From positions 1 through 35,729 of the forward strand of contig JAGPDT010000030.1 in NCBI GenBank assembly GCA_018057455.1: a stretch of DNA of 35,729 bases. The letters are read 5' to 3'. The notes under the pieces were generated by a model. The model had not been told where the DNA came from. It saw only the letters and a program-made list of their open reading frames with translations, and ran no database searches. Of the stretch, positions 1 through 35,729 are shown one piece after another; the first letter of the stretch is position 1, and every line of letters starts with the position of its first letter. The stretch comes from Flavobacteriales bacterium. GTDB taxonomy: Bacteria; Bacteroidota; Bacteroidia; Flavobacteriales_F; PHOS-HE28. Both the position numbers and the translations under genes were made by a program.

Positions 1-422
1 CGGATGGCGGGGGCAATGCGCTCCAGGGTGCCGGTGAGGTTGCCCATGCGCACCTTCTCGCACGCGCCGGCAATGGCGCCGCAGGCGGTGTGGCCCAGCA
101 CCAGCACCAGCTTCACGCCGGCGGCGGCCACGGCATATTCCATGCTGCCCAGCACATCGGGCGAAACAATGTTGCCCGCAATGCGGATGCTGAAGAGGTC
201 GCCCAGGCCTTGGTCGAAGACCAGTTCGGCGCTGGTGCGCGAATCCATGCAGCTGAGCACCACGGCGCTGGGGTATTGGCCCTGGGCGGTGGCCTGCACC
301 TGCAGCTGCAGGTCGCGGTTGGCCTTCAGGTTGTTGGCAAAGCGCGCGTTGCCCGCCAACAGCACGCGCAGCACATCGGCCGGGGAGAGTGCAGCCCGGG
401 TTTCGTGGGTGAGGGTCCTCAT
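1..422 (-). CDS. Beta-carbonic anhydrase (C-terminus cut by window edge)
   Basis: Beta-class carbonic anhydrase, interconverting CO2 and bicarbonate in the cytoplasm. The first 140 residues are visible. The zinc and active-site pattern is present: C58-x-D60-x-R62 in VVLSCMDSRTS, then H111 and C114 in LGHTACGAIAGA. This spacing is diagnostic of the family. The ATG (422-420) overlaps the TGA (421-419) of the upstream SulP transporter in an ATGA junction, so translation is probably coupled. SulP transporters next to carbonic anhydrases are a recurrent bacterial arrangement read as bicarbonate transport plus interconversion. The end of the gene lies outside the window, so full length is unknown. 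Identity is close to certain; the physiological link to the transporter is inference. Confidence 0.93.
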   Translation of the reverse strand, partial: MRTLTHETRAALSPADVLRVLLAGNARFANNLKANRDLQLQVQATAQGQYPSAVVLSCMDSRTSAELVFDQGLGDLFSIRIAGNIVSPDVLGSMEYAVAAAGVKLVLVLGHTACGAIAGACEKVRMGNLTGTLERIAPAI

Positions 423-2008
423 GCTTGGGCGGGGTTGGGGGTGGTGAAGCGGAAGGCATCCCGCAGGTGCTTGCGGCTGAGCCTGGCGGCGGTGCGGTGG
501 CGGCGGTGCTCACGCTGGCCCACCACCTCCACCACGGAGCCGTTCCGCGCGGCGCGCAAGCGGCCCTCGGCGAGGAGCTCGTGGATATCGGGGTCCAAGG
601 CCACCGCGCGGCTTACATCTATGATCAGGTGCGATCCCCGGGGCAGTTCATCCAACGTGCGTTGGATGCTGGCCTTGTTCAAGAAGCTCGTCTCCTCGCC
701 CAAGGCGATGCGCACCGGGGTGCCGGGTGCCACCGACCGCTCCAAAAGGTGGAACGGCACCTTGTAGTTGTTGCGCAGGATGATGGACAGGGCCACGGCC
801 ATGCCCAGGCCCACGCCCATCAGCAGGTCCAGGAACACCACCCCCAGCACGGTGGCCAGGAACGGGGTGAAGCGGCCCCAGCCGCCGTTCCACATGGCGC
901 GGAAGAGCGCGGGCTTGGCCAGTTTGTAGCCCACCTGCAGCAAGATCGCCGCCAACGCCGCGAAAGGGATCATGGCCAGCAGGTCGGGGAAGAGCACCAG
1001 GGCCAGCAGGATCCACACCCCGTGCAGCAGGGCCGAAAGCTTGGTGCGCCCGCCGGACTGGATGTTGGTGGAACTGCGCACGATCACCTGCGTAACGGGC
1101 AGGGCCCCGAGCAGGCCCGCCGCCATGTTGCCCACGCCTTGGGCCATCAGCTCGCGGTTCTTGGGGGTGGTGCGCCGCTGGGGGTCCAGCTTGTCGGCGG
1201 CTTCCACGCTCAGCAGGGTCTCCAAGCTGGCCACCACGGCCAGGGTGAGTGCGGTGGTCCACACCCGGGTGTTGTACACACCGGCCCAATCCGGCCCCGG
1301 GAAGAGGGCGCCAACGGAACTGCCTGAAAGGTCGGGCAGCTGCACGAAATGGGCTGCCGTGAGGGCGCCGAACGGAGCCGCACCGCCCCAGGCGCCCAGC
1401 GCCACGCCCACCACCACGGCCACCAGCGGCCCGGGCACCATGGCCAACAAGCGGTTGCTGCGCACCACCGGCCGTTCCCACAGCACCAGTACCGCCAAGC
1501 AACTTGCGGCAATGGCCACCGCACCGAAGCGGGGGGTGGCAAAGGCCATGGCCAGATCGGTGAACACGCCGCCCTCATTGCCCGCAACCGCGGTGAAGCC
1601 CAAGGCGTGCGGCACCTGCGCAAGGGCGATGAAGAGGCCGATACCGGCCAACATGCCCTTGATCACCGATGAAGGGAAGAAGTAGGCAATGGCGCCGCCC
1701 TTGGCCAGGCCCAGCAGGAACTGCAGCACCCCGGCCAGCAGCACGGCCAGCAGGAAGAGCGGGAAGGAATCCAGCGCGGCCACACTGGTGATGACGATGG
1801 CCGCAAGGCCGGCCGCCGGGCCGGAAACGCCCAGCTGCGAGCCGCTGATGGAGCCCACCACCAGGCCGCCGATCATGCCCGCCAGCAGGCCCGCGAAAGG
1901 CGGTGCACCGGAGGCCAGCGCAATGCCCAGGCAGAGCGGAATGGCCACCAGGGAAACAACAAGGGAGGAAGGTAGGTCGCGCTTGAGCGACCCGGACAAG
2001 GTTTTCAT
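419..2008 (-). CDS. SulP family inorganic anion transporter
   Basis: SulP (SLC26-like) transporter of about 529 residues in the inner membrane. The N-terminus MKTLSGSLKRDLPSSLVVS leads straight into a hydrophobic core of many membrane segments, with the family-typical GSISGSQLGVSGPAAGLAA stretch near residues 55-75. The last 100 or so residues form a STAS-like cytoplasmic domain, ending in a basic tail. The start at 2008 is chosen because the 30 residues upstream are proline/arginine rich and unlike the family. It overlaps the downstream beta-carbonic anhydrase by four bases, which favours bicarbonate as substrate; sulfate or another anion remains possible. The gene lies 111 bases after a small membrane protein gene, with an inverted repeat in the gap. 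Confidence 0.92.
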   Translation of the reverse strand: MKTLSGSLKRDLPSSLVVSLVAIPLCLGIALASGAPPFAGLLAGMIGGLVVGSISGSQLGVSGPAAGLAAIVITSVAALDSFPLFLLAVLLAGVLQFLLGLAKGGAIAYFFPSSVIKGMLAGIGLFIALAQVPHALGFTAVAGNEGGVFTDLAMAFATPRFGAVAIAASCLAVLVLWERPVVRSNRLLAMVPGPLVAVVVGVALGAWGGAAPFGALTAAHFVQLPDLSGSSVGALFPGPDWAGVYNTRVWTTALTLAVVASLETLLSVEAADKLDPQRRTTPKNRELMAQGVGNMAAGLLGALPVTQVIVRSSTNIQSGGRTKLSALLHGVWILLALVLFPDLLAMIPFAALAAILLQVGYKLAKPALFRAMWNGGWGRFTPFLATVLGVVFLDLLMGVGLGMAVALSIILRNNYKVPFHLLERSVAPGTPVRIALGEETSFLNKASIQRTLDELPRGSHLIIDVSRAVALDPDIHELLAEGRLRAARNGSVVEVVGQREHRRHRTAARLSRKHLRDAFRFTTPNPAQA

Positions 2009-2026
2009 GGAAAGGAGAATTGGACA

Positions 2027-2067
2027 GGGAACCCGCCAAGGGCCCGGCCACGGCATACCGGGTTCCC
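2027..2067. repeat. Inverted repeat upstream of the SulP gene
   Basis: GGGAACCCG at 2027-2035 is matched by CGGGTTCCC at 2059-2067, a perfect 9-base inverted repeat with a 23-base spacer. It begins 18 bases upstream of the SulP start codon (2008, minus strand), inside the gap after the 106-residue protein gene. It could be a regulator binding site, a leader hairpin or a weak terminator of the preceding gene. There is no T-run, so a simple intrinsic terminator is less likely. Confidence 0.4.
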
Positions 2068-2119
2068 GGATGGTACGCGGTGAAAGGCCAGGCAACAAGG
2101 CGCCGCAGGGGCGCCGGCA

Positions 2120-2440
2120 TCAAGCTGTCCGGGGCGGGCGCAGCAACACCTCGCCGATGGGGCCCGGCGGCACGGGCTCGTCGCCGTGGCCGAAGAGGGC
2201 CTTCATCCGCTGGCCCAGGCAGAGGGCGGCACCGGCCCAATCCCGATGGTCCTGGATGGCCGATTTCAGCACTTCACGGCCGTGGCTCTGCTCCTCTTCC
2301 ACGGGGGCGGGGGCGGCCATGGCCTTGCCCAGCGAAACCTGGAACACCGTGGGCAGCACCACCGTGGACAGCAGCAGCCCGCTGAAAAAGGCGGCTACGG
2401 CCAGCAGGGTGAACTTGGTCCAGGGGTGGCTTGGTCCCAT
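2120..2440 (-). CDS. Small single-pass membrane protein of unknown function
   Basis: A 106-residue protein I do not recognise. One membrane segment lies near residues 9-30 (FTLLAVAAFFSGLLLSTVVL), followed by an alanine/proline/glutamate linker and a soluble tail ending in prolines and arginines. The start at 2440 is supported by TATTTTTG at 2455-2448 on the minus strand, an exact match to the Bacteroidota TAnnTTTG -7 element, only seven bases from the ATG; the mRNA leader would be nearly absent. It lies between the PiT phosphate transporter and the SulP transporter on the same strand. That position suggests envelope or transport context but proves nothing about role. Confidence 0.72.
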   Translation of the reverse strand: MGPSHPWTKFTLLAVAAFFSGLLLSTVVLPTVFQVSLGKAMAAPAPVEEEQSHGREVLKSAIQDHRDWAGAALCLGQRMKALFGHGDEPVPPGPIGEVLLRPPRTA

Positions 2441-2447
2441 CGGGGTG

Positions 2448-2455
2448 CAAAAATA
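2448..2455 (-). promoter_or_regulatory. -7 promoter element TATTTTTG
   Basis: Minus-strand TATTTTTG matches the Bacteroidota sigma-A -7 consensus TAnnTTTG exactly. Seven bases separate it from the ATG at 2440, implying a leader of only a few bases. No clear -33 TTG was identified. Confidence 0.55.
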
Positions 2456-2499
2456 GCCGGGTTGCATGGCCTGTACAACGCTCCTTCGGGCCGGCGTGT

Positions 2500-3900
2500 T
2501 CACAGGCCGAACATCATGCAGCACCAGTAGGTGATGGCGGCCATCAGGGCGCTCACGGGGATGGTGATGATCCAGGCCCAGAGCAGGCGCACGGTAACGC
2601 CCCAGCGCACGGCGCTGAGCCGCTTGATGGCACCCACGCCAATGATGGAGCCGGTGATCGTATGGGTGGTGCTCACCGGAATGCCCATCTGCTCGGTGAG
2701 GTAGAGGGTCATGGCCCCACCGGTCTCGGCGGAAACGCCCTCGAGGGCGGTGACCTTGGTGATGCGCGTGCCCATGGTCTTGATGATCTTCCAACCGCCG
2801 CTGAGCGTGCCCAGGCCGATCATGGTATAGCAGGCCAGCGGCACCCAATCGGGCATGTCCTTGAAGTCGGTGATGTTGCCGTTGGCGATGAGGGCGGCGG
2901 CAATGATGCCCATGACCTTTTGCGCGTCGTTGCCGCCATGGCCCAGGCTGAAGGCGGCGGAGCTGGCCAGCTGCAGGCGCTTGAACATGCGCGCCATGCT
3001 GAAGGCATTGGGCGTGCGCACCTTCTCCACATAAATGTAGGCGCCGCAGAACAGCGCGAAGAGGAACATGATGCCGTAGCGGATCTTGCTGTTGTCGCCG
3101 TTGCGGATCGCTTGGGCCACCTTGGCCTGGTCGATGTCCGGGGCCACTTCGCCCTGGATCATTTGCGCCACGCCCTTGGAGCCTTTGATGTGGTACATGG
3201 CCAGGTAGGGCACCGCCTCCTCGTAATTCAGCGTTGCCGCATCCAGCTCGGCTTGGAACTCCGGGTGCAGCAAGGCCTTTTCCTCCAAGGCGGGCACGCC
3301 CATGGCCGAGGCCAGGTTGGCCTCCATCTTGCCTTGTTGCAGGTGCACGAAGAGCATCCAGGTGAACACCGCGCTGAGCACCAGCAGGCACACCCGGAAC
3401 CAGGTGTTCTCCACCAAGGTGACCAAGGAAATGAACATGCTCATGAGCATGCCCACCAGCGGGGCCAGGAAGATGAAGGCCACGATCACCAGGATCTTGT
3501 TGCTCTCCACCACATCCCCCACGGTGAGGCCGTTGTAATGCGTGAAGGCATGGGTGAGGGCCGCGCCTGCGAAGCCGCCGATGAGCGTGTGCGAACTGCT
3601 GCTGGGGATGCCGTACCACCAGGTGAGCAGGTTCCAGATGATGGCCGCCACCAGCCCGCTGAAGATCACCGGCAGGGTGATGAACTCCTGGTGCACCACC
3701 TTGCTGATGGTGTTGGCCACCGCATGGTCCTTGAAGATGAAGAACGCCGCGAAGTTGAACATGGCCGCCCACAACACCGCCTGCAGCGGGCTGAGCACCT
3801 TGGTGCTCACCACCGTGGCAATGGAGTTGGCCGCATCATGGAAGCCGTTGATGTAATCGAACACAAGGGCCAGGATGATGATGGCGACCAACAAGCTCAT
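2500..3900 (-). CDS. PiT family inorganic phosphate transporter
   Basis: Low-affinity phosphate permease of the PiT family (ion-coupled), inner membrane, about 466 residues. Both family signatures are visible: GFHDAANSIATVVSTKVLSP near the N-terminus and SLGHGGNDAQKVMGII in the second half. A long hydrophilic stretch in the middle (from FQAELDAATLNYEE to GDNSKIRYG) separates the two membrane halves and explains a length above the roughly 400 residues of compact members. The start MSLLVAIIILALVFDYING at 3900 is preferred to codons 14 residues upstream, which lack family resemblance. The DUF47/PhoU-like gene lies 142 bases upstream on the same strand, the classic partner of PiT permeases, so the pair most likely forms a regulated phosphate uptake unit. 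Confidence 0.95.
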   Translation of the reverse strand: MSLLVAIIILALVFDYINGFHDAANSIATVVSTKVLSPLQAVLWAAMFNFAAFFIFKDHAVANTISKVVHQEFITLPVIFSGLVAAIIWNLLTWWYGIPSSSSHTLIGGFAGAALTHAFTHYNGLTVGDVVESNKILVIVAFIFLAPLVGMLMSMFISLVTLVENTWFRVCLLVLSAVFTWMLFVHLQQGKMEANLASAMGVPALEEKALLHPEFQAELDAATLNYEEAVPYLAMYHIKGSKGVAQMIQGEVAPDIDQAKVAQAIRNGDNSKIRYGIMFLFALFCGAYIYVEKVRTPNAFSMARMFKRLQLASSAAFSLGHGGNDAQKVMGIIAAALIANGNITDFKDMPDWVPLACYTMIGLGTLSGGWKIIKTMGTRITKVTALEGVSAETGGAMTLYLTEQMGIPVSTTHTITGSIIGVGAIKRLSAVRWGVTVRLLWAWIITIPVSALMAAITYWCCMMFGL

Positions 3901-4042
3901 GCGGACCGGTGCGGGTGTTTGGAAGGTCCGGCCCCTGCGCAACAGGGCCAGGTTGAAATGACCAAGGTGGAGGGCGGGGTGGCCATGGTCGTTGGCGGGG
4001 CCTTCACCCCGTGCGCCACTTCACCACGGCTGTTGGCTTGCA

Positions 4043-4690
4043 TCAGGCGTACTTGAGCATGATCGACTCGATCACGTTGGCCACGTCCTCGCATTTGTCG
4101 GTGGCCATTTCCAGCATCATGTACGTGTCGCGCATCTTGATCAGGTGGATCGCGTCCTTCTCATTGGCGAAGAGCTGCTCAATGGCGGCGTCGCACACCT
4201 CGTCGGCCTCATTCTCCATGCTGTTCACGTCGATCACGAACTGCTGGTGGGCGTAAGGCTTGTTGAGGTCGCGCAGGTGGTGCACGGCGAGCTGCACGAT
4301 CTTGGCCCCCTCATTCACCAGGCGCGCCAGCTCCTTGCAGGTGCCATCGGGCTTGTCTATGTGGAACAGTTCAAGGTTCTTCGCGCTCGCCAGGATGTAA
4401 TCGGCCACATCGTCCAAGCTGCTGGCCAGCGCGTGGATGTCCTCCCGGTCGATGGGGGTGATGAAGTTGCGGGCCAGGTCCTGGAAGATGGTGTGCGTGA
4501 GGTCGTCGTTGGCGCGCTCCTGCAGCACCAGCCGCTCAATGATGGCCGTACGCTGGGCCCCCGGTTCCGAGGCCATGGCCAGCACCAGGTCCTCGCTCAT
4601 CTTCAGCACGTTCGCCGCGGAGGCTTCAAAGTGGTAGAAGAACACCTTGTCCTGGGGCTTGAACATGCGGAAGAACTGTCCGATCGGCAT
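4043..4690 (-). CDS. DUF47 family PhoU-like Pit accessory protein
   Basis: A 215-residue, mostly helical, cytoplasmic protein starting MPIGQFFRMFKPQDKVFFYHF, the standard opening of the DUF47 (Pit accessory/PhoU-related) family. Acidic motifs typical of PhoU-like metal-binding bundles are seen, for example ENEADEVCDAAIEQLF and EMATDKCEDVANVIESI. These proteins accompany PiT transporters and are thought to modulate them. The gene precedes the PiT gene on the same strand. The start at 4690 is chosen because the preceding 40 codons are unlike the family and because an exact -7 element TACATTTG lies 20 bases upstream. Confidence 0.93.
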   Translation of the reverse strand: MPIGQFFRMFKPQDKVFFYHFEASAANVLKMSEDLVLAMASEPGAQRTAIIERLVLQERANDDLTHTIFQDLARNFITPIDREDIHALASSLDDVADYILASAKNLELFHIDKPDGTCKELARLVNEGAKIVQLAVHHLRDLNKPYAHQQFVIDVNSMENEADEVCDAAIEQLFANEKDAIHLIKMRDTYMMLEMATDKCEDVANVIESIMLKYA

Positions 4691-4710
4691 CTTGGGCGGG
4701 TTAGCGGCGC

Positions 4711-4718
4711 CAAATGTA
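4711..4718 (-). promoter_or_regulatory. -7 promoter element TACATTTG for the DUF47-PiT unit
   Basis: Minus-strand TACATTTG matches TAnnTTTG exactly and lies 20 bases upstream of the DUF47 ATG at 4690. Predicted leader is about 15 bases. A good -33 TTG was not seen. Confidence 0.6.
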
Positions 4719-4808
4719 GCTGCCTCGTTCCGTTGAGGGCTGCCGCCGCGCGGATTTAACCCTGCGGAAACATGCCCGTTGCCCGGTGCCATGGCGTACG
4801 TTCGCACC

Positions 4809-5402
4809 ATGTACTACGCTTTCAAAGGCATGCGGCCGGTGGTGCACCCTTCGGCCTTCGTGCACCCCGCGGCCACGGTCACCGGCCATGTGGTCATTGG
4901 CCGCCAGGTGTACATCGGGCCGGGCGCCGCCCTGCGCGGCGATTGGGGCGGCATTGTGGTGGAAGACGGATGCAATGTGCAGGAGAACTGCACCGTGCAC
5001 ATGTTCCCCGGCGTTACCGTGCGCTTGGAGCGCGATGCACACATCGGCCACGGGGCCATCATCCACGGCGCGCACGTGGGCCCCAACTGCCTGGTGGGCA
5101 TGAACGCCGTGCTCATGGACCGCGTGGTGCTGGGCGAAGGCTGCATCGTGGGCGCCTTGGCCTTTCTGCCGGCGGATTCCGTGTGGGAGCCGCGCCAGGT
5201 GATCGTGGGCAACCCGGCACGCGCCGTGAAGGCCGTGAGCGATGAGATGCTCGCCTGGAAGAGCGCCGGCACCAAGCTCTACCAAGCCTTGCCCGCCGAC
5301 ATGCACCAGTGGCTTCAAGCGTGCGAGCCCCTGCGTGAGGTGCCCGCCGAACCCCCTCCCTTCCCCACGGACTACCGCACGTGGAACCAGACCAAAGGAT
5401 GA
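4809..5402 (+). CDS. PaaY-like gamma-carbonic anhydrase/hexapeptide-repeat protein
   Basis: A 197-residue left-handed beta-helix protein of the PaaY/CaiE/gamma-carbonic anhydrase group. Hexapeptide repeats run from VVHPSAFVHPAATVTGHVV through GCIVGALAFLPADS. Histidines at the expected metal positions are seen in CTVHMFPG and in HIGHGAIIHGAHVG. PaaY proteins act as thioesterases or gatekeepers in phenylacetate breakdown; other members are carbonic anhydrases, and no paa gene is visible here, so substrate is open. The start at 4809 (MYYAFKGMRPVVHPSAF) matches the usual family N-terminus and length; an in-frame ATG at 4791 is the alternative. TACGTTCG at 4797-4804 sits four bases before the chosen ATG and may be a -7 element of a leaderless message. 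Confidence 0.88.
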   Translation: MYYAFKGMRPVVHPSAFVHPAATVTGHVVIGRQVYIGPGAALRGDWGGIVVEDGCNVQENCTVHMFPGVTVRLERDAHIGHGAIIHGAHVGPNCLVGMNAVLMDRVVLGEGCIVGALAFLPADSVWEPRQVIVGNPARAVKAVSDEMLAWKSAGTKLYQALPADMHQWLQACEPLREVPAEPPPFPTDYRTWNQTKG

Positions 5403-5415
5403 GCCTTGCCCGCCC

Positions 5416-5793
5416 TTACGGCTGGTGCGGTGCCGGGCCCTGGCGGCCCTTGCGCGCCTGGTCCAGGTGCAGCTTGTGCAACAGCCGGTGGATGGTGGGC
5501 GCCAACATGGCCGCCACGATCGTGAGCAAGGCCACCCCGCAGTACAGCGCATAGATCGAGGCGAACCACTTGGCGGCATCGTTGGGCAACGGGTCCACCG
5601 GCCCCATGCCACCGAGGATCATGCTGGCGTTGAGGAACGCATCGGTGAAGCCCAGCCGGGCAAAGGCCATGTAGCCCCCCACGCCAAGGGCCAGGCTGGC
5701 CGCAATGAAGGCCAAGGCCCACAGCATGAAGCGCAGCTGCCGGCGCACGTAAAGGCGCCGGTGGGGCAAGGGATCGTTGAACGCGCCGAACAT
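5416..5793 (-). CDS. Small membrane protein with pore-like loop, unknown function
   Basis: A 125-residue protein. After a basic N-terminus (HRRLYVRRQLRF), one membrane helix (WALAFIAASLALGVGGYMAF) is followed by a short re-entrant-looking loop, NASMILGGMGPVDPL, and a second helix (FASIYALYCGVALLTIVAAM), then a basic amphipathic tail. This helix-loop-helix layout recalls a two-helix potassium-channel pore in which GGMGPVD takes the place of the TVGYGD filter. Similar short proteins are widespread and usually annotated hypothetical or as channel-like; I cannot assign a conducted ion. The start at 5793 (MFGAFNDPLPHRRLY) is preferred over codons 30 residues upstream. It converges with the PaaY-like gene, 13 bases apart. 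Confidence 0.75.
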   Translation of the reverse strand: MFGAFNDPLPHRRLYVRRQLRFMLWALAFIAASLALGVGGYMAFARLGFTDAFLNASMILGGMGPVDPLPNDAAKWFASIYALYCGVALLTIVAAMLAPTIHRLLHKLHLDQARKGRQGPAPHQP

Positions 5794-5881
5794 GCCGGAA
5801 AGGTAGCGATCAACACGGGGCCGTTCACCGAAAGCACAGGGCGGCCGCTGGTGCGGTGCCGCCGCCCTTGAACTTCGCGGC

Positions 5882-6250
5882 ATGCGCGGTTTCTACAGCA
5901 TCGGCCTGCTCGTGCTCAGCAATGCCTTCATGACCCTGGCCTGGTACGGCCACCTGCGCTACAAGGACCAGCCGGCGTTGGCCAAATGGGGCCTGTTCAC
6001 CGTGGTGCTCACCAGCTGGGGCATCGCCTTCTTTGAATACTGCCTGCAGGTGCCCGCCAACAGGCTTGGCCATGTGGGCCATGGCGGGCCCTTCTCGCTG
6101 GTGCAGTTGAAGGTGGTGCAGGAAGTGATCACCCTGGTGGTGTTCGTGGCCTTCAGCACCCTCGCCTTCAAAGACCAGGTGTTCCGCTGGAACCACGCCT
6201 TGGCCGCGGTGCTGCTGGTGGCGGCGGTGTGGCTGGTGTTCACCAAATAG
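5882..6250 (+). CDS. DUF486/DMT family small membrane protein
   Basis: A 122-residue inner-membrane protein with four predicted helices: near residues 5-22, 36-55, 78-97 and 103-120. The stretch TSWGIAFFEYCLQVPANRLGH is characteristic of DUF486, a member of the drug/metabolite transporter superfamily of half-size proteins. Substrate is unknown. It ends one base before the antiporter start codon, so the two are almost certainly co-transcribed. GAACTTCG at 5870-5877 lies exactly four bases before the ATG, a spacing seen at other weak -7-like motifs in this window. Confidence 0.88.
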   Translation: MRGFYSIGLLVLSNAFMTLAWYGHLRYKDQPALAKWGLFTVVLTSWGIAFFEYCLQVPANRLGHVGHGGPFSLVQLKVVQEVITLVVFVAFSTLAFKDQVFRWNHALAAVLLVAAVWLVFTK

Positions 6251-6251
6251 C

Positions 6252-7982
6252 ATGCACGACGGGCTGTACAAGGAACTGGTGCTGGTGCTGGCCTTGGCCG
6301 TGGGCATCATCCTGCTGTTGCGCAAGCTGAAGATGCCCGGCGTGCTGGGCTTCATCCTCGCGGGCATGCTGGCAGGTCCCCACATGCTGGGCTGGGTGGA
6401 TGAAGTGGAAAGGGTGCAGGAACTGGCCGAATTCGGCATGATCTTCCTGCTGTTCGTGATCGGCATGGGCTTCAGCCTCAAGGAGCTCTCCTCCATCGGC
6501 CTCACCGTGTTCGTGGGCGGTTCCTTGCAGGCCGCGCTCACCATCGCCCTTGTCGCCGGGCTGTGCACCTCCTTGGGCATGGCCCTGCCGGCATCCCTCT
6601 TCATGGGCTTCCTGGTCACCCTCAGCAGCACGGCCATCGTGCTGCGCGTGTTGCAGGAACGCGGCAAGCTGGAATCCACCGTGGGCCGGGCCATCTCCGG
6701 CATCCTCATCTTCCAGGACATCCTGGTGGTGCCCATGATGCTGGTGATGCCCATGCTCGCGGGCCGCAGCGGCAACATCGGCGGAGACCTCCTGCGCCTG
6801 GCGGGCAAGGTGGTGCTGCTCCTGGTGCTGATCTACGTGGGCGGGCGCTGGGCGGTGCCGCGGCTGCTGCGCCACGTCTCCATGGGGCGCAACAAGGAAC
6901 TCTTCATCCTCACCGTGGTGCTGCTCTGCTTCGCCGCCGCCTGGGGCACCGCCGCCCTCGGCCTCTCCTTGGCGCTGGGCGCCTTCTTCGCCGGCCTCAT
7001 CATCAGCGGTACCGATCAGGTGCACCACGCCGCGGACATGGTGCAGCCCTTCCACCAACTGTTCATGAGCTTCTTCTTCGTCAGCATCGGCATGCTGGTG
7101 CACCCCGCGCTCTTCACCTCCTCCCCCCTGCTGGTGATCGGCCTGGCGCTGGCGGTGATGCTGGCCAAGACCTTCACCGGTTTCCTCGCCGTGTGGCTGC
7201 TGCGTTACCCCGTGCGCACCGCCCTGCAATGCGGCCTGGCGCTCTTCCAGGTGGGCGAGTTCTCCTTCGTGCTGGCCGCAGCCGGCATCGGCCTGGGCCT
7301 GCTTTCCCAGCAGCAACATCAGCTCTTTCTGGCCGTCTCCATCATCACCATGGCGGCAACGCCCATGGTCATGGCGCGCTCGCGGCGCATCGCCGGGGGC
7401 ACGTTCAACCGGCTGCTTCCCCGCACGGGCAAGGTGCTCGATGCATTGCTCAACGTGGGCTCGCCGCCGGAAGAAGCCGTTCATCAACTGCTCAAGGACC
7501 ATGTGGTGATCATCGGCTTCGGCCTGGCCGGCCAACAAGTGGCCTGGGCGGCGCAAAGCAGGAAGGTGCGCTGCGTGGTGGTGGAGGAAGATCCCGAACT
7601 CGCCGAACGGGCGGTGCAGCGCGGTATGCGCACCATCCAAGGCAGCGCTTACCAGGGATCGGTTCTGGAGGAGGCCCATGTGGCCACCGCGCGAGTGGTG
7701 GTGGTCGCCCTCAGCGATGGCCACCTGGCCAAGCGCGTGGTGGCTGCACTGGAAACTGCCACCAAGGCACGCCTAATGGTACGGTCACGGTTCGCCGCGG
7801 ATGCGGGCGCCCTCCATGCAAAGGGTGCAGACGAGGTGGTCTCCGAAGACCTGGAAAGCGCGCTGCAACTGGTGGAGCACGTGTTGCGCCGCTACCACGC
7901 CCCTGCGGCCGGCATCCGCGAGGTCACCGGGTACCTCCGCAGCGTGCAGGAGAGCACCGCCGCCAGCGCCCATGTCGCCTAA
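6252..7982 (+). CDS. CPA2 family cation/proton antiporter with RCK (TrkA-N) domain
   Basis: A 576-residue KefB/KefC-like monovalent cation:proton antiporter in the inner membrane. Residues about 5-375 hold a dozen hydrophobic segments of the Na_H_Exchanger fold, with family-typical stretches such as TLSSTAIVLRVLQE, SGILIFQDILVVP and LSLALGAFFAGLIISGTD. From about residue 417 a Rossmann domain starts: DHVVIIGFGLAGQQVA carries the GxGxxG nucleotide-binding loop, and it runs to about residue 545. There is no obvious extra C-terminal RCK-C domain, and the tail is short. Such proteins export potassium or sodium in exchange for protons, gated by ligand binding to the RCK domain. It follows the DUF486 gene by one base. 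Confidence 0.94.
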   Translation: MHDGLYKELVLVLALAVGIILLLRKLKMPGVLGFILAGMLAGPHMLGWVDEVERVQELAEFGMIFLLFVIGMGFSLKELSSIGLTVFVGGSLQAALTIALVAGLCTSLGMALPASLFMGFLVTLSSTAIVLRVLQERGKLESTVGRAISGILIFQDILVVPMMLVMPMLAGRSGNIGGDLLRLAGKVVLLLVLIYVGGRWAVPRLLRHVSMGRNKELFILTVVLLCFAAAWGTAALGLSLALGAFFAGLIISGTDQVHHAADMVQPFHQLFMSFFFVSIGMLVHPALFTSSPLLVIGLALAVMLAKTFTGFLAVWLLRYPVRTALQCGLALFQVGEFSFVLAAAGIGLGLLSQQQHQLFLAVSIITMAATPMVMARSRRIAGGTFNRLLPRTGKVLDALLNVGSPPEEAVHQLLKDHVVIIGFGLAGQQVAWAAQSRKVRCVVVEEDPELAERAVQRGMRTIQGSAYQGSVLEEAHVATARVVVVALSDGHLAKRVVAALETATKARLMVRSRFAADAGALHAKGADEVVSEDLESALQLVEHVLRRYHAPAAGIREVTGYLRSVQESTAASAHVA

Positions 7983-8038
7983 CGGCTCTTTTCGCCCGAT
8001 AAATTGTCCCGTTGAAACCATCAGTGGCGTTTTGCGTA

Positions 8039-8046
8039 TATAATTG
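8039..8046 (+). promoter_or_regulatory. Possible -7 element TATAATTG before the receiver-kinase operon
   Basis: TATAATTG differs by one base from TAnnTTTG and lies two bases before the ATG at 8049. The flanking stretch 8001-8046 is clearly AT-richer than its surroundings, as expected of a promoter. If it is the -7 element the message would begin at or within the start codon, so a start further downstream (ATG 8073, MLDTSPLHVML) is conceivable. Confidence 0.35.
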
Positions 8047-8048
8047 CC

Positions 8049-8495
8049 ATGACCGAACTGATCGCCCCGCCCATGCTTGACACGTCCCCCCTGCACGTCA
8101 TGCTCGTTGATGACGAGGATGACTACCACCTCATTACCCGGATGATGCTGCGCAAGGCCGGGTTCCTGGGCCGCCTCACCGTGTTCATGGACCCCAATGA
8201 GGCCATGGACCATCTCAAGAACGGCCAAGACCGCCCGGACGTGCTGCTGGTGGACATCAACATGCCCGCCACCAACGGGTTCGAGTTCCTCACCGAATGC
8301 CAGCAGCAGGACCTGATCACCTGCGGGTCCACCACGGTGGTGATGTGCTCCAGCAGCAACCGCCCCGTGGACATGGAGCAAGCCAGCCGCACCGGCTGTG
8401 TGCAGGAATACATCGAAAAGCCCCTTACGGCCGAACAATTCAACCGGATCGCCGCCGGCCATTTCCAACGTCTCCACCACCGCGTCAACGCATGA
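8049..8495 (+). CDS. Single-domain response regulator (receiver only)
   Basis: A 148-residue stand-alone receiver protein. Acidic residues D21 and D22 lie in MLVDDEDD, the phospho-acceptor is D69 in VLLVDINMPATNGF, the switch serine is near S101 in VVMCSSS, and the conserved lysine is K124 in IEKP. There is no DNA-binding or enzymatic output domain, so it likely acts by protein contact or as a phosphate relay. The extension between helix 1 and strand 2 resembles Rcp1/CheY-like receivers that partner with kinases. Its stop overlaps the ATG of the next receiver gene (ATGA at 8492-8495), so the pair is translationally coupled. Confidence 0.93.
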   Translation: MTELIAPPMLDTSPLHVMLVDDEDDYHLITRMMLRKAGFLGRLTVFMDPNEAMDHLKNGQDRPDVLLVDINMPATNGFEFLTECQQQDLITCGSTTVVMCSSSNRPVDMEQASRTGCVQEYIEKPLTAEQFNRIAAGHFQRLHHRVNA

Positions 8496-8860
8496 AAAAG
8501 ATCTTGATCATCGAGGATGAGGCCATTATCTCGTTCGGCTACCGCCTACAGCTGGAGCAAATGGGCTTTGAAGTCACCGGCAGCGCCGCCAGCAGTGCCG
8601 AGGCCGAAAAACTCCTGCAGAAGGAACACCCGGACGCCATCATGATGGACGTGTTCCTCAAAGGCGAGAAGACCGGGTTGGACCTGGCGCGGGAGATCCG
8701 CACCAACGACAAGCTGCCCATCGTATTCCTCACGGCCAGCAACAAGCCGGAGATCGTGGAGGGCATCCGCAACCTGGGGGGCTGCTATTATTTGCTGAAG
8801 CCGATCGACCCCGACGGCCTCAACCAGGTGCTCTACCGCATCATGCGCGGCGATGCCTGA
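8492..8860 (+). CDS. Second single-domain response regulator
   Basis: A 122-residue receiver protein, MKKILIIEDEAIISFGYRLQ. Key residues are E8/D9, phospho-acceptor D53 in AIMMDVFLKGEKTG, T81 in VFLTAS and K103 in LLKPID. The DVFLKGEKTGLDLA motif resembles receivers paired with HisKA_2/HWE kinases rather than classical OmpR regulators. No output domain follows. It overlaps the upstream receiver by four bases and the downstream kinase by eight, making a compact three-gene unit. Confidence 0.93.
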   Translation: MKKILIIEDEAIISFGYRLQLEQMGFEVTGSAASSAEAEKLLQKEHPDAIMMDVFLKGEKTGLDLAREIRTNDKLPIVFLTASNKPEIVEGIRNLGGCYYLLKPIDPDGLNQVLYRIMRGDA

Positions 8861-9566
8861 GCAAGCCCGCCGACTGGACCCCGCCGATGCCCACCAGCTG
8901 AACGAGCGGCTGCACCACTTCGCCCATGCCCTGAAGAACCGCATGGGGGCCATCTGGCAAGCCGCTTCCATGCTGCACGACCTGCCCCAGGGGCCGGAAC
9001 GGGGCCAACTGTTGGCCATGGCGGAAAAGAACTACTTCCAAGCGGCCCGCGAACTGGAAACGCTGCTGGACGATCTGGCCGTGCCCCGGGGCATCACCCA
9101 ATTGCAGCTCAGCCAAGTGGACCTGCTCCCCCTGCTGGAGCGCTGCATTGCCCATGTGGGCTTCCGCACCACCGGCAAACAGCAGCAGGTGAACCTGCAG
9201 GCAACAGCCTTGCCGCCGGTGAGCGGCGACCCCGCGGTATTGGAACAACTCATGGAGGCGCTGCTCTCCAACGCCAGCAAATTCTCGCCCAAGGAATCGG
9301 TGATCACCGTGGCGCTGGGCAGGGATGGGCAACACGCCCTCTTGGAAGTGCACGACCAGGGCGCAGGGCTCCATGCGGACGACCTGGGCGACATCTTTAC
9401 GCGTTATGCCATGCTCAGCTCGCGCAGCACCAACGGCGAATCCCAGGCCCGGGGCACCTTGGCGCGGGCCCGGCAGTGGGCCGGCCTCCACGGGGGGTCA
9501 TTGTCCGCGCACAGCGCCGGCCAGGGCCAAGGGTCCACCTTCCGCCTGCGGCTGCCGCTCGCCTAA
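8853..9566 (+). CDS. Soluble sensor-less histidine kinase
   Basis: A 237-residue cytoplasmic histidine kinase made only of a dimerisation/phospho-acceptor helix pair and an ATPase domain. The likely phospho-accepting H25 is in FAHALKNRMGAIW; the N box is LLSNASKFSP (N140), the G1 box DQGAGL (D168) and the G2-like stretch ARGTLARAR near residue 201. There is no input domain or membrane segment, so signal must come from partner proteins, plausibly the two receiver proteins whose genes overlap it. The stop (TAA, 9564-9566) interlocks with the stop of the convergent NYN gene (CTA, 9563-9565). Confidence 0.9.
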   Translation: MPEQARRLDPADAHQLNERLHHFAHALKNRMGAIWQAASMLHDLPQGPERGQLLAMAEKNYFQAARELETLLDDLAVPRGITQLQLSQVDLLPLLERCIAHVGFRTTGKQQQVNLQATALPPVSGDPAVLEQLMEALLSNASKFSPKESVITVALGRDGQHALLEVHDQGAGLHADDLGDIFTRYAMLSSRSTNGESQARGTLARARQWAGLHGGSLSAHSAGQGQGSTFRLRLPLA

Positions 9567-10510
9567 GCGCCTTCCTCCACCACGCGTTGAATATGCTTGG
9601 CCACCCGTTGGCCGCGGCTGTTGAAGGCCACGTTGAACTCGAGCATCACGCCCACCTGCAGGTCGCTGAACTCCACGCCCTCCAAGTCGTCGTGCACGAA
9701 GAACACGTTGTTGTCCGGAAAGCGGATGAAGCCGTATCCATTGTGCAGGCTCATCACCTCCCCGCGGTAGCGTTCCGTATCCGAGAGTTGCATGGTTGGA
9801 ACGGGCATGGGGCGTTCCGGGTCGCTGTCCCGTGGAAGCGTTTCCTTGAGCACGAACATGTCCTGCACCACTTCATCCCCTTCGCGCAGGCCCACCTCCA
9901 CCACCTCGGCCATCTCCAAGGGGTAGCTCACGGCGTTCCACAGGTCGGTGCTGGTCTTGGTGGTCTGCACCTCGCCGGACGCTTCGTCGATGTACTCGAA
10001 ATCCCAGCCCAGCAGCATCGTCTTGCACCCCAGGCCGTGGAGCTTTTTCACCAGGGGCACATGGTCGCCATCGCTGGCGATGAGGGCCACCACATCATAG
10101 CGCTTGTGCATGCACAGCTCGAAGGTCTCCAGGGCCATCAGCACATCGATGCCCTTTTCGCGCTTGCGGCCCATGAGGTCCTTCACCGGCAGGTAGTGCG
10201 TTTGCACGCCGTTGTACATCAGCACATCATCGAACACGCGGTCGTAGTACAGTTGGTTCGCCTTCTCATTGGCGTCCTTCGCGCTGAAGCGCCCGCGGAA
10301 GAAATGGGCGTCGATGATATGGCACAGGCTGGGCGCCGTGCCCTCCCGCTCGGCCACCATGTGCTTGATGAAGTCGTGCACCCCGCCGATGTGCAACCTG
10401 CGGTGGTGCGGGTGCACATAGTTGTAATAATTGCTCACATGGGTGAAGTAGCTGCCGTCATAGAAGATACCGACCTTCAGGGCCGGGTTGCGGGGATGGT
10501 CCGTATGCAT
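9563..10510 (-). CDS. NYN-domain nuclease-like protein with C-terminal cold-shock domain
   Basis: A 315-residue protein. Residues about 10-190 are a NYN/PIN-like (LabA/DUF88-type) domain: acidic positions appear in KVGIFYDGSYF, in KREKGIDVLMALE and in VALIASDGDHVPLV, the usual metal-binding set of RNA-cleaving PIN-like folds. The last 65 or so residues resemble a cold-shock/S1-like nucleic-acid-binding domain: RGEVMSLHNGYGFIRFP, NNVFFVHDDLEGV. The fusion suggests an RNA-targeting nuclease or RNA-binding regulator. The start at 10510 (MHTDHPRNPALKVGIFYDG) is preferred to in-frame codons 33 residues upstream that encode low-complexity sequence. TACTTTTA at 10544-10537 on the minus strand may be its -7 element. 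Confidence 0.88.
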   Translation of the reverse strand: MHTDHPRNPALKVGIFYDGSYFTHVSNYYNYVHPHHRRLHIGGVHDFIKHMVAEREGTAPSLCHIIDAHFFRGRFSAKDANEKANQLYYDRVFDDVLMYNGVQTHYLPVKDLMGRKREKGIDVLMALETFELCMHKRYDVVALIASDGDHVPLVKKLHGLGCKTMLLGWDFEYIDEASGEVQTTKTSTDLWNAVSYPLEMAEVVEVGLREGDEVVQDMFVLKETLPRDSDPERPMPVPTMQLSDTERYRGEVMSLHNGYGFIRFPDNNVFFVHDDLEGVEFSDLQVGVMLEFNVAFNSRGQRVAKHIQRVVEEGA

Positions 10511-10610
10511 GTGGTATAAGGGTTGCAATCTCCGGGTAAAAGTACCGGAGGGCGGCGAAGATGGTGAACAGGCCTCATATTCTTTTGCAAGGGGCTCCCT
10601 GTGCCCCAAT

Positions 10611-10618
10611 TATCTTTC
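10611..10618 (+). promoter_or_regulatory. Possible -7 element TATCTTTC, four bases before ATG
   Basis: TATCTTTC matches TAnnTTTG except for the last base and lies exactly four bases before the ATG at 10623. With the usual -7 geometry the transcript would start at about the A of the ATG, that is, leaderless. Confidence 0.4.
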
Positions 10619-10622
10619 GGCC

Positions 10623-11180
10623 ATGCGCCTCACCGCTCTTTTGTTGCTCCTGGTGGGCCATGTGCCGGCCATGGCGCAACCGGACCTGCTTGCGGCGCCA
10701 CGGCCCTTGGTATTGGTGGAAACCGTGGCCCTGCCGCTGTCCATGGCCCAAGTGGAGCAGGCCGCACGCCAAGCCTGGGCCTGGTCCTTCGGCCTGGAAC
10801 CCGGCGCAACCATCATACAGGCCGGGGAAAACGGCCGGATCGAGGGAACCGCGCGCTTCAACTTCCGCGCCAGCGGCGTAGGCAACCGCTTGCAAACCTT
10901 GGGCGTGATCAACTACCACGTGACCATCCAAGCGGCCAACGGCCAATGCCGGGTGCGGCTCAGCCAGTTCACCCACACGGGCAACCGCAATGCTCCGGGA
11001 GGGGCCATCAACCTGGGCATCATCTATGAAGGTGAGCGGCCCGGTGCACGGATCCCCCAGATCAGCCGCGGCACCGCACAGCGCCTCCACGATGACATGC
11101 GCACACAGGCCTCCACGCATCTGCGATCGGTGATCGGCACGTTCGCCTCCCGCCTGCGCACTGCCGCACAGGACCGGTAA
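10623..11180 (+). CDS. Secreted/periplasmic DUF4468-like protein
   Basis: A 185-residue protein with a clear signal peptide (MRLTALLLLLVGHVPAMA, cleavage before QPD). The mature part resembles DUF4468 (TBP-like fold), a domain common in Bacteroidota secreted proteins: a helix with aromatic residues (QAARQAWAWSFGL), then IEGTARFNF and VINYHVTIQAANGQCRVRLSQFTH. Function is unknown. It is divergent from the NYN gene and followed, 27 bases later, by a membrane histidine kinase that could be co-transcribed. Family assignment is from pattern only. Confidence 0.78.
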   Translation: MRLTALLLLLVGHVPAMAQPDLLAAPRPLVLVETVALPLSMAQVEQAARQAWAWSFGLEPGATIIQAGENGRIEGTARFNFRASGVGNRLQTLGVINYHVTIQAANGQCRVRLSQFTHTGNRNAPGGAINLGIIYEGERPGARIPQISRGTAQRLHDDMRTQASTHLRSVIGTFASRLRTAAQDR

Positions 11181-11207
11181 CACCGCGCCCATTCCCTGCG
11201 TTCAACG

Positions 11208-12536
11208 GTGCCAAAACCCGTCGCCGTGAAAGCTACTCCCTGGTCCATTCTGCCGTGGGCAGCCCTTGTGCTGGCCAGCTCCTTCATCGCGTGGGACGTG
11301 GCCCTGATGTCCCGCACCGCCCGCGTCCAGGCCGCGATCAACACCCAGCTCGCCCAATTGGACGGCCTGGTGCGCATGGGCACCTCCCTGGACCTACTGG
11401 AACAAGCCCATGCCGATGACCGGCAGAAAGGCGGGCGGCATTGGCCGGAACAGCTGGGCGCAACCCGGAGCCTGATCGGGCAGGAATTGGCCCCGGTGCA
11501 AGGCACCGCGCTCTTCGCCAACCTGCACCTGCAACTCGAAAAAAACCTGGTGGCGCTGGATTCCCTGCATCGGCAGTCCGCGCTGTTGAATGACTCCACC
11601 CAAGCCGCGGCCATGGCCGAGGCCGTATTCGGCCTGGTGGTGCGGCGCATGCAGGTGCATGTGGAGGCCAGCGCGCAGCGCATCCGCCAGGAAGGCTTGA
11701 GCGAAGGCACCTTGACCCTGGGGCGGCAATGGGGCGAAGCCCAGTGGCTGCTGGGCCTGGCCAGCTTGTTCGCCCTGGTCTGCGCCGCCCTGGTGGCCTA
11801 TGTGGCCAAATTGCTCCGCGGGGCGCAGGAGCGTACCGCCCTGCTGGCACGCACCGGCCAACAGCTGGAGCACCGCAACAGGGAACTGCGCGAAACCATG
11901 TTGAGCAAGGAGGAAAAGGAAGTCATGCTCAAGGAAATCCACCACCGGGTAAAGAACAACCTGCAGATCGTGCGCAGCCTGATCCGCTTCCAGACCGACA
12001 AGGTGAGCGACCCGCACACCATGGAGCTCTTCAACGAATGCGTGAACCGCGTTGGCGCCATGGCCTTGGTGCATGAGCAGACCTACCTGAGCAAGGACCT
12101 TGCGAACATCGACGTGCGCACCTACCTGAACGCCCTGGTACGCGACCTGATCGCGGCCTACAACATCCGCCTCAAACTGAACATGGACGTGGACATCCAG
12201 GTGAAGACCCTGCCGGTGGACACGCTCACCCCGCTGGGCCTGCTGATCAATGAGGTGGTGAGCAACAGCTTCAAGCATGCCTTCAAGGGCCGTGATCAAG
12301 GCACGATCATCCTGCACCTCAGCGGTACCGAAGGCGGTGGGCTGCTCCTGCGCATCGGCGACGACGGCGTGGGCCTGCCCGACAAGGGCACGTGGGAGAG
12401 GCCGGGCAGCCTGGGCATGGAACTGATCCACACCCTGGCCGGGCAGCTCAATGCCACCGTGAGCATGCGGCCCGAGCCCGGCATGGTCTACGAACTGGTC
12501 TCCCAACCGGAGGTGGAGGTGCGCCGCAGGGCCTGA
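11208..12536 (+). CDS. Membrane sensor histidine kinase, HisKA_2 type
   Basis: A 442-residue inner-membrane kinase. A helix near residues 12-35 and another near 180-202 flank a mostly helical periplasmic sensor region of about 145 residues (four-helix-bundle type by appearance). A cytoplasmic coiled-coil follows (residues about 203-240), then the HisKA_2 phospho-acceptor motif KEIHHRVKNNLQIVRSLI with H245/H246, and an ATPase domain with LLINEVVSNSFKHAF (N box) and GDDGVGLPD (G1). HisKA_2 kinases often signal to stand-alone receivers like those at 8049-8860. The start is a GTG at 11208; no upstream in-frame ATG exists, and a second GTG at 11226 is possible. Confidence 0.92.
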   Translation: MPKPVAVKATPWSILPWAALVLASSFIAWDVALMSRTARVQAAINTQLAQLDGLVRMGTSLDLLEQAHADDRQKGGRHWPEQLGATRSLIGQELAPVQGTALFANLHLQLEKNLVALDSLHRQSALLNDSTQAAAMAEAVFGLVVRRMQVHVEASAQRIRQEGLSEGTLTLGRQWGEAQWLLGLASLFALVCAALVAYVAKLLRGAQERTALLARTGQQLEHRNRELRETMLSKEEKEVMLKEIHHRVKNNLQIVRSLIRFQTDKVSDPHTMELFNECVNRVGAMALVHEQTYLSKDLANIDVRTYLNALVRDLIAAYNIRLKLNMDVDIQVKTLPVDTLTPLGLLINEVVSNSFKHAFKGRDQGTIILHLSGTEGGGLLLRIGDDGVGLPDKGTWERPGSLGMELIHTLAGQLNATVSMRPEPGMVYELVSQPEVEVRRRA

Positions 12537-12639
12537 ACGCAACCCGGTATCAGCCCTTGGCCCGGGCGGTGCGTGCACCCCTCCCTCCCCCGCCAACAAC
12601 CGTTCATGTACGTTTCGCCGGGCACGCGGGCCGGTCCAC

Positions 12640-12647
12640 TACTTTTG
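12640..12647 (+). promoter_or_regulatory. -7 promoter element TACTTTTG
   Basis: TACTTTTG matches TAnnTTTG exactly and lies 21 bases upstream of the ATG at 12669. It supports that ATG over longer in-frame starts and implies a leader of about 17 bases. Confidence 0.6.
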
Positions 12648-12668
12648 GCCCCTTACCTAAAAACCCCC

Positions 12669-14852
12669 ATGAACAAGACCGTGCCGTTGGCCGTAGTGCT
12701 GTTGGCTGCTTGCAACAGCGCCACGGAAACCGATAAGACCGCCATGGAGAAGATCAGTTATCCGGAAACCCGGAAGGACACCACCGTGGTGGACGACTAC
12801 TTCGGCACCAAGGTGGCCGACCCCTACCGCTGGCTGGAGAACGACACCAGCGCCGAAACCGCCCAATGGGTAAAGGCCCAGAACGCCGTGACACAGGACT
12901 ACCTGGCCAAGGTCCCCTTCCGCGGCTCCATCGCCACCCGCTATGAAGAGCTGTTCAACTTCGCCAAGTCCGGCGCACCCACGAAGGTGGGCAACTTGTT
13001 CTTCACCTACAAGAACAGCGGCCTGCAGAACCAGAGCGTGATCTATGTGCGCCAAGGGCTGGACGGCAAGGACACGGTCTTCATAGACCCCAACGCCATC
13101 GACCCGGCGGGCACCACCAGCATCGGCCTGATGGGCGCCAGCAAGGACAACCGCTACATGGCCGTGAGCGTGCAGAAGGCCGGCAGCGACTGGCAGGACA
13201 TCACCCTGTGGGACCTCCAGACCATGAAGCCCCTGGCCGACACCCTGAAGTGGGCCAAGTTCAGTGGCGTGGCCTGGTACAAGAACGGCTTCTTCTACAG
13301 CCGCTACCCCGAACCGGCCAAAGGCACCGAACTCAGCGCGGCCAGCCAGTGGCAAAAGGTGTACTACCACAAGCTGGGCGACAGCCAGGACAAGGACGTA
13401 CTGGTGTGGAAGAACGACACCAACCCCAACCTGTACGTAGGTGCGGGCACCACCGAGGGCGAGGAATTCGCCACGCTGTATGTCAGCACCGGCACCGACG
13501 GGTTCGAGCAATACTTCTTCGACCTGCGCAAAGGCGCCCTGCCCACCCCCACCAGCACGTGGACGCCGTTGCAGCAGGGCTTCGACCACAAGACCAGCAT
13601 CGTGGCCTATGAGCCCAAGGGCGCCAAATTCCTGGTGATGACCGACGTGGACGCCCCGCGCTACCGCTTGGTGGCCGTGGACCCCGCCAAGCCAGCCAAA
13701 GAGAACTGGACCGACGTGATCCCCCAGAAAGACGACCTCCTGGAAGGCGTGAACACCGGCGGCGGGTTCCTTTTCGCCAGCTACCTCAAGGACGCCACCA
13801 CGCGGATCTTCCGCTACAAGGCCGACGGCAGCGGTGAGCAACCGATCCAACTGCCCGGCATCGGCAGCGCAGGTGGTTTCGGCGGGCTGCGCGAAGACAC
13901 CTACTCCTTCTACTCCTTCAGCTCCTTCACCGACCCCGGCAGCATCTTCAAGTACGACTATGCCACCGGCAAGAGCGACCTCTACTTCCGCCCCGAGCTG
14001 AAGTTCAACCCGGACGAGTACGAGACCGAACAGGCCTTTTACAACAGCAAGGACGGCACCAAAGTGCCCCTGTTCATCGTGCACCGGAAAGGGCTGGAAA
14101 AGAACGGCAGGAACCCCGCGCTGCTCTACGCCTACGGCGGGTTCAACGTCAGCCTCTCGCCCAGCTTCAGCACCAGCCGCATGATCCTGCTCGAGCAGGG
14201 CGGCGTGTTCGCCATGGCCAACCTGCGCGGTGGCGGCGAGTACGGGGAAGAGTGGCACAAGGCCGGCATGAAGGCCAACAAACAGAATGTGTTCGACGAC
14301 TTCATCGCCGCGGCCGAATACCTGGTGGCCCAGAAGTGGACCGACAAGGCCCACCTGGCCATTGAAGGCGGCAGCAACGGAGGCCTGCTCATCGGCGCGG
14401 TGATCACCCAGCGGCCGGACCTTTGCGCCGTGGCCTTCCCCGCGGTGGGCGTGTTGGACATGCTCCGCTTCCAGAAGTTCACCGCCGGCTTCGGCTGGGT
14501 GCCCGAATACGGCAGCGCGGACAACAGCAAGGAGGAATTCGACTACCTCCACAAATACTCCCCCTTGCACAACATCAAGCCAGCCAGCTACCCGGCCACC
14601 CTGGTGATGACGGCCGACCACGACGACCGCGTGGTGCCCGCGCACAGCTTCAAGTTCATCAGCACCCTGCAGCCCGCACAGCAAGGCCCCGCCCCGGTGC
14701 TGATCCGCGTGGAGACCAATGCCGGGCACGGCGCAGGCAAGCCCACCAGCATGGTCATTGCGGAACAGGCCGACAAGTGGGCCTTCTTCTTCAAGAACAT
14801 CGGTGTGGTGCCCACCTACCCCACCCCGGGCAGCGTTGCCAAGGCGCAGTAA
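12669..14852 (+). CDS. Prolyl oligopeptidase (S9A) lipoprotein
   Basis: A 727-residue serine peptidase of family S9A that cleaves short peptides after proline. The N-terminus MNKTVPLAVVLLAACNSATE is a lipoprotein signal with Cys15, so the enzyme is probably envelope-anchored. A seven-bladed propeller domain spans roughly residues 75-450 and the alpha/beta-hydrolase domain the rest. The nucleophile is S569 in EGGSNGGLLIGA; the acid lies in TADHDDRVVPAHS and the histidine in NAGHGAGKPTS. The N-terminal family motif DPYRWLEN is present. The length is typical. A strong hairpin terminator follows at 14872-14908. Confidence 0.96.
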   Translation: MNKTVPLAVVLLAACNSATETDKTAMEKISYPETRKDTTVVDDYFGTKVADPYRWLENDTSAETAQWVKAQNAVTQDYLAKVPFRGSIATRYEELFNFAKSGAPTKVGNLFFTYKNSGLQNQSVIYVRQGLDGKDTVFIDPNAIDPAGTTSIGLMGASKDNRYMAVSVQKAGSDWQDITLWDLQTMKPLADTLKWAKFSGVAWYKNGFFYSRYPEPAKGTELSAASQWQKVYYHKLGDSQDKDVLVWKNDTNPNLYVGAGTTEGEEFATLYVSTGTDGFEQYFFDLRKGALPTPTSTWTPLQQGFDHKTSIVAYEPKGAKFLVMTDVDAPRYRLVAVDPAKPAKENWTDVIPQKDDLLEGVNTGGGFLFASYLKDATTRIFRYKADGSGEQPIQLPGIGSAGGFGGLREDTYSFYSFSSFTDPGSIFKYDYATGKSDLYFRPELKFNPDEYETEQAFYNSKDGTKVPLFIVHRKGLEKNGRNPALLYAYGGFNVSLSPSFSTSRMILLEQGGVFAMANLRGGGEYGEEWHKAGMKANKQNVFDDFIAAAEYLVAQKWTDKAHLAIEGGSNGGLLIGAVITQRPDLCAVAFPAVGVLDMLRFQKFTAGFGWVPEYGSADNSKEEFDYLHKYSPLHNIKPASYPATLVMTADHDDRVVPAHSFKFISTLQPAQQGPAPVLIRVETNAGHGAGKPTSMVIAEQADKWAFFFKNIGVVPTYPTPGSVAKAQ

Positions 14853-14871
14853 GCAGCCCAACGGCCATGTG

Positions 14872-14909
14872 CAGCGCCCCGGTGCATCCAGCGCCGGGGC
14901 GCTGTTCTT
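14872..14909 (+). terminator. Intrinsic terminator after the S9 peptidase
   Basis: CAGCGCCCCGG (14872-14882) pairs perfectly with CCGGGGCGCTG (14894-14904) across an 11-base loop, followed by TTCTTTT. It lies 20 bases after the peptidase stop codon. Confidence 0.85.
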
Positions 14910-15069
14910 TTCCTGCATGCCCTCGGCCACGTAAGGGTTGCGCCTCTTCCTTGCCGATGACCCGCTCCCGGGCACCCTGGTGAAGCACGGCAACTCGGAG
15001 GATATGCTGGCCCTTGCCGTGCGGCGCCCTTGCGCATGCCCGCACACCAACGCCGCCGATGGCCACCGC

Positions 15070-15077
15070 TACCTTCG
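15070..15077 (+). promoter_or_regulatory. Possible -7 element TACCTTCG, four bases before ATG
   Basis: TACCTTCG differs from TAnnTTTG at one base and lies exactly four bases before the ATG at 15082, the same spacing as at 10611. It favours the 15082 start and a leaderless message. Confidence 0.42.
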
Positions 15078-15081
15078 CCGC

Positions 15082-16149
15082 ATGCTGAATGACCTGTTGG
15101 TGGTGGAAACGGCCGGTGTGCTGGCCGGCCCGGCGGTGGGCATGTTCTTCGCCGAGCTGGGCGCCCGGGTGGTGAAACTGGAGAACCCGCGCACCGGCGG
15201 TGACGTGACCCGCCAATGGAAACTGCCCTCCGAGGACCCTGCCTCACCGGTCAGCGCCTACTTCAGCAGTGTGAACCATGGCAAGGAACATCGCTTCGTG
15301 GACCTTTCCCTGCCCGACGGCCGCCAGGAATTGGACCTGCTGCTGGCCCGGGCCGATGTGCTCATCAGCAACCACATGGAAAAGGATACCGCCAAGTTCG
15401 GCCTGGAGCGCAAGCGGCTGCGGGCCTTGAACCCGCGGCTGGTGCAGGGCCACCTCCGCGGGTATGCGGGCAACCCGGCACGGCCCGCGTATGATGCGGT
15501 GCTGCAGGCGGAAACGGGCTACATCAGCATGACCGGCGCCGGCGAGGACCAGCTGGCCAAGCTGCCGGTGGCCCTGATCGACATCCTGGCGGCGCACCAG
15601 CTCAAAGAAGGGCTGCTGCTGGCCCTGTTGCAGCGTGGGCGCACCGGGCAAGGCGCCTACGTGGAGGTCTCCTTGGAAGAAGCGGCCCTCACCGGGCTGG
15701 TGAACCAGGCCACCAACTGGCTGATGGCCGGGCACGTGGCCGCACCGCTGGGCACCCTGCACCCCAACATTGCGCCTTACGGGGAGTTGTTCCGCTGCGC
15801 CGATGGGGAGCGGATCATCTTGGCGGTGGGCAGTGATGCGCAATTCGGCAAGCTCTGTGGGGTGCTTGGCCTGCCGGCGCTGCCGGCTGAACCGCGTTTC
15901 GCGACCAATGCGCAACGCGTGGCCCACCGCAAGGCGCTGGCGGCCCTGCTGGCCACGGCCATGGCCCTGCATCCGGCAGCAGGCCTGCTGGGGCAATTGG
16001 AACGTGCCGGGGTGCCGGCAGGCGCTGTCAATCCGATCCACCGGGCTTTGGCTTCACCCACCGCCACCGGCATGGTGCGCGAGCAAACCATCAACGGCCT
16101 GCCCACGGCCCGCATCAGCGGCAACGCCTTCCGGGTCTCACCGTTGTGA
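15082..16149 (+). CDS. CaiB/BaiF family CoA-transferase
   Basis: A 355-residue class III CoA-transferase, moving CoA between carboxylic acids through an aspartyl-CoA intermediate. The N-terminal VVETAGVLAGPAVGMFFAELGARVVKLE is the family hallmark, and the catalytic aspartate is most likely that in PVALIDILAAHQL. GAYVEVSLEEAALTGLVNQ is the usual subunit-interlocking region. The start at 15082 is chosen because it begins directly at the conserved MLNDLLVVETAG; the open frame extends 48 codons upstream but those residues are unlike the family and lie past the preceding terminator. The acyl substrate cannot be read. The gene converges with the PH-like membrane protein gene, six bases apart. Confidence 0.93.
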   Translation: MLNDLLVVETAGVLAGPAVGMFFAELGARVVKLENPRTGGDVTRQWKLPSEDPASPVSAYFSSVNHGKEHRFVDLSLPDGRQELDLLLARADVLISNHMEKDTAKFGLERKRLRALNPRLVQGHLRGYAGNPARPAYDAVLQAETGYISMTGAGEDQLAKLPVALIDILAAHQLKEGLLLALLQRGRTGQGAYVEVSLEEAALTGLVNQATNWLMAGHVAAPLGTLHPNIAPYGELFRCADGERIILAVGSDAQFGKLCGVLGLPALPAEPRFATNAQRVAHRKALAALLATAMALHPAAGLLGQLERAGVPAGAVNPIHRALASPTATGMVREQTINGLPTARISGNAFRVSPL

Positions 16150-16155
16150 CCGGGA

Positions 16156-16719
16156 TCAGGCTTCCGCCTTGCGCTCGCGTTTGAGGGCCACCCCGAACTG
16201 CTGGGCCAGGGCCCGTGCTTCCGCATCGGTGAGGCCGCGGCCGAAGGCCACTTTCCTGCCTTGGTATTCAAAGCCCAGTTGTTCCGCGCCACGCGTCCAG
16301 AACGAGGCGCTCAGTTGCCACTTCCAGCTGTCCTTGTCGATGTTCAGCGGGCCGAACCGCTGGATGTTGGCCACAAAGTACCGGTTGGCCTTGCCGAAGC
16401 CGAAGAGGCTGTCCTTCACGGTGAGTTCGCCCTCCTTCAGCCGCCAGAGTTCGAACCCCTTGGTGCGCCAGAGCACCACACGCAGGATGCGTGCCTGGAA
16501 GTAGGCCCAGAACACCAGCATGACCACCAGCGGAACGCGAAGCTCCGGGTCCGTCCCGGTCACGAGTTCATGGAGGAAAGCGGCACCGCAGAGCAACCAG
16601 GCCACCAGCCAGCCGATGAGCATGTACAGCTGGCCATTGGGCAGCCTGTTGCCGATCACCACGCTCATGCCTCCATCGGCCGGGCGCTCAATGCTTACGC
16701 GATCACTGATGAACTCCAT
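16156..16719 (-). CDS. Membrane protein with PH-like C-terminal domain, unknown function
   Basis: A 187-residue protein. Two hydrophobic segments (near residues 32-52, LYMLIGWLVAWLLCGAAFLHE, and 64-84) form a hairpin; the rest is soluble and beta-rich with the pattern of bacterial PH-like domains (GFELWRLKEGELTVKDSLFGFGKANRYF, then a C-terminal helix LTDAEARALAQQFGVAL). No enzyme motif is seen. It overlaps the end of bshA by 17 bases on the same strand, so it is translated from the same message. I do not know its function. Confidence 0.78.
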   Translation of the reverse strand: MEFISDRVSIERPADGGMSVVIGNRLPNGQLYMLIGWLVAWLLCGAAFLHELVTGTDPELRVPLVVMLVFWAYFQARILRVVLWRTKGFELWRLKEGELTVKDSLFGFGKANRYFVANIQRFGPLNIDKDSWKWQLSASFWTRGAEQLGFEYQGRKVAFGRGLTDAEARALAQQFGVALKRERKAEA

Positions 16720-17851
16720 TGGTCTTCACGTGTTCCACCACTTCCTGGTACAAAGCTTCATAGCGCGGCAGCACCTTGCTGATATCGAACCGGGCCGCGG
16801 AGGTGCGTGCGCCGCGGCGGTACCGCTCCAACGTGGCATCGTCCTGCAGGATCGACAAGGCATGTGCTACCATGGCATCGGTATCGCCCACGGCGTTCAG
16901 CAGGCCGACCACGCCGCTCTCCACCACCTCGGCCGTGCCCCCTGCGGCGGTGGTCACCACCGGCACGCCGCAGGCCATGGCTTCCAGCGCGGCCAGGCCG
17001 AAGCTCTCGGTCTCGCTGGTGAGCACGAACAGGTCGCTGCTGGCCACCACCTCCTCGGGTTCCGTCATCTTGCCCAGGAACAGCACATCCTCACAGGTGC
17101 CATTGGCGCGGCACATCATTTCGGCCGCCAAGCGGTCCGGCCCATCACCGATCAGCAACAGGCGCGCGGGCATGCGCTCACGCACGCCCAGGAATACCTT
17201 CAGCACGTCCAGCACGCGTTTCACCGGCCTGAAGTTGCTCACGTGCACCAACAGCTTTTCACCGTTGGGAGCGAAGCGCTGCCGCAGGGCGGGGTCTGCC
17301 TGCGCGGTATACCGGTCCGTGCGGATGAAGTTGGGGATCACGCGGATGTCCCGCTTCACCGGGAAATGCTCGAAGGTCTCGCGGCGCAGGCTTTCGGAAA
17401 CGGCGGTAACGGCCGTGCTGTGCTCAATGGCGAAGGTGATCACCGGCTCAAAGCTGGGGTCGCGCCCCACCAGGGTGATGTCCGTGCCGTGCAAAGTGGT
17501 GATGAAGGGGATGTGGATCCCTTGGGCCCTGAGGATCTGCTGGGCCATCCAGGCCGCCGAGGCGTGCGGAATGGCGTAGTGCACGTGCAGGAGGTCCAAC
17601 CGTTCGTGGCGGGCCACATCAACCAACTTGCTGGTGAGCACCAGTTCGTACGGTTGGTAGTCGAACAGGGGGTAGTCGCTCACGCGTACCTCGTGGTAGA
17701 AGATGTTGGCCTTGCCGTTGCCCAGGCGCACGGGCCTGTCGTAGGTGATGAAGTGGACAATGTGGCCCTCTTCGGCCAAGGCCAGGCCAAGCTCGGTGGC
17801 CACCACCCCCGAACCGCCGAAGGTGGGATAACAGACAATGCCGATGCGCAT
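16703..17851 (-). CDS. bshA: N-acetyl-alpha-D-glucosaminyl L-malate synthase BshA
   Basis: A 382-residue GT4-family glycosyltransferase for the first step of bacillithiol synthesis: transfer of GlcNAc from UDP-GlcNAc to L-malate in the cytoplasm. The N-terminus MRIGIVCYPTFGGSGVVATE is nearly diagnostic, followed by HVHYAIPHASAAWMAQQI and TTLHGTDITLVG. The C-terminal nucleotide-sugar site includes SNFRPVKRVLDVLKVF and TETESFGLAALEAMACGVPVV. No bshB or bshC gene is in the window. A weak -7-like GACCTTTG sits at 17885-17878 on the minus strand, 26 bases upstream. The next gene overlaps its 3' end. Confidence 0.95.
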   Translation of the reverse strand: MRIGIVCYPTFGGSGVVATELGLALAEEGHIVHFITYDRPVRLGNGKANIFYHEVRVSDYPLFDYQPYELVLTSKLVDVARHERLDLLHVHYAIPHASAAWMAQQILRAQGIHIPFITTLHGTDITLVGRDPSFEPVITFAIEHSTAVTAVSESLRRETFEHFPVKRDIRVIPNFIRTDRYTAQADPALRQRFAPNGEKLLVHVSNFRPVKRVLDVLKVFLGVRERMPARLLLIGDGPDRLAAEMMCRANGTCEDVLFLGKMTEPEEVVASSDLFVLTSETESFGLAALEAMACGVPVVTTAAGGTAEVVESGVVGLLNAVGDTDAMVAHALSILQDDATLERYRRGARTSAARFDISKVLPRYEALYQEVVEHVKTNGVHQ

Positions 17852-17977
17852 GGGTACAACAAGTTGAAAAAGCGGTGCAAAGGTCGCAACCAGGGCGCAA
17901 TGGTGGCGGTCATGGCGAATGGCCGGATGCGTGGAGCCCCCAGCCCCGGGGCCATCGCCTCCCCACGTCCGATGGGT

Positions 17978-17985
17978 TACCTTTG
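17978..17985 (+). promoter_or_regulatory. -7 promoter element TACCTTTG for the serine operon
   Basis: TACCTTTG matches TAnnTTTG exactly and lies 43 bases before the ATG at 18029 and 25 before an alternative in-frame ATG at 18011. Confidence 0.65.
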
Positions 17986-18028
17986 CCGCCGCAAATACAA
18001 CCCCATAGGCATGCCCACCGAAACCCGC

Positions 18029-19099
18029 ATGAAGGTACACAACTACAGCGCCGGCCCCTGCATCCTGCCGCAGGAAGTATTCCAACAAGCAGCCCAGGCG
18101 GTCCTGGAACTGGACGGCAGCGGACTGAGCATCCTGGAGATCAGCCACCGCAGCAAGCCGTTCATGGAGATCATGGAAAAGGCGCGGGCCTTGGTGAAGG
18201 AGCTGCTGGGCGCCCCGGACCACTACCAGGTGGTCTTCCTCGGGGGCGGGGCCAGCATGGGTTTCCACCTGGTTCCCCAGAACTTCATGAAGGTCGGCGG
18301 CAAAGGGGCGTACGCCCACACCGGGGAGTGGAGCAAGCGGGCCATCAAGGAAGCCAAGCTGGCCGGTGAGGCCGTGGTGGTGGCCAGCAGCGAGGACAAG
18401 AACTTCACGTACATCCCCAAGGGGTTCAGCGTGCCCGGCGATGCGGACTACTTCCACTTCACCAGTAACAACACCATCTTCGGCACCCAGTACAAGGCCT
18501 TTCCGAAGAGCCCGGTGCCGCTGGTCTGCGACATGAGCAGCGACATCTTCAGCCGGGCGGTGGATGTGGCGGATTTCGCCATGATCTACGCCGGTGCCCA
18601 GAAGAACATGGGCCCGGCGGGCGCCACCATGTACCTGTTCGATCCCGCCGCCTTGGGCAAAACGGGCCGTACCCTGAGCCCCATGATGGACCTGGCCAAC
18701 CACGCGGCCAAGGAAAGCATGTACAACACCCCGCCGGTCTTCCCGGTGTACGTGGTCATGCTCACCCTGGAATGGCTCAAGCGCACCGGCGGGGTGGCCG
18801 CTGCTGAAAAGCGCAACACGGCCAAGGCCGGGCTGCTCTACACCGCGATCGACCGCCTGCCGGTCTTCAAGGGCACCACGGCCAAGGAGGACCGTTCGGC
18901 CATGAACGCCACGTTCGTGCTGCAGGACAAGGCCTTGGAGCCTGCTTTTGACGCGCTGTGGAAGGCGGCCGGCATCAGCGGCCTGCGCGGGCACCGCGAC
19001 GTGGGCGGCTACCGCGCCAGCATGTACAATGCGCTGCCCTTGGAAAGCGTGCAGGCCTTGGTGGAAGTGATGGAGGAATTCGCAAAAAAGAACGGTTGA
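18029..19099 (+). CDS. serC: Phosphoserine aminotransferase
   Basis: A 356-residue class V PLP aminotransferase converting 3-phosphohydroxypyruvate and glutamate to O-phosphoserine. The N-terminus KVHNYSAGPCILPQEVFQQA is the family signature, GGGASMGFHLVPQNF binds the cofactor phosphate and the Schiff-base lysine is in YAGAQKNMGPAGATMYLF. The C-terminus HRDVGGYRASMYNALPLESV is also typical. The start at 18029 gives the family-standard N-terminus; ATG 18011 adds six residues. The serA start follows three bases after the stop. Confidence 0.96.
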   Translation: MKVHNYSAGPCILPQEVFQQAAQAVLELDGSGLSILEISHRSKPFMEIMEKARALVKELLGAPDHYQVVFLGGGASMGFHLVPQNFMKVGGKGAYAHTGEWSKRAIKEAKLAGEAVVVASSEDKNFTYIPKGFSVPGDADYFHFTSNNTIFGTQYKAFPKSPVPLVCDMSSDIFSRAVDVADFAMIYAGAQKNMGPAGATMYLFDPAALGKTGRTLSPMMDLANHAAKESMYNTPPVFPVYVVMLTLEWLKRTGGVAAAEKRNTAKAGLLYTAIDRLPVFKGTTAKEDRSAMNATFVLQDKALEPAFDALWKAAGISGLRGHRDVGGYRASMYNALPLESVQALVEVMEEFAKKNG

Positions 19100-19102
19100 C
19101 CC

Positions 19103-20077
19103 ATGCGCGTGCACGCCAACGACGGAATCTCGAAAGAAGGCAAACAACTGCTCGAGGAGCAGGAATTCACGGTGACCACCGACCATGTGCCCCAAGAAAT
19201 GCTGGCGGCCTATCTGAATGCCGAAAAGGTGGACGCCCTGCTGGTGCGCAGCGCCACCAAGGTGCGCAAAGACCTCATCGACGCCTGCCCGGGCATGAAG
19301 CTGATCGGGCGCGGCGGCGTGGGCATGGACAACATCGACGTGGCCTATGCGCAAAGCAAGGGCCGCAGAGTGGTGAACACCCCGGCCAGCAGCAGCATCA
19401 GCGTGGCCGAACTGGTCATGGCCCACCTCTTCAGCCTGATGCGCGACCTGCACAAGGCCAACCGCCGCATGCCCGCCGAGGGCCACACGGCCTTCAAGGC
19501 CATGAAGAAGGAATACGGCTCGGGCACCGAATTGCGGGGCAAGACCCTGGGCATCGTGGGCCTGGGCCGCATCGGCCGCTGGGTGGCGCGCTACGCCGTG
19601 GGCGCGGGCATGAAGGTGATCTACACGGACCACCACGCCCAGGTCGATTTCCTTGAACTGGAACTCAACGGCGAGACCCACCGCGTGGGCATCAAAATGG
19701 TGCCCATGGCGGAACTGCTGGCCAAGAGCGACGCCATCACGATCCACGTGAACCAGAAGAGCGACGGGGAAGCCGTGCTGGGCGAGGCGGAATTCGCCCT
19801 GATGAAACCGGGCCTGGTGCTGGTGAACACCGCCCGGGGTGCGGCCATCGATGAAAAGGCGTTGATCGCGGCGCTCCACAGCGGCCGCGTGAAAGCCGCC
19901 GGGCTGGACGTGTTCAACAACGAGCCCGCCCCCAACCCCGCGCTGTTGGCCCTGCCCAACGTAAGCCTGTCGCCGCACATCGGCGCCGCCACGCTGGAAG
20001 CCCAGGACCGCATCGGACAGGAACTGGCCGAGCTGCTCACCGCATGGCGTGACGAGGTGACCGTGGGCCGGGGATGA
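19103..20077 (+). CDS. serA: D-3-phosphoglycerate dehydrogenase (short form)
   Basis: A 324-residue NAD-dependent 2-hydroxyacid dehydrogenase, first step of serine synthesis. The NAD-binding loop is GIVGLGRIGRWVARYA, and catalytic arginine, glutamate and histidine lie in NTARGAAID, FNNEPAPNP and LSPHIGAATLEAQ. IGRGGVGMDNIDV is the conserved substrate-domain motif. It lacks the C-terminal ACT regulatory domain of longer SerA proteins, so allosteric serine feedback through ACT is not expected. It follows serC by three bases and overlaps the DUF1015 gene by four (ATGA). Confidence 0.95.
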   Translation: MRVHANDGISKEGKQLLEEQEFTVTTDHVPQEMLAAYLNAEKVDALLVRSATKVRKDLIDACPGMKLIGRGGVGMDNIDVAYAQSKGRRVVNTPASSSISVAELVMAHLFSLMRDLHKANRRMPAEGHTAFKAMKKEYGSGTELRGKTLGIVGLGRIGRWVARYAVGAGMKVIYTDHHAQVDFLELELNGETHRVGIKMVPMAELLAKSDAITIHVNQKSDGEAVLGEAEFALMKPGLVLVNTARGAAIDEKALIAALHSGRVKAAGLDVFNNEPAPNPALLALPNVSLSPHIGAATLEAQDRIGQELAELLTAWRDEVTVGRG

Positions 20078-21291
20078 TCCGCGTGTTCCCCTTCCGGGCC
20101 TGGCGCCCGGCCGTGCACACCGCACACCTGGTGGGTTCGCGTTCCTTCGTCCAGTATTCCCCGGCGCAATTGCGCGAGAAGCTGGCGGGCAACCCGTACA
20201 CCTTCCTGCACATTGTCCATGCCGACCATGACCTGCAAGGCCTGTCCCGCGCGGAGCACTTCGATGCTGTGCGCAACAAGTTCATGGCCTTCACCGCGGA
20301 AGGCATCCTGGAACGCGAGGCAGGACCGGCCTTCTACCTCTATGAGCAAAGCTGCGGCGCCTTCCTCTCCCATGGCCTGATCTGCGCGGTGGACGTGGCC
20401 GACTACCGGGAAGGCCGCATCAAGGTGCACGAACAGACCCTGGTGGCGCGCGAGGAGCTCTTCACGGAATACTTGGACCATACCGGCATCAACGCCGAGC
20501 CGGTGCTGCTGGCCATGCCCGATGCCGCAGCCTTGGAGGCGCAGTTGCAACAAGTGGCGCAGGGCCCGGCCCTGTTCGACTTCTGCACCACGGACCGTGT
20601 GCGGCACCGCTTCTGGAAGCTTGACGCGCCCGAAGAGATCGCCCGTGTGCAAGCGCATTTGGGCCGCACACCGGCCTTGTACATCGCCGACGGCCACCAC
20701 CGCTGCGCCAGCAGCGCCCTGCTCGCACAACGGGCCCATGCAGCCCCGGGCACGCCCAAGGCCGCTTTCCTGGCGTTCATCGTGCCGGACAAGCACCTCT
20801 ACATCTACAACTACGACCGCGTGGTGAAGGGCCTCAACGGCCTGTCCCCGCAGCAATTGCTGGCGGCCTTGCGGCAAGTTGGCGCGCTGGTGGAGCTGCA
20901 CGGCGGCACAGAGCCGCCTGCACCGGGCCACGTGCACCTCTTCCTTGCGGAAAAGTGGTATCGCCTCTCCTTGCCGGTTGATGCATCGGCCACGGTGGTT
21001 GACGCTTTGGACGCCGCGTTGCTGAGCCAACAGGTGTTGGGCCCCGTGCTGGGCATCACGGACCTGCGCACCGATCCGCGCATCCGCTTCGTGCCCGGCA
21101 CCCATGGCCGGCAGGCTTTGGAAGAAGAAGTCCGCTCAGGCAAGGCCGACATGGCCTTCCACTTGGCGGCGGTCACTTTCGGCCAATTACAAGCCGTGGC
21201 CGACAGCGGTGCATCAATGCCGCCGAAGACCACGTGGATCGAGCCCAAGCTGCGCAGCGGCCTCACCATTTATTCGCTGGAAGACGCCTGA
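20074..21291 (+). CDS. DUF1015 family protein in the serine operon
   Basis: A 405-residue cytoplasmic protein of the DUF1015 family. The N-terminal FPFRAWRP and the central YIADGHHRCASSALLAQRA are the recognisable family motifs; DGHHR resembles the phosphate/nucleotide-binding loop of ParB/Srx-fold proteins, which include the serine kinases SerK and SbnI. Its ATG overlaps the serA stop, and the PLP-protein gene follows five bases after its own stop. No serB phosphatase is encoded here. A role in phosphoserine or serine chemistry is therefore an attractive but unproven inference. The family lacks an accepted function that I know of. Confidence 0.9.
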   Translation: MIRVFPFRAWRPAVHTAHLVGSRSFVQYSPAQLREKLAGNPYTFLHIVHADHDLQGLSRAEHFDAVRNKFMAFTAEGILEREAGPAFYLYEQSCGAFLSHGLICAVDVADYREGRIKVHEQTLVAREELFTEYLDHTGINAEPVLLAMPDAAALEAQLQQVAQGPALFDFCTTDRVRHRFWKLDAPEEIARVQAHLGRTPALYIADGHHRCASSALLAQRAHAAPGTPKAAFLAFIVPDKHLYIYNYDRVVKGLNGLSPQQLLAALRQVGALVELHGGTEPPAPGHVHLFLAEKWYRLSLPVDASATVVDALDAALLSQQVLGPVLGITDLRTDPRIRFVPGTHGRQALEEEVRSGKADMAFHLAAVTFGQLQAVADSGASMPPKTTWIEPKLRSGLTIYSLEDA

Positions 21292-21296
21292 AGCCC

Positions 21297-21965
21297 ATGG
21301 ACCTGGCCCAACGCTACCAACGGGTACTGGGGATGATCCCTGCCGGCGTGGAGTTGATCGCCGTGAGCAAGACGCGCACCGTGGCCGAGATCCAGGCCCT
21401 GTACGACCTCGGGCATCGTGCCTTCGGGGAGAATTACCCGCAGGAACTACGCGACAAACAGCCCCGGCTGCCCGCCGACATCCAGTGGCACTTCATAGGC
21501 CACCTGCAAGGCAACAAAGTGAAGTACGTGGCCCCGGTAGCCCATTTGGTCCATGGGGTGGACCGCGTGGCGCTGCTGGATGAACTGGACAAACGGGCCG
21601 CTGCCGCCGACCGCACCTTGGGTGTGCTCCTGCAGGTGCACATGGCCCAAGAAGAAACCAAACACGGCTTCCTGCCGGATGAATTGCGCGCGCTGTTCAG
21701 CCAAGGGAACCTGGGCCCGCGCTGGCCCGCGTTGCAGTTCCGTGGCCTGATGGGCATGGCCACGAACACCGACGACCGCTCGCAGGTGGAGCGTGAGTTC
21801 CGGGGCTTGGCCTCGTTGCGTACCGAACTGGCCGCCACCGGTGCGGTGCCCCCCCTTCGGTTCACCACGCTGTCCATGGGCATGAGCGGCGACCTGCGGG
21901 AAGCTTTGGCCGCGGGCAGTACCCTGGTGCGCGTGGGCACGGCCATCTTCGGGGAACGGCCCTGA
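21297..21965 (+). CDS. YggS family PLP-binding protein (PLPHP)
   Basis: A 222-residue pyridoxal-phosphate homeostasis protein of the YggS/PROSC family, thought to buffer PLP and affect amino-acid pools. The PLP lysine is in LIAVSKTRTVAEIQ, followed by FGENYPQELRDK and IQWHFIGHLQGNKVKYV; the C-terminal phosphate site is LSMGMSGDLREALAAGSTLVRVGTAIFG. All are family signatures. It is the last gene of the serC-serA-DUF1015 run, fitting the PLP requirement of SerC. The start at 21297 is five bases after the DUF1015 stop. Confidence 0.95.
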   Translation: MDLAQRYQRVLGMIPAGVELIAVSKTRTVAEIQALYDLGHRAFGENYPQELRDKQPRLPADIQWHFIGHLQGNKVKYVAPVAHLVHGVDRVALLDELDKRAAAADRTLGVLLQVHMAQEETKHGFLPDELRALFSQGNLGPRWPALQFRGLMGMATNTDDRSQVEREFRGLASLRTELAATGAVPPLRFTTLSMGMSGDLREALAAGSTLVRVGTAIFGERP

Positions 21966-21998
21966 TCGCCGCGCTTCAGGAAGCGGGCGGTTTCCGTC

Positions 21999-22006
21999 TA
22001 CCTTGG
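21999..22006 (+). promoter_or_regulatory. Possible -7 element TACCTTGG
   Basis: TACCTTGG is one base from TAnnTTTG and lies 21 bases upstream of the ATG at 22028, within an AT-richer gap after the serine operon. Confidence 0.4.
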
Positions 22007-22027
22007 TAGGCCCCAAGCCCCCCTACC

Positions 22028-23032
22028 ATGGTACCCACCCCGATCCATGCATGGGCAAGCATCCTTTTCTGCTTGCTTGCACCCATTCCGCTGCGGGCAC
22101 AAAAAAACCTCGACATTGGCATACAGGCGGGTGCTGCCCATTGTTCAGGCGACCTGGGCAATTGGAACGGCCCCCTGCAATGGAACGGCCTTCGTCCGGC
22201 CATGTCCATCACCATCCGCGACTATCTGAACAACCCCCGGCGGTACATCAGCCGGTCGCTCACCACGGAAAGCCGCCTGAGTTGGCACCGGTTGGGCTAC
22301 AACGAACTGGCCTCCACCGGCGGCAAACAAGGGATGGAATTGCCGAATTACCGCCGGGGCCTCAACTTCCGGAACGATCTGCTGGGCATCAGCCAGCACC
22401 TGGTGTTCAACCTGTACAAGGACCCCGGTAAGCCGCTTTTCCAACAACGCATCCATGCCTTTGTCTTTGTGGGCGTGGGTTTGTTCCATGGCCGGCCCAA
22501 GGCCGACTTGTTCCAAGGCACCGCCGACCTGGCCAACCGCTACTACCCGTGGGCCGACGGCACCATCCGCGACCAGCCACGCGGGCAGGCCGATGCACAA
22601 GTGATCGGCCAGGACGGCACGTACGAGACCGATCTGTACAGCTGGATCACCGAGGGCAATAGGGCCGGCAAGGACGAGAGCCCTTGGCATGTGGGGATCC
22701 CGGCCGGTTTCGGCGTACGCTACCTGGCCACCCGGGAAATATCCGTGGGCCTGGAGTGCAGCTACTACCTGTTCTTCACCGATATGCTGGACGCCGTGAG
22801 CGACCGGTACGCCACCTATGCCGAACTGGCCCAAGCCTACCCGGACAGTACCACGCAAATGATGGCACGCTACATCAGCGACCCCACGGGCTGGGGCACC
22901 AACGGACAGGAGAACCTCTTCAGCAGCCGCCGCGGCAACCCCGGCCTGCCGGACTCCTTCAGTTACTTCAGCCTGGAAGTGTGCTACAAATTCAAGCGCA
23001 GCACCCAGCGGCGCAGCTTCGTATCACTTTGA
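22028..23032 (+). CDS. Outer-membrane beta-barrel protein, DUF6089-like
   Basis: A 334-residue exported protein with a signal peptide ending at LRAQ. The mature start NLDIGIQAGAAHCSGDLGNW and the following RPAMSITIRDYLNNPRRYISRSL resemble DUF6089/PorG-like barrels of Bacteroidota, some of which support type IX secretion. Alternating hydrophobic strands recur, for example HAFVFVGVGLFHG, GIPAGFGVRYLA and ISVGLECSYYLFF. The final residues (SYFSLEVCYKF, then a basic tail) do not end in the classic aromatic barrel terminus. Precise role is unknown. Confidence 0.8.
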   Translation: MVPTPIHAWASILFCLLAPIPLRAQKNLDIGIQAGAAHCSGDLGNWNGPLQWNGLRPAMSITIRDYLNNPRRYISRSLTTESRLSWHRLGYNELASTGGKQGMELPNYRRGLNFRNDLLGISQHLVFNLYKDPGKPLFQQRIHAFVFVGVGLFHGRPKADLFQGTADLANRYYPWADGTIRDQPRGQADAQVIGQDGTYETDLYSWITEGNRAGKDESPWHVGIPAGFGVRYLATREISVGLECSYYLFFTDMLDAVSDRYATYAELAQAYPDSTTQMMARYISDPTGWGTNGQENLFSSRRGNPGLPDSFSYFSLEVCYKFKRSTQRRSFVSL

Positions 23033-23042
23033 CCGGCGGGGT

Positions 23043-23429
23043 TCACCGACCACGGATGATCTGGTTGATCTCCGCGCAATCCTGCGCGGAGTCGGCGCTG
23101 GCCTCAAGGGGCTGCACGCTGCCGTCCACCCACACGTACAGGTCGCCAAGGTTCGTGTCCGGATGCAACCGGCAGGCCCGCAGGAACAGGTTGTCGCCGT
23201 CCTTCAGCTGCACGGTCCATTGGCCCGTTTCCGCCATGGTGTCACCGGTGGCCGGGTCCGGTACGCCGTGCAGGGTATCCTTCTTGGATTGGGCGGCGCC
23301 TGCGGCATAGCTCACCACGCAATCCCTGCAAGTGGCATGCAGGGTGGCGCTGTACAAGGGTTCTTCCTTGGTGCAGGCCGATGCAAGGAGCACGCTCACG
23401 AGCACGGTGAACAGATGGCGGTTCCGCAT
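23043..23429 (-). CDS. Small lipoprotein of unknown function
   Basis: A 128-residue lipoprotein: MRNRHLFTVLVSVLLASAC ends in a lipobox with Cys19. The mature part has a CRDC pair (TCRDCVVSYAAG) and two further cysteines (RACRLHP and QDCAEINQ), plus WTVQLKDGDNLFLRACRLHP, suggesting a small beta-sandwich with disulfides. I do not recognise a family. It lies 28 bases downstream of kdnB on the same strand and may share its transcript. The start at 23429 is fixed by the signal sequence. Confidence 0.75.
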   Translation of the reverse strand: MRNRHLFTVLVSVLLASACTKEEPLYSATLHATCRDCVVSYAAGAAQSKKDTLHGVPDPATGDTMAETGQWTVQLKDGDNLFLRACRLHPDTNLGDLYVWVDGSVQPLEASADSAQDCAEINQIIRGR

Positions 23430-23457
23430 GGGCTGCAAGATATTCAAGCCATGCCGA

Positions 23458-24540
23458 TCACATCCGCCGGTACCAGCCCTTGATCCGCTCGCGGTCCAGC
23501 ACCTTTTCCCAATCCGGCCCGAACGCATGGTCCCACATATGCGGCAGTGCGTAGGCCACTTCCGCCATGGCACTGATGGTCTCTTCGCTCCAGTCCTTGG
23601 CCAAGCCCTGCGGAATGTGGATGTTGTTGTGCTTCACCATGCCCTTGAATTCCTGCACGTAGTCGCCATAGACGTCCTCGAGCTTATCGAAGGCGATGCA
23701 GTTGGCGATGCAGTGGTGGATGTCCAGCACCTTGCCCAAACCGTAGCTGAGCGCATGGCACACGCCCACCTCGCTGTAGGTGAGGCTGAGGCCGCCCATG
23801 TAGCTGGCCACCATCAACATTTCGTCGCTCTTGGGGTCGGTGCGTTCGCGGCGCAGGTACACCTCGCGGCACATTTCCAACGCTTTCTCACTGTAAGCCT
23901 CCGCGAAGGTGTTTTTCTTGGTGCCGGTGATGGCCTCCACGCTGTGGATGTAGGTGTCCATGCCGGTGTAGAACCACTGGTCCTGCGGCACGGTGGCGAT
24001 CAGGTCGGGGTCCAGCACGATCTGGTCCAGCACGGTCCAATCGCACTTCAGGCCCAGCTTCTTCACCGGGCCGGTGAGCACGGCGGTCATGCTCACTTCC
24101 GCGCCGGTACCGCTGATGGTGGGCACGCCGCAATGGTAGATGCCGGGTTTCTTGATCAGGTTCAGCCCTTGGTATTGCACGCTGCTGCCTTCGTTGGTGA
24201 ACATCAGCGCGGTGGCTTTGGCGATGTCCAGCAAGGTGCCGCCGCCGATGCCCACGATGCCCGCCGGCAGGCCGCGGCGCTTGAGGATGTCATCGCGCAG
24301 GGCATCCACCTGGCTGGTCTTGGGCTCGTGCTCGGCGCTGATGAAGAAGAGCTCATCACCTTCCTTCACGGGCAGGCGTTCTTTGAATGCCTCGTTATTG
24401 GCGAAGTAGTCGTCCACCACGAAGACCATGAACCCCTTGTTGGCAGCGCGCTGCGGTTCGAGGATCTCGCCGAGCCTATCAAAGGAGCCACGGCCATAGC
24501 AGGTCTTGGTAACGGACTTGAAATTGCGGAAGAGGTTCAT
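23458..24540 (-). CDS. kdnB: 3-deoxy-alpha-D-manno-octulosonate 8-oxidase KdnB
   Basis: A 360-residue iron-containing alcohol dehydrogenase-like protein. The opening NLFRNFKSVTKTCYGRGSF, then GIGGGTLLDIAKATALMFTN and PTISGTGAEVSMTAVLTG, match the KdnB branch described from Shewanella oneidensis. Metal-ligand histidines are expected in GMDTYIHSVEAITGT and in the CHALSYGLG and DIHHCIANCIAF regions. KdnB oxidises the 8-hydroxyl of Kdo, and KdnA then transaminates it to Kdo8N. A kdnA-type gene lies about 2.4 kb upstream on the same strand (26899-28104), strengthening both calls. Another short sugar or alcohol dehydrogenase role is the main alternative. Confidence 0.85.
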   Translation of the reverse strand: MNLFRNFKSVTKTCYGRGSFDRLGEILEPQRAANKGFMVFVVDDYFANNEAFKERLPVKEGDELFFISAEHEPKTSQVDALRDDILKRRGLPAGIVGIGGGTLLDIAKATALMFTNEGSSVQYQGLNLIKKPGIYHCGVPTISGTGAEVSMTAVLTGPVKKLGLKCDWTVLDQIVLDPDLIATVPQDQWFYTGMDTYIHSVEAITGTKKNTFAEAYSEKALEMCREVYLRRERTDPKSDEMLMVASYMGGLSLTYSEVGVCHALSYGLGKVLDIHHCIANCIAFDKLEDVYGDYVQEFKGMVKHNNIHIPQGLAKDWSEETISAMAEVAYALPHMWDHAFGPDWEKVLDRERIKGWYRRM

Positions 24541-24575
24541 GCCGCAAAGGAAAGAAGGAAAGCCGCGGCCATGCC

Positions 24576-24583
24576 TATCCTTG
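24576..24583 (+). promoter_or_regulatory. Possible -7 element TATCCTTG
   Basis: TATCCTTG is one base from TAnnTTTG and lies 24 bases before the DoxX ATG at 24608, in the 67-base gap between the divergent kdnB and DoxX genes. Confidence 0.35.
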
Positions 24584-24607
24584 CAAGTCACGGCATACAC
24601 CTTACCC

Positions 24608-25039
24608 ATGAACTGCACCACCTCCTGCCTTGCCCAGCTTGGTCTCGAGCCGCAACAGTTGCTGCAACTGGCCTTCAGCGCCTTCATCGCTGTGCTCTTC
24701 GTCCAGTCGGGCTTGGACAAGGTGTTCAACTGGAAGGGCGAGAAGGAGTTTTACACCAAGCATTTCGGCAAGAGCATCCTCCGGAGCTCGGTGCCGCTGC
24801 TGCTGCCGGTGATCACCCTCGTGGAGCTTTCCGCAGGGCTGCTTTGCGCCATCGGCTTCTTCCAAGTGCTGCTCACGGGCAACACTGGCATTGGTACGGC
24901 GGGCATGCTGTGCGCGGTGGCGGGCCTCACCATGCTGTTCTTCGGCCAGCGCGTGGCCAAGGACTACAAGGGTGCTGCCGTGCTGGTGCCCTACTTCCTG
25001 CTGTGCGCGGCGGGGCTGTGGGTGTTTACGATGGCGTAG
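24608..25039 (+). CDS. DoxX family membrane protein
   Basis: A 143-residue inner-membrane protein with four helices: about residues 17-33, 57-78, 88-105 and 118-140. AFIAVLFVQSGLDKVFNWKGEKEFYTKHFGKS is typical of the DoxX/DoxX-like family, whose members act in redox-linked membrane complexes or remain uncharacterised. It is divergent from kdnB and converges with the T9SS-secreted protein gene, 24 bases apart. Function here is not inferable. Confidence 0.85.
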   Translation: MNCTTSCLAQLGLEPQQLLQLAFSAFIAVLFVQSGLDKVFNWKGEKEFYTKHFGKSILRSSVPLLLPVITLVELSAGLLCAIGFFQVLLTGNTGIGTAGMLCAVAGLTMLFFGQRVAKDYKGAAVLVPYFLLCAAGLWVFTMA

Positions 25040-25063
25040 GTGGATGGGCCGAAAACCCGCAAG

Positions 25064-26698
25064 TCACGGGCGGGCAACCACCAGCTTCGTCATCGCTCGG
25101 CTATTTCGCCCTACCGCCTGTACCAGGTAGGTGGCGGGTGCAAGCGAGCTGATGTCCAATTCCAAGTCGCTTGCGGATGCGGTGCTGTTGTGCGCGGCAA
25201 CCATGCGCCCGCTTAGATCCATGATGCGCACTTGCACGGGCGCGCCCAAGGCGGCCAAGCCCGAAACCACGCAGCTGTGTACGGCCGGGTTCGGAGCAAG
25301 GGAAAGCGAAGTTCCATGTAGGTGGTTATTCACCCCCAACACAAATTCAAAAGTGCCGCACGCCGTGTTGTCCGTTGGGGCGCGGTCCGCGAGGTGGTCC
25401 GGCGCCAAGGCTACGATGCAGATCTCGCCCGGTCCGGCCGCCCATTCCATGGGAAGACCTTGCCTAACGTAGACTGGATCAAAGGGAAGGCTGAGGGTAT
25501 CGCCGGGGGCCAATGAAAAGCCGGTGGTATCGATGCGGTTCGTGAAGTGCTCGCACAGGATCCACGGTACCTGCATCCACATACTGAGCACCACGCTGCG
25601 GAGCGTGTCCGAGCCGTGGTTCACTACCCGCCCTGTGATGTCCGCCCGCCTGTTCCATGGATAGTCCCCACCCACGTATTCCGACCATGTGGAATCCACT
25701 TGCAGGAGCACTTCCACATCCTGATCATGTTGGGCCTCTTCACCGCTCATGGAAAGGGTGCGGATGATCCCGGTGGCCCGCCCGCTGATGTCCGTATTGC
25801 CCACGGAAAGCACCGTGCCATTCCGCACCGCGCAACCGGTGGTGGTGAGGTTGGGCAGCGCAGGCCAGGTGAAAAGCAGCATGGAGCTTCCGTCTTCGGC
25901 CACTTGGTAGAAGCCGGAAGCGGTGTTCACGTACAGGGTGCTGTCCGAAACAACAAACTTGCTGCGCCAATCAACCCCGGGCAACGCGGCTTGGCCCAAC
26001 GGGGAAAGATCTAAGTCGAACAGGTGTACTCCGTCGCTCGCAAGCACGAACAACCGTTGGCCGTCCCAGTGCATGTCAAACACGGTTGATCCGATGGTGG
26101 CCGAGGCCAGCTCCGTTCCGCCAAGATCCACACGCACCAAATCCGTACCCTTTACCATGAACAAGGTGCTATCATCCGCCCAGAGGATCTGCTGGATGTC
26201 CAAGGTTGGGACGTAAAATCCTCCGACCGCGTTCCCGTCCATGTCCATCACATACACCGAATCCTGCGATGCAACGGCCACGTGATCAATGGATCCCTTG
26301 GCTGCCATGGTGACTTGGCCCGATGTGACAATTCTTTCCCAAAGCACGGCACCATCCGGGGCATACCGGCGCACTCGTGAATCTTCATAATAATCGCATT
26401 GATCTGCCAATCCAACGTGCAAAAGGCCGCTGTCGGGAAGCAGCACCACATCACCCGCGCCTTCTTCCACGGAATAGTAGCCAACGTCTTCCCAGGCTAC
26501 CGATCCATCTGCGTTGTACACGCTGATGAGATGGCTGCCGGCAAAAGCGGCTTTCCCGATCACCGCCCAACGACCACCACTGATCGGCAAGGCCCGACTG
26601 AAGTGAATTTCCTCAGAGCGTTGGTCCGCCAATTCCCACAATTGGGCCTGTGCCAGGAATGAAAGTGATGTAAGCAGAGTAAGTAGAATGATCCGCAT
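25064..26698 (-). CDS. Secreted protein with T9SS sorting domain and propeller-like repeats
   Basis: A 544-residue exported protein. A signal peptide (MRIILLTLLTSLSFLAQAQ) is followed by repeated blade-like stretches with W/D-rich ends (SVAWEDVGYYSVEEG, GAVLWERIVTSG, DMHWDGQRLFVLASDGVHLFDLD), suggesting a beta-propeller. A CARDB-like region may cover residues about 340-430 (ITGRVVNHGSDTLRSVVLS). The last 85 residues are a type A T9SS sorting domain: LSLAPNPAVHSCVVSGL, IMDLSGRMVAAH, LAPATYLVQAVG. Composition is visibly less GC-rich than neighbours, common for fast-evolving surface proteins. It separates kdnA from kdnB. Confidence 0.87.
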   Translation of the reverse strand: MRIILLTLLTSLSFLAQAQLWELADQRSEEIHFSRALPISGGRWAVIGKAAFAGSHLISVYNADGSVAWEDVGYYSVEEGAGDVVLLPDSGLLHVGLADQCDYYEDSRVRRYAPDGAVLWERIVTSGQVTMAAKGSIDHVAVASQDSVYVMDMDGNAVGGFYVPTLDIQQILWADDSTLFMVKGTDLVRVDLGGTELASATIGSTVFDMHWDGQRLFVLASDGVHLFDLDLSPLGQAALPGVDWRSKFVVSDSTLYVNTASGFYQVAEDGSSMLLFTWPALPNLTTTGCAVRNGTVLSVGNTDISGRATGIIRTLSMSGEEAQHDQDVEVLLQVDSTWSEYVGGDYPWNRRADITGRVVNHGSDTLRSVVLSMWMQVPWILCEHFTNRIDTTGFSLAPGDTLSLPFDPVYVRQGLPMEWAAGPGEICIVALAPDHLADRAPTDNTACGTFEFVLGVNNHLHGTSLSLAPNPAVHSCVVSGLAALGAPVQVRIMDLSGRMVAAHNSTASASDLELDISSLAPATYLVQAVGRNSRAMTKLVVARP

Positions 26699-26798
26699 GG
26701 CTACGCAGGTTGAATTATTTCAATGGCTTTCGTATAGACACGTGGAAGGTACGATATGCTGCCTGTGCTCTACACGGAGGCAATTTGCCTGGGCACTA

Positions 26799-26853
26799 CT
26801 GTAGGTGGACTGTGTGGACCGGGCGTGCCCCGGTCCACACAGTCCACCTACAG
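26799..26853. repeat. Perfect 25-base inverted repeat between kdnA and the T9SS gene
   Basis: The bases at 26799-26823 (starting CTGTAGGTGG) are the exact reverse complement of 26829-26853 (ending CCACCTACAG), with a 5-base loop, CGTGC. It lies 46 bases downstream of the kdnA stop and 101 bases upstream of the T9SS gene start. A stem this long would stop or stabilise transcripts, but no T-run follows on either strand, so it is not a standard intrinsic terminator. A mobile palindromic element is an alternative. The rest of the 26699-26898 gap shows nothing recognisable. Confidence 0.8.
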
Positions 26854-26898
26854 AACCCGCCAGGGTTACCTAAGAGCAATGGCTGCCAAGAAAGCACG

Positions 26899-28104
26899 TC
26901 AAGCCGGCACGCCCTTCATGGCCATGCGCACCGCCCCTTCCACCTTGTCCAAGTAGGCACCCAATTCTGCTTCCGTCCAAGTAACCCGGATGTTGAAGCT
27001 GATGAGCCGGCTGAGGACCGCATCGCTCTTCGGGAACTTCAGCGTCTTGAGGTCCTGAGGCAGGCCGAGCTCGTGCGCCACGGTGCGGAAGGGCATCTTC
27101 AGGTCCTTCAGCTGGTCCCACTGCTTGATGTAGTGGTACATGTTGTCGTACCAATAGGCACCGCCCACACCGGCCTCGATCATGGCTTTGTTCGCCGCGC
27201 GCGCCGTGGTTTCGTCGGGGAAGAACAGGTGGAAGAAGGTGGCGCTGTCGCCCGCATCGTCGCATTGCTTGCGGAAGGCCAGACCGGGGATCTTCGAGAA
27301 ACGCTCCTGGATAATGGCCTTGTGCTTGCGCTGCTGGCTGAGGATGTAGGGCAGCTTGCGGGCTTGCGCCAGCCCGATGGCGGCGTTGATCTCGCCCATG
27401 CGGTAGTTGGTGCCAAGGATGTAGTGTGGCTCCATGCCGCGGTTGTCGCCCTCATGGCTGTGGCCGTGGTCACTGAAGTGCTCGGCGGTGGTGTACGAGT
27501 GCTGGTCGTTGGTGATCACCACGCCGCCTTCGCCGCAGGTGTTGATCTTGAAGAAGTCGAAGCTGAAGCTGCCCATCTTGCCGTACAGGCCGAGGTACTT
27601 GCCCTTGTAGGTGGCGCCGAGCGCCTGCGCGGTGTCCTCGATGAGCATGATGTTCTTCTCCTTGCACACGGCCATGATGCCGTCCAGGTCCGCTGAGGCG
27701 CCGCACATGTGGACGAGCAGCACGGCCTTCGTCTTCGCGCTGCACACGGCCCGGATGCCTTCCGCGCTCATGCACAGCGTTTCATCGATCTCGGCGAAAA
27801 CAGGGATGGCCCCGGCCAGCAGCACGCTCTCTATGGTGGCGATGAAGGTGAAGGGCGGCACGATCACCTCGTCGCCATAGCCCACGCCGCACGCGGCCAG
27901 CATGGTGCTCACGGCGGTGCTGCCGCTGCTCACGGCCAGCGCGTGCTTCGCGCCGGTGAACTTCGCGATCTCCGCCTCGAAGTCCTTCGCCTTCCAATGG
28001 CCCTTGCGCTGGGCATCGTGGTTGTAGCGGAAGAGCACGCCCGAGTCCAGGACGTCCATTACCTCCTTGCGTTCTTCTTCGCCAAAAAGTTCAGTGCCGG
28101 GCAT
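26899..28104 (-). CDS. kdnA: DegT/DnrJ/EryC1/StrS aminotransferase, likely KdnA
   Basis: A 401-residue PLP-dependent sugar aminotransferase. HALAVSSGSTAVSTMLAACG, GYGDEVIVPPFTFIATIESV and EDTAQALGATYKGKYLG are family hallmarks, and the PLP lysine is in SFDFFKINTCGEGGVV. KdnA converts 8-oxo-Kdo to 8-amino-3,8-dideoxy-octulosonate with glutamate, the step after KdnB, whose gene is nearby on the same strand. DegT enzymes are diverse, so without kdnB the substrate could not be named. The start at 28104 is supported by an exact -7 element 20 bases upstream. A 25-base inverted repeat lies just past the stop. Confidence 0.86.
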   Translation of the reverse strand: MPGTELFGEEERKEVMDVLDSGVLFRYNHDAQRKGHWKAKDFEAEIAKFTGAKHALAVSSGSTAVSTMLAACGVGYGDEVIVPPFTFIATIESVLLAGAIPVFAEIDETLCMSAEGIRAVCSAKTKAVLLVHMCGASADLDGIMAVCKEKNIMLIEDTAQALGATYKGKYLGLYGKMGSFSFDFFKINTCGEGGVVITNDQHSYTTAEHFSDHGHSHEGDNRGMEPHYILGTNYRMGEINAAIGLAQARKLPYILSQQRKHKAIIQERFSKIPGLAFRKQCDDAGDSATFFHLFFPDETTARAANKAMIEAGVGGAYWYDNMYHYIKQWDQLKDLKMPFRTVAHELGLPQDLKTLKFPKSDAVLSRLISFNIRVTWTEAELGAYLDKVEGAVRMAMKGVPA

Positions 28105-28124
28105 GTGTTCGCTGTTTAAGCGAA

Positions 28125-28132
28125 CAAAGGTA
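28125..28132 (-). promoter_or_regulatory. -7 promoter element TACCTTTG for kdnA
   Basis: Minus-strand TACCTTTG matches TAnnTTTG exactly, 20 bases upstream of the kdnA ATG at 28104. Confidence 0.65.
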
Positions 28133-28168
28133 GAACCTGCCTGTTGCTCTAATGGTCACAAGGACCAA

Positions 28169-28189
28169 CCCGGCGCACGATGTGCCGGG
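28169..28189. repeat. Imperfect palindrome between kdnA and osmC
   Basis: CCCGGCGCA (28169-28177) and TGTGCCGGG (28181-28189) pair except for one G-T position, around CGA. It sits between two divergent genes and could be an operator, for example for a stress regulator of the OsmC gene; this is a guess from position. Confidence 0.35.
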
Positions 28190-28218
28190 ACCTGTTCAAC
28201 CCAAATCCATAATACACC

Positions 28219-28662
28219 ATGGAACGTACGGCAAAAGCCCAATGGAAAGGCACGATCAAGGAAGGCAAGGGCACGATCAATGCACCCAGCGGCGTGCTCA
28301 GCAACAGCCCCTACTCCCACCTGGCCCGGTTCGGTGAAGGCATCGGCACCAACCCCGAGGAGCTGATCGGCGCGGCACACGCAGGCTGCTTCGGCATGAT
28401 GACCTCCCTGCTACTGACGAAGGCCGGCCACAAACCGGAACAGCTGGACACCGAGGCCAAGGTGGTGCTTGGCGGAGTGGGCGGCCTGCCCACGATCACG
28501 GACATCCATCTGAAGATCAACGGCAAGGTGCCCGGCATCGACGCGGCCACCTTCAGGAAGATCGCCACGGAGGCCAAGGAGAAGTGCCCGGTGAGCCGCT
28601 TGCTCACGGGTGCAAAGACCCACTTGGAAATATCGTTCGCGGAGGAAAAGGTGATTGCGTGA
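28219..28662 (+). CDS. OsmC/Ohr family peroxiredoxin
   Basis: A 147-residue thiol peroxidase of the OsmC type, reducing organic hydroperoxides in the cytoplasm. The two redox cysteines are in IGAAHAGCFGMMTSLLL and EAKEKCPVSRLLTG. The opening RTAKAQWKGTIKEGKGTINAPSGVLSN agrees with the OsmC branch rather than Ohr. Length is standard. It stands alone, divergent from kdnA, and ends before a hairpin terminator at 28683-28716. No clear -7 motif was found upstream. Confidence 0.94.
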   Translation: MERTAKAQWKGTIKEGKGTINAPSGVLSNSPYSHLARFGEGIGTNPEELIGAAHAGCFGMMTSLLLTKAGHKPEQLDTEAKVVLGGVGGLPTITDIHLKINGKVPGIDAATFRKIATEAKEKCPVSRLLTGAKTHLEISFAEEKVIA

Positions 28663-28682
28663 ACCAGTTCTGCATACTGAAG

Positions 28683-28716
28683 ACAAGAGCCCCGGTTGCC
28701 GGGGTTCCTTGTTTTT
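28683..28716 (+). terminator. Intrinsic terminator after osmC-type gene
   Basis: ACAAG (28683-28687) pairs with CTTGT (28708-28712), enclosing CCCCGG TTG CCGGGG (28690-28704), and is followed by TTTT. It lies 20 bases after the OsmC stop codon. Confidence 0.85.
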
Positions 28717-28720
28717 CACT

Positions 28721-28755
28721 GCTCCCTCAGCGGCCTCCCGAAGGGGACCCTGAGG
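28721..28755. repeat. 35-base hairpin repeat, copy 1
   Basis: First of two near-identical 35-base copies (the other at 28802-28836). It folds: CCTCAG (28725-28730) with CTGAGG (28750-28755), and TCCC with GGGA inside. It differs from copy 2 at three positions, two of which are a compensating base pair. Confidence 0.8.
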
Positions 28756-28765
28756 TTTCGTCTAT

Positions 28766-28795
28766 CATCAAGGTCCGCTGCGCGAGACCTTGATG
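28766..28795. repeat. 10-bp hairpin between the two 35-base repeats
   Basis: CATCAAGGTC (28766-28775) is the exact reverse complement of GACCTTGATG (28786-28795), with loop CGCTGCGCGA. Confidence 0.75.
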
Positions 28796-28801
28796 GGGCA
28801 A

Positions 28802-28836
28802 GCTCCATCAGCGGTCTCCCGAAGGGGACCCTGATG
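28802..28836. repeat. 35-base hairpin repeat, copy 2
   Basis: Second copy, 32 of 35 bases equal to copy 1. Its outer stem is CATCAG (28806-28811) with CTGATG (28831-28836): the C-G pair of copy 1 has become A-T, keeping the stem. It directly abuts another hairpin, TGCAGAG (28835-28841) with CTCTGCA (28849-28855). Confidence 0.8.
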
Positions 28837-28908
28837 CAGAGCAATTCCCTCTGCAGCTCCCAAGGCGGAACGTTGGATAACTTGCCGCCCAAGAGCAGCC
28901 CGCACCTG

Positions 28909-29244
28909 ATGAAGAAACGCCCCACCGGCGGCACGGTGTACAGCACCAACCCCAACGCCAACCTGAGTTCATTCGGTGAACGCGAACCCGCAACGCTCCC
29001 ACCTCAGCAGCAAGACCTGCGCATCCACCTCGATCGCCTGAAGGGCAACAAGGAGGTAACGCGGATCGTGGGCTTCATAGGCAAGGAGGGGGACCTCTCC
29101 GATTTGGGCAAGCTGCTTAAAAGTAAATGCGGTGTTGGCGGTAATACGAAGGACGGCGTGATCCTGCTCCAAGGCGGCCACCGCGACAAGGTGCTGAAGT
29201 TGCTGCTGGACGCGGGCTATAGGGCGAAGAAGGCGGGGGGGTAG
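28909..29244 (+). CDS. SUI1/eIF1-like translation factor (YciH family)
   Basis: A 111-residue protein of the SUI1 fold, related to eukaryotic eIF1 and bacterial YciH. A flexible N-terminus (KKRPTGGTVYSTNPNANL) precedes the core: LRIHLDRLKGNKEVTRIVGFIG, then LLKSKCGVGGNTKDGVILLQGGHRDKVLKLLLDAGY, which carries the conserved KxxxGxGG..GxxxxxQG pattern. It binds the ribosome in known relatives. The start at 28909 is chosen at the canonical MKKRPTGGTVYST; the frame is open further upstream but runs through the hairpin repeats. TAACTTG near 28877 may be a weak promoter element. Confidence 0.92.
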   Translation: MKKRPTGGTVYSTNPNANLSSFGEREPATLPPQQQDLRIHLDRLKGNKEVTRIVGFIGKEGDLSDLGKLLKSKCGVGGNTKDGVILLQGGHRDKVLKLLLDAGYRAKKAGG

Positions 29245-29253
29245 AGTTATTAG

Positions 29254-29323
29254 TGGTCTATGGTCTATGGTCTATGGTCTATGGTCTATGGTCTATGGTC
29301 TATGGTCTGTGGTCTGTGGTCAG
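29254..29323. repeat. Heptamer tandem repeat (TGGTCTA)n
   Basis: Seven perfect TGGTCTA units (29254-29302), two TGGTCTG units (29303-29316) and one degenerate TGGTCAG (29317-29323) in perfect 7-base register. It is between the SUI1 stop (29244) and the DUF488 start (29424), not inside a supported gene. The remainder of that 179-base gap shows nothing recognisable. Confidence 0.93.
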
Positions 29324-29423
29324 TTGTCAGGGCCAGTCCGAAAGCTGAGCAATGGCCAGAAAACCCGAGTGGGGGCCTTCGGTGGGTGAACCGCGCGGGT
29401 CGGCCACTTGTTCCAACAACATC

Positions 29424-29768
29424 ATGGACATTCATATCAAACGCATCTACGAACAACCGGCCAAGGACGACGGCTACCGCCTGCTGGTGGACCGCGTGTG
29501 GCCGCGCGGCATGACCAAGGAGCACGCGCACGTGGATGAATGGCTGAAGAACATCGGCCCCACAACGGAACTGCGCAAGTGGTTCGGGCATGTGCCGGAG
29601 AAGTACCCCGAATTCAAGAAGCGCTACGTGAAGGAGCTGCACGCCATGGCCGCCGACCTAGAAAAGGTCCGCGCATTGGCCCGCAAACAGCGGGTTACCT
29701 TGGTGTACAGCGCCAAGGACGAAGCACACAACCAGGCGGTGGTACTGCGGGAAGTGCTCCTGGGGTAA
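29424..29768 (+). CDS. DUF488 family protein
   Basis: A 114-residue cytoplasmic protein of the DUF488 (YeaO-like) family. IKRIYEQPAKDDGYRLLVDRVWPRGMTKE is the diagnostic N-terminal motif, followed by RKWFGHVPEKYPEFKKRY and TLVYSAKDEAHNQAVVLREVL. Its biochemical function is unknown. The start at 29424 (MDIHIKRIYEQP) is family standard. A hairpin terminator follows. Confidence 0.93.
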   Translation: MDIHIKRIYEQPAKDDGYRLLVDRVWPRGMTKEHAHVDEWLKNIGPTTELRKWFGHVPEKYPEFKKRYVKELHAMAADLEKVRALARKQRVTLVYSAKDEAHNQAVVLREVLLG

Positions 29769-29781
29769 CCGCACGGAACGC

Positions 29782-29826
29782 AACGAGGGCCGCGCGAACC
29801 GGATCGCCCGGCCCTTGTGTTGTTGC
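29782..29826 (+). terminator. Probable terminator after the DUF488 gene
   Basis: AGGGCCG (29786-29792) pairs with CGGCCCT (29809-29815) around a 16-base loop, flanked by CAAC and GTTG that may extend the stem, followed by a T-rich TGTGTTGTTG. It may serve both converging genes. Confidence 0.6.
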
Positions 29827-29832
29827 CCTTGG

Positions 29833-30693
29833 CTAGTTCAGCACCACTTGCCGGCGGAGGATGCCTTGCGCCGTGCGCAGCTCCAGGATGGCCAAGCCGG
29901 AGTTACCGGATACGTCGACCTGGAACAGGTTGGCATCCACGCCACCGCCTTGTGCCAGAACGCGGCCCGTGGCGTCATACAATGCCCATTCCATCACCGG
30001 GCCCGAATGGGATGCCGTCTGCACGTTCAAAAGCCCTGAAGCGGGCACCGGCCATGCACGGAACGGCTGCCCCGGATCCTGGCGGATCCCGGTGGTGCCG
30101 GAGAGGCACGCAGTTACGGCCACGTCATCCAAGTACCAACCGGCGCGGTTCACCACGGTGCTGGCCCACAGGTTGAAGACGATCTCCACCGTGGGCTCAC
30201 CGAGGAAGGTCAGCAGGTCCACATGGGTCTCCAGCCATCCGTTGCTGTCCTCGGTGGTGTCGTTCCGGTAGATATCGATGCCATTGGCGGTGACCTTGAT
30301 ATAGTCGAAGTTCACGAACACCTCGAACCAATGGGCAAAGCTGAGCTCGGCCGAAACGTAATCCGGGTCACTGAGGTCCACGGTGAGGGCCAAGCTGCTG
30401 AAGGCCCCCAGGTTGTTGTAGCAACCGTCCAGCACCGTGCCCCATCCCTTGGTGCCCGAATGGGCGCCGCCCGGGGATGCAAACGATGAACCACAGTTGC
30501 CACCGGTGATCACCACAGGGATATCGCCGTACTCCCAATCGCCGCCACCGCTCTCAGTGAGGCTGCCATCGTCCGTTTCAAGATCGGTGGAATAGAGCGA
30601 CACCGTGGTAATGCCATCGGGGCATTGGGCCCATGCCATGTTCGTGAGGAACAGCAGTGCGGCCCACATGGAAGAGCGTATTGTTTTCATCAT
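29833..30693 (-). CDS. Secreted protein with T9SS sorting domain
   Basis: A 286-residue exported protein with a signal peptide (MMKTIRSSMWAALLFLTNMAWA). The mature part is a single beta-sandwich of MAM/carbohydrate-binding appearance: AHSGTKGWGTVLDGCYNN, AELSFAHWFEVFVNFDYIKV, VEIVFNLWASTVVNRAGWYLDDVAVTAC. The final 75 residues are a type A sorting domain (RAWPVPASGLLNVQ, ALYDATGRVLAQGG, GLAILELRTAQGILRRQVV). It is probably surface-attached by the type IX system. TACCTTGT at 30721-30714 on the minus strand, 20 bases upstream, may be its -7 element. A second ATG (30690) directly follows the first. Confidence 0.88.
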   Translation of the reverse strand: MMKTIRSSMWAALLFLTNMAWAQCPDGITTVSLYSTDLETDDGSLTESGGGDWEYGDIPVVITGGNCGSSFASPGGAHSGTKGWGTVLDGCYNNLGAFSSLALTVDLSDPDYVSAELSFAHWFEVFVNFDYIKVTANGIDIYRNDTTEDSNGWLETHVDLLTFLGEPTVEIVFNLWASTVVNRAGWYLDDVAVTACLSGTTGIRQDPGQPFRAWPVPASGLLNVQTASHSGPVMEWALYDATGRVLAQGGGVDANLFQVDVSGNSGLAILELRTAQGILRRQVVLN

Positions 30694-30713
30694 GCCCAGG
30701 TTGGTTGGATGCC

Positions 30714-30721
30714 ACAAGGTA
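30714..30721 (-). promoter_or_regulatory. Possible -7 element TACCTTGT
   Basis: Minus-strand TACCTTGT partly matches TAnnTTTG, 20 bases upstream of the ATG at 30693, the spacing also seen at 28125 and 4711. Confidence 0.35.
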
Positions 30722-30770
30722 GGTATTGGGCCGTAGGTGGGCCGTTGGGCCGGGGCTGCGGTGAAACGCA

Positions 30771-30797
30771 GAAGAGCGGCCACCGGGGCCGCTCTTC
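30771..30797 (-). terminator. Hairpin terminator after rpsA
   Basis: GAAGAGCGGCC (30771-30781) is the exact reverse complement of GGCCGCTCTTC (30787-30797) with a 5-base loop, 20 bases after the rpsA stop. The following minus-strand bases TGCGTTTC are only moderately T-rich. Confidence 0.75.
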
Positions 30798-30817
30798 GCA
30801 TTTCATTCACAAAAGGC

Positions 30818-32710
30818 TCAGCCCTCCATGTCGTCCATGTCATCCATGTCCTCATGGCGGCGGGTCTTGCCCTTGGGCTTGCCCTGGCGCTCCTTGTTCT
30901 CCATGGCGCTCTTGAGGTCGCTGAGCACACCGAGGTCGCCGAGGGTGGACTTCTCCACTTTCTCATTGATGCTGCGGATGCTGGGGCTCTGGCCACCACC
31001 GTGCTCCTCGCCGGTCTTGCGTCCGCGCTTGGCGGCAGCGGGTACGTGCTCCAGGGTCTCGTCACCCTCCTCGAAGGTACGGGTGTGGCTGAGCACGATG
31101 CGACGGGCCTCGGAGTTGAACTCCAGCACCATGAACGGCAGCTTGTCCTCCAGGGCGGCCTTGCTGTTGTCCTGCTTGCGCAAGTGCTTAAGGGCCACCG
31201 AGCCTTCCACGCCGTAGGGCAGGGCCACGGTGAAGGTGTTGCCGGCACGGCCCACCAAGGTGCCCTCGTGCACGCTGCCTTCCTTGAAGGTATCGGCGAA
31301 GACCTCCCAGGGGTTCTCCTCCACTTGTTTGTGGCCCAGGCTCAAGCGGCGGTTCTCCTTGTCCACTTCGAGGACCTGTACGTCCAGTTCGTCACCGATC
31401 TTGCAGAAGTCGCTGGGGTGCTTCACGCGCTTGGTCCAGCTCAGGTCGCTGATGTGCACCAGGCCGTCCACGCCTTCTTCGAGCTCGGCGAAGATGCCGA
31501 AGTGGGTGAAGTTGCGCACTTTGGCGGTGTGGCGCGAGTTCACCGGGTACTTGAACTCGATGTCCTCCCAGGGATCGGCCGAGAGCTGCTTCATGCCCAG
31601 GCTCATCTTGCGCTCTTCGCGGTCGATGTTCAGGATCTGCACGTCCACCTCCTGGCCTTCCTTGAGGAATTCCTTGGGGCTGCGCAGGTGCTGGCTCCAG
31701 CTCATTTCGCTCACGTGGAGCAAGCCTTCCACGCCGGGGGCCACCTCCACGAAGGCGCCGTAGTCGGTGATCACCATCACCTTGCCTTTGACTTTGTCGC
31801 CCGCCTGCATGCCTTCGCTCAGGGAATCCCATGGGTGGGCGCTGAGCTGCTTGAGGCCGAGGGCGATGCGGCGCTTCTCGTCGTCGAAATCCAGGATCAC
31901 CACGTTGATCTTCTCGTCGAGCTTCACCACCTCCTCGGGGTGGTTCACACGGCCATAGCTCAGGTCGGTGATGTGGACCAGGCCGTCCACACCGCCGAGG
32001 TCCACGAACACGCCGTAGCTGGTGATGTTCTTCACGGTGCCCTCCAGCACCTGGCCTTTCTCCAGGCCGCTGATGATCTGCTTCTTCTGGGCTTCGATCT
32101 CGGCTTCGATCAGGGCTTTGTGCGAGACCACCACGTTCTTGAACTCTTGGTTGATCTTCACCACTTTGAACTCCATGTTCTTGCCCACGTACTGGTCGTA
32201 GTCGCGGATGGGCTTCACATCGATCTGGCTGCCGGGCAGGAACGCCTCGATGCCGAACACGTCCACGATCAGGCCGCCTTTGGTGCGGCACTTCACGTAG
32301 CCCGTGATGATCTCATTGCCCTCCATGGCGTTGTTCACCTTGCCCCAGGCATTGTGCACGCGCGCCGTTTTGTGGGAGATGATCATCTGGCCGGACTTGT
32401 CCTCCTGCTTCTCGATGTACACCTCCACCTTGTCCCCGATGGTGAGGTCGGGCTTGTAGCGGAATTCGCTCAAGGGCACCACCCCTTCGGACTTGTAGCC
32501 GATGTTGATCACCGCCTCCTTCTTGTTCAAGCCCACCACGGTGCCCATGAGCACTTCCTTCTCGGAGATGCTGCTGAGGGTGTGTTCATAGGCTTGTTCC
32601 ATCTTCTCGCGCTGGGCGGAAGTGGCGGGTTGGGTGCCTTCCAAGGCATCCCAATCAAAATCGGCCGCGGGTTCGGCGAATTTCACCTGGTTGTTCTCTA
32701 CTGATGACAT
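30818..32710 (-). CDS. rpsA: 30S ribosomal protein S1
   Basis: A 630-residue protein with six S1 (OB-fold) repeats, binding mRNA on the small subunit. Repeats begin near EVLMGTVVGLNKKEAVINIG, NEIITGYVKCRTKGGLIVDV, GQVLEGTVKNITSYGVFVDL, GDKVKGKVMVITDYGAFVEV, RHTAKVRNFTHFGIFAELEE and GSVHEGTLVGRAGNTFTVAL. The central four carry the typical G.FV.L..GVDGLVHISDLSW pattern. The C-terminus is a charged tail ending in a DMDDMDDMEG repeat, longer than in E. coli S1. The start at 32710 gives MSSVENNQVKFAEP; an exact -7 element lies 101 bases upstream, leaving a leader near 95 bases in which autoregulation is possible. Confidence 0.96.
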   Translation of the reverse strand: MSSVENNQVKFAEPAADFDWDALEGTQPATSAQREKMEQAYEHTLSSISEKEVLMGTVVGLNKKEAVINIGYKSEGVVPLSEFRYKPDLTIGDKVEVYIEKQEDKSGQMIISHKTARVHNAWGKVNNAMEGNEIITGYVKCRTKGGLIVDVFGIEAFLPGSQIDVKPIRDYDQYVGKNMEFKVVKINQEFKNVVVSHKALIEAEIEAQKKQIISGLEKGQVLEGTVKNITSYGVFVDLGGVDGLVHITDLSYGRVNHPEEVVKLDEKINVVILDFDDEKRRIALGLKQLSAHPWDSLSEGMQAGDKVKGKVMVITDYGAFVEVAPGVEGLLHVSEMSWSQHLRSPKEFLKEGQEVDVQILNIDREERKMSLGMKQLSADPWEDIEFKYPVNSRHTAKVRNFTHFGIFAELEEGVDGLVHISDLSWTKRVKHPSDFCKIGDELDVQVLEVDKENRRLSLGHKQVEENPWEVFADTFKEGSVHEGTLVGRAGNTFTVALPYGVEGSVALKHLRKQDNSKAALEDKLPFMVLEFNSEARRIVLSHTRTFEEGDETLEHVPAAAKRGRKTGEEHGGGQSPSIRSINEKVEKSTLGDLGVLSDLKSAMENKERQGKPKGKTRRHEDMDDMDDMEG

Positions 32711-32811
32711 GCACTGTCGCTTTGTATCCCGGACCTGGGCGGCACTGCCCGGAAGGTTTTGTTGGTTGGGCCCGTGGTGCCGCTGCACAGGCTTCCCTGG
32801 AATTGGGGGCG

Positions 32812-32819
32812 CAAATGTA
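32812..32819 (-). promoter_or_regulatory. -7 promoter element TACATTTG for rpsA
   Basis: Minus-strand TACATTTG matches TAnnTTTG exactly. It is 101 bases upstream of the rpsA ATG at 32710, the longest predicted leader in the window. The leader includes a GC-rich hairpin, GGGC/GCCC, near 32740-32755. Confidence 0.55.
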
Positions 32820-32956
32820 CGTGGAAATCAGCTTCCTCCGCATGTTCCAAGGGTCCCGATCTCCGTGTGGTGCCCTTCCCTACTTTTATCCGCCGCCCCC
32901 TTGGTCCTGCAGGCTTGGTAGTGCAAGCTTCGCCAGGGTCAACGCTGCACCTGCCC

Positions 32957-34036
32957 ATGCGCCGCGTCCATTCGCTTGTTTTCACGCTTGCCATGGGCGT
33001 GCTCCCCTGCTTGGCCGTGGCTGGGGAGGGTTCCCCCGCCGGTGCCTCCCTGCAGGTTGGCGTGGCCGGCACGGCACCGTTCCTGAACCAAGGGCGTTCA
33101 GGCATTTCCATGGACCTTTGGAACCAGGCCGCAACCGAGCTTGGCTGGACTTTTACCACACGCACGTACCCGTCGGTGCCCGATGCCTTGGACGCCTTGG
33201 CGGCCGGCCAGCTCGATGCCGTGGTGGGGCCGGTCACCATCAGTTCCGCCCGTGCGGCCCGCTTCGGCCTCACACAGCCCTACTTCCGCTCCAGCCTTTC
33301 CATTCTCTCCCGCCAGGATGAGCTGGACCAGCTGGAACGGATCAAACCGTTCTTCAGCCAACGGCTGGCCTACGCCACCAGCGTTTTCCTGCTCATCCTG
33401 GCCGCGGTGGGCGCCTTGTTGTGGCTGGCCGAGCGCAAATACAACGAGCAGTTCCCGCCGGAGCCCGCCCGTGGCATCGCCAACGGCATGTAGTGCGCCA
33501 TAGCGACCATGACCACCACCGGTTATGGCGACGTGGCCCCGAAAACCTTCATGGGCCGCCTGATCGCTGGCGGCTGGATGGTGATCTCCCTGCTTTTTGC
33601 CACCTCCATGGTGGCGGGCATTGCAAGCACCCTTACGCTCACGGGCATGAACCGGTCCGTGGTGCGCTCCGCCGATCAATTCCCCGGCAAACGGGTGGCG
33701 GTGCAGGAGGGGTCCAATGCTGCGGAATTCGTCCTGGAACACGGTGGAACGCCCGTGGCCTTGGCCAACTTGGATTCGTGCTATGCGGCACTCAAGCGCC
33801 GTAAAGTGGACGCCGTACTGTTCGACCGGCCCCAACTGCTCTATTTCCACCAAGCGGAACGGCACGACGACATCGCCGTTTCCAGCGAGCACTACCAGCC
33901 GCAAGAGTATGGTTTCGCCTTTCGCACCGGCTCTTCATTCCTGCCCCGCATGGATGTGGTGCTGCTGCGCATGAAAGAGGATGGTGAGGTGGACAAGGTC
34001 CTCAAGGACTGGTTGGGCCCCATGGGGATCAAGTAG
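32957..34036 (+). pseudogene. GluR0-like ligand-gated K+ channel with in-frame amber codon in the pore
   Basis: A frame of 360 codons interrupted by one TAG at 33491-33493 (codon 179). Layout: signal peptide (1-23), first half of a type 3 solute-binding domain (about 30-120: LQVGVAGTAPFL, AARFGLTQPYFRSSL), membrane helix M1 (TSVFLLILAAVGALLWLAER), pore loop with potassium filter TTTGYGD (codons 186-192), helix M2 (GGWMVISLLFATSMVAGIAS), then the second half of the binding domain to the end. This is the prokaryotic glutamate-receptor (GluR0) architecture. The stop replaces the aromatic residue normally preceding the filter helix; TGG to TAG is a single change. The flanking frame is intact, so it is a very recent lesion, a sequencing error, or a suppressed codon. 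TACTTTTA at 32881 may be a promoter element. Confidence 0.85.
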
Positions 34037-34105
34037 GGCGCCGCCTGCGCGGATCACCATCTTTGCCCCGGCCGTGCCACCGTGCACCATGAACAGCCCA
34101 TGCAC

Positions 34106-34969
34106 ATGAACCTTTACACGATCGATACCGGATACTTCAAGCTGGACGGCGGCGCCATGTTCGGCGTGGTGCCCAAGGCGCTCTGGAGCAAGAAGCACCC
34201 TTCGGATGGGAACAACCTATGCACTTGGGCCATGCGGTGCCTGCTGGTGGAAACTGGCGGCCACCTGGTGCTCATCGACAACGGCATCGGTGACAAGCAG
34301 GACGCGAAATTCTTCAGCCACTACGATTTGCATGGCGACGAAACCTTGGCGGGATCTTTGAAAGCGCACGGCTTCACCCCCGATGACATCACCGATGTGT
34401 TCCTCACCCACCTGCACTTCGACCATTGCGGGGGAAGCATCCGGCGCGAGGGGGACAAGCTGGTGCCCGCCTTCCGCAATGCCCACTACTGGAGCAACCG
34501 CTTCCATTGGGCATGGGCCACCAAGCCCAACCCGCGGGAGAAAGCCAGTTTTCTCAGCGAGAACATCCTGCCGATCCAGGAAAGCGGCCGGTTGCGATTC
34601 GTGGAGGCCGAGCGCCAACAGGATACGGACACACCGTACGTGAAGGCGTTGTTCCCCGGCTTCGATGTGCTGATGGTCAACGGCCACACGGACGCCATGA
34701 TGATCCCCCACATCGCTTACAAAGGCCGCACCTTGGTGTACCTGGCGGACCTGGTGCCCAGCGCCCACCACATCCCTGTGCCCTGGGTGATCAGCTATGA
34801 TACGCGCCCACTGCTGAGCATGCAGGAGAAGGCGCCGGTACTGGAGGCCGCGGCGGACAACGGTTCGATCCTCTTCTTTGAGCACGACGCCGTGAGCGAG
34901 TGCGGCTTGGTGGAGCGTACCGAAAAGGGGGTCCGGTTGAAGGAGACCATGCCATTGAGCGATTGGTAA
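34106..34969 (+). CDS. MBL-fold metallo-hydrolase
   Basis: A 287-residue metallo-beta-lactamase-fold hydrolase. The dinuclear metal motif is TDVFLTHLHFDHCGGSIRR; further ligands are expected in MVNGHTDAMMIPHI and in VYLADLVPSAHHIP. MNLYTIDTGYFKLDGGAMFGVVPKALW and RCLLVETGGHLVLIDNGIG are typical of a group of cytoplasmic hydrolases of unknown substrate, some annotated lactonase-like. The start at 34106 fits this N-terminus; an ATG at 34100 adds two residues. CATCTTTG at 34058-34065 is a one-mismatch -7-like sequence. It converges with the Rieske gene, 13 bases apart. Confidence 0.9.
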   Translation: MNLYTIDTGYFKLDGGAMFGVVPKALWSKKHPSDGNNLCTWAMRCLLVETGGHLVLIDNGIGDKQDAKFFSHYDLHGDETLAGSLKAHGFTPDDITDVFLTHLHFDHCGGSIRREGDKLVPAFRNAHYWSNRFHWAWATKPNPREKASFLSENILPIQESGRLRFVEAERQQDTDTPYVKALFPGFDVLMVNGHTDAMMIPHIAYKGRTLVYLADLVPSAHHIPVPWVISYDTRPLLSMQEKAPVLEAAADNGSILFFEHDAVSECGLVERTEKGVRLKETMPLSDW

Positions 34970-34982
34970 GCCCGGCTGGCCG

Positions 34983-35345
34983 CTACCAAAGCTCCGTTCC
35001 GAACAGCTTGATGGTGGTGTAGGCGAAACCGATGTAGACCCCGTCGGCGCGTTCTTCCACAGGGAACACCTCTGCCGCGTCCGCGCCGCCGCCACGGCCT
35101 TGCCCGGTGCGCACATCGAAGCCCATGCGGTGTTTGGGGCACACCAGGAAGCCGCCTTCACACCAACCGCCGGCCAAGCTGCTGCCTTGGTGCGGGCAGC
35201 GGTCCAGCAGTGCATGCAATGTTCCGTTGTGGCGCACCAAGCAGATCGCTTTTCCGCCCACGTGCACGCGCATAGGCTTATGATCGGGCAAGGTGGCCGG
35301 GTTCCCTTCCTCCACTCGCCGCCAGCGGATTCCTTCCGTGATCAT
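34983..35345 (-). CDS. Rieske [2Fe-2S] ferredoxin-like protein
   Basis: A 120-residue stand-alone Rieske protein. Cluster ligands are C-x-H in DRCPHQGSSLAGG and C-x-x-H in FLVCPKHRMGFDVRTG. It lacks a signal peptide or membrane anchor, so it is a soluble electron carrier of the small ferredoxin type, as in NirD-like or dioxygenase systems, though no oxygenase gene is nearby. Its ATG (35345-35343) shares one base with the stop of the upstream gene (TGATG), so the two are probably co-translated. Confidence 0.92.
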   Translation of the reverse strand: MITEGIRWRRVEEGNPATLPDHKPMRVHVGGKAICLVRHNGTLHALLDRCPHQGSSLAGGWCEGGFLVCPKHRMGFDVRTGQGRGGGADAAEVFPVEERADGVYIGFAYTTIKLFGTELW

Positions 35346-35729
35346 CAGGGGCGAACATACGCGCCTTGGGCCCGCATATCATGCACCGGACTTCCATGCT
35401 CCTGAGCCCAGCGCCGCATGCGCGCCCGGGCTCCACCGTCCATATCGCCGTTGAGCACCCACCGCTCGGCGTGCAACAAGCTGAGCCTGTCAAGGTCCGG
35501 CCAGCCTTTTCCATGAAGCACCACCAATTGCCCCGGTTCTTCCAGGAACGGCAACTGCTGCACGGACGCCACGTCCACCAATCGGATCCGCCCGCCCCCA
35601 AGCTCCATTGCAGCCGGCATGCTGTCCATAAGCAGCACTTGGTGAACACCGGCCACGCGTGCGTGCTGGGTGAGGTTGCGCTCGGTCCATTCTGAAGGCC
35701 CCGAACTGAACGCATGCAGGGTGCGGCCT
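35345..35729 (-). CDS. C-terminal part of a protein running off the window (ComEC-like?)
   Basis: The frame is open from the window edge to the TGA at 35347-35345, giving the last 127 residues or so of a protein. Visible stretches are GRTLHAFSSGPSEWTERNL, MPAAMELGGGRIRLVDVASV, PGQLVVLHGKG and a C-terminal HAERWVLNGDMDGGARARMR followed by GSPVHDMRAQGAYV. The ending, a hydrophobic strand, a helix and then H.(M)R..GAYV, resembles the C-terminal metallo-beta-lactamase-like part of Bacteroidota ComEC/Rec2 DNA-uptake channels, but the match is weak without the rest. It ends one base into the Rieske start codon. Confidence 0.55.
   Translation of the reverse strand, partial: GRTLHAFSSGPSEWTERNLTQHARVAGVHQVLLMDSMPAAMELGGGRIRLVDVASVQQLPFLEEPGQLVVLHGKGWPDLDRLSLLHAERWVLNGDMDGGARARMRRWAQEHGSPVHDMRAQGAYVRP

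Follow-up and report, generated by a model that had tools for sequence, protein, structure and literature searches.

A single amber codon in the pore helix of a GluR0-type potassium channel gene of a Flavobacteriales bacterium, probably a recent nonsense mutation

A frame of 360 codons in the draft genome of a Flavobacteriales bacterium (assembly GCA_018057455.1, contig JAGPDT010000030.1) can be read as a ligand-gated potassium channel with a TAG codon inside its pore, which raises the question of whether the gene has been inactivated, whether the base is wrong, or whether the codon is read through. The window analyzed here is a stretch of 35,729 nucleotides, and the features discussed below are collected in Table 1.

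Table 1. Position of the interrupted channel gene, its parts and its neighbors in the window.
Feature	Coordinates	Strand	Evidence
GluR0-like (Group 1 prokaryotic iGluR) channel frame with one TAG inside	32957..34036	+	Translation, Pfam, orthologue alignment, PDB sequence matches, fold search
Pre-stop piece, 178 aa: hydrophobic N-terminus (probable signal), S1 lobe, TM1, start of pore helix	32957..33490	+	
In-frame TAG at residue 179, where all orthologues have the pore-helix Trp	33491..33493	+	
Post-stop piece: remaining P-loop with TTGYGD filter, TM2, S2 lobe; terminator TAG	33494..34036	+	
Metallo-beta-lactamase (MBL)-fold protein, syntenic neighbor	34082..34969	+	Pfam Lactamase_B; synteny
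Rieske protein, syntenic neighbor; terminator TAG	34983..35345	-	Pfam Rieske; synteny
Ribosomal protein S1-like gene (rpsA), divergent neighbor; ORF open to 32788	30818..32704	-	Pfam S1, five stretches

Translation and Pfam agree with the earlier note that a GluR0-like architecture is readable in one frame, the TAG at 33491-33493 being in frame with both the ATG at 32957 and the terminal TAG at 34034-34036. It is the sole internal stop; the codons on both sides are intact with no further lesion, as had also been claimed, and coding scores are high directly either side of it. Ahead of the stop the translation matches SBP_bac_3 (E = 2.7e-12), and beyond it Ion_trans_2 (E = 4.6e-08). With the stop read through, a single protein matches SBP_bac_3 from residue 33 to 354 (E = 5.8e-17), and the Ion_trans_2 and Lig_chan matches fall within that span. 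The frame thus displays the ligand domain of SBP_bac_3 type split by a pore that marks the Group 1 channels, and its filter (MTTTGYGD) carries the K+-type T-x-GYG(D) feature. Two predicted membrane helices enclose the P-loop and there is no C-terminal M4, the frame ending right after S2. What this copy lacks among the Group 1 features is an intact reading frame, as TAG occupies codon 179. A predicted structure of the channel (pLDDT 77, pTM 0.60) places helices at residues 135-159, 174-187, and 198-229, with moderate confidence in the pore region, and a fold search with it matched AMPA receptors over the LBD-TMD part and the GluR0 core as well.

By sequence, the closest solved structures are ligand cores, those of GluR0 (Synechocystis Slr1257) and its Nostoc homologue (PDB 1ii5, 1iit, 2pyy), with E-values between 6e-25 and 3.9e-22, the best in the PDB, and with two-stretch matches to GluR0; 1ii5 is also among the top fold matches of the predicted structure (TM-score 0.84 over the target). 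The likeness lies in the order S1-TM1-P-loop-TM2-S2 and in the K+-type filter. In contrast to these proteins, the frame here is broken by TAG, and its filter reads TTGYGD rather than the usual TVGYGD. In the description by Ger et al. 2010 (PMC2950845), Group 1 prokaryotic glutamate receptor channels have one ligand lobe on either side of a pore made of two TMs and a P-loop, whose selectivity filter is K+-like; the present copy shares this plan, although broken.

Comparison with whole genomes of relatives gave seven orthologues, and every one of them (7/7) has TGG at the position of the stop; the orthologue in genome G038 is more distant. Including the source genome, the gene is present in 7 of the 45 genomes of the genus, and it is interrupted in the source genome only. 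In a wider set of 80 homologues from GTDB genomes, which span several bacterial phyla as well as some archaea, 78 carry Trp in this column, a count that leans slightly to Trp since this residue was part of one of the two search patterns, though the filter pattern alone also retrieves homologues. The 80 homologues came from a search with the orthologue alignment, and one of them (L199) is probably the same gene as the copy in genome G013; a search of the genome contigs with the single channel protein as query gave no match, nor did an exact-pattern scan of viral contigs for the stop site. As to the two exceptions, one has the codon TAT and the other (L207, Cyclobacterium qasimii M12-11B, 3001-3980) is frameshifted and read out of register, its true frame giving GMW. 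The latter homologue has a single frameshift within TM1, which may be an independent lesion or a sequencing error. Filters in this set are TVGYGD (73) and TTGYGD (6). We take the position, by comparison with KcsA, to be that of the leading Trp in the pore-helix pair of K+ channels; the pair is WW in most of the 80 homologues and WC here, the TAG column being the first Trp. The statement that this place is usually tryptophan, one base from TAG, therefore holds. A conserved stop in relatives, as expected of a recoded gene, is absent, and a disabling lesion missing from the orthologues, as in a nonsense pseudogene, is present. With every other copy in the genus uninterrupted, the stop belongs to the source genome only and does not mark a conserved recoding site. 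Further lesions in relatives, which the earlier note had proposed as a counter-test, were not seen in the other in-genus copies, all of which are intact.

The order of channel, MBL-fold, and Rieske genes is kept in four sister species (G020, G032, G013, and G023), and rpsA adjoins the channel in G020 and G013. This conserved order indicates that this part of the genus has long had the channel and did not acquire it recently. The three genes lie side by side (32957-35345 in the window) in at least four sister species, yet the channel is found in so few genomes of the genus.

We used a codon model of the seven in-genus genes to ask how long the copy may have been without constraint. Omega on its own branch was 0.052 compared to 0.056 in the background, and omega of 1 on this branch was rejected by 10.5 lnL units. 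Allowing the final 2% or 5% of the branch to be neutral costs 1.4 and 3.3 lnL, respectively, giving a bound of about 3% at most, which is rough as synonymous sites on the branch are near saturation. The likelihood from the post-stop half alone is flat, this half being too short to date the stop by itself; its amino acid identity to the nearest orthologue (G020) is 77%, compared to 71% for the 5′ half. Neither the relaxed selection nor the additional lesions of a typical pseudogene were found. The strong constraint together with the bound of about 3% indicates that any inactivation was very recent, and the copy, if it is a pseudogene, would from its sequence be a very young one.

These findings are best explained by very recent inactivation, probably through one nonsense substitution and in this species or strain only, of a vertically inherited GluR0-type K+ channel gene. 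The substitution would have hit the pore-helix Trp codon, one base from TGG, and RF1 would end translation at UAG. The resulting product of 178 residues would end within the pore helix, retaining the signal segment, one lobe of the ligand domain, and TM1 but not the filter, TM2, or the other lobe. It should be able neither to enclose a ligand in clamshell fashion nor to form a pore, so that the sequenced genotype most likely lacks a functional channel. A restart at ATG 33509 would supply filter, TM2, and S2 only and hence no channel. Synechocystis GluR0 without its soluble domains is an inactive construct, these domains being needed for K+ uptake activity (PMC13099474), and by analogy loss of function would be expected here. 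We infer a real base and a product without function, and also that the organism tolerates the loss, the gene being dispensable, as its presence in only 7 of 45 genus genomes suggests. What counts against inactivation is that the gene, apart from its TAG, shows no sign of decay. The undecayed post-stop half also speaks against the idea that selection maintains the truncated product as a half-receptor anchored in the membrane. Such a product would keep the signal segment, the S1 lobe, and TM1, but both lobes are needed for the ligand clamshell and no comparably short form is encoded by any of the relatives found, and we regard this idea as scarcely credible.

Whether UAG could be decoded as an amino acid in this organism was assessed at the level of the genome. 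RF1 is present (480 bits). No CUA anticodon was found among 37 tRNAs of the draft, which include one ordinary tRNA-Trp (CCA), a negative that is not absolute as Asp and Ile-GAT tRNAs are also missing from the 37; the search for an amber-suppressor tRNA suggested in the earlier note was thus run and found none. The PylS model scored 19.9 bits against a cut-off of 178, and similarly weak matches were obtained in 13 of 14 control genomes, which gives no support to pyrrolysine. In a stop-codon survey covering 1.75 of the 3.31 Mb, 1365 sampled coding ORFs ended in TGA (927), TAG (275), or TAA (163), and a coding-like frame followed the stop in 34 (3.7%), 11 (4.0%), and 10 (6.1%) of these, respectively. 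By eye these continuations are mostly ordinary same-frame neighbors, and their similar shares point to no TAG-specific effect. TAG is also the terminator of the channel gene itself and of a neighboring SUI1 gene. Of the nearby genes said to end in TAG, Rieske does so, but the one called DUF486 is probably a DUF488 gene and ends in TAA. Together, RF1, the lack of a CUA tRNA, the low PylS score, and the use of TAG as terminator lead us to reject genome-wide amber reassignment, in agreement with the earlier note, and none of the recoding features sought in the genome (suppressor tRNA, pyrrolysine system, or missing RF1) was found.

Without reassignment, UAG might still be read often enough by a near-cognate tRNA, perhaps aided by a stem-loop, to yield some full-length channel. 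An RNA hairpin can form just 3′ of the TAG (33494-33573; -36.7 kcal/mol, shuffle z -3.5). It was considered as a recoding signal and rejected, as it is stable but not unusual enough for the genome, 4.4% of ordinary ORF windows folding as well or better, and it is not common to the orthologues with TGG. The protein-level constraint across the entire gene and the strength of this possible hairpin would suit such readthrough. Against it stand the RF1 and tRNA results, the restriction of the stop to one genome, the double use of TAG as interruption and terminator in the same gene, and the ordinary rank of the hairpin and its absence from orthologues. The base after the TAG is U, and U after a stop codon favors termination in bacteria. 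In-frame stops in constrained bacterial genes have been reported to be frequent and often short-lived, and stops that allow some readthrough have been argued to be widespread in bacteria (Belinky et al. 2021, PMC7918605). The channel gene resembles these cases in having one in-frame stop and being under purifying selection, but that study relied on stops at one position in at least 2 species, whereas the present TAG occurs in a single genome, which fits its short-lived class. We consider readthrough yielding some full-length channel very unlikely, and find it harder still to accept that a real and fixed UAG is read at a low level with help from the hairpin, giving few channels and many half-receptors. 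The readthrough option of the earlier note thus found no support, the stop being private and the 1.75 Mb surveyed carrying no signature of TAG readthrough. If it were read through, the gene would encode an amber-controlled K+ channel. To our knowledge no such channel has been known before, and the findings give no pointer in that direction.

Other interrupted frames were seen in the same assembly. A conserved outer-membrane-like gene (C69:6771-7544, minus strand) has a single TAA at 7191; it has long matches in 12 other genus genomes, and the codon is Tyr in the three aligned, one of which (G067) has a different interruption, a TAG close to where the gene begins. An orphan coding-like frame (C35:16096-16491) contains one in-frame TAG at 16255; none of 57 relatives has a homologue of it and Pfam gave no match, so that its standing as a second amber-interrupted gene is doubtful. 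A TGA at C7:13837 was set aside, as there is no Pfam match and by eye it probably separates two small adjoining genes. Single stops of more than one kind thus interrupt genes here and there in the assembly, a pattern that either gene decay or base errors would produce.

The main rival to a recent nonsense mutation is that the TAG arose as an error of consensus or assembly, or reflects a minority strain in the draft, the true gene being intact. The stop is one substitution from an invariant codon in a gene otherwise fully constrained, the draft consists of 130 contigs, the channel gene lying about 1.7 kb short of one contig's end, and 1.75 Mb yielded at least one more conserved gene with a lone stop, as sporadic errors would also produce. 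On the other hand, the assembly is 99.4% complete with 0.15% contamination, and substitution errors in consensus sequence are normally rare. We consider this rival possible but clearly the less likely account. Both very recent inactivation and a wrong base, as the earlier note had offered them, fit the evidence; the inactivation is read from the consensus base in one genome of the species, and a real nonsense mutation is favored over a consensus error.

The channel family is already known and the lesion is an ordinary one. For annotation, an automatic pipeline would call a pseudogene or a pair of fragments at a place where the sister species carry a GluR0-type channel. A real stop would mean that a channel of patchy distribution was lost very recently.
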